Part shown: piece by piece, positions 1 to 33,482 of the stretch
Numbering within the stretch: position 1 is the stretch's first letter
How the letters are laid out: the number at the start of each line of letters is the position of its first letter
IMG/VR virus record: IMGVR_UViG_3300046557_000318
Coordinates: 1 to 33,482 of that record
DNA length: 33,482 nt
Direction: 5' to 3' (one strand)
DNA from: a virus
Notes under the pieces: generated by a model
What the model was told of the DNA's origin: nothing
Database searches by the model: none
What the model saw: only the letters and a program-made list of their open reading frames with translations
Position numbers and translations under genes: made by a program

Positions 1-314
1 CGATCGACATCAAGATGCGGTCTGGCTGGATCGGTATCGCCCAACTGAACCCGCGTCAGACAAAGGCAGGCGTTACCACCAGGCTGCGAGGCTCGTACAA
101 GTCTGCCTTCATTGCCACGATGAAGAGTGGCCATCGCGGCGTCATGATCAGAGGAGGTAAGGGTCGGCTTCCGATCTACGAACTGTTCGGGCCGAACCCT
201 GCGCACGATATCGTCAAGCACCCTGATGAGTTCCTCAAGGTCTTGTCTGAACTGATCGAGACGAAGCTTGCCCCCCGCGTGCTGCATGAGATCGAGAACC
301 TCTTGCCGCGATGA
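1..314 (+). CDS. Minor tail protein Z-like, C-terminal part (5' end outside window)
   Basis: The frame is open from the first bases, so this is the 3' end of a longer gene and the ATG at 15 is probably internal. The visible part has a short basic stretch (KMRSGWIGIAQLNPRQTKAG), then RGGKGRLPIYELFGPN and a C-terminal helix (APRVLHEIENLL). This pattern matches the lambda gpZ family (Phage minor tail protein Z), which completes the tail end that joins the head. The odd point is position: in lambda Z sits between FII and U, whereas here it lies just before the terminase block and the head-tail region at 7559-8681 has no Z. The family call rests on motif resemblance only. Confidence 0.6.
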   Translation, partial: IDIKMRSGWIGIAQLNPRQTKAGVTTRLRGSYKSAFIATMKSGHRGVMIRGGKGRLPIYELFGPNPAHDIVKHPDEFLKVLSELIETKLAPRVLHEIENLLPR

Positions 315-359
315 TGCAACCCGTCAACACAACCACTGCCGCGCCTCTAGCACGGCACG

Positions 360-440
360 GTTGCACCCCCCCCTCGCGGGTCCTTCCCCCGGTGCCGACC
401 CTTTACGGGGCGGGACGACCCCCAACTTTCGCTAGTTAGG
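360..440. other. Candidate cos packaging site in the gap before terminase
   Basis: The 315-509 gap has no credible gene. Its core holds CTCGCGGGTCCTTCCCCC (373-390), a second G/C block GGGGCGGGACGACCC (407-421) that is an imperfect inverted partner of GGGTCCTTCCCCC, and then ACTTTCGCTAGTTAG (425-439). Lambda cosN contains GGGCGGCGACCTCGCGGG followed by TTTTCGCTATTTA, so both the nicking-region composition and the TTTCGCTA element recur. A cos site directly before genes for a lambda-type terminase is the expected position. This is resemblance plus context; the cut positions cannot be read from sequence alone. Confidence 0.42.
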
Positions 441-452
441 CAGGTCTAAAAA

Positions 453-518
453 CTGACCTGACAGCCCTGACGATGCCTGACAAACCCTTACACGGTGGAC
501 TTCCTGACCATGACTGAC
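453..518 (+). repeat. Six CTGAC pentamers, partly helically phased, before and into terS
   Basis: CTGAC occurs at 453, 458, 467, 477, 504 and 514. Several intervals are 9-10 bases, about one helical turn. An inverted pair CAGGTC (441-446)/GACCTG (455-460) overlaps the first copies. In cos phages the small terminase subunit binds short repeats (cosB) next to cosN, so these are candidate TerS sites. Short pentamers can recur by chance and the last two lie in or near the coding start. Confidence 0.3.
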
Positions 519-1157
519 CTTCTCGATCAGGCGGCAAGCATGCCGGCGGCCGATGGCGTCTGGCTTACTGTCTCCGAACTTGCCAAGCGCAAGAACATCA
601 CCAGGCAGTCGGCCTCGGAGCGCGTCGCACGCCTTGAGCGCGATGGCCTGATCGCAACCAGAGTTGTCGGTCGGTCCCGGATGGTCGAGCTGGCAACATT
701 TGACCGCGTCGTCGGTCAGACCGGCAATGCCTACCGCGAGCAAGGTCAGGATACCAAGCGCGAGGCTTCGGAACAGCCCGGAAACCAGTCTGCGCCAAAT
801 GCCGCGTTGCGTGACGCTCAATCAGAGCGGGCGCAGTACGAGGCCAAGCTCAAGGCGTTGGACCTTGCTGAACGGACGGGGCAACTCGTGCCGATTCGCG
901 GTGAGCATGGCATGGAGACCGCGCTGGTGAAGGTGACGGAAGCGATCGTCAGAGATCTCGGCGCCCCGATGAATTGGATCAACGAGATCCTCGAAACCGC
1001 ACGCGAAGGCGAGCCCGCCCTTCGCAGGCTACTTAGAAGGAAGATCCACCAGCAACGCGAGACAATCGCGAACCGTCTTACTGCTATCGCCGGCGATGCG
1101 GCCGAGGCTGAAAAGGGCGGCGTGCAGGTCGATATCGATTTCGGCGGCGACGAATGA
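510..1157 (+). CDS. Terminase small subunit (DNA-packaging, Nu1-like role)
   Basis: This is a 215-residue protein. It has an N-terminal winged-helix/HTH segment (around 12-50, LTVSELAKRKNITRQSASER), a charged linker, and a helical part typical of small terminases paired with GpA enzymes (ERAQYEAKLKALDLAERTGQ, then a C-terminal helix-rich region). It should recognise cos and recruit the large subunit. I chose ATG at 510 because GGTGG at 494-498 lies about 11 bases upstream; an in-frame GTG at 495 adds five residues but has no ribosome site. The last bases overlap the large-subunit start by four (ATGA). Function rests mainly on position directly before terL and on the HTH. Confidence 0.8.
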   Translation: MTDLLDQAASMPAADGVWLTVSELAKRKNITRQSASERVARLERDGLIATRVVGRSRMVELATFDRVVGQTGNAYREQGQDTKREASEQPGNQSAPNAALRDAQSERAQYEAKLKALDLAERTGQLVPIRGEHGMETALVKVTEAIVRDLGAPMNWINEILETAREGEPALRRLLRRKIHQQRETIANRLTAIAGDAAEAEKGGVQVDIDFGGDE

Positions 1158-3178
1158 AGGTCGCCTTGAAACGCTCTGCTCTTGCGATCGTCGCACGCAT
1201 CCTGGCTACCGCCATCGTTCCGCCTGAGCAGCTGTCCGCAGCCCAATGGGCACGACAGAACCTTGTCGTTCCTGACGGTCCACGCGCTGGCGAGGTTTGG
1301 GATGACAGTCTCACGCCCTACATCGCCGAACCGCTCGAAATGTGCGGAACGGACAGCGGTGTCAACGAAATCGCCATCCGCAAGTCGGCTCAGACCGGCT
1401 TCACAACGCTGATCCTCGCGGCCTGCGGTCACCTTATTGCGACTGACCCATGCCGCGCCATGATCGTTCAGCCGACCACTGGCGCGCTGAAGGAATTCAA
1501 CACCGAAAAACTGACGATCGCGATCCAAGGCACACCGGCTCTTCGCGATCTGGTCCGCGAGCAGTCGTCCCGCTCTGGCGACGGTTCGACGGCGGTATTC
1601 AAGCGGTTCCGTGGCGGCTCGCTCAAGCTGGCTATCGCCAATTCTGCGGCGGATCTTCGTTCGTCGACCATCAAGAAAGCGTTTTGCGACGAAGTCGACG
1701 AGTATCCGGACGATCTCGACGGCCAAGGTGATCCAATCGGCATGGTCGAGGCCCGTCAGGAATCGTTCCTGATGTCCGGTGAATGGCTGCGCCTTTACAA
1801 TTCGACCCCTACCATAAAGGGCGGCTCTCGTATCGATGGGTATTTCGAGGCCGGCGACCAGCGCTATTGGCACATGCCGTGCCCCGGCTGCGGCGCACAA
1901 TTCAAGTTTGTCTTCGATCGGAAATACTTCCGGTTCAACGACGAATTTCCGCACGAGCCTCACTACGCCACGCCCTGCTGCGGCAGCATCATCGAGCCTT
2001 ACGAAAAAGTTTCGCTGATGAAGAAGGGCGAATGGATCGCCGAAGCGCCTCGGCCGGGTGCCTATCCGTCGTATCACTTCGATGCACTGACCTCGCCTTT
2101 CGTGCCTTGGGAAAAGATTGCCTCTCGTTTTGTTGCGGCAGAGCAAGACCCGCAAAAGCTCAAGACGTTTCACAACCTGACGCTCGGCCTTTCCTACGAG
2201 ATTAAGGGCGATGCACCCGATCACGTCAGGCTGTTGGAACGACGCGAGCTCGACCTGAAGCGAGGCCACATTCCTGCTCAGGGCCTCGTCTTCGTGGGCT
2301 CCGCAGACGTTCAGCAGCTCGGCATATACTATGTGTTCAAGGCGTTTGGGCCGGATCGGCAGTCCTGGCGCGTCGACGCAGGATACATAGAAGGGGCGAC
2401 CGACGACCCGCATGGCGGCGCGTTCGTGAAGCTAGAAGAGTTGCGTTCAAAGCAGTGGCCAGATGCATTCGGATCGACGCGGGCTGTCGACGCCTTCGGG
2501 ATCGACTCCGGCTATCGCTCACACGTCGTCTACACGTGGGTGCGGAGCAAGCCAGCGACGTTTGCCTTGAAAGGCCTCGACGGCTGGTCCCGACCAGCAC
2601 TTGGCCAGCCGTCTCCAGTCGAAATCAACTTCAACGGTCAGCGCATCAGGGATGGTGCGATGGTTTGGGGTGTGGGCACATGGTCGCTTAAAGGCGCGTT
2701 CTACGCAAACCTGCACAAGGAAGGGATTGCCGCTGGCAAAGAGGCCAATCCTCCTGGCTACTGTCATTTCGGTGGCTGGATGGACGAGGTCTATTTCAAG
2801 CAGATCACCTCGGAATATCTCGGTACCGAGAAGGTCAAGAAAGGTAAGGCGCGTGATCGGCGCGTCTGGATGCCGCGAGCCGGTCAGGCGAACCACTTTC
2901 TTGACTGCGAGGTCTACGGCGACGCCCTTGGGGACTATCTCGGCATCTCGCGCATGACACCGGAAGAGTGGAGCGTGTTGGCAGGTATGCGCGGCGTTCC
3001 CGAAGGCGTCGTCAACCCCGACATGTTCGCGCCGGCGCCGCTCGTCGCCGCAAGCCAGGTCGCCGCCAAGCGTGGGCGGGCTGAAGATGCGGCGGTCGAA
3101 GAAGACGAAGAGTTCCGCCCTCAACCCCTGCTCAGCAGCCATCACGATCGCGATGACGACTATGAGGATGATTTCTAA
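1154..3178 (+). CDS. terL: Terminase large subunit, lambda GpA family
   Basis: This is the motor that cuts concatemers at cos and pumps DNA into proheads. At 674 residues it is near lambda gpA length. Visible parts: a Walker A-like segment RKSAQTGFT at about 76-84 in the position where gpA has its deviant P-loop; an acidic Walker B FCDEVDEY at about 177-184; a zinc-binding region with CPGC (about 244-247) and CCG (about 276-278); and a nuclease half beginning at VGSADVQ (about 382-388) with AVDAFGIDSGYRSH (about 445-458). The C-terminus is highly acidic (EDAAVEEDEEF, DRDDDYEDDF). It overlaps terS by four bases and the gpW gene by one (TAATG), indicating translational coupling. Confidence 0.97.
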   Translation: MKVALKRSALAIVARILATAIVPPEQLSAAQWARQNLVVPDGPRAGEVWDDSLTPYIAEPLEMCGTDSGVNEIAIRKSAQTGFTTLILAACGHLIATDPCRAMIVQPTTGALKEFNTEKLTIAIQGTPALRDLVREQSSRSGDGSTAVFKRFRGGSLKLAIANSAADLRSSTIKKAFCDEVDEYPDDLDGQGDPIGMVEARQESFLMSGEWLRLYNSTPTIKGGSRIDGYFEAGDQRYWHMPCPGCGAQFKFVFDRKYFRFNDEFPHEPHYATPCCGSIIEPYEKVSLMKKGEWIAEAPRPGAYPSYHFDALTSPFVPWEKIASRFVAAEQDPQKLKTFHNLTLGLSYEIKGDAPDHVRLLERRELDLKRGHIPAQGLVFVGSADVQQLGIYYVFKAFGPDRQSWRVDAGYIEGATDDPHGGAFVKLEELRSKQWPDAFGSTRAVDAFGIDSGYRSHVVYTWVRSKPATFALKGLDGWSRPALGQPSPVEINFNGQRIRDGAMVWGVGTWSLKGAFYANLHKEGIAAGKEANPPGYCHFGGWMDEVYFKQITSEYLGTEKVKKGKARDRRVWMPRAGQANHFLDCEVYGDALGDYLGISRMTPEEWSVLAGMRGVPEGVVNPDMFAPAPLVAASQVAAKRGRAEDAAVEEDEEFRPQPLLSSHHDRDDDYEDDF

Positions 3179-3378
3179 TGGCATGGTCTCAATCGGATCT
3201 CGATGCAATCAACATGGCGATCGCCAACGGGGCCAAGCGTGTTCGCTACCAGACCCACGAGGTCGAATATCAGAGCATGCACGACCTCCTGCGCGCTCGG
3301 GATCTGATCAAGGCCGAGGTTGAAGCTCCGGTCGACGTCGGCGGTGCGATCCTTACCGAATATCATGGCGGCTACTGA
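3178..3378 (+). CDS. Head-tail joining protein, gpW family
   Basis: This 66-residue protein has the size and layout of lambda gpW: an N-terminal helix (SQSDLDAINMAIANG), a short beta hairpin (RVRYQTHEVEYQ) and a second helix (SMHDLLRARDLIKAEVE). gpW closes the filled head at the portal and makes the site where the tail-joining proteins bind. It is placed between the large terminase and portal genes, exactly as in lambda, with one-base overlaps at both ends. No part is missing. Confidence 0.93.
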   Translation: MAWSQSDLDAINMAIANGAKRVRYQTHEVEYQSMHDLLRARDLIKAEVEAPVDVGGAILTEYHGGY

Positions 3379-4838
3379 TGAGCATTTTTAGCACAGTACG
3401 TGGCTGGCTGACGAAGCGCGAATATGCCTCTGCCGGTTTTGGTCGGCGCAACCGCACGCGGATCGCGCCGCATACGTCGGCAAACGCCGAAATCCATCGC
3501 GCGTTGGGCACCTTGCGCGATCGCTCCCGCGCCTTCGTTCGCGACAGCTGGGCGGGCCAGCGCATCCTCGATGTCCTGACGTCGCATGTGATTGGAACCG
3601 GCATCATGACGGTTCCCAACACCGGCAACGACAAGATCGACAACAAATATCGCCTTCTGCGCGAGGAATGGGAGGCTTCGAGCGATGTAGAGGGTGTTCT
3701 CGATTTCGGCGCGCAGCAATCGCTGCTGTTCCGATCGATGGTTGAAGGTGGCGACAGCGTTCTTCGGATGATCCCGATGAGGCTGGCAGATTCACCTGAT
3801 GCCCTGCCGTTTCGGCTGCAAGGGCTTGAGGGCGACCAGATCGACGGCTGGCGCGATGGTATCATCGCGTCGCCTGGCGATACGTCGCATGTCCGCATGG
3901 GTATCAAGATCGGAGACTGGGGCGTCCGTCAGGGAATGTATCTCTGGAAGGTCCATCCCGGCGAAATGGTCGTCGGCAACATCGAGCCGTCCACGCTCGT
4001 CGACTGGAGCGACGTTTGCCATCTCTATCGCCCGTTGCGTCTAGGTCAGTTGCGCGGCGTTCCGTGGTTTGCTCCGATCCTCCTGACATCCCGCGAACTA
4101 CAGGATCTGATGGAAGCGGCGATCCTGCAGCAAAGGACGCAGGCAAGCTACGCCGGTTTCATCAGGAAACCACCTGGTACCAACAACGTGCTGGTGAGCA
4201 AGAAGGACGACAGGGGTGACAAGGTCACGCGCGTCGAGCCCGGCAGCATTCAGGATATTGGCGACGCCGAGATCACGTTTCCAAACCCGTCGTCTCAATC
4301 GGTCTTCGCAGATTCCTATAAAGCTGGCCTTCGTGCCATGGCAGCCGGCGCTGGTATCACCTATGACCAGCTGACAGGTGACTTGTCGCAGGCTAATTAT
4401 TCATCGCTTCGAGCTGGCAAGATCGAGTTTCGGCGACTGGTCGAGCAGATCCAATGGTCCGTCATGATACCGATGGTTTGCCGGAAAGTGGATCGCCGCT
4501 TCCTTGATCTTGCTATCCTCGCCGGCCGCCTGCCAAACCGCAAGGAAGGCTACCACGTCGATCACATCATGCCGGCAATCGAGCCGATCGATCCGCTCCA
4601 TGATCTTCAAGCCGACATGTTGGCGGTACGTTCCGGCCGACTTTCGCCGCAGGAATATGTCTCCGCTTGGGGGCGCGATTGGCGGAAAGTGGTCAAGGAC
4701 TTCGACGCATTCTTCAAGTTCGCCGATGCCAACAACGTCCCGCTCGACATCGATCCCCGCCGTCCTGCCGGCGGCGTGGCGCCCCAGCAGCTCGAAGATG
4801 GTTCGAACAATCCACCAAAGGACAGCACAAATGGCTGA
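3378..4838 (+). CDS. Portal protein, lambda gpB family
   Basis: This 486-residue protein would form the dodecameric portal ring through which DNA enters and leaves the head. The N-terminal portion (RRNRTRIAPHTSANAEIHRA, then RDRSRAFVRDSWAGQRILD) and the central segment GSIQDIGDAEITFPNPSSQS followed by AAGAGITYDQLTGDLSQANY are hallmarks of lambda-type portals. The C-terminal tail (APQQLEDGSNNPPKDS) is polar and probably disordered. The 3' end overlaps the protease start by eight bases. Confidence 0.96.
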   Translation: MSIFSTVRGWLTKREYASAGFGRRNRTRIAPHTSANAEIHRALGTLRDRSRAFVRDSWAGQRILDVLTSHVIGTGIMTVPNTGNDKIDNKYRLLREEWEASSDVEGVLDFGAQQSLLFRSMVEGGDSVLRMIPMRLADSPDALPFRLQGLEGDQIDGWRDGIIASPGDTSHVRMGIKIGDWGVRQGMYLWKVHPGEMVVGNIEPSTLVDWSDVCHLYRPLRLGQLRGVPWFAPILLTSRELQDLMEAAILQQRTQASYAGFIRKPPGTNNVLVSKKDDRGDKVTRVEPGSIQDIGDAEITFPNPSSQSVFADSYKAGLRAMAAGAGITYDQLTGDLSQANYSSLRAGKIEFRRLVEQIQWSVMIPMVCRKVDRRFLDLAILAGRLPNRKEGYHVDHIMPAIEPIDPLHDLQADMLAVRSGRLSPQEYVSAWGRDWRKVVKDFDAFFKFADANNVPLDIDPRRPAGGVAPQQLEDGSNNPPKDSTNG

Positions 4839-5457
4839 CATCATTCGCATGCCGCAGCTTCTTCGTGACGCCGAAGTCCGCGCAGGTTCGTTCGATCAGA
4901 ACAGCAACACCATCGATGTCATCTTCACGACTGGCGCCACGGTTCGCCGCGTGTCCTGGATGGATGGCGAATTTGATGAGGAGCTGGTCGTCAACAGTTC
5001 CAGCGTTCGTCTTGATCGGCTCAACGCCGGAGCGCCGTTTCTAGACACGCATGGCCAGTGGAGCCTTGAAGATGTCATCGGTTCCGTTGTTCGCGGCTCC
5101 GCAAACATCAAAGGCGGCAAGGGCTACGCGACGATCCTGCTTTCCAATGCGGCTGATGCCGCTGACCGTGTCGCTCGGATCAAGGAAGGAACGGTCTCGA
5201 ACATCTCTGTTGGATATCGCATCCACGCGGTCGAGACGACCGATCGTGAAGGTCAGACGCCATTGCGACGGGTGATTGATTGGGAGCCGTGGGAAATCTC
5301 GGCTGTCCCGATACCGGCTGATCCCGGCGCCCAAGTCCGCGCTGCGGCAGAAGACGCTCTTTTCAATTGCCGTGTCACGCCATCGGCGGCTGACCGGAAC
5401 ATTGTACTCCGCATGCGCATGGAAATGACGCAGCGGCAATTTGCATCGGCACGATAG
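4831..5457 (+). CDS. Prohead maturation protease, S78/HK97 type
   Basis: This 208-residue serine protease would process scaffold and capsid during head maturation. The start at 4831 (MADIIRMPQL) follows AAAGGA at 4817-4822; an upstream in-frame extension to 4504 lies inside the portal gene and is rejected. The active-site pattern is visible: His74 in FLDTHGQWSLEDVIG and Ser123/Ser126 in GTVSNISVGYR, followed by a family-typical strand (WEPWEISAVPIPADPGAQVR). Lambda itself uses an S49-type gpC, so this head is mixed: lambda-like packaging with an HK97-like protease. The capsid gene follows after 80 bases. Confidence 0.9.
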   Translation: MADIIRMPQLLRDAEVRAGSFDQNSNTIDVIFTTGATVRRVSWMDGEFDEELVVNSSSVRLDRLNAGAPFLDTHGQWSLEDVIGSVVRGSANIKGGKGYATILLSNAADAADRVARIKEGTVSNISVGYRIHAVETTDREGQTPLRRVIDWEPWEISAVPIPADPGAQVRAAAEDALFNCRVTPSAADRNIVLRMRMEMTQRQFASAR

Positions 5458-5537
5458 CGGCTACCGCTCTGCCATCGACCGCCCTCCGGCGGGTGCCCTT
5501 TATGCCTGTGGGCTAGGCTTTCTCAAAGGAAAATGTG

Positions 5538-7154
5538 ATGAAGAGAACCTACGGTTTCGTAGCGGTAGCACTCGCGTTGGCTGTCGCTTCCATGATCTTC
5601 TTCGGTGCCAGTACCGAAGTCTTTGCAGCGCAGCATCCCGCCCACCTCGCAACGTCTGGCCTTGCAGATTGGGTTTCCGGTCACGCACACCACTTTGCGA
5701 TTTCACTTGCAGCGATGCGAGCCAATTTGCTCGATCTGACGGCTCGCGCCACTGCGAAGCTTGCCGAGATCAAGGATGACACGGCTCCTGACGCTGCGCG
5801 CGCGATCCAAGCCGAGCACACGTCTCTGCTGGAAGAAGTTCGCAAGTTGCAGGCGGACATCGCTACGGAGGAAGCTGCCGAAGCCTCCCGCAACCAGCCG
5901 ACCAATCTGCCGACCCCGGAAGCAGGCGCATCTCGCGCGGCTGATATCCTCGATATGGGAACGCGCGCCGGCATGCCAGTCGCTACCATTCAGGACGCAA
6001 TCCGTGGCAACGTCACGATCGAAGCCTTCCGCTCTCAGGCCTTCGACCATCTTGCCGGCTCGACCACACGCACCTCACCGATCCGGGTCATTACGGATGA
6101 GGCTGAGACCCGTCGCAATGCGAGGATCGAGGCGCTTGCCTACCGCCTCGGTACCCCGCTTCCCGCTGCCGGCCCAAGCGCTGCAGCGCGCGGCTACATG
6201 GAAGATGGCCTGATCGACATCGCATCCGCCGCCATCGAGCAACGCGGTGCTCCGCGCAATGTCCGCCAGGTCGAAGACATTTTCACTCGTGCGGCTCACA
6301 CGACGTCCGACTTCCCGCTGACGATGAGCGGCGCAATCAACCGCACCCTCGAAGCTCGATATGCTTTGGCGCAACCAACCTATCGGAGCATCGCCCGCCA
6401 ACGGAATTTCCGGGATTTCCGCCCGCATACGTCACTGAAGATCGGCGACTTCCCGATGCTGACGCGCGTTCTGGAAGATGGCGAGATCAAGTACGGATCG
6501 TTCAGCGAGGGCGCCGAGACCCTGCAGGTCCTGTCCTACGCCCGTGCGATTTCGGTCTCCCGACAGCTGATGATCAACGACGATCTTGGTGCGATCGCCG
6601 AGGTTCTTGCCGACTACGGCAGCATGGTGGCGCTGTTCGAGGAGATCACGTTCTACGCAACCGCGTTCAACGGGGTCCTTTCCGATGGTCTGACCGTCTT
6701 CCATGCCACGCACAAGAACCTCGCTGCAGTAGCTGCGGCGATTGACGTGGATCCTGTCTCGCTAGGCAGGGCGGCAATGGCAAAGCAGAAAAGCCTCGAC
6801 GGCAACCCGCTCCTTGCCAATCGCCCGCAGATTATGTTGACCGGCCCCGACACGATCACGGCTGCGGAAAAGCTGCTGACCGGCATTACCCCGGCGCAGG
6901 TCGCCAACGTCAATATATTCTCCGGCAAGATGACGCCCGTCGATACAGCCCAGATCTCTGACAAGTCCTGGTACTTGTTCCCGGATCTCGCGGCCGGCTC
7001 CAACTATCGATGGGGCTATCTCGAAGGCTACGAAGCCCCGCGCGTCCGCATCGAAAACCCCTTCGGTCGTCAGGGCATGGCCATGACCGTCGAGCACGAT
7101 TTCGGTTGCGGCCCCACAGACTTCCGTTTCGGCTTCAAGAACGCCGGCGTCTGA
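5538..7154 (+). CDS. Major capsid protein with N-terminal scaffold region and signal-like leader
   Basis: This 538-residue protein has three parts. Residues 1-31 look like a secretion signal: basic KR, a hydrophobic run (VAVALALAVASMIFF) and an AxA-like end (EVFAA). Residues about 60-125 are a charged coiled coil (LTARATAKLAEIKDD, EEVRKLQADIATEEAAEA), the expected scaffold/delta domain. The rest is an HK97-fold capsid domain ending in VEHDFGCGPTDFRFGFKNAG, a C-terminal pattern typical of capsid proteins in GpA-terminase phages. AAAGGA at 5525-5530 lies seven bases before this ATG, so the leader should be translated. The next Met (residue 60, base 5715) has no ribosome site. Capsid identity is firm; the role of the leader is unknown. 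Confidence 0.9.
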   Translation: MKRTYGFVAVALALAVASMIFFGASTEVFAAQHPAHLATSGLADWVSGHAHHFAISLAAMRANLLDLTARATAKLAEIKDDTAPDAARAIQAEHTSLLEEVRKLQADIATEEAAEASRNQPTNLPTPEAGASRAADILDMGTRAGMPVATIQDAIRGNVTIEAFRSQAFDHLAGSTTRTSPIRVITDEAETRRNARIEALAYRLGTPLPAAGPSAAARGYMEDGLIDIASAAIEQRGAPRNVRQVEDIFTRAAHTTSDFPLTMSGAINRTLEARYALAQPTYRSIARQRNFRDFRPHTSLKIGDFPMLTRVLEDGEIKYGSFSEGAETLQVLSYARAISVSRQLMINDDLGAIAEVLADYGSMVALFEEITFYATAFNGVLSDGLTVFHATHKNLAAVAAAIDVDPVSLGRAAMAKQKSLDGNPLLANRPQIMLTGPDTITAAEKLLTGITPAQVANVNIFSGKMTPVDTAQISDKSWYLFPDLAAGSNYRWGYLEGYEAPRVRIENPFGRQGMAMTVEHDFGCGPTDFRFGFKNAGV

Positions 7155-7217
7155 TCGCGCGCGGCCGTTCTGGCCGCTCGCTTCCTTCCCAGAATTCAAC
7201 CTCGCGAGGATATGGAC

Positions 7218-7553
7218 ATGAAAAACTTCCTACAGCCGGGACAGTCTCTCGACGTCGTTGCCCCTACCGGCGGCGTCGTTTCGGGTCTCCCGGTCATCAT
7301 CGGCTCCCTGATCGGGATATCCGCGGTCACCGCCGTTGCCGGCGTGCTGATCTCCATGCAGTTGAGTGGTTGCTACAGCCTGCCGAAAACGACCGGACAG
7401 GCTTGGGCGACTGGTGCCAAGATCTATTGGGATGCCACGAACAAGCTGGCAACGACGACATCGGCGGGCAATACATTGATCGGCACCGTGATTGCCGACG
7501 CGCTCTCTGCCGATACGATCGGCAGCATCCGCCTTGGTCCGACAACGGTCTGA
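7218..7553 (+). CDS. Capsid cement/decoration protein, DUF2190 family
   Basis: This 111-residue protein starts MKNFLQPGQSLDVVAPTGGV and contains IGSLIGISAVTAVAG, KIYWDATNKLATTT and GNTLIGTVIADALSA, the characteristic order of DUF2190 proteins. These are known or predicted to decorate capsids of GpA-terminase phages, taking the place of lambda gpD. The start is set at 7218 because GAGGA (7206-7210) is seven bases upstream; the ATG at 7212 would be only one base away. It lies 63 bases after the capsid gene, as expected for a structural partner made in similar amount. Confidence 0.86.
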   Translation: MKNFLQPGQSLDVVAPTGGVVSGLPVIIGSLIGISAVTAVAGVLISMQLSGCYSLPKTTGQAWATGAKIYWDATNKLATTTSAGNTLIGTVIADALSADTIGSIRLGPTTV

Positions 7554-7558
7554 CGACA

Positions 7559-7966
7559 ATGCTCAACATCTTCGAGCGGCTGGCGAAATCCAGCCGCTCC
7601 ATTGTCGAAAGTGTCCATGGCACCGCCGTGACGATCTTTCCGATCGCGCGCGTTGGCGGCGTCAATGGCGCCGTGAAGCAGTCACCGACAGTAGAACCCT
7701 ATGCGACATCCGCCTGCTTCTACGAGAACACGCTGATCGAGCGTGAGGTGAAAATGCAGCCGGAGACCGGGACTGGTCGACTGCTTCATCGGAGCCTCAT
7801 TCGCACAGGCTCGATCCGGCTAGTTCCCGGCATGCCGTTCGCAACCGATTTCGTCGTGCGCCGCGATGCTGATGGCGCGCTATTCACGGTAACTCAATTC
7901 GATCCCGATGGCGTCGGCAACGTCTTGGCCACGCTCGGGATTGCCAAATCCCTACCGGAAAGCTGA
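7559..7966 (+). CDS. Putative head-tail joining protein (FII-like position)
   Basis: This 135-residue protein begins MLNIFERLAKSSRSIVESVHG at 7559, five bases after the cement gene; reading further upstream in frame runs back through that gene and is rejected. It has an N-terminal helix, then a beta-rich part (GTAVTIFPIARVGG, RTGSIRLVPGMPFATDFVVR, GALFTVTQFDPDG). Size, beta-rich middle and location after capsid/cement resemble lambda gpFII-type connectors, which occupy the head side of the neck. I do not see a diagnostic motif, so the function is by context. It is followed by the next gene after one base. Confidence 0.55.
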   Translation: MLNIFERLAKSSRSIVESVHGTAVTIFPIARVGGVNGAVKQSPTVEPYATSACFYENTLIEREVKMQPETGTGRLLHRSLIRTGSIRLVPGMPFATDFVVRRDADGALFTVTQFDPDGVGNVLATLGIAKSLPES

Positions 7967-7967
7967 C

Positions 7968-8681
7968 ATGCTCGCTGCTGAAGCCTTGCGCCTTGCTGCT
8001 ATCGAGATCCTCTGCCCAACGGCGGCGATCGCGGCTGACAGTGGCTATCCGACGCGCGCTGGTGCTCGGGTCTTCGACAGCCGCGCGGTCGCGCTGGAGG
8101 ATATCGATCCGACCAAAGCTTTTACGCCGGTCCTTTCGCTCTACACCAACAAGTCTGGCGTGAAGCTGCGCGGGCCGCATGCGGCAGCGGGCGATACCAA
8201 CGCCGATGCCGTGTTGGAGATCATCGCCGAGCTGGCCGTTGTGTCCGGCGATGAGGGTGGCGAATTTGCCGATGCGATGGCATCCGACGATCCGGATGCT
8301 CGCCTCGTTTTGGCGGCCCTTTGCGCGCAAGTCCGATGGATCTTGGAACGCAGCCAGCAAGGCGGGCTATGGCGCCAGCTCGTTCGCCAGATCACCGAAA
8401 CGGAGTTCGAGCCCTTCGCCGTTCCCGAGATTGGCATGCGCTGGCAGCGCGTGACGATCCGGATGCACTGCGAGATCCGCGATGACGATTTCGACATGAC
8501 GGATGGTGGACTGCCGGAGCCGATCAGAGCGCTCTACGACCAGCTTCCGTCCGCGTCCTACGCCAAAGAGAAGCTTGCCGCGCTCGCTGCCTATTTTGTG
8601 CCGGAGCCGCTGCAGCCCTTGACGCAAATTCACGTCACGACCGGCCTGATCGAGTCCGGTCCAGACGACCTATCGCCCTGA
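7968..8681 (+). CDS. Putative tail completion/terminator protein
   Basis: This 237-residue protein starts MLAAEALRLAAIEILCP. A run of features suits a tail terminator or neck protein: an N-terminal helix, AFTPVLSLYTNKSG as a beta strand, DAVLEIIAELAVVSG, and a conserved-looking block ending EIGMRWQRVTIRMHCEIRDD. It lies between the putative connector and the sheath cluster, where lambda has Z/U and Mu has gp37. No catalytic motif is seen. The assignment comes from gene order; alternatives are another neck protein or an unclassified tail assembly factor. Confidence 0.55.
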   Translation: MLAAEALRLAAIEILCPTAAIAADSGYPTRAGARVFDSRAVALEDIDPTKAFTPVLSLYTNKSGVKLRGPHAAAGDTNADAVLEIIAELAVVSGDEGGEFADAMASDDPDARLVLAALCAQVRWILERSQQGGLWRQLVRQITETEFEPFAVPEIGMRWQRVTIRMHCEIRDDDFDMTDGGLPEPIRALYDQLPSASYAKEKLAALAAYFVPEPLQPLTQIHVTTGLIESGPDDLSP

Positions 8682-8696
8682 CATCGGAGATCCATC

Positions 8697-8912
8697 ATGG
8701 ATGAAATCTACAAGCCCGCGCCGGGCAAGCGCATCCCAATGCCCGGCCTTCAGCCGGATTGGCCGGAGGATGGGCGCCGCATCAATCCACTGAGCACCTA
8801 TGAGCTTCGCCTCGTCGCAGACGGCGATCTCATTTTGGTCGAGGACGAAACGACGCGATCGGCTGACAAGCAGCTCGATGCGAAACCGGAGGTGAATGAC
8901 GATGGCGAGTAA
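8697..8912 (+). CDS. DUF2635 protein, Mu gp38-like
   Basis: This small 71-residue protein has the DUF2635 pattern: a KPAPGKRIPMPG start, a PEDGRRI segment, then STYELRLVADGDLI. In Mu-like phages this family (Mu gp38) sits immediately before the tail sheath gene, as here; its role in the tail is not well defined. The polar C-terminal tail (TRSADKQLDAKPEVNDDGE) overlaps the sheath gene start, so translation of the two is coupled. ATG at 8697 follows CGGAGA at 8685-8690. Confidence 0.82.
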   Translation: MDEIYKPAPGKRIPMPGLQPDWPEDGRRINPLSTYELRLVADGDLILVEDETTRSADKQLDAKPEVNDDGE

Positions 8913-10389
8913 TATCCCGGCGAACCTGACGGCGCCGCTTTTCACTTTCGACGTGACGTCGGGTGGCAACTTCGAGAATGAGAACCGGCTGATCCTGCTC
9001 GGGCTGGGGCTGGCGGCTGGCGCCCTGGCGGAAAGCAATCTGGCTCTCTGCAATACCCGCAATGATGCCCGCCGCCTGGCTGGCGCCGGTTCGATGCTGG
9101 AAGCTATGTTCCTTATTTCTCGCGCCAACGCGCCGGCGCAAGAGATCTGGATCGGCCGGGTTGCCGAGGTCGGCACGGCGGAAATCCGCACCGTGACGGT
9201 TGGCGCTGTCCCTGCGGCTGGCGGACAAGGCGTTCTGCAGATCGCAGGCGAAAGCATTTCAGTGCAGATCAATGCCGGCGACACCGCCAATGCGGTTGCG
9301 ACCGCGCTCGCGGCGGCTATCAATGCCTATTACAACCGGCTGACGGGCGTCTCGCTGCCGTTCACGGCGACGGTCGCCACCAATGTTGTCACGATGACCG
9401 CCCGTCACAAGGGCGCCTTCTCCACTGGCATTGATGCCTTCGTCCCGGTCTTGGACTCCGTGAATGCCTTTGCCGGCATCCTGACTTTCGCGGTTGGTAC
9501 TGCAGGTGCCGGAGTGCCGGATCTTTCCGCCATTCTCGCCGCCATGAATGACGATCCCTACGAAATGATCGTCAGCGCCTTCGGAGATACCGCGAACGTC
9601 GCCTTGCTGGACAGCTTCCTCAACAACGTCTCGGGTCGCTGGTCCTACGCGCAGCAGCTCTATGGCCACGCGTTCTACCCAGTCACCGATACCTCTTCTA
9701 ACCTGGTCACAAAGGCGCTAGCTAAAGACAGTTGGCACCTGACGATGATCCCGCGCTTTTCCGCTGGCGGCTTTGCTGAGCCGGATTATCTCTGGGTCGC
9801 GGGTTTCGTAGCGCGCATCGCGGCATGGTCTGCAGGTGGGGCGAATGGCGACGTGTCGCGCAATCAGACCGGCCTTGTCGTTCAGGGCCTGTCGGCGCCA
9901 CGGTCGCGCGCCTACTGGATGGACTATGCGACGCGCGACGCCTTCCTGAAGAATGGCGTTTCGACCTGGTCGATCAATCGCAACGGCGACGTGACGATCG
10001 ATAAGATCATCACGCAGCAACAGACCGCCAACGGCGCGCCCGATACGACCTTCCGCGATATCCAGCGGATCTACCAGATCACTTATGCGCTGAAGAAATT
10101 TCGCGCCGATCTTGCCGCCGAACACGCTAACAAGGCTGTCGCGGACAGTAATCCGGACAATCTTGACGCCATCTCGACGGTGAAGGACATCAAGGCGACG
10201 CTGTTCCACTCCTATCAGGAGATGTCCGGCGTTCTTGAGAATGCGGAAGCGGCGCTGGCGGCAATGGTGGTCACGCGCGACACCGACAACCCGGATCGCG
10301 TCAACATTGCGCTGCCGCTCGATTTCGTCAACGCACTCGACATCCTGGCCGGCCTTGCCCGTGCCTACAGTCAGTTCAGCGCCGCTTAA
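8902..10389 (+). CDS. Contractile tail sheath protein, Mu gpL-like
   Basis: This 495-residue protein makes the outer sheath that contracts on infection and so marks the virion as myovirus-type. Typical sections are an N-terminal IPANLTAPLFTFDVTSG, a middle domain with beta-strand and Thr/Ala-rich parts, and a C-terminal sheath domain (SAPRSRAYWMDYATRDAFL, WSINRNGDVTIDKIITQQQT, AYALKKFRADL-like helix). GGAGGTG at 8888-8894 selects ATG 8902; the ATG at 8896 is one base from it. The tube gene follows after 27 bases, so the two main tail polymers are encoded together. Confidence 0.95.
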   Translation: MASNIPANLTAPLFTFDVTSGGNFENENRLILLGLGLAAGALAESNLALCNTRNDARRLAGAGSMLEAMFLISRANAPAQEIWIGRVAEVGTAEIRTVTVGAVPAAGGQGVLQIAGESISVQINAGDTANAVATALAAAINAYYNRLTGVSLPFTATVATNVVTMTARHKGAFSTGIDAFVPVLDSVNAFAGILTFAVGTAGAGVPDLSAILAAMNDDPYEMIVSAFGDTANVALLDSFLNNVSGRWSYAQQLYGHAFYPVTDTSSNLVTKALAKDSWHLTMIPRFSAGGFAEPDYLWVAGFVARIAAWSAGGANGDVSRNQTGLVVQGLSAPRSRAYWMDYATRDAFLKNGVSTWSINRNGDVTIDKIITQQQTANGAPDTTFRDIQRIYQITYALKKFRADLAAEHANKAVADSNPDNLDAISTVKDIKATLFHSYQEMSGVLENAEAALAAMVVTRDTDNPDRVNIALPLDFVNALDILAGLARAYSQFSAA

Positions 10390-10416
10390 GCGCCGCACAG
10401 AGAGAGGATCTAGACC

Positions 10417-10788
10417 ATGGGCAAGGATTTCGGCGGCCGCATCATTGCGCGCACTTCGAAGGGAGACACGTTCTCGCTGCGCGGAACGTTGAACGTAAAC
10501 CCGTCCGGCATTTCCACCGCAGCGGTGGTCAACCAGGATGGATCGGTAGACCGGACCGCCACCAACACTGCCTACAGGTTCGAGATCAATTTCGCCGACC
10601 GGGGCGCTGATCTTGATGCCTTGATGAAGGCGGATCGCTTCAACATGACATTCGAGGAGGAATTTTCGGGCGTCACGCACTACTACACTAACGCCTTCTT
10701 TGTCGGCGATCCGGTGATCAACCGACAGACCGGCGAAGTGACCGGCCTGTCCGGCCACTCTGAAAAATACAGCAAGACAGGTGGCTGA
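10417..10788 (+). CDS. Tail tube protein, Mu gpM-like
   Basis: This 123-residue protein would stack into the inner tube inside the sheath. It has an all-beta look (GGRIIARTSKGDTFSLRGTL, AYRFEINFADRG, KADRFNMTFEEEFSG, THYYTNAFFVGDP) and ends in GLSGHSEKYSKTGG, as in Mu gp40/gpM relatives. A GAGAGGA ribosome site at 10401-10407 precedes the ATG. The stop overlaps the chaperone start (TGATG). Confidence 0.93.
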   Translation: MGKDFGGRIIARTSKGDTFSLRGTLNVNPSGISTAAVVNQDGSVDRTATNTAYRFEINFADRGADLDALMKADRFNMTFEEEFSGVTHYYTNAFFVGDPVINRQTGEVTGLSGHSEKYSKTGG

Positions 10789-11090
10789 TGGCGTCGATCG
10801 TCATCAAGCTCAAAAAACCCTACGAGGCCCACGATACGAAATTCTCCACAGTCGAGCTTAGAGAGCCGACCTACAAGGAGATCTATCGCGACGGGCTTGG
10901 TCGGCCTCAGGAATGGCAACCGACGCCAAATGGGCCGATGCAGGTGACCTATCCGGTCGTCGTCGACGCCTATCTGCAAAAGATCATCATTTCGCCGGGG
11001 TACGAATGCCTCGGCGTATTGAACGCGGTGGATTCGCTGAAGCTCGAAAGGGCGGTATGCGATTTTTTTCTGGATACGACGGCGTCCTAG
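10788..11090 (+). CDS. Tail assembly chaperone, zero-frame product
   Basis: This 100-residue protein (MASIVIKLKKPYEAHDTKF..., ELREPTYKEIYRDGL) matches the layout of short tail assembly chaperones located between tube and tape-measure genes in Mu-, P2- and lambda-type phages (Mu gp41, P2 gpE, lambda gpG). These bind the tape measure and help tube polymerisation. It ends at a TAG located inside the loop of a strong hairpin, six codons after a run of seven T bases. That arrangement suggests that a fraction of ribosomes shift frame before the stop and make the longer product described separately. Confidence 0.86.
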   Translation: MASIVIKLKKPYEAHDTKFSTVELREPTYKEIYRDGLGRPQEWQPTPNGPMQVTYPVVVDAYLQKIIISPGYECLGVLNAVDSLKLERAVCDFFLDTTAS

Positions 11091-11206
11091 ACGCCGTCGA
11101 TGTCATGGTCTTTCGTCTTGGTTGGCGTGCAGCTGACATCGAGATGATGACGCCTTCTGCCATCTCCTATTGGGCGCGGCGCTTCATCGAGTTTAGAAAG
11201 TCATAG
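10788..11206 (+). CDS. Tail assembly chaperone, -1 frameshift fusion product
   Basis: A -1 shift on the T run at 11063-11069 would join residues 1-94 of the short chaperone to a 45-residue tail in the overlapping frame (SGYDGVLDAVDVMVFRLGWR... ending RFIEFRKS), giving 139 residues. The tail frame has no ribosome site of its own, is open precisely up to four bases before the tape-measure ATG, and contains WR...MTPSAISYWARRF, resembling the second parts of P2 E+E' and Mu gp41/42 products. Paired short and extended chaperones in a set ratio are a general feature of long-tailed phages. The frame logic is read from sequence; use of the shift is inference. Confidence 0.78.
11046..11099 (+). promoter_or_regulatory. 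-1 ribosomal frameshift signal (SD + slippery site + hairpin)
   Basis: Three elements line up as in the E. coli dnaX signal. GAAAGGG (11046-11052), an internal Shine-Dalgarno-like sequence, lies ten bases before the slippery site. T_TTT_TTT (11063-11069) is in the right phase, since the zero-frame codons are GAT TTT TTT. After a seven-base spacer is a perfect 10-bp GC-rich hairpin: CGACGGCGTC (11077-11086)/GACGCCGTCG (11090-11099) with a three-base loop that contains the first two bases of the zero-frame stop codon. Confidence 0.8.
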
Positions 11207-11209
11207 GTG

Positions 11210-13030
11210 ATGACCAAAGAAATCGAAGCGCGACTGAAAGTATCTGCGGTCGACAAGACCGGTCAGGTCTTTCAGGCTCTCGCGGGAAAGATGGACCAGG
11301 TCAACCACCGCGCGGAAGCGTTGAATAGGCAGCAAGGCATGATGGCCCGTGGTTCTCAAGCTGCCTTTGGCACATTGCTCCGCTTTGCAGCACCTGCAGC
11401 GCTTGCCTACGGCGCCAAGGCGGCGCTCGTCGATTTTGCCGCACTCGACCGTCAGATGACCCGGATAGGCAATACAGCCGGTTCGACTTCGGAGGAAACC
11501 AAAGCTGCATTTGTAACCATGCAGCAGGAGAGCAAGCAGCTCGCGATGCCGCTCAACGAGGCCGTCACCGCGCTCGATACACTGGTGTCCTCCGGCATGA
11601 GCCTGAAGGAGGCGATGGACTTCTTGCCGTCGGTGCTCGCCACGACGCAAGCCTCTGGTGCCGCCGTCGAGGATATCGCCAACACTGGCCTGAAGGCAGC
11701 CTCTGCCCTGAAGATCGAAGCAGGACAGATGCAGCACGCTTTCGATCTGATGGTTGCCAGCGGTCAGTCTGGCCAGTTCGAATTGAAGGATATGGCGGTC
11801 TATATCCCGTCGCTCGCCAACTCGTTCGCCCGTATCGGCTATAAGGGTGAGGATGGCTTAAAGCGGCTTATGGCGGCGCTACAGACCGTCCGCGAAGACA
11901 CGGGCACAGCCGAAGAGGCTGCAAACGACATGGCCAACGTGTTTCAGAAGATGGGGTCTCGCGAGACGATTTCGAACTTCAAGAAATTCGGCATTAACCT
12001 CACGAAGGAAATGGATAAGGCCAAGAAAAAGGGCGAAGACACCATCGACGCCTTCGTTCGGCTCTCCAATAAGGCAGTCAAGGGCGACCTGACCAAACTG
12101 CCGCTGCTGTTTTCTGACAAGCAGGTTCTCGAAGGCATGACGTCGCTGATCACTAGCACTGATCGGCTGACGCACTATTATACCATCCTGAGTGACACCG
12201 GCATCGACGGGACCGTCGCGCGCAACAACATCCGCGTTTTGAACGACACGCAGGCCAGCATCGACCGCCTGTCGAACTCCTACGAGCGGTTGAAGCAGAG
12301 CGCTGGCGAAGCGGTCTCGAAAGTCGCGGTCCCCATCATGGACAAGGTGTCCAATGATCTCGACTACGGCACGGCAGTACGCAAGGGGCTGGAAGGCAAG
12401 GGCATGGGCTATGTTGCCCGCGAAAACTGGATGGCCTTTCACCTGCCGTTGGGCTCGTTTTCGCAGAGCGATGATGCCGATCAACTCGCCTTCCAATCTG
12501 GATACCAGGATCCGGAATGGCTGAAGTCCTATTGGGTGAACCGATACGAGCGTGGCAACATGAAGCCGACCACGGGACGGGCACACATGTCTCGCAGCGG
12601 CACTCCCTCTGGTGGAGTTAGTCGGGATGCCGCAGCGCTTTCGCAAGCCACGGCGGCAGGCATGCCTGGTGCATTGCCCGGCGAAAGCGCGGTGAAGAAC
12701 TTTTTCCGCGTCCCGTCGAAGAGCGAGTTTCAGGATGCTCTGAAAATCGATCTGAAGCCGAGCGCCGATGAGGCCAGCCGGAGCATCGCCGATGGCGGAA
12801 AGCAGGCTGGCGATTCCATCAAGGAGAGCGCCGCCCTGTTCAAGGTTGCCGGCGTCGATATCGGTGCGGCGATTGCCGAGGGGGCCGCGAAGCTGGCTGA
12901 AGCCGCGAAGGCATTCGGCGCCAGCGCATCGATCGCTGCGACCGGTGGCGCGGCAGCACCAAGGGTTAATGCCGATCGGGGACGGACGATGTCGCCGAGC
13001 GTCACTGGCGGCGGCGGTGGTGGGTTCTAG
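11210..13030 (+). CDS. Tail tape measure protein (TP901/Mu gp42-like)
   Basis: This 606-residue protein sets tail length and helps pass DNA during injection. It has an N-terminal helical start (EIEARLKVSAVDKTGQVFQA), the conserved TP901 core block (DFAALDRQMTRIGNTAG, MPLNEAVTALDTLVSSGMSL, GAAVEDIANTGLKAASALKI, HAFDLMVASGQSGQF), an Ala/Ser-rich middle and an alanine-rich C-terminus ending in a glycine run. By the common rule of about 0.15 nm per residue it suggests a tail near 90 nm. The ATG at 11210 is three codon-positions past the end of the shifted chaperone; the GTG at 11207 is an alternative. The last four bases overlap a convergent small gene. Confidence 0.95.
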   Translation: MTKEIEARLKVSAVDKTGQVFQALAGKMDQVNHRAEALNRQQGMMARGSQAAFGTLLRFAAPAALAYGAKAALVDFAALDRQMTRIGNTAGSTSEETKAAFVTMQQESKQLAMPLNEAVTALDTLVSSGMSLKEAMDFLPSVLATTQASGAAVEDIANTGLKAASALKIEAGQMQHAFDLMVASGQSGQFELKDMAVYIPSLANSFARIGYKGEDGLKRLMAALQTVREDTGTAEEAANDMANVFQKMGSRETISNFKKFGINLTKEMDKAKKKGEDTIDAFVRLSNKAVKGDLTKLPLLFSDKQVLEGMTSLITSTDRLTHYYTILSDTGIDGTVARNNIRVLNDTQASIDRLSNSYERLKQSAGEAVSKVAVPIMDKVSNDLDYGTAVRKGLEGKGMGYVARENWMAFHLPLGSFSQSDDADQLAFQSGYQDPEWLKSYWVNRYERGNMKPTTGRAHMSRSGTPSGGVSRDAAALSQATAAGMPGALPGESAVKNFFRVPSKSEFQDALKIDLKPSADEASRSIADGGKQAGDSIKESAALFKVAGVDIGAAIAEGAAKLAEAAKAFGASASIAATGGAAAPRVNADRGRTMSPSVTGGGGGGF

Positions 13031-13191
13031 TGACCGACGATCGCAATATCGTTCGTCATTTGCTGCGTGTGACCGATCGAGCCGCCGAAAAACATCAGTG
13101 TCCCCATGATCGCCAGCACGACGAAGATGACGCGCATGGTTCCTGGAAACAGGATTGCCAGCAGAACTAAAACAATCAGCGCGATGATCAT
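13027..13191 (-). CDS. Small antisense membrane protein (54 aa), unknown
   Basis: I do not recognise it. It is the only coding frame in the 227-base gap after the tape measure and runs against the late genes. The 54 residues contain two hydrophobic stretches, about 2-15 (IIALIVLVLLAILF) and 21-37 (VIFVVLAIMGTLMFFGG), separated by a short basic turn (PGTMR), then a polar C-terminus (HTQQMTNDIAIVGH). A clean GGAGG (complement of 13197-13201) is five bases before the ATG. Upstream on the minus strand is GATAAT (complement of 13215-13220) with a weak TTGCAC 20 bases further, a possible promoter. A late-independent membrane protein could act in lysogeny, for example in superinfection exclusion, or as a holin/antiholin; this is speculation. 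Confidence 0.5.
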   Translation of the reverse strand: MIIALIVLVLLAILFPGTMRVIFVVLAIMGTLMFFGGSIGHTQQMTNDIAIVGH

Positions 13192-13257
13192 GACATCCTC
13201 CGTCAGGGTTCTTCATTATCAAAATGCGCGTGAAAGTCGAGTGCAAGGGAATTCAAC

Positions 13258-13716
13258 ATGCGGGATTGGAAAAAGACCCTTTTGCCCGCGAGCTTTCGCG
13301 GCGTGCCGTTCTTCGTCGAGTACGAGGACCTGTCGGGCGGTCGCCGCCTTGCCATGCATGAATATGCCGGCGGCGAACAGACTGATGTTGAAGATCTCGG
13401 TGCGTCGACCAGAACCTATGACGTAACAGCCTACACGATTGGGGACACCGCCGATCTCAAGGCGCTTACGCTGCAGTCGGCAGTCGCGATTGCCGGGCCG
13501 GGGCTTCTTGTCCTTCCTATCGACGGAGGATTTCTTGCCCATGTGCAAGGGTTTCGCCGCACGCGGCAGAAAGATAAGGCGGGATACATCGCCTTCGACA
13601 TTACCTTTGTTCCGAAGGCGCAAACGGCTGGCGCAATTCTATCGATCGGCGACGTTAATTCTGCCGTGTCCACCGGCCTGACCGTCGCCTCCGCTGCATT
13701 CGCGCGTCTCTTTTAG
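13258..13716 (+). CDS. Mu gpN-like DNA circulation protein, N-terminal domain only
   Basis: This 152-residue protein begins RDWKKTLLPASFRGVPFFVE, the signature start of the DNA_circ_N domain found in Mu gpN (gp43). It continues with the typical ARRTRTYDV/VTAYTIGDTADL-like section (TRTYDVTAYTIGD) and a beta-rich core (GPGLLVLPIDGGFLAHVQGF). In Mu this domain is the first part of one protein of roughly three times this length that acts at the baseplate/hub. Here it stops at 13716 and a separate gene with its own ribosome site supplies what looks like the remainder. AAGGGA (13245-13250) precedes the start. Confidence 0.85.
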   Translation: MRDWKKTLLPASFRGVPFFVEYEDLSGGRRLAMHEYAGGEQTDVEDLGASTRTYDVTAYTIGDTADLKALTLQSAVAIAGPGLLVLPIDGGFLAHVQGFRRTRQKDKAGYIAFDITFVPKAQTAGAILSIGDVNSAVSTGLTVASAAFARLF

Positions 13717-13727
13717 AGGATTTTAGT

Positions 13728-14354
13728 ATGGCGGCGGACAAGACGACAATCCTGTCGTGGCTGGCGGATCTGTCCGCTGCCATCGTGACTGACCCTGAAG
13801 ACCTGGCGGACGTATCGAGCCGCATTGCCGTTGCAGCAAGTCTTGACGCTGCTGCCTTCGCAACGGAGGCGTTGTCGCTGACGCGGATTGTAGCTGAGAG
13901 CGTGAGTGACAGCGCAGGCTTTGATCGCTGGTCTATCGCTCAGACCGTTGCTGCCGGCGACACGCGGGATGCAATGTCCGTTCTTCTCTCGGCGGCGCTT
14001 TCCATAGCTGGCGGTCGGGTTGATTGGCCGTCGCGGCCACAAGCCGGCAAGGCACGGTCGAGGATCGTAGATTCTGGCGACGTAGCGCTTGCTGTGGCGT
14101 CGAACATGGGTGGCGATGGTGCCGATCTCTATGGCTGGCTGTCCAGCCTCACGGATGTCGCCAGTCGCCTGATATCCGATCTCGCGGCCAATGCTGTTCC
14201 GATCGTGAAGGTCATGACCGGCCTTTCAATGCCGTCAACGGTCCTTGCCTATCAGCTCTATGGCGATGCCAACCGCGCCGAAGCTCTCGTCGACATTTCA
14301 TCGTCGGCGACACCGCTGGTAATGCCGACACTGTTCGACGCTCTCGCGTCCTGA
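13728..14354 (+). CDS. Probable C-terminal half of split gpN
   Basis: This 208-residue, alanine-rich helical protein has no signature of its own until the end, where STVLAYQLYGDANRAEALVD resembles the conserved end of Mu gpN-type proteins (a VxAYrLYGDa-type motif before the terminus). It is in a different frame from the preceding gpN N-terminal domain, separated by 11 bases, and has its own AGAGGA (13715-13720) seven bases before ATG 13728. The simplest reading is a gpN gene divided into two translated parts that assemble together. A sequencing frameshift is less likely because a proper ribosome site is present at the joint. Confidence 0.72.
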   Translation: MAADKTTILSWLADLSAAIVTDPEDLADVSSRIAVAASLDAAAFATEALSLTRIVAESVSDSAGFDRWSIAQTVAAGDTRDAMSVLLSAALSIAGGRVDWPSRPQAGKARSRIVDSGDVALAVASNMGGDGADLYGWLSSLTDVASRLISDLAANAVPIVKVMTGLSMPSTVLAYQLYGDANRAEALVDISSSATPLVMPTLFDALAS

Positions 14355-14360
14355 GGTTCC

Positions 14361-15407
14361 ATGTTCGAGACGATCGTCATCGATGGCCTGCCGCCTCACA
14401 AAACGGTGAGCATCAGTATGTCTGCAGAAGAGGCTGTCAGGACCGCAGCTCTAAGCCTCGTGCCTGTGGGGTCAGGCGTGCCTGTTTCGTTCGGTCAGCC
14501 TGTCACGATCAAGGCAGGCGACGACCTTCTGCTCACGGGCTACGTTCGCGATGTCCGGCCAAGTCATGAGGCGGACACGCGGTCACTGTCCGTTACCATC
14601 GTCTCCAAGACCATCGATGCGGTCGAATGTTCTGCCGATCATCCGACCGGAGAAATTCTCAACAAAAACCTCACGGATATCGCGCGCGAACTCGACACTT
14701 ATGGGATCGGTATCGAGGATGACGGCGACTTGCCCGTCGAACCTCGGCACAAGCTGCGTACCGGCGACTCCCTGTTTCATTCGATCGAGCTGCGTGCACG
14801 TGGACGCGGTATCCTGATCCACGACACACCGCAGGGAAAGCTGAAGCTCGCCACGAAGCCTGAGGGCACCCACGCGGGAAGCCTTGTACGCGGTATCAAC
14901 ATTCAGTCGGCATCATCGGCACTGTCCGAGCATGGCCGCTATTCCAAGGTCAAAGTTCGCGGACAGGCGAGCGAAGGCACGGCCAAGCAACAGCTGCGGG
15001 CGGAGGCATCGGCAAGTGATAGGAGCGTTGCTCGATCCCGCGTGCTGATCGTCCGCCATGAAGGCGAAACGACTGTCGGCCGCATGAAAAAGCGGGCGAG
15101 CTGGCACGTCAAGCGCGGCGCCGGCAACAGTGTCACCGCGTCGATCACAGTATCTGGCTGGCGCGACGCCGCTGGTCGCATCTGGTCGCGCAACTGGCTG
15201 GTCAATGTCGACGACGACTGGATTGGCATCAACGGCATGATGATCATCAAGAGCGTGACGCTGTCCCAAAGCGGCGACAGCGAGGGCACGACAGCGACGT
15301 TGGAGCTTGGTGACCCTCGCGCCCTCGGCGGCGAAAACCCGCGCGGCAAGACGTCGAAAGCCTACAGCGCGCCTGGTGCGATTAGCGAGGACTATGAGGA
15401 GCAATGA
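14361..15407 (+). CDS. Baseplate hub protein, Mu gp44 (gpP)-like
   Basis: This 348-residue protein occupies the Mu gp44 position and resembles the gpP/gpD baseplate hub group: an early beta domain with VTIKAGDDLLLTGYVRDVRP, SRSLSV-like strand (DTRSLSVTIVSKTIDAVECS), a LRTGDSLFHSIELRARGRGI region and a C-terminal beta domain (RDAAGRIWSRNWLVNVDDDW). It should form the trimeric hub below the tail tube. The gene begins six bases after the preceding stop and ends in an ATGA overlap with the spike gene. Confidence 0.9.
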   Translation: MFETIVIDGLPPHKTVSISMSAEEAVRTAALSLVPVGSGVPVSFGQPVTIKAGDDLLLTGYVRDVRPSHEADTRSLSVTIVSKTIDAVECSADHPTGEILNKNLTDIARELDTYGIGIEDDGDLPVEPRHKLRTGDSLFHSIELRARGRGILIHDTPQGKLKLATKPEGTHAGSLVRGINIQSASSALSEHGRYSKVKVRGQASEGTAKQQLRAEASASDRSVARSRVLIVRHEGETTVGRMKKRASWHVKRGAGNSVTASITVSGWRDAAGRIWSRNWLVNVDDDWIGINGMMIIKSVTLSQSGDSEGTTATLELGDPRALGGENPRGKTSKAYSAPGAISEDYEEQ

Positions 15408-15856
15408 GCGGCGAACGCATCGAGCTCGACGGGAACGTTACGCATAAGGGCGGACAGCAGTTTGTCTATGGTCGCGGATTCTTCAACAGCGGCTACAGCC
15501 GCATTCATCGACTGGAGCCGGCTGGTTTTGCATCGTATCCGATCAAAGGAGCCAATGGCCTGCTCTTCGCCCCAAATGGCGATGCGGACCAGGCCTATGT
15601 CCTTGGCGGCGAACATCCTGGACACCGCCCGAATATCCCGTACGGAGCAACGGCGCTCTACGATCACAACGGCGGCATCATCAAGTTGATCATGACGGGC
15701 ATGGTCATCGACGTCCAAGGCCGCACAGCTACCCTGACTGCCGGGGGCGGGTGGACAATCAACGGCCCGACTGTCTTCAACGGCAATATGCAGGTCAACG
15801 GAAATATCAATGCGTCCGGATCGATCACCGATGGTGATGGCGATGGCGGGGCATAG
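15404..15856 (+). CDS. Baseplate spike protein, Mu gp45 (gpV)-like
   Basis: This 150-residue protein has a short OB-like part (RIHRLEPAGFASYPIKGANG, GADQAYVLGGEH-type block) followed by a repetitive beta-helical end (GNMQVNGNINASGSITDGDG). That pattern is the membrane-piercing spike of Mu-like phages. The DGDGD-G ending is glycine/aspartate rich, fitting metal-binding tips of such spikes; I infer this and see no His-x-His apex motif. GAGGAG at 15396-15401 drives translation. Confidence 0.9.
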   Translation: MSGERIELDGNVTHKGGQQFVYGRGFFNSGYSRIHRLEPAGFASYPIKGANGLLFAPNGDADQAYVLGGEHPGHRPNIPYGATALYDHNGGIIKLIMTGMVIDVQGRTATLTAGGGWTINGPTVFNGNMQVNGNINASGSITDGDGDGGA

Positions 15857-15883
15857 TCCGCGAAACACCAACTGGGCGAACCC

Positions 15884-16420
15884 ATGCTGAAAATCATCCC
15901 ACTCGATGACGGCGAAGATCCATATCGCGCACCGGATCTCGGATGGGATGGTGTTGCTGGCGATCTGATTGTCAACGGCCTGTCGCATCTTGAGGCGCCT
16001 GGCGATCTAAGAGCAGAGCAAGGCCTTGCGACCCAAGTCCTCATCTGCCTGATGACCGATCGTCGGGTTGACCCCAGCGAGCTGCGCGACGGCGACGAGA
16101 ACAAGGGCTGGATCGGCGACAGCTTCGATCGCATGGACGGAGAAGACGAACTTGGCTCAAGGCTCTGGCTGCTGCGTCGTTCGGCCATTTACGACGGCAT
16201 TGAGACTGTTGTGGAGGGTTACGTCCGCGAAGCGTTGCAGCCTCTAATCAAACAGGGCGCGACGGTTCGTGCCGATGTCACGGTTACTACCGACCGCCCT
16301 GCGAACAGTCTCAGCTTTTCCGTCGCGCTTTACGGTCGCGACGGCACGAAAATCTACAACCGAAACTTCGAATTACTCTGGAGACAGATCGATGGCGTGG
16401 TCAATCCGCTCTCTGGCTGA
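15884..16420 (+). CDS. Baseplate protein, Mu gp46-like
   Basis: This 178-residue protein fits the GP46 family: an acidic N-terminus, a region with LATQVLICLMTDRRVDPSEL and ENKGWIGDSFDR, then GSRLWLLRRSAIYDGIETVV. In Mu it is part of the baseplate wedge (gp25/W-like role). It is preceded by 27 non-coding bases and its 3' end overlaps the wedge protein J-like gene by 29 bases. The weak ribosome site (GGGCGAA) is the only mild irregularity. Confidence 0.88.
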   Translation: MLKIIPLDDGEDPYRAPDLGWDGVAGDLIVNGLSHLEAPGDLRAEQGLATQVLICLMTDRRVDPSELRDGDENKGWIGDSFDRMDGEDELGSRLWLLRRSAIYDGIETVVEGYVREALQPLIKQGATVRADVTVTTDRPANSLSFSVALYGRDGTKIYNRNFELLWRQIDGVVNPLSG

Positions 16421-17471
16421 ATCGTCCGCACGGGCGCGTGGTGCTTTTCGGCAGTATATGCCGGGTACCGACACTGCATTGAAGAATAATTTCGTGACGA
16501 TTATCGCCAAGGTCATGGCGGCATTGGCACATGAATTCGAACTGCGCATGGCCTATCTGGCCAAGCAACTGTTCCTGACATCCGCAACGGGACAGTTTCT
16601 CCTCGTTCTGTGTTCAGAGATTGGTGTCTATCTGAAGCAGGCATCCAGCGCCTCAGGCGGAGCGGTCGGCACGGGCCTCGCCGGGACCACCTATGCCGCC
16701 GGCATCAGGTTGATTTCGGGCAACATCACATATGTCTCCACTGCTCCTGCGACTGCGGCGGGTGACGGTACATTGTCTCTCCTTGTGACATCGGAGGTCA
16801 AAGGTGCTGCCAGCAATCGCGACGAGGGTGGCTCGCTGGCGCTGGCAGATCCGGTGCTTTGGCCGGACCTTGGAACTGTGTGGACTGTCGCATCCGGCGG
16901 GATCGGCGGAGGCGCTGATGTTGAGGATCAAGATTCGCTGCGCGCGCGCGGTTTACAACGCAAGCGCAATCCGCCTGGCGGCGGCACGCTGACGGACTAC
17001 GAGCGTTTTACGCGCGATGTCCCCGGCGTGGTGGCGGCATGGGCGTTCCGCGGCTCAAACCCGGGTGCGATCTTTACATATTTCCTGTTCTCCGGCCGCG
17101 CGAACCTCATCCCCCAGCCGTCCGACGTCGTAGTCGTGCAGGCGGCGATCGATGCGCAGCGACTGATCCGTGTCGACGACAGTGTCGCGGTGGCACCGGT
17201 CGCGCTGCCGATCGACATCACCATCAATGGCCTGTCGTCGGACACGCCGGATATTCGCGCCGCGATCTCGACCGCGATCTCTGCCATGTTCCTTGCCCGC
17301 TGCCGTCCGGGCATCGTGGGCAATACCTTCACAGTTTCGGTCTCGTGGATCGACGAGGCAATTTCCGGTGTCGTGGGCGAGGATCGGCATGTGCTGGCAG
17401 CGCCCACCACCGATCCCGTCCTGACCGGCGGTCAGTTTCCGACGCTCGGGGTCATCACCTATGGCGCGTGA
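16392..17471 (+). CDS. Baseplate J-like wedge protein, Mu gp47-like
   Basis: This 359-residue protein belongs to the Baseplate_J family. Marks include an N-terminal DTALKNNFVTIIAKVMAALA helix, GQFLLVLCSEIGVYLKQASS, the glycine-rich SGGAVGTGLAGTTYAAGIRL and an alpha/beta repeat with PGVVAAWAFRGSNPG and a C-terminal LTGGQFPTLGVITYG. ATG at 16392 follows GGAGA at 16380-16384; longer in-frame reading lies inside gp46. It overlaps the next gene by eleven bases. Confidence 0.93.
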   Translation: MAWSIRSLAESSARARGAFRQYMPGTDTALKNNFVTIIAKVMAALAHEFELRMAYLAKQLFLTSATGQFLLVLCSEIGVYLKQASSASGGAVGTGLAGTTYAAGIRLISGNITYVSTAPATAAGDGTLSLLVTSEVKGAASNRDEGGSLALADPVLWPDLGTVWTVASGGIGGGADVEDQDSLRARGLQRKRNPPGGGTLTDYERFTRDVPGVVAAWAFRGSNPGAIFTYFLFSGRANLIPQPSDVVVVQAAIDAQRLIRVDDSVAVAPVALPIDITINGLSSDTPDIRAAISTAISAMFLARCRPGIVGNTFTVSVSWIDEAISGVVGEDRHVLAAPTTDPVLTGGQFPTLGVITYGA

Positions 17472-18171
17472 TCCTGGCCTCAATACAGTCACTACCGCAG
17501 CGACAGTTCTTGCGGATCTCGTTCCGGTTCCGGCACCATACGACGCCCTTGCCAATCCAAGCAATGACGATCTGGTCAGCGCCGGATTGGCGATGTGGCC
17601 ACAAGGTCCGGCATGGGGATCGCCTGATGGAGTAGCCGTTTCACTGGAGTCCAACCTAGCCAAACTTACGCGCGTTCTTCTCGATCCCTTTGTCTGGCTT
17701 TATGGCCGCGCCTTCAAGTTGGCTCGCGAGGCAAGCATCCAAGGGGTCGACGAGCTTCTGCCTGAATGGGAGGCCGAATACGGACTTCCTGATAACTGCG
17801 TCACCGGCCCGACGAGCGTTGCCGAGAGGGTTCGCGCCCTTGCCGCCAAGGTCAACAGCCAGGCGGTTCTGATACCCGGTGACTTTATTCGGGTCGCCGC
17901 GTCCTACGGCTTTTCGATCACGATTGAGGAACCTGCGGTCTTTGAGTGCGGATTTTCCGAGTGCGGAGGTGAGCACACAGTCGGCGACGCTAGGCAGGAA
18001 GTGTACTGGATTGTTCACGTGACCGATCTGGCGGTCGACTATTTCATCTGCGGCATCTCGGAGTGCGGCCTCGATCCGCTCTTCGATCTCGGCGATGCCG
18101 AACGCCTGCTTTGCATCCTCCGGCGACTGGCGCCGGCTTGGACCATCCCGATCCTTTCCGACGACACCTGA
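17461..18171 (+). CDS. Tail protein, Mu gp48/YmfQ (DUF2313) family
   Basis: This 236-residue protein has the DUF2313 layout: LVSAGLAMWPQGPAWGSPDG near the N-terminus, a helical middle with GVDELLPEWEAEYGLPDNCV, RVRALAAKVNSQ, and a C-terminal RRLAPAWTIP block. In Mu-like phages this protein links the baseplate wedge to fibres. Two Cys-containing repeats (VFECGFSECGGE and FICGISECGLD) are typical of this family. It ends 15 bases before the fibre gene. Confidence 0.91.
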   Translation: MARDPGLNTVTTAATVLADLVPVPAPYDALANPSNDDLVSAGLAMWPQGPAWGSPDGVAVSLESNLAKLTRVLLDPFVWLYGRAFKLAREASIQGVDELLPEWEAEYGLPDNCVTGPTSVAERVRALAAKVNSQAVLIPGDFIRVAASYGFSITIEEPAVFECGFSECGGEHTVGDARQEVYWIVHVTDLAVDYFICGISECGLDPLFDLGDAERLLCILRRLAPAWTIPILSDDT

Positions 18172-18186
18172 CCTTACGAGGGCACC

Positions 18187-19089
18187 ATGAAATATAATGC
18201 ACCCTACGGTTCCGTTGACCCGAATGCCTCGTATGTCGATCGCGACACGCCGGCCGCCATATCGGGGTCAAAGGTTCCGGCAGCGGCAATCGAAACTGTG
18301 CAGCGCGAGCTTGTTGCGCTGATCTCCGCAGCCGGCCTGACGCCCGACAACGCTGACCTTACTCAGATCACTAAGGCTATTCAGTCAGGGAAGCTGAATT
18401 ATGCTGCTGCGACCGGCACATCGACGGCGCTTATTGTTACACTACCTCAAGTTCCAGCGGCCTATGTCGCTGGGATGGTGATTGAGGTCAAGACCGCGAG
18501 TGCTTGCGGCGGTGCATGCACGATTAATGTCAATGGGCTGGGCACGAAGAGCATCGTCGATGCCAATGGCGGTGCCTTGGTGACAAATTCCTTCCAGTCA
18601 GGCAACATGCTGGCCTTGATCTATGACGGCACGAATTTCCGCATGGTTGGCGGCTATAGCGCGGCCGTCCTTTCGCCATTCTCGATCACCTATGCGGTTT
18701 CCCAAGTCCTTGGGAACAATACCCTTGCCGTATCGAATTTGGGGACAGGGTCGGCCAGTTTCGGGTCAAGCAGTGGTTCTAACTTCACGTTCAGTCGGGC
18801 CGGGAAATATGCCATCTCCGCCCAGTTGGCCCTAACAGTCACATATACCGGGCCGACGAATTGCGGTGGTTCAGCGTTGATCAAGAGAAACGGAACTATC
18901 ATCATCGGGTCCAATAATACAGATGGCAACTATGGAAGTACATCTACGGGGTTTACGATCAGTTCTACCGCGATAGTTGATGTCGCCGCAGGTGATATAA
19001 TCACCGTCTTTGGGGCGTGCGGTTCATCGTCCGGTTACACCAGCAGCGCGATATCAAGCATTACATTCAACGTCACCGCCATCTCCTAA
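18187..19089 (+). CDS. Tail fibre protein
   Basis: This 300-residue protein follows the gp48-like gene where Mu carries its fibre. The N-terminal part contains PNASYVDRDTPAAISGSKVP and VQRELVALISAAGLTPDNAD, which resembles fibre attachment sequences of related phages. The rest is low-complexity and Ser/Thr/Gly rich. The last 120 residues have a C1q-like beta-sandwich feel: FTFSRAGKYAISAQLAL, a RNGTIIIGSN turn and VAAGDIITVFGACG. That module probably contacts the cell surface. ACGAGGG gives a strong ribosome site. Confidence 0.76.
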   Translation: MKYNAPYGSVDPNASYVDRDTPAAISGSKVPAAAIETVQRELVALISAAGLTPDNADLTQITKAIQSGKLNYAAATGTSTALIVTLPQVPAAYVAGMVIEVKTASACGGACTINVNGLGTKSIVDANGGALVTNSFQSGNMLALIYDGTNFRMVGGYSAAVLSPFSITYAVSQVLGNNTLAVSNLGTGSASFGSSSGSNFTFSRAGKYAISAQLALTVTYTGPTNCGGSALIKRNGTIIIGSNNTDGNYGSTSTGFTISSTAIVDVAAGDIITVFGACGSSSGYTSSAISSITFNVTAIS

Positions 19090-19102
19090 AGGAAATCGGA
19101 CA

Positions 19103-19528
19103 ATGCAAGCTGCTGACTATATCTCCACGCTTACGGGGAAGACCGTGGGTGAACTCTTTTTCTCGGCACCACCGCTTGTAGCGCTGGAACAGGATGAGGA
19201 TGGCAAGATCACCGTCACCTATTGGGATGAAAGCCTGAAGGCTAAAAAGCCAACGGCAGACGACATCGCGGCGGCTGTTGCGGCTCCAGATCCTGTTGCC
19301 GTCCCCGCGAGCGTATCCGCTCGTCAGTTCAAGCTTCAACTCCTCGCCGCCGGCCTCCTAGACAAGGTCGACGCATGGGTCGCGACACAGAGCAAGGATG
19401 TGCAGATTTCCTATGAATATTCCGGGGCATTCGTGCGGACGGAACCGATGATGGCCGCAGGCTTTGCGGCAATGGGCGTCACCAAAGATCAGATTGATGC
19501 ATTCTTCATCGAGGCAGGGAAAATATGA
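19103..19528 (+). CDS. Small fibre-associated or fibre-assembly-like protein
   Basis: This 141-residue protein begins MQAADYISTLTGKTVGELFF, has an acidic N-terminal half with ALEQDEDGKITVTYWDESLK, and a helical C-terminal half including VSARQFKLQLLAAGLLD and VKDQIDAFF-like residues. The latter half is seen in proteins encoded next to tail-fibre genes in many phages. I infer a chaperone or short fibre component but see no diagnostic motif. AAAGGA before ATG 19103 and an ATGA overlap with the next gene link it to the fibre module. Confidence 0.68.
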   Translation: MQAADYISTLTGKTVGELFFSAPPLVALEQDEDGKITVTYWDESLKAKKPTADDIAAAVAAPDPVAVPASVSARQFKLQLLAAGLLDKVDAWVATQSKDVQISYEYSGAFVRTEPMMAAGFAAMGVTKDQIDAFFIEAGKI

Positions 19529-20523
19529 GCTTTGTCGCTGAAGGCGATAGCATCGATTATGGCTATCTACTCACCACTCCATCAACGCAGTGCACATGGG
19601 CGCAGCTCTATGCCTCGTCGGCTATTACCTCGATGGGGGTCGGCAGCTATTACAACTTCGCCACCACGGGTGCGGTTGTCTACAGCGGCGCGACCGGCGG
19701 TCTCATCAGCATCTATGACCGGTACATGGCAAACGTCTATCCGCATCGCCCAACGGCAAATGGCGGCGACGGTGGCGCCGTTGCCATCCTGTTCAACAAT
19801 GGCGGGATCAATGATCTCGCCTATAACCGAACAGCTGCGCAGCTCCTTGCCGATATGCTTGCCTATAACCAGCGCGCCAAGGCAGATGGCTTTACGATTT
19901 GGGCAGATACGTTGCTGCCATCGCATGCCATGACGACCCTGGAAACCCGACGCCTGCAAGTCAATGCCGCAATCCTTGCCGGTCAAGTCGGGGCAGATTT
20001 TACCTTCAACAGCGCGCAAGCCATCCCGGATTGCTGGGATACCAGTGTATATCAGCCGGACGGGACGCACCCTGTTCTGAAAGGACATACGCTAAGGGCA
20101 GCCTATATGGCCGGGAAAATCGGCTCATCGACTCCCGATACCTGGAATGGGCAGGTCGCTTTCGCAGCTAGCGCGGCGGCGGGCGCGTCGGCATTGTCGG
20201 AAATCATCGGCTACAATTGCCCGAGGCTCAATCGAGGCGATGCGTTCAACAGCTCGACAGGACGTTTTACCGCCCCGAAGGCCGGAACGATCGATCTCAG
20301 CTTTATTGGCATCAACCAGACCGGGACAGGGCAAGGGAAACTGGAAATCCGCAAGAATGGTCTGGCGATCGGTTCGGCTGCTTTCGCAATGGATTCCTAC
20401 GACGTCCTTACGGCCGCAGCCTTGACCAACGTCGAGCCAGGAGATGTCATTTCCTGCTGGATGACCTATGGATCACTGCTTCCAAACTGGCCGCAGACGG
20501 TGTTTATCGGGCGGATGCTCTGA
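19525..20523 (+). CDS. Tail protein with SGNH esterase domain and C1q-like end
   Basis: This 332-residue protein has the four SGNH-hydrolase blocks in order: block I GDS (EGDSIDYGY, about residues 7-9), a glycine in the TTGAVVYSG region, block III GIND (LFNNGGIND), and block V DGTH (YQPDGTHP). These supply the Ser, Gly, Asn and Asp-His residues. The family removes acetyl groups from surface polysaccharides, so this is probably the receptor-processing tail component. The last third (FNSSTGRFTAPKAGTIDLSF, IRKNGLAIGSAAF, VEPGDVISCWMTYG) is C1q-like, as in the preceding fibre. The 3' end overlaps a convergent acyltransferase gene. Confidence 0.86.
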   Translation: MSFVAEGDSIDYGYLLTTPSTQCTWAQLYASSAITSMGVGSYYNFATTGAVVYSGATGGLISIYDRYMANVYPHRPTANGGDGGAVAILFNNGGINDLAYNRTAAQLLADMLAYNQRAKADGFTIWADTLLPSHAMTTLETRRLQVNAAILAGQVGADFTFNSAQAIPDCWDTSVYQPDGTHPVLKGHTLRAAYMAGKIGSSTPDTWNGQVAFAASAAAGASALSEIIGYNCPRLNRGDAFNSSTGRFTAPKAGTIDLSFIGINQTGTGQGKLEIRKNGLAIGSAAFAMDSYDVLTAAALTNVEPGDVISCWMTYGSLLPNWPQTVFIGRML

Positions 20524-21625
20524 CGGGCTTGTGTAGCAGGGAGACAAGTTTATTGAACACCGGGCGTTCAATTCCGTAGTAAGCGGCTGAAGCCACGGCA
20601 ATTGCCACCCCGATGAAAACGATCCTCATCATCTCGCCTTGGAAGGGTGTCTCGACCCGATAGGCTGATATCGCCAGTGGGTAGGCGAGGCACCCCAATA
20701 CCAGCCCGTGTGTCATGTAGATCGAGTACGAAATCTTGCCGAGATAATCGAGGGCGCGGCTTGTGAGAGTAGCGCGTGTCTTGCCCGCAAGGTCATTGCT
20801 GGCGGAAGCGTAGATCACGGCGATGAAGCCGATGAAGGCAACGCAGGTCATGGCGGTCGGGTAGGATTCGGGAAAGAGCCCTGAGAGAAGAAGGAGCGGT
20901 GCGGCTACGGTGATGAGCAGAACCGTGTGGACGGAATACACTGCTCGCGCCCTGTTCAGGACAAGAAATCTCGAAGCCAACGCACCGGCTGCATATTCCG
21001 GAAGCCTTGAGATCGGAAAGAATTCGAAGAAATTAGGCCCCATCCTCGGTGTAAGCGCGTATTGGGAAGCCCAATAAGCGATTACGACCCCGACAAAGGC
21101 GATGGCGGTGGACCGGAGAGACAGCTTACCGATCGCGGGCAGCATGATTGGCGACAGAACATAGAAAAACATCTCGCACGACAGCGTCCAGCTTATGCCG
21201 TTCCAAGATTGCCGGATGCCTGGCGTGTCATACCACCAGGCCTGCAACAGCAACGCCGACCACCTGATTGAATTCTTCGACCCTTCAAAGCCCGCGATCG
21301 GGGCAGAGAATTTCCAGAAGATGAAAACGGCAAAAAATAATGTCACCAGCGACAGGGGATAGATTTTAGCCACCCGTCGATACAGGAACTCGAATGTTCC
21401 GTGCCGCTTCGATGCCCATCCCCATTGATTGACGAAGCCGGAAAGGCAGAAGAAAAACGAGACTCCGAGGTATCCGTACGAGCCAAGGCTACCCGTCGCC
21501 ACGTAGTGCGGCCAGAACTGCAGACTGTGATAAACGGCGACAGTTAGGGCAGCGACAGCACGAAGTCGCGTAAGGCTATGAAGATTCGTCCGTGTCACGG
21601 TCTCTGTGATAGGCCGAAAGTTCAC
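20504..21625 (-). CDS. Membrane O-acyltransferase, acyltransferase-3 (OafA) family
   Basis: This 373-residue integral membrane enzyme should transfer acetyl (or other acyl) groups to extracellular polysaccharide. The family motif R-x10-H is present (RAVAALTVAVYH, Arg22 and His33), with the FFFCLSGF segment, about ten hydrophobic helices and a YSIYMTHGLV region. It is on the opposite strand to the surrounding late genes, so it may be expressed during lysogeny and alter the lipopolysaccharide or capsule, as known serotype-conversion acetylases do. GTG at 21625 is supported by overlap with the stop of the upstream small gene (GTGA). Substrate is unknown. Confidence 0.92.
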   Translation of the reverse strand: MNFRPITETVTRTNLHSLTRLRAVAALTVAVYHSLQFWPHYVATGSLGSYGYLGVSFFFCLSGFVNQWGWASKRHGTFEFLYRRVAKIYPLSLVTLFFAVFIFWKFSAPIAGFEGSKNSIRWSALLLQAWWYDTPGIRQSWNGISWTLSCEMFFYVLSPIMLPAIGKLSLRSTAIAFVGVVIAYWASQYALTPRMGPNFFEFFPISRLPEYAAGALASRFLVLNRARAVYSVHTVLLITVAAPLLLLSGLFPESYPTAMTCVAFIGFIAVIYASASNDLAGKTRATLTSRALDYLGKISYSIYMTHGLVLGCLAYPLAISAYRVETPFQGEMMRIVFIGVAIAVASAAYYGIERPVFNKLVSLLHKPVRASAR

Positions 21626-21741
21626 GCAAACGACGCGTAGATTTTTACCGCAATGTAAAGGATCACGAGAACGGCCAGCAGCTTGTAGAAATCGCTCGGC
21701 TTTATCTCTGGGTTTTCGTGGATGTCATCGTGGGGTGTCAT
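21622..21741 (-). CDS. Small membrane peptide coupled to acyltransferase
   Basis: I do not recognise it. It is 39 residues: a polar N-terminus (MTPHDDIHENPEIKPSDF) and a single hydrophobic helix (YKLLAVLVILYIAVKIY). Its TGA overlaps the acyltransferase GTG (GTGA), a standard coupling arrangement, and it begins just after a reasonable promoter. Presumably it is a partner or leader for the acyltransferase. The ribosome site is only GAGAG, five bases before the ATG. Confidence 0.58.
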   Translation of the reverse strand: MTPHDDIHENPEIKPSDFYKLLAVLVILYIAVKIYASFA

Positions 21742-21766
21742 TGGCGCTCTCTTAAATTGAAGCGAC

Positions 21767-21796
21767 AGCATACTCGCAACAACCACATTCAATCAA
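21767..21796 (-). promoter_or_regulatory. Candidate promoter for small peptide-acyltransferase pair
   Basis: On the minus strand, TTGATT (complement of 21791-21796) and TATGCT (complement of 21767-21772) are separated by 18 bases. Each matches the sigma-70 consensus at four of six positions. Start of transcription would be near 21760, about 20 bases before the ATG. A promoter here would allow expression separate from the late genes. Confidence 0.32.
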
Positions 21797-21819
21797 GGCG
21801 TCCTCCATGGCGCCTTTTT
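21795..21819 (+). terminator. Possible intrinsic terminator before the lysis genes
   Basis: AAGGCG (21795-21800) can pair with CGCCTT (21811-21816), leaving a ten-base loop, and the stem runs into TTTTT (21815-21819). It is a short stem. It lies after the inserted minus-strand cassette and 14 bases before the holin candidate, so if active it would limit read-through and require a separate lysis promoter or antitermination. Confidence 0.33.
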
Positions 21820-21832
21820 CTACGGACATCCC

Positions 21833-22108
21833 ATGAACCTCATTCCACATACGTGGACGACGCTGAAATATGCGTGGTCTGTAAGGCTGACTGTGCTCGC
21901 CGTCGTTCTCATTTGGCTTGAGCCCGTCCTTAGCGAGCTCGCACAGGATCTGACATTCAAATCCGTGTGGATACGTCTGGCTGTCGCTCAGTTCGTCGGC
22001 TTCTTCGGGGTTGCCGCCATCTGGGCTCGGGTGACCGTCCAATCCACACTTCACGAGAAAATTGCACAGAAGGAGCAGGAAATTGGCAAACCGCCTACAG
22101 AAGGGTAG
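21833..22108 (+). CDS. Putative holin, small two-TM protein (DUF7940-like)
   Basis: This 91-residue protein has hydrophobic segments at about 18-38 (RLTVLAVVLIWLEPVLSE) and 45-65 (WIRLAVAQFVGFFGVAAIW), a short N-terminus (NLIPHTWTTLKYAWS) and a charged, helical end (HEKIAQKEQEIGKPPTEG). RVTVQSTL after the second helix and the LIPH...W start resemble small proteins placed before phage lysozymes (DUF7940-type). Position directly before a lysozyme gene and 26-base overlap with it suggest a holin. There is no good ribosome site, which would fit low expression. Function has not been shown for the family. Confidence 0.6.
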   Translation: MNLIPHTWTTLKYAWSVRLTVLAVVLIWLEPVLSELAQDLTFKSVWIRLAVAQFVGFFGVAAIWARVTVQSTLHEKIAQKEQEIGKPPTEG

Positions 22109-22547
22109 CGCTGCGGCTCTGATGGCCGCCACGCTTGTCGGAAGCTTCGAAGGGCTGCGACAAAACGCTTATCCCGACCCTGCTACCCAAGGGCAACCGT
22201 GGACGATCTGCTACGGCTCTACCAACGGCGTAAAGCCTGGCGATCACAAGACGATCGAGCAATGCAAGGCACTCCTTGTTCAGGAGCTGCAGGTCTACGC
22301 CAACGGCGTCGAAGCCTGCGTGCATGTTCCGTTGCCAGACGCACGCCTCGTTGCCCTGACGTCATTTGCTTACAACGTCGGCGTCAAGGCGGCGTGCACT
22401 TCAAGCACCGTAAGCCTGATCAACCAGGGCAAGCCTGCAGAGGGGTGCGAAGCGCTTCTCAAGTGGAACCGTGCTGCCGGTATCGTCTTCCCCGGCCTGA
22501 CGCGGCGCCGGCAGAAGGAACGCCAATTCTGCCTGGAGAGAACGTGA
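22083..22547 (+). CDS. Endolysin, T4-type lysozyme (GH24)
   Basis: This 154-residue muramidase cleaves peptidoglycan. I start it at TTG 22083 because AAGGAG (22070-22075) is seven bases upstream; the upstream TTG at 22062 has none. Catalytic residues follow the family pattern: Glu23 in SFEGLRQNAYP, Asp32 in PDPATQG and Thr41 in WTICYG, with LTSFAYNVG and a GLTRRRQKERQ end also typical. Residues 8-20 (GSAAALMAATLVG) form a short weakly hydrophobic stretch like a signal-anchor-release segment of R21-type endolysins, so export may not need a large holin. The stop overlaps the i-spanin ATG. Confidence 0.93.
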   Translation: MANRLQKGSAAALMAATLVGSFEGLRQNAYPDPATQGQPWTICYGSTNGVKPGDHKTIEQCKALLVQELQVYANGVEACVHVPLPDARLVALTSFAYNVGVKAACTSSTVSLINQGKPAEGCEALLKWNRAAGIVFPGLTRRRQKERQFCLERT

Positions 22548-22894
22548 TGTTCGGTTTCGGGATCCTCGACTACATCAAATTCGGCGCTGGCATTGCGATC
22601 GGCGCATCGCTCGCCTTCTTCCCCGCTCGATGGATCGGTCAGAGCGAAGGCAAGCAGATGGCGGCAACCGCCGCCCTCACCAAATCCGTCACCCTTCTCC
22701 GCGAAAGGAACGTGGTCAATGACCAGGTCTCTACCTCTGATGCTGCTGCTCTCTGCGCTGATTTCGGGCTGTCAGACGACGACAAAGCAGAATGCGTGCG
22801 ACGGCTTCAGCCGATTAACGCCAAGCCTGGCAACGTCGGTAACGATCCTGCAGACCGATCGGCCGTTCGCGAACCAGGTGGCTGCTCACAATAA
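22547..22894 (+). CDS. Inner-membrane spanin (Rz-like)
   Basis: This 115-residue protein has one N-terminal membrane helix (about 8-26, IKFGAGIAIGASLAFFPARW) and then a charged, helical periplasmic part (EGKQMAATAALTKSVTLLRE). This is the Rz type. It overlaps the lysozyme stop (TGATG) and contains the o-spanin gene inside it in another frame. It should link to the o-spanin and fuse inner and outer membranes in the final lysis step. GGAGAG lies seven bases before the start. Confidence 0.78.
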   Translation: MFGFGILDYIKFGAGIAIGASLAFFPARWIGQSEGKQMAATAALTKSVTLLRERNVVNDQVSTSDAAALCADFGLSDDDKAECVRRLQPINAKPGNVGNDPADRSAVREPGGCSQ

Positions 22895-22925
22895 GTTCGG
22901 GCGGTTACAGAAGTGCTGGGAATGA
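22719..22925 (+). CDS. Outer-membrane lipoprotein spanin (Rz1-like), nested
   Basis: This 68-residue lipoprotein starts at ATG 22719 inside the Rz-like gene and ends 31 bases beyond it. A typical signal runs from MTRSLPLMLLLSALISGC, with lipobox ISGC and the lipidated Cys at residue 18. The mature part has a few charged residues, a Cys pair possibility (residues 27 and about 66) and no obvious proline-rich stretch, which is unlike lambda Rz1. Nesting with an Rz-type gene is the usual architecture. The ribosome site is GAAAGGA ten bases upstream, slightly long. Confidence 0.82.
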   Translation: MTRSLPLMLLLSALISGCQTTTKQNACDGFSRLTPSLATSVTILQTDRPFANQVAAHNKFGRLQKCWE

Positions 22926-22977
22926 CAGCAATTCGACCACCCGATCGACATCACCGACCACAATTGAGGGAAAGTCC

Positions 22978-23247
22978 ATGGCAACCGAACTACTCGCGGT
23001 CAACAACACGGCTGCAAACTCGTCTGATCTCGTTGTGGCGGCCGGGACGCCCGTGACGGTTTGCATCAAAGGAGACACGAAAGGCGTGGTTACCGCCGCA
23101 ATCTATCTCAAAGACGACACTGGTGGATACAATCAGGTCGGCATCCTAACGACGTCACGCGGAGAGCGAGCAATCGCGATCACGGCCCCTGGCACTTATC
23201 GCTTTGCCCGAGTCGTAGGCGAAACCTTTGGGGTGTTCAGTGCGTAA
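22978..23247 (+). CDS. Small beta-rich phage protein, unknown
   Basis: I do not assign it. The 89 residues begin MATELLAVNNTAANSSDLVV and include GTPVTVCIKGDTKGVVTAAI, YNQVGILTTSRGERAI and GTYRFARVVG, suggesting an all-beta domain like those in structural or decoration proteins. There is no signal peptide or membrane helix. GAGGGAAAG gives a strong ribosome site and the stop overlaps the next gene's GTG by eight bases, so both form one unit, probably related to virion surface or tail enzymes. Confidence 0.6.
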   Translation: MATELLAVNNTAANSSDLVVAAGTPVTVCIKGDTKGVVTAAIYLKDDTGGYNQVGILTTSRGERAIAITAPGTYRFARVVGETFGVFSA

Positions 23248-24571
23248 GGTTCCGCTCTTCAGGCCGCTCTTCCGCCGACTGTTCACACCTGAACTCGATG
23301 CCGCCTGTGGCGCGGGTGGGGGGACCGATCCGAATGCTTGGAGGACGGCGCACGGCATCGGCATGCACGTCTACAACACCAGCGAGTTGGCACTGCGTGA
23401 GACGGCCACAGGAACTCAGATGCAGGGCCGGAACCTGTTCTGCGAAAGCGGTGCTGCCAGCTCCACATGGGCACAGAACGTCGTCATCGCACAAAGCTTC
23501 CAGGCAAACGAGAGCTGGTGGCTGTCTACCCCCGGCCGCTATTTCGATTACGCCTTCCCCCTTTGCAGCACGACTGAGCCGCTAGAAGAGACCATATCGG
23601 GCGCACACGATGCTGCGATCATCGCAATGTTCCAAGCAATCGCTGCTTTCGATCCGAGTCCCGTGCTTAGGTATCGCCCCGGATGGGAAGCAAACAGCCA
23701 AACAGCCTATCCTTGGAGCTATAATTCGTCGGGCCGTGCACCGACCTATGTCGCGGCATTGCAGCACGTCATTGCATTGGCAAAGAGCGTCGATAGACGC
23801 TTCAAGGCATTCTGGATTTTGCTCCCCGGAGCAGGCAAATGGGATCCAACTTTCGACTGGACGACTGGCTATCCCGGAGATGGATACCTCGAAGGTATCG
23901 GCGCTGACCCATATCATCTCGCAACCTTCTCCGGTTGGGATGCTGGTAGGGCCTTCTATGATCGTTGCCAAGGCACCGACGGCATGGACGCCATGTATCA
24001 ATTCGGCATCGACCACGGTCTGACTTGGGCGTTCCCTGAGAATGCCTCGCATACCTACACAGCCGATTGGAACCGCGTCGTTGGCAAGTGGACCTATGAT
24101 CGCAACGTTGCCTACGTTCACTACTGGGATAGGCCGAGCACCGATTACTGGTGGGATGACATCATTACTGATGGTCGTCGCCCTCTCGCCGTGGCGGAAT
24201 GGAGCAAGTGGTACGGCTCGCTGGCGATAACGACACCTGCTTCGATCAACGTCACGTCGGGTGTCGTTGTTGATATACCGCTCGATGCCACGGCAGCTTG
24301 TGAGTGGACGCTGTTTGGTTCGGACGCTGCCCTCTTCACTTTGACGGCGGATAAGTGCCTAGAGGCCAACCTAGCGCCCGGCACTTATTCTTTGACGATT
24401 AAGGCAGCGAACAAACGCAACCTGGTCGACACGCGGACGCTCACCATCACGGCTGATCCGGCCACCATCTACCCAGCCGCCATCACTGGTATGGCATACA
24501 TGGTAGGCCCCGATGGTGCTCCGGCCCGCAATCCCGACCATACCTTCGTCATTGGCCCGATTGCGGCTTAA
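23240..24571 (+). CDS. GH26-like glycoside hydrolase, possible tail/capsule enzyme
   Basis: This 443-residue protein starts at GTG 23240 inside the preceding stop. After a basic leader (RKVPLFRPLFRRLFTPE) the middle looks like a TIM-barrel family 26 enzyme. Candidate acid/base Glu is in LRYRPGWEANSQTAYPWSY, where GH26 has R..(H)EMNG..YPW. LEGIGADPYH corresponds to the common VGxDxYD strand, and candidate nucleophile Glu is in LTWAFPEN. The C-terminal 120 residues are two beta-type repeats (SLAITTPASINVTSG, TLTITADPATIYPAA). A phage enzyme of this kind would degrade surface polysaccharide. Its place after the lysis genes, far from the tail, is odd. Family assignment is from local pattern only. 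Confidence 0.68.
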   Translation: MRKVPLFRPLFRRLFTPELDAACGAGGGTDPNAWRTAHGIGMHVYNTSELALRETATGTQMQGRNLFCESGAASSTWAQNVVIAQSFQANESWWLSTPGRYFDYAFPLCSTTEPLEETISGAHDAAIIAMFQAIAAFDPSPVLRYRPGWEANSQTAYPWSYNSSGRAPTYVAALQHVIALAKSVDRRFKAFWILLPGAGKWDPTFDWTTGYPGDGYLEGIGADPYHLATFSGWDAGRAFYDRCQGTDGMDAMYQFGIDHGLTWAFPENASHTYTADWNRVVGKWTYDRNVAYVHYWDRPSTDYWWDDIITDGRRPLAVAEWSKWYGSLAITTPASINVTSGVVVDIPLDATAACEWTLFGSDAALFTLTADKCLEANLAPGTYSLTIKAANKRNLVDTRTLTITADPATIYPAAITGMAYMVGPDGAPARNPDHTFVIGPIAA

Positions 24572-24583
24572 AGGAAAATTATC

Positions 24584-25867
24584 ATGACTAGTATGTCCGC
24601 AGCGCAACTCACAGGCAGACCTTATAACCGCGTCGTCGCAGCCATTGGGGCCGATAACATCGGCCAAGCCAACGGCACAAACCGGAAGATAAACCGCTCG
24701 GCCATGGCTTGGGCCGCCTATCGTTCGAAGCAGCGCTTTATCCATCGCATCAGTGATGCCTTTGGCACGTCTGGCGACACCTCTACGACCATTGCTGGCA
24801 CTCGACTACCCGGCATCCTCACCACATCGACTGCGGCGACCTTTGTGGTTCAGGCTTTCGACAACGATGCGATCAATGACATTCCTTCGGCCACCTCCTT
24901 AGCCAACCTCAATAGCATCATCGCGCAATGCGCTGCGGCTGGAAGGCTGCTCATACTACTAACCCCCGACCCACGTGGCGCTTCCAACCAGACAGGCGCC
25001 CGCCTGTCCACTACTCGGCTTGAGCTGGCTCTGACGATCCGCCGCGCCATCCTTGCCGCTAGAAATACCCCTGGCGTCTACGTCATTGATACTTGGGAGG
25101 CCCTTGGTAACCGCGCGGCGACGACAGGCGACATCACCTTCAACGGCACTTACAACGGCATCGTCTACACGGCCAACTCCGGGCGGGCGGTGGGGATACT
25201 CCTTTCGCAACTCTTCAACCAATTGTTTGATGAGCAAACCATTCTCCCGGCCAGTGACAGCGACCTTTGGTCTGCAACCAATCCAGGGGGCTTCGTTGGC
25301 ACTAACCCCTACATGAGCGGAACTGCTGGCACGGCGGGGACTGACAATAGCGGTTCTGTCGCGACGGGGTGGGCTGGCATTCAGTCCCTCATGGGCATCG
25401 TCATGGCCTACTCAAAGGTGACGACGACCTCGTTCAACGGGGTCGCCTACACCAGAGAGGCTTCGAAGGACTGGCAGCAGATCGTCTTGTCCGGCACAGC
25501 CACGGCGGCTACCCAAATCGTACTGCTTACACAGAACCTCACCAACTTGGTCATCGGCGATATCCTTCGTGGAATGGCAGAGATCGAGGTAGATAGCGTA
25601 GCTGGTCTGTCGTCCCTTGGTCTCTATATCTACGACAATATCGCATCGGGTCAGATCTGCGCGGACATGGACCGTAACCCCGAACTCGACACGTTCTTGC
25701 TTCCGCAGACTATCGACGGCGGCGTTCTTCTTACCCCTGACAGCTTGGGCATCACGAACGTTTCGGGTAAGGCTATACAGCTTCGCACCAAGCCAAACTC
25801 CGCGTCCGCCGTCGTTTCTGCGACTATCCGCGTTCGCGGCATGACGGGCTTCAAGGTCACCTCGTAA
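24584..25867 (+). CDS. SGNH-like surface protein with degenerate active site
   Basis: This 427-residue protein has the fold pattern of SGNH hydrolases. VAAIGADNIGQ is in the block I position, FGTSGDTSTTIAGTRLPG resembles block II, and VVQAFDNDAIND resembles block III; AAAGRLLILLTPDPRG is the expected middle strand. However, block I lacks the GDS serine and the block V Asp-x-x-His is not visible (TANSGRAVGILLSQLF). It may therefore be a non-catalytic binding protein. The C-terminal 200 residues form a beta-rich carbohydrate-binding-like part (VLLTQNLTNLVIGDI, SGKAIQLRTKPNSASAV). AAAGGA (24571-24577) precedes the ATG. Together with the preceding hydrolase it looks like a surface-polysaccharide module. 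Confidence 0.62.
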   Translation: MTSMSAAQLTGRPYNRVVAAIGADNIGQANGTNRKINRSAMAWAAYRSKQRFIHRISDAFGTSGDTSTTIAGTRLPGILTTSTAATFVVQAFDNDAINDIPSATSLANLNSIIAQCAAAGRLLILLTPDPRGASNQTGARLSTTRLELALTIRRAILAARNTPGVYVIDTWEALGNRAATTGDITFNGTYNGIVYTANSGRAVGILLSQLFNQLFDEQTILPASDSDLWSATNPGGFVGTNPYMSGTAGTAGTDNSGSVATGWAGIQSLMGIVMAYSKVTTTSFNGVAYTREASKDWQQIVLSGTATAATQIVLLTQNLTNLVIGDILRGMAEIEVDSVAGLSSLGLYIYDNIASGQICADMDRNPELDTFLLPQTIDGGVLLTPDSLGITNVSGKAIQLRTKPNSASAVVSATIRVRGMTGFKVTS

Positions 25868-25873
25868 CCCACC

Positions 25874-26262
25874 CCCGCCCCAACTCAAAAAGGAATCGAA
25901 ATGAGCGACATGATCGCGAAGGCCGAAGTTGAGAAGATGATCAAGGATTGGCAGAGCGAGTGCGCTAATCATCCGGCGCTCCACAACCAAGCCAACGTTC
26001 TTTTAGATAGGTTGGACGGGCTTGTTCCTCTGACAGATGTTCAACACATCAAACACATGGTCAATCGCTTCCTCGCATGGAAGCTGCCAGAGGACTTCAG
26101 TCCTGATGGCGGCATCAGTTTCAAGAAAACCTTCAATGAGCACACTGCGCATCCCATGACGAACCAGCCGTCCGGCACGAACCTATTCGATGCGACGCAG
26201 GCTGAGACGATGGTGCGTCACATGCTGGACGGGCTCCCGCAAGGCTGACCCGCCCCAACTCA
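25874..26262 (+). repeat. 14-bp direct repeats flanking gene 25901-26248
   Basis: CCCGCCCCAACTCA is present at 25874-25887, after the stop of the preceding gene, and at 26249-26262, directly after the stop of the gene between them. The unit is 375 bases. Exact 14-bp identity in both post-stop positions is unlikely by chance in this short window and suggests that the gene was inserted or duplicated through recombination. Confidence 0.55.
25901..26248 (+). CDS. Hypothetical phage protein
   Basis: This 115-residue soluble protein has no recognised domain. It is helical and charged at its N-terminus (MIAKAEVEKMIKDWQSECAN), then HMVNRFLAWKLPEDFSPDGG and a polar end (TAHPMTNQPSGTNLFDAT) resembling uncharacterised proteins in rhizobial phages and prophages. 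AAAAAGGA precedes ATG by six bases. It lies between two exact 14-bp repeats, so it may be a recently inserted accessory gene. Confidence 0.68.
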   Translation: MSDMIAKAEVEKMIKDWQSECANHPALHNQANVLLDRLDGLVPLTDVQHIKHMVNRFLAWKLPEDFSPDGGISFKKTFNEHTAHPMTNQPSGTNLFDATQAETMVRHMLDGLPQG

Positions 26263-26289
26263 GGGAACATCTCAAACCTCAGGCTTCCA

Positions 26290-26385
26290 ATGACCATCCC
26301 CGCCGGCGTGATCTCCTTCCTGCTGACGTGGGTGGCGCTGGGAGGCCTGATCTTGCTTGCGTGGAATTCAGTCCCTACCCATTGA
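26290..26385 (+). CDS. Small membrane peptide (31 aa), possible
   Basis: The peptide is MTIPAGVISFLLTWVALGGL followed by ILLAWNSVPTH: essentially one membrane helix. It is in the 147-base gap before the DUF1515 gene, whose ribosome site (GAAAGAG) overlaps its end. The start is preceded only by a weak CAGG. Short single-helix proteins of this type are common in phage accessory regions, but this may also be a chance open frame. Confidence 0.38.
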   Translation: MTIPAGVISFLLTWVALGGLILLAWNSVPTH

Positions 26386-26395
26386 AAGAGCAGAT

Positions 26396-26746
26396 ATGAC
26401 GCCTCCGGAATATGATGCGAACGTGCACAGGCAGCTTGGCGAACTCATTGCCGGGGTGAAGAACCTTCAGGAAAGCTTTCGACGGTCCGAGGACAAATCA
26501 GATCAAAGCCGTGCCACGATGCATCGGCGCATGGACGAAATGGTCGACCGTGTCGAGCAGGTCGAGCGCAGCGTCTCCGGCGTTCAGGATGATGTCACCG
26601 AGATGAAGCCGGTGACCGAGGACGTGCGGCGGTGGAAGCTCATAGGAGTCGGCGCGCTTGGGGTGATCGGTATCGGCGGCATGGCCATGGGGGTAACATT
26701 CGCCGATGCTATTCGAAGGGTCGGGCTTGTCGTAGTTGGGAGATGA
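26396..26746 (+). CDS. DUF1515 family protein, coiled coil plus membrane anchor
   Basis: This 116-residue protein has a long charged coiled coil (HRQLGELIAGVKNLQESFRR, HRRMDEMVDRVEQVERSVSG) and a C-terminal membrane helix (LIGVGALGVIGIGGMAMGVTF). This order, together with the VTEDVRRWKLIGVGAL motif, is typical of DUF1515 proteins known from Rhizobiales genomes and phages. Its function is unknown; the layout could fit a holin-associated or membrane-tethered regulator. It starts 10 bases after the preceding small gene. Confidence 0.75.
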   Translation: MTPPEYDANVHRQLGELIAGVKNLQESFRRSEDKSDQSRATMHRRMDEMVDRVEQVERSVSGVQDDVTEMKPVTEDVRRWKLIGVGALGVIGIGGMAMGVTFADAIRRVGLVVVGR

Positions 26747-26786
26747 TCGCCGAGGAGCCCTTCAACGCGATCAATTTGGCGGTGAA

Positions 26787-27023
26787 TTAACCATCTGCCT
26801 CATTCAATCTGATTTGACAGATATCCGAGTAGACATTCTCGACGTTCGGGCAATTCAGGGCGCGGGCCATGACATGCCTAAGGTCGGGCATGCAGTGATC
26901 ACCAGCTTTTTCGAGCAGCGCATTTATGTCGTATCGCTTTTTGATCCCGCATTTTTCGCAGGTCACAGAGAGCTTTTTGCCCCGGTAATCGGATAGATAG
27001 GGGCTGGTATATTTTCGGGACAC
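26787..27023 (-). CDS. Small Cys-containing (possible zinc-binding) protein
   Basis: This 78-residue, minus-strand protein starts at GTG 27023 after a strong GAGGAGGAGG. It has a CEKC pair in LSVTCEKCGIKKRYDINALL, and single cysteines in GDHCMPDL, NCPNVEN and DICQ. The spacing suits a small zinc ribbon with the later cysteines as ligands, but I cannot confirm pairing. The protein resembles conserved, uncharacterised rhizobial proteins. It is 120 bases downstream of the repressor-like gene on the same strand. Confidence 0.66.
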   Translation of the reverse strand: MSRKYTSPYLSDYRGKKLSVTCEKCGIKKRYDINALLEKAGDHCMPDLRHVMARALNCPNVENVYSDICQIRLNEADG

Positions 27024-27143
27024 GCATCCTCCTCCTCGGTGAAGATTTCATGCCGCATGTTGGTGAAACGCTCCTCGCCCAAGCGCGTTTGCTAGATGTC
27101 GCGGAGACGGAGATGCTCAAGGCCGATTGTTCGTCCGTTGGCA

Positions 27144-27404
27144 CTATTCCCCGATTTGTCGGCTGGATGTTCGCAGTAGCCGCACTAGCTTTTGCTTCAT
27201 GCGCTCGAAATCGGCAAATACGTCGGCAAGATCGAGGTCGTCCGGAGCAAGCTGGTCATCGCCGTCGCCAAGCAGAAAAGACATTTCGAGCCTGGCGGTA
27301 ATTTCGGCCGTCATCGATCGATCGTTAGCAGCCGCAGCTGCCCCGATCTTCTTCTTGAGATCTTCAGATATTCGTAATCTAAAATGTAAATCGTCCCTGG
27401 CCAT
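27144..27404 (-). CDS. Arc-type ribbon-helix-helix regulator
   Basis: This protein has the Arc DNA-binding pattern: MARDDLHFRLRISEDLKKKI (beta strand then first helix), AAAAANDRSMTAEITARLEM (turn and second helix), then a short acidic linker and C-terminal helix (FADFERMKQKLVRLLRTSS). It should bind operators as a dimer of dimers and is the best candidate repressor in the window. No clear ribosome site is found before 27404; a start at 27419 or further upstream is possible. It is divergent from the Tat-signal gene, with an inverted repeat in between. Confidence 0.76.
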   Translation of the reverse strand: MARDDLHFRLRISEDLKKKIGAAAAANDRSMTAEITARLEMSFLLGDGDDQLAPDDLDLADVFADFERMKQKLVRLLRTSSRQIGE

Positions 27405-27511
27405 ACAGTCAGATCGCATAAAAGCGAATTGACCGATATGCCTCACGGATGCCACACAAAGGCAGTGAAGTCGGCTATGTCATGGGGCTTAAAACGCTGA
27501 ATAGTTTCGGC

Positions 27512-27546
27512 TTTGCCAGCGCGTCCAGCGCGCGCTGAAGGGCAAA
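27512..27546. promoter_or_regulatory. Inverted repeat and palindrome between divergent genes
   Basis: TTTGCC (27512-27517) is inverted as GGCAAA (27541-27546); the flanking AGCGCG also recurs inverted. Inside is the perfect palindrome CAGCGCGCGCTG (27526-27537) and a direct pair CCAGCGCG (27516-27523 and 27525-27532). A divergent intergenic location makes it a candidate operator for the nearby ribbon-helix-helix protein. This is a position-based guess. Confidence 0.3.
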
Positions 27547-27613
27547 TGCCGGGATACCGATCTGGACCTTATGTGGTGTTTCCCGGCTATGAAATCCCGT
27601 GGGGAAATTCAAC

Positions 27614-28030
27614 ATGCAGCGTGAAGTAGACGAGACCGCCTCGGTGTTTGACCGGGTGGAGGGGCATGTCGACGTTAGTCGACGCAGGGTACTTGGGGGG
27701 ATGATGGCACTCGCGGCGACGGCAACGTCGCCCGCAACGGCAAGGGCAACATGTCGCTGTCCATATGACGCGGCGATGTTCCATCTCTATCGACGCTTTG
27801 AATTGGCCGCGAAAGCAATCGCTGAAAATTCTGGCGAGGAACAGATCCGCAACTATAAACAGATGACCGCCTACGCCAATGCGATGGTTCTCATTCCTGC
27901 GCATACCGAGCAAGCGATTGAGACAAAGAGAGCCGCGTCGAAATGGGTCTTCTATGAAGGCCCACTCAAGATGAGTTTGCCTTTTCAGCTGGTCAAAGAT
28001 TTGACGGCATCAGCTGACCGAGACATGTAA
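27614..28030 (+). CDS. Small protein with twin-arginine signal, unknown
   Basis: This 138-residue protein starts at ATG 27614 after GGGGAAA (27600-27606). The N-terminus has SRRRVLGG (residues 22-29), a good match to the Tat signal, then a hydrophobic stretch (MMALAATATS) and an ATARA cleavage-like site; the mature part begins near CRCP. The rest is helical (FHLYRRFELAAKAIAENSGE, TKRAASKWVFYEG). It appears to be an exported folded protein of rhizobial type. I do not know its function. It faces the repressor and ends convergently with the recombinase, so it could be expressed in lysogens. Confidence 0.6.
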   Translation: MQREVDETASVFDRVEGHVDVSRRRVLGGMMALAATATSPATARATCRCPYDAAMFHLYRRFELAAKAIAENSGEEQIRNYKQMTAYANAMVLIPAHTEQAIETKRAASKWVFYEGPLKMSLPFQLVKDLTASADRDM

Positions 28031-28073
28031 CTAACGGACCTAACCCGGCCGACATAGTGGGCTGAAGACGGGT

Positions 28074-28100
28074 GACGGGCATAGCTCAAGCCTGCCCGTC
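28074..28100. terminator. Hairpin between convergent genes
   Basis: GACGGGCA (28074-28081) pairs perfectly with TGCCCGTC (28093-28100) across an 11-base loop. It lies between the end of the Tat-signal gene and the end of the recombinase gene. A short TTTT follows six bases later on the + strand. It is a plausible terminator for the + strand gene and possibly for both, although the T run is weak. Confidence 0.42.
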
Positions 28101-28134
28101 CCAAGATTTTCACCTCGCGAAGGCCATCTGCCTG

Positions 28135-29013
28135 CTACAGATTTGCGTAGCGCTGCGTGTTGAAGCGGTCTGCGACCATGCGGCCGGCGTTCTCGGTGTG
28201 AACGTATGTCTCTAAGAATATCTTAGACGACTTCCACCGGCCGGCATCCATCGCCGTCTTGATGCCGATACCCAAATTCATAGCGTTGGTCGCGAACGAA
28301 TAACGACCGACCGAATGAGATGACTTGTATGTGATACCGGCTCGCCTGCAGACTGCCTCGATCCTCTCATTGACTGCCCATCGACACTTATAGCGAAAGA
28401 CCCGCTCGCCTTCCTTCACATCCAAATTATAAAGCCGATACATCAGCTCATCAGTGAGATAGGCCGTTGCCATGACATCAGTCTTTGTCTTTACCAGCAG
28501 CGCGGTGCGATGACGAAAATCGATGTGCTTGCCAAGAACGTTGATAGCCTCGGAAACTCTGGCTGCGGTATGGTTCATGAAGATGGCCAATGCCGACAGG
28601 TGAAAAAGGTGATCGCGGTCAGCCTGGTTGATGAAAGCTGATAGCCAGGCGCCGTCGACCGGAGAGTGCCTCGTCGATCGAGGAGTGCGAAAGCTACGGA
28701 CGCGCATGTGGTGACACCATCCGAGCTCGTGCGCATGGTAGATCACTGCCCTGGCTGGCGTGATGCCTTGCCGGTTGCGGGTTGATGCCATGTGGTGCGG
28801 GTAAAGATCGAGGGCCATCTGCTTGATCTCGGCTGGCGCGATCGACTGGACGGCCCTGCCCCTGAAATACTCAATGGCCTTGTCGAGGTATCGCGATGAG
28901 CCGCCTTGGCGAACATAGCTCTCAGCAGCTTCTTGAAAAGTGTGGCTGAGCCTGCCGCCATCGATGACGACGGGCGCCGCGCCGCCCCACGGCTGGAATG
29001 TGTGATCGTTCAT
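28135..29013 (-). CDS. Tyrosine recombinase (second one in window)
   Basis: This 292-residue site-specific recombinase has the catalytic residues: Arg152 in TAARVSEA, Lys175/177 in VKTKTD, His233 and Arg237 in SSHSVGRYSFATN, Trp260 in AGRWKS and nucleophile Tyr270 in ETYVH. The H-x-x-x-R spacing of the motif is unusual but occurs in a rhizobial family written (H)DAGRHSFATN, so it may be active. There is an N-terminal SAM-like helical domain (about 25-110). GGGGGAAG precedes ATG. It lies 137 bases beyond the 3' end of the main integrase. It might be a prophage-associated mobile gene or a resolvase for genome dimers. Confidence 0.88.
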   Translation of the reverse strand: MNDHTFQPWGGAAPVVIDGGRLSHTFQEAAESYVRQGGSSRYLDKAIEYFRGRAVQSIAPAEIKQMALDLYPHHMASTRNRQGITPARAVIYHAHELGWCHHMRVRSFRTPRSTRHSPVDGAWLSAFINQADRDHLFHLSALAIFMNHTAARVSEAINVLGKHIDFRHRTALLVKTKTDVMATAYLTDELMYRLYNLDVKEGERVFRYKCRWAVNERIEAVCRRAGITYKSSHSVGRYSFATNAMNLGIGIKTAMDAGRWKSSKIFLETYVHTENAGRMVADRFNTQRYANL

Positions 29014-29076
29014 AGTCTTCCCCCAAGATACTCAATACATCTTCCCGGCGTCATTCGGTGCTTAGAGCTGGAAATT

Positions 29077-29268
29077 GTGGGACAGGCCGAACAAAAAGCA
29101 TAATGATCTTGTACAGCTAGTATTTGTCCCACACCCGGCCAAGCTATTGATTACTCTCGCTTGCCGGACACCTCTTCTGGGCACCATTCCATTTTTTCAA
29201 CGTTGTTTTCGTTGATCTTTTCATCAGATTTTGTCCCACTTTTTTCAACCCCCTCGGGGTGTGGGACA
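29077..29268. repeat. Four GTGGGACA motifs in the integrase 3' region
   Basis: GTGGGACA occurs at 29077-29084 and 29261-29268, and its complement TGTCCCAC at 29125-29132 and 29232-29239. Three copies continue as GTGGGACAAA. They lie across the end of the integrase gene and the gap before the second recombinase. Regularly arranged repeats next to int are typical of arm-type sites of attP. No core or crossover sequence can be named from this window. Confidence 0.4.
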
Positions 29269-30371
29269 AAATCTGTGCTCGTTTGTTCCCGCGACAGCTT
29301 ATGCATCGCGCCGCCGGCAAGCTTCTTGCGGTTCGCTGACTTGGTATAGAGCGTCGTCTGCTGCTTCGTCGTCCATCCGAAGATGGCCATCAGCTCATCG
29401 TCGGTCGCACCGTTTTCAGCCGCCATCGTGGCGCCTGCCTTGCGCAAGCCGTGCGACGAACAATGGAACAGCTCCGCCTCGTCGCACCAATCCCGCATCT
29501 TGTTGCCAAGACCGTTCACGCTGAACGGCTTGCCATATTCTGTGACCATGTAGGTCATCTGCTTTAATGGCTGGCTGTCCAGGCGCTGTTGCAGTGCCGA
29601 CAGGACCGGAATCTGAACAACCACCCCGCTCGACTTCTTCGTCTTACCGGGCCGGATTGTGAGCCATCCGTCCCGGACATGCTGGCGGCCCATGATCGCC
29701 AACTCCTGCAGGCGCAATCCGGTATACAGCGCCATGCTCATATACAAGTTCGCCTTTGTGCCTGGCGGGTGCCTGGCTTCGAACTGTTCAACCTCGGCAA
29801 TCGTCCATGCGTGGAAGCCGTCGCCACTGTCCATTTTCTTGATGCGTAGAGCGGGGTTGCGGTCGGCAATGTCGCTCTCCATCGCCCATCCGAACATGGC
29901 CGATAAATATTTCACGAGATTGTTTCGAGCGCCGGCCGTCTGGCGCAGCTCATCACGGATCTCGATGACGTGTTTCTTTTCGAGCAGCTTGAATGGAATA
30001 TCACCGCGCCGAGTCTTGCTCTTCGGTGTCGTGCTCTCGCAGATCTCTTCCATCAACCGAACCCGCCTAGCGAGTTGGTCAAGCGCCATCGTACCCACCG
30101 CGCGCTTTTTGTATTGCTGCACCAGCCATTGGAACGAACCCTCGGCCGCCTTGCGATCCAACAGTTCGATCTTCGGCGCGTCGCCTGGTTTGACGTAGGG
30201 GATATTGAGACGAGCGCAGGAAACCTCGTTCTCAAACGCTTCCGTGCCAGGCTCTTCGCGTAGCCTGACCTTGCTTCGACCCGGCGCGCGGAAATAGAAC
30301 CGCGCTTCCTTGGTGCGGAAGTCGCGATCGAGTGATACGCCCTTCGGTAGTTTCGGATACATATTGCTCAT
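29151..30371 (-). CDS. int: Integrase, tyrosine recombinase
   Basis: This 406-residue protein is a canonical phage integrase. It has an N-terminal arm-binding region (PKLPKGVSLDRDFRTKEARF), a core-binding helical domain (about 75-180), and a catalytic domain with Arg220 in LYTGLRLQE, Lys243-246 region PGKTKKSS, His307/Arg310 in SSHGLRKAG, Trp333 in FGWTTK and Tyr342 in TTLYTK. It inserts and removes the phage at att. ATG 30371 overlaps the excisionase stop (TGATG); three extra upstream codons are possible. The Ser/Glu/Lys-rich C-terminal tail after 360 contains the inverted repeat described separately. It ends the minus-strand operon. Confidence 0.96.
   Translation of the reverse strand: MSNMYPKLPKGVSLDRDFRTKEARFYFRAPGRSKVRLREEPGTEAFENEVSCARLNIPYVKPGDAPKIELLDRKAAEGSFQWLVQQYKKRAVGTMALDQLARRVRLMEEICESTTPKSKTRRGDIPFKLLEKKHVIEIRDELRQTAGARNNLVKYLSAMFGWAMESDIADRNPALRIKKMDSGDGFHAWTIAEVEQFEARHPPGTKANLYMSMALYTGLRLQELAIMGRQHVRDGWLTIRPGKTKKSSGVVVQIPVLSALQQRLDSQPLKQMTYMVTEYGKPFSVNGLGNKMRDWCDEAELFHCSSHGLRKAGATMAAENGATDDELMAIFGWTTKQQTTLYTKSANRKKLAGGAMHKLSREQTSTDFVPHPEGVEKSGTKSDEKINENNVEKMEWCPEEVSGKRE
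29225..29275. repeat. 15-bp perfect inverted repeat inside integrase 3' end
   Basis: CAGATTTTGTCCCAC (29225-29239) is repeated inverted as GTGGGACAAAATCTG (29261-29275), with a 21-base centre that itself contains a small hairpin (ACCCC/GGGGT). The whole lies in the last 42 codons of the integrase gene. As RNA it would be a stable stem; as DNA it resembles a pair of recombinase-binding sites in opposite orientation. Confidence 0.72.
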
Positions 30372-30640
30372 CAATCCCAAGGATTGCCCGCAGCGTGCGG
30401 TTCGTCAAGCGGATCATCGTCCACCCGCACTCTGTGCGGGATCATGCGGAAGGCGGCGGTCAATTCGGATACATCCCATAGCAGCCTACCGCCGAGCGCC
30501 CGTGGGGACGGCATAGAGCCCGCCTCGACGCATCGATCGAACATCGTCGCGCTGATGCCTATCAGTGCGGCGGCCTGCTCGCGGCCGACACCAAGCGGAG
30601 GCAGAGACAGGGGAAGAATATCGCTGCGTTGCGCCCTCAT
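30371..30640 (-). CDS. xis: Excisionase-like HTH protein
   Basis: This 89-residue protein has the HTH of the MerR/excisionase group: LGVGREQAAALIGISATMFD followed by RCVEAGSMPSPRALGGRLLW and a wing-like end. Such proteins steer integrase towards excision and bend att DNA. Its location directly before int, with TGATG overlap, fits this. The acidic C-terminus (RVDDDPLDEPH) is short. An AlpA-type transcriptional activator is an alternative. It overlaps the HNH gene by four bases (ATGA). Confidence 0.82.
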   Translation of the reverse strand: MRAQRSDILPLSLPPLGVGREQAAALIGISATMFDRCVEAGSMPSPRALGGRLLWDVSELTAAFRMIPHRVRVDDDPLDEPHAAGNPWD

Positions 30641-31005
30641 GCGATTTCCTCACACCTGAGACGTGGCCCGCCATTGTGTCCGATCATCGCGCGCTTGGCC
30701 TCTTCGCGACGGCGGGCGTTCTCCTTGCGGGTCACCATTTCGAGATGCTCCGGATCAGGATTGACGCAGAGCCGCGTGCGGCAAACATGATCGATTTCTT
30801 TTTTGCCTGGCACATAGCCGTGCTCGATCGTGAACATGACGATGTGAACTGCTACCGTCTGACCGTCGAGCGACATGCGCGGATATCCAGCGCCGCGGCC
30901 TTCATCCCCTGAAGTCGGACCCGTCCAGATCCAGCAGCCTGTAACCGGGTCTATGAACACCCTCGCCATTATCTTTGCTCGAATGCGGTCACGGCGATTG
31001 GTCAT
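30637..31005 (-). CDS. HNH nuclease
   Basis: This 122-residue protein carries an HNH_3-type catalytic region: His54 in VHIVMFTIEHG, the DHVC pair at 72-75, Cys80, Asn82 and His87 in RLCVNPDPEHLE, then the usual RKENARRR. The NPDP insertion gives two more residues than the common NPxHLE form. Similar free-standing nucleases are frequent in phages and may be mobile. It sits inside a tight operon with no intron or interrupted gene nearby, so a role in recombination or DNA processing is also possible. Confidence 0.92.
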   Translation of the reverse strand: MTNRRDRIRAKIMARVFIDPVTGCWIWTGPTSGDEGRGAGYPRMSLDGQTVAVHIVMFTIEHGYVPGKKEIDHVCRTRLCVNPDPEHLEMVTRKENARRREEAKRAMIGHNGGPRLRCEEIA

Positions 31006-31241
31006 TCGGCAGATCCACCCGCCTTAGCGTCATCGCCATGCAATTCCGTCAGAACCGCCAGCACCTTGTCGGTACTTTTGCGCGTTACACGATCACCAGC
31101 AACGTTGGACTGGTGTAGCATGCGATCGACGACATTCTCTGCCGTCTGCTTGGCTTCGCGATAGACTTGCGACCCCATGACGCTGCCGGGCCAAGCTGTT
31201 GACACTTCCACTAGGATTGTCATTTGAACGGTGATCTTCAT
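31002..31241 (-). CDS. Hypothetical protein in early operon
   Basis: The 79 residues (MKITVQMTILVEVSTAWPGS, REAKQTAENVVDRMLHQSNV) show a strand-rich start and a helical middle with basic residues, then AVLTELHGDDAKAGGSAE. I do not recognise it. Both ends overlap neighbours by four bases (ATGA), which strongly supports real translation. Confidence 0.65.
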   Translation of the reverse strand: MKITVQMTILVEVSTAWPGSVMGSQVYREAKQTAENVVDRMLHQSNVAGDRVTRKSTDKVLAVLTELHGDDAKAGGSAE

Positions 31242-31675
31242 GACGGTCGCCCCAAAGCGTCCAGCAGCTCGCTTGCGCTGGTGACGATGTGATTTGCCAT
31301 CAGCGCCATCAGCTCGGGCTCTTCGCCGTCATGCGTCCAGATGATAAGGCGTCTGCCTCTACCAGCGAACCACCCGCCTTCGAGGTGAGCAGATCGGCCG
31401 GAAGGTAGGAGCAGCACGCAGGTGTCTGCCCATTCCATGCCGCGAAAGTCGTTCATGTAACCGCGCGCCGCGATCGGATGCGTGGTTAGCAATTCGCGAT
31501 ACTCCGATGCCTTCCAGCCCTGCCAATCCGGGTCGATCTCGGACCAGGCAAAGCCGGGAACACCATTCGGCGGATTGCGGAAGTCGTAAACTTCGTGGCC
31601 TGCAGCGCGCAGCATCGTGACGGCGTCGGGCTGATACTTGTTGCGCCAAGACGACGCGAGATAGATGCGGCTCAT
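31238..31675 (-). CDS. Nucleoside 2-deoxyribosyltransferase-like protein
   Basis: This 145-residue protein fits the deoxyribosyltransferase fold: YLASSWRNKYQPDAVTMLRA at the start, a substrate loop with EVYDFRNP, and the SGRSAHLEGGWFAG motif (Glu99 as the likely nucleophile). A role in base exchange of deoxynucleosides, or in salvage or modification of nucleotides, would suit a replicating phage. Related folds include NAD-handling enzymes, so other uses cannot be excluded. AGGAGAG is seven bases before ATG. It is preceded by the clamp gene after 20 bases. Confidence 0.82.
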   Translation of the reverse strand: MSRIYLASSWRNKYQPDAVTMLRAAGHEVYDFRNPPNGVPGFAWSEIDPDWQGWKASEYRELLTTHPIAARGYMNDFRGMEWADTCVLLLPSGRSAHLEGGWFAGRGRRLIIWTHDGEEPELMALMANHIVTSASELLDALGRPS

Positions 31676-31695
31676 GATTTTCTCTCCTGAGATAG

Positions 31696-32838
31696 TTACG
31701 TCGCGTTTCCAAGCATCCCCTTGACCTGCATTGGCATAAGGATTGTGTAATTCACGAGGTCGCCAGCGGCTCGTAGAAGCGCCGGCGATGCGCCCTGCCC
31801 CACGAGAAGTTCGAAGTTGTCGCCGTCGTTATGGGCAAGCGCCTCGCGAAGATGGCGGCCGTGAAATCCAGTGCGGATCTCACCATCGGTTTCAGCGGGA
31901 ACCTCGTCTTCGCCTTCACCGGCAGAGATGTCCCTGGCCATCAGTGCGATCGTCTCGCCGGTGAAATTGAATAGGATCCCGTTTCCTGCGTCAGGCGTGA
32001 CCGTCAGCAAGCGCCCGACCGCATCCGACAGAGCCTTGCCGCTGAAGCGCGACGTGTAGCTAGAGGGGTCCGGAACGATCTGACGATAAGCAGGGAAGTT
32101 GCCGTCGATCAGTTTCGAGTTGAGCACCGTTCCGCCGGCAGCCACGCGGATCTTCTGGTCAGACAGTTCGACGGTGACATCGTCGCGCCCATCGAGAAGT
32201 TTGATGATCCGGTCGACGGTATCGCTAGGCACGGTGACGCGCGGGATATCACTCAGATCGTCCTGGTCGAACTCGATCGACGCGATGATTCGCTTCACCA
32301 GGCGCTTTCCATCGGTGGCGACTAGCGTCAGACCATCCTTGCCCGGTTCCAGGTGCACGCCGCAGATGTAGTAGCGAGCGGCCTCAGTCTCAGCCGCGTA
32401 TTCGACTGCCTGCAGTGCTTTCTGCAAGGTGGATGCGCCAAGGCTCATCTGATGTTTGAGACTGCCCGCGTCGAGCTTGGGAAAATCAGACGCGGGCAGC
32501 ACCGGCAGCTTCAATTTGGAGCGGCCGGACTTGATCTGGATAGCGGCGATGACGCCAGCTTGTTGGACGGCATTGATCGCGATCCGGTCTTCCGGCGCGT
32601 TGCGGACAATGTCAGCAAAGATATGAGCCGGGCATGTGAACGGCTGAAAGTCTTCGCCGATCGTCGCCGCGAACCGTGTTGAGATCTCAAGATTGAGATC
32701 GCTGGCACGTGCTGTCAGCATGTCGCCATCGCGCTCGATCAGCACATTGGAGAGGATCGGGAACTTGTTCTTGGATTTCACCACGTCCTTGACGATGGCG
32801 AGCGCATCCGAGAGCGCCGGCTTTTCAGTTACGAACAT
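31696..32838 (-). CDS. dnaN: DNA polymerase III beta sliding clamp
   Basis: This 380-residue protein has the full bacterial clamp length (three domains) and typical strings: MFVTEKPALSDALAIVKDVV, KSKNKFPILSNVLIE, LVATDGKRLVKR, DGNFPAYRQIVP and the ending YTILMPMQV. It would encircle DNA and bind the polymerase and other partners. Host dnaN genes normally sit by dnaA, so a copy between SSB and integrase genes is a phage-carried clamp. The start at 32838 (M-F-V-T) is used because the longer in-frame start at 32964 overlaps the upstream gene. AGGGA lies about eight bases before it. Confidence 0.94.
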   Translation of the reverse strand: MFVTEKPALSDALAIVKDVVKSKNKFPILSNVLIERDGDMLTARASDLNLEISTRFAATIGEDFQPFTCPAHIFADIVRNAPEDRIAINAVQQAGVIAAIQIKSGRSKLKLPVLPASDFPKLDAGSLKHQMSLGASTLQKALQAVEYAAETEAARYYICGVHLEPGKDGLTLVATDGKRLVKRIIASIEFDQDDLSDIPRVTVPSDTVDRIIKLLDGRDDVTVELSDQKIRVAAGGTVLNSKLIDGNFPAYRQIVPDPSSYTSRFSGKALSDAVGRLLTVTPDAGNGILFNFTGETIALMARDISAGEGEDEVPAETDGEIRTGFHGRHLREALAHNDGDNFELLVGQGASPALLRAAGDLVNYTILMPMQVKGMLGNAT

Positions 32839-33214
32839 TGGAGGATCCCTTCGTGCCTGAAAGGAGATCGACAAGCTGCCGCTCCGTGGATGGGGGGGCA
32901 AGCCCAAATCGAGCGAACTGCCGATGCAGTTCGTCCATCGCTGCTTCGACGTCGTATTCGGCAAGATAGCGATACGTTCGCTCTAGCCAGTCACCAACTA
33001 GGAGATCGCGGCGCTGAAATTCATCGAAGATGACCTCGTCGCTGACGAGATCGAGATTGATTTTAGCTGGCACATCAGTGAAGTCGATCCGAGGGAATAT
33101 GGCCGGGTCGATCTTCCGTCGTTTGCAGACGGCGAGGAAATCATCCTGCTCAACTTCGGAAAGCAATATGCTGATATCAGCGGAGACGTGCTGGTATTGC
33201 TGTTTTCTTCTCAC
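32825..33214 (-). CDS. Hypothetical protein between SSB and clamp
   Basis: This 129-residue, acidic, helical protein (MRRKQQYQHVSADISILLSE, ERTYRYLAEYDVEAAMDELH) has no recognised domain. Its GTG start has GGAGG five bases upstream, and its end overlaps the clamp start by 14 bases. It lies between two replication proteins, so a DNA-metabolism role is plausible but not shown. LVSDEVIFDEFQRRDLLVGD may form a helix-loop-helix surface. Confidence 0.7.
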   Translation of the reverse strand: MRRKQQYQHVSADISILLSEVEQDDFLAVCKRRKIDPAIFPRIDFTDVPAKINLDLVSDEVIFDEFQRRDLLVGDWLERTYRYLAEYDVEAAMDELHRQFARFGLAPPSTERQLVDLLSGTKGSSNVRN

Positions 33215-33225
33215 ATCAGCCTCCG

Positions 33226-33482
33226 TCAGAACGGGATATCATCGTCGAGGTCGCGGCTGAAATTGCCGCCAGACGTCTGCGATGATTTCGTGGTTGAGCC
33301 GGATGCGCGGTCGCCGTCATAGCCATAGTCGCCAGCGCCGTTACCGCCGGGCTTATAGCCAGAGCCGTCCTTTTTGTTCAGCATGATGAGCTTGGCGTCG
33401 AAGCCCTGCAGAACAACTTCCGTCGAGTAGCGATCCTGGCCAGACTGGTCCTGCCATTTGCGCGTGGCGAGCTGGCCTTCAA
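33226..33482 (-). CDS. ssb: Single-stranded DNA-binding protein, C-terminal part (5' end outside window)
   Basis: Eighty-five codons remain. [20 protein letters not shown] is the end of the OB fold of bacterial SSB, then a glycine-rich linker ([16 protein letters not shown]) and the acidic tip DDDIPF, used to contact partners such as polymerase or recombination proteins. Its stop is 12 bases before the next gene's GTG. Position at the head of the early operon suggests that replication and recombination genes continue beyond the right edge. Confidence 0.9.

Follow-up and report, generated by a model that had tools for sequence, protein, structure and literature searches.

Does the tail assembly chaperone gene of this phage give rise to a second, longer protein by ribosomal frameshifting, and which of the elements around its T run belong to the signal? 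These questions were addressed in the window, the whole 33,482-base virus record, whose source is a rhizobial phage. The original prediction had described three elements, namely an SD-like GAAAGGG, T_TTT_TTT in phase, and a perfect hairpin of 10 bp in whose loop the zero-frame stop begins. All of these were recovered at the predicted positions (Table 1).

Gene Context of the Chaperone Locus

The tail genes of the window were arranged in the order sheath, tube, chaperone, tape measure and Mu-like baseplate genes. The chaperone gene, located between the tail tube and tape measure genes, matched PF10109 (Phage_TAC_7) with an E-value of 2.8e-5 and 24.5 bits, which is 0.5 bits below the cut-off of 25, and it matched phrog_24302 with an E-value of 7.7e-37. 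Among 15 sequences compared, 13 matched PF10109 at E ≤ 1. The locus thus comprises a TAC_7-type chaperone directly ahead of the tape measure gene, for which GTG 11207 and ATG 11210 are the start options.

Table 1. Features in and around the chaperone gene (positions are those of the window).
Feature	Position	Strand	Evidence or remark
Tail tube gene	10417..10788	+	PF10618, E = 6.1e-9; upstream neighbour
Zero-frame tail assembly chaperone gene, 100 aa, P2 gpE/Mu gp41-like	10788..11090	+	PF10109, phrog_24302
SD-like GAAAGG, candidate upstream stimulator	11046..11051	+	11 nt before the T run
Slippery heptamer T_TTT_TTT, predicted −1 shift site	11063..11069	+	In phase; kept in relatives
−1-frame extension, 45 aa, T/E′-like domain	11069..11206	+	Predicted fusion after Phe-94, giving 139 aa
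Perfect 10-bp hairpin, candidate downstream stimulator	11077..11099	+	−18.8 kcal/mol
Tape measure protein	11207..13030	+	phrog_34270, E = 3.3e-175; PF10145, E = 3e-24

Elsewhere in the window, the Mu gpN-like baseplate hub (phrog_184, 411 positions) was divided into two genes at 13258–13716 and 13728–14354, which corresponded to its N- and C-terminal parts, respectively. A similar gene pair was present in phage PPF1 (L001, 6038–6496 and 6507–7130). Two tandem integrase-like ORFs, each matching phrog_1, were found on the minus strand (28135–29013 and 29151–30380). An O-acetyltransferase (O-antigen acetylase-like) gene was located beyond the tail genes on the opposite strand (20504–21625, minus), and it is likely a cargo gene.

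The Slippery Site and the −1 Frame

The chaperone gene ended in GAT TTT TTT CTG ... TAG, and its seven T's (T7) were in phase as T_TTT_TTT. This was the sole run of at least seven T's in the window, in which 0.9 was expected. Phe codons in the window genes were TTC in 78 cases and TTT in 38, indicating that TTC was preferred. The zero frame stopped at TAG 11088–11090 and the −1 frame at TAG 11204–11206, and the two frames overlapped for only 21 nt past the slip site. Three bases, GTG, which form the possible start at 11207, separated the −1-frame stop from ATG 11210. The reading frames therefore confirmed that the shifted frame would encode a 139-residue fusion that ends just before the tape measure gene.

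Relatives were collected from the annotated phages PPF1 and RR1-A, IMG/VR, GTDB genomes and Rhizobiales genomes, and the comparison set consisted of 31 distinct relatives (42% identity and lower) and the window. The same Phe-Phe codons were found in phase near the zero-frame end in all 32 distinct sequences, as T_TTT_TTT in 24 and as T_TTT_TTC in eight; in distant relatives the six T's were followed by C with the phase unchanged. The position of the zero-frame stop varied between 15 and 126 nt beyond the slip site. The protein encoded by the −1 frame was conserved across relatives, and this frame was open into a conserved domain that ended beside the next tail gene. The extension had a weak match to PF06528 (Phage_P2_GpE) in six of 15 sequences (best E = 0.0048), and the window's own extension, searched alone against Pfam, had no match. 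A TGA in the −1 frame was located directly ahead of the T run in four relatives (L002, L016, L031, and L034), which indicated that in these the −1 frame can be entered only at the run. The point of the shift was thereby pinned, and the conserved slip site and −1-frame domain strongly supported the frameshift that had been predicted for this gene. On this comparative evidence, the gene almost certainly undergoes programmed −1 ribosomal frameshifting of the kind known from P2 E/E+E′.

Some other features of the relatives were observed around the chaperone gene. The zero frame extended 60–126 nt beyond the slip site in many of them (e.g., L005 376–741, L016 3001–3396, and L012 3001–3366), and thus the T domain is double-coded there. 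A gene annotated as tail completion/Neck1 was located between the chaperone and tape measure genes in RR1-A (L002, 6250–6804), and a different gene seemed to begin after the chaperone in L005, L006, L007, L009, and L016 too; the window had no such gene. The records of PPF1 (L001, 3792–4112) and RR1-A (L002, 5817–6137) contained the short chaperone only. The practical consequence is that the −1 fusion is absent from the annotations of such relatives.

Among 398 surveyed Pseudomonadota genomes carrying PF10109, 29 TAC_7 loci were readable, and 19 of them had an in-phase T_TTT_TTN near the zero-frame end, with G, C, A or T as the last base. In phage P2, the −1 shift occurs on TTTTTTG at the corresponding place (PMC3091744), as is also annotated in the P2 record. 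Together with the variable last base in the survey, this identified the window site as a P2-type site with another last base.

The T run could also act at the level of transcription, where RNA polymerase would add or drop bases on it, and ribosomes reading the altered mRNA in the ordinary way would produce the fusion. It is a homopolymer, and bacterial genes slip on homopolymers longer than these seven T's (PMC5009743); however, programmed sites of this kind are often homopolymers of at least eight bases (PMC3711429). Hairpins in nascent RNA exert their effect from an upstream position (PMC5009743), whereas the hairpin in the window lies downstream. The run was not kept as a homopolymer, since distant relatives had T6C, and in TAC_7 genes elsewhere the base after T6 was G, A or C, with the phase kept. 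A last base that is free while the phase is maintained argues for tandem tRNA slippage and against polymerase slippage. Transcriptional slippage was rejected because of the relatives with T6C or T6G, and we regard it as extremely improbable.

For the programmed −1 frameshift, the following mechanism was proposed. Most ribosomes would read through the run to TAG 11088 and produce the 100-aa chaperone. In a few of them, two tRNA-Phe molecules, one in the P site and one in the A site, would slip back by one base from TTT TTT (11064–11069) to TTT TTT (11063–11068), and the −1 frame would then be read to TAG 11204 to give the 139-aa fusion. Candidates for stimulating the slip are GAAAGG, which could pair with the extended anti-SD of rhizobia, and the hairpin. 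In lambda, the counterparts of the two products are gpG and gpGT, and on this analogy binding of the tape measure protein would fall to the short form and recruitment of tube subunits to the long form.

The Upstream SD-Like Element

The GAAAGGG stretch occupied positions 11046–11052. Under the assumption of a rhizobial host, its GAAAGG can pair over 6 bp with the CCUUUC of the Rhizobium 16S rRNA 3′ tail (GGATCACCTCCTTTCT), because this tail reads CCTCCTTTCT. A putative SD-like element was thus present 11 nt upstream of the slip site. CCUUUC is absent from the 16S tail of E. coli. With the extended rhizobial tail, no other anti-SD site in this upstream portion of the chaperone gene was as strong, and its match exceeded that of about 98% of synonymous recodings (P = 0.02). 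When the generic anti-SD CCUCCUUU was used, the window site was only in the top 6% and therefore unremarkable, which means that the SD claim depends on the extended rhizobial tail. The codon pair GAA AGG, which includes the rare Arg codon AGG (12/192), recurred in L009 and L016, which belong to two other lineages. Many relatives were without any good anti-SD match.

A different role for GAAAGG would be that of a ribosome-binding site for the −1-frame ATG at 11057–11059, from which a free 49-aa T-domain protein would be made instead of, or besides, the fusion. The motif ends 5 nt ahead of this ATG, which lies just before the T run. However, the start was not conserved. The nearest relative (L003) had CTG in place of the ATG, a −1-frame start within 30 nt upstream was absent in 24 of the 32 sequences, and a −1-frame stop stood directly ahead of the run in the four relatives mentioned above. 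Internal initiation would also leave the conserved T run unexplained. Initiation at ATG 11057 was rejected on the grounds of its missing conservation, and we consider it very unlikely.

The Downstream Hairpin

The arms of the hairpin were CGACGGCGTC (11077–11086) and GACGCCGTCG (11090–11099), its loop was CTA (11087–11089), whose TA opens the zero-frame TAG, and a spacer of 7 nt separated it from the T run. Its folding z-score was −3.6 to −3.7, the latter value being that against neighbouring stretches. In the whole window, two perfect 10-bp inverted repeats with loops of 3–8 were found vs. 0.6 expected, and the chance that such a repeat begins 5–9 nt past a given site was about 1e-4 by composition. 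However, when the amino acids of both frames were fixed, about 10% of the synonymous variants folded at least as well as the window hairpin (P of about 0.1), so that coding could explain much of it. The window hairpin is hence not significant once both reading frames are taken into account. The hairpin was also considered as a terminator and rejected in this role, since the T run lies before it and none follows it on either strand.

Among the relatives, the hairpin was perfect only in the window and in L003 (93% relative), partial in L005–L007 (64–66% relatives), and absent in L001, L008, and L012. Two-sided changes occurred in only one of its ten pairs, which was no better than in shuffles. 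In L009 and L010, where the zero-frame tail is short and the codons are free, 0 and 0.8% of the sampled synonymous variants, respectively, folded as well as the natural sequence, and L009 contained a long stem, different from that of the window, 6 nt after the T run. These two cases go beyond what coding would produce, and it is therefore plausible that part of the family is under selection for a downstream structure of some kind; for the window hairpin such selection is not proved. In the distant relative L044, a structure of −24.2 kcal/mol, unrelated in sequence to the window hairpin, was observed right after the T7 run.

Role of the Candidate Stimulators

The original prediction had stressed that all three elements known from dnaX occur together and had proposed a search for their conservation in related phages. 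The three did occur together in the window, and this was rare among its relatives. When the extended rhizobial anti-SD was used, SD and hairpin were both clear in just two sequences, the window and L003, and L009 added a third case via a different structure; with the generic anti-SD none of 52 sites had both SD and structure above the threshold. The slip site was kept in 32 of 32 sequences, but the hairpin and the SD were not conserved alongside it, and the third element is the hairpin that lost its significance given coding. The stimulators are clade-specific and unproven candidates.

Here, two explanations were proposed for these elements. The first is that coding produced the hairpin and the SD-like stretch incidentally, and that the shift would take place through T_TTT_TTT alone, as in P2. 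It agrees with the P value obtained under both frames and with the several relatives that share the slip site and have neither element, and neither in P2 nor in its relatives from Burkholderia was a structure found (PMC3091744). Against it stand the folds of L009 and L010, in which the zero frame ends early, and the recurrence of GAA AGG with its rare codon in L009 and L016. We give this explanation a little less than an even chance. The other, which is put forward tentatively and given about one chance in three, is that a complete dnaX-like signal arose in the clade of the window around the T run of P2 type, which is older. The upstream stimulator of this signal would pair with the 3′-extended alphaproteobacterial anti-SD (GAAAGG:CCUUUC) and not with the usual core, GGAGG, and its hairpins would have been gained afresh in separate lineages, with the slip site staying unchanged.

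The high shift rate that had been expected from the three elements was unsupported. According to a review, U_UUU_UUU shifts far less readily than A_AAA_AAG in E. coli, and P2-type shifting is 2–3 times the low level of lambda (PMC5009743). For another phage chaperone cluster, a shift of 6–7% was measured (PMC3711429). The stimulators may only compensate for a mediocre slip site, and a high rate need not follow. A fixed slip site with candidate stimulators that come and go makes the rhizobial phages a natural series, which allows one to ask what stimulators contribute at a constant slip site.

Comparison with Known Systems

The E. coli dnaX site resembles that of the window in its upstream SD-like element, slippery heptamer and downstream stem-loop, with similar spacings. 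However, its heptamer is A_AAA_AAG instead of U_UUU_UUU, it lies in an unrelated gene, and the candidate stimulators of the window vary between relatives. The lambda G/GT system also has a chaperone with a −1-frame T domain and a presumed control of tail assembly by the ratio of the two products; its slip sequence is different from that of the window. A literature search for a phage site with a T7 run found nothing.

The gp41 region of Mu has the same order of sheath, tube, chaperone and tape measure genes, and the baseplate genes of the window are Mu-like. No in-phase XXXYYY heptamer was found in Mu gp41. Mu had been cited as a parallel for the −1 shift, but a −2 shift has been reported for it (PMC5009743), and for this reason P2 and not Mu is the right comparison.

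The P2 E/E+E′ system, as known from the annotation of the P2 record and the literature (PMC3091744; PMC5009743), shares with the window the TAC_7 family, the position at the chaperone end before the tape measure gene, the tandem slip on T_TTT_TTN and the −1 direction, both predicted for the window, and the fusion products are similar in size (142 aa in P2 and 139 aa predicted in the window). They differ in the last base of the heptamer, which is G in P2 (Phe-Leu) and T in the window (Phe-Phe). Moreover, no downstream structure has been reported for P2, whereas in the window a strong hairpin follows the run and an SD-like stretch matches the 16S tail of rhizobia. The site in the window is thus an ordinary P2-type member with a somewhat richer set of candidate stimulators.
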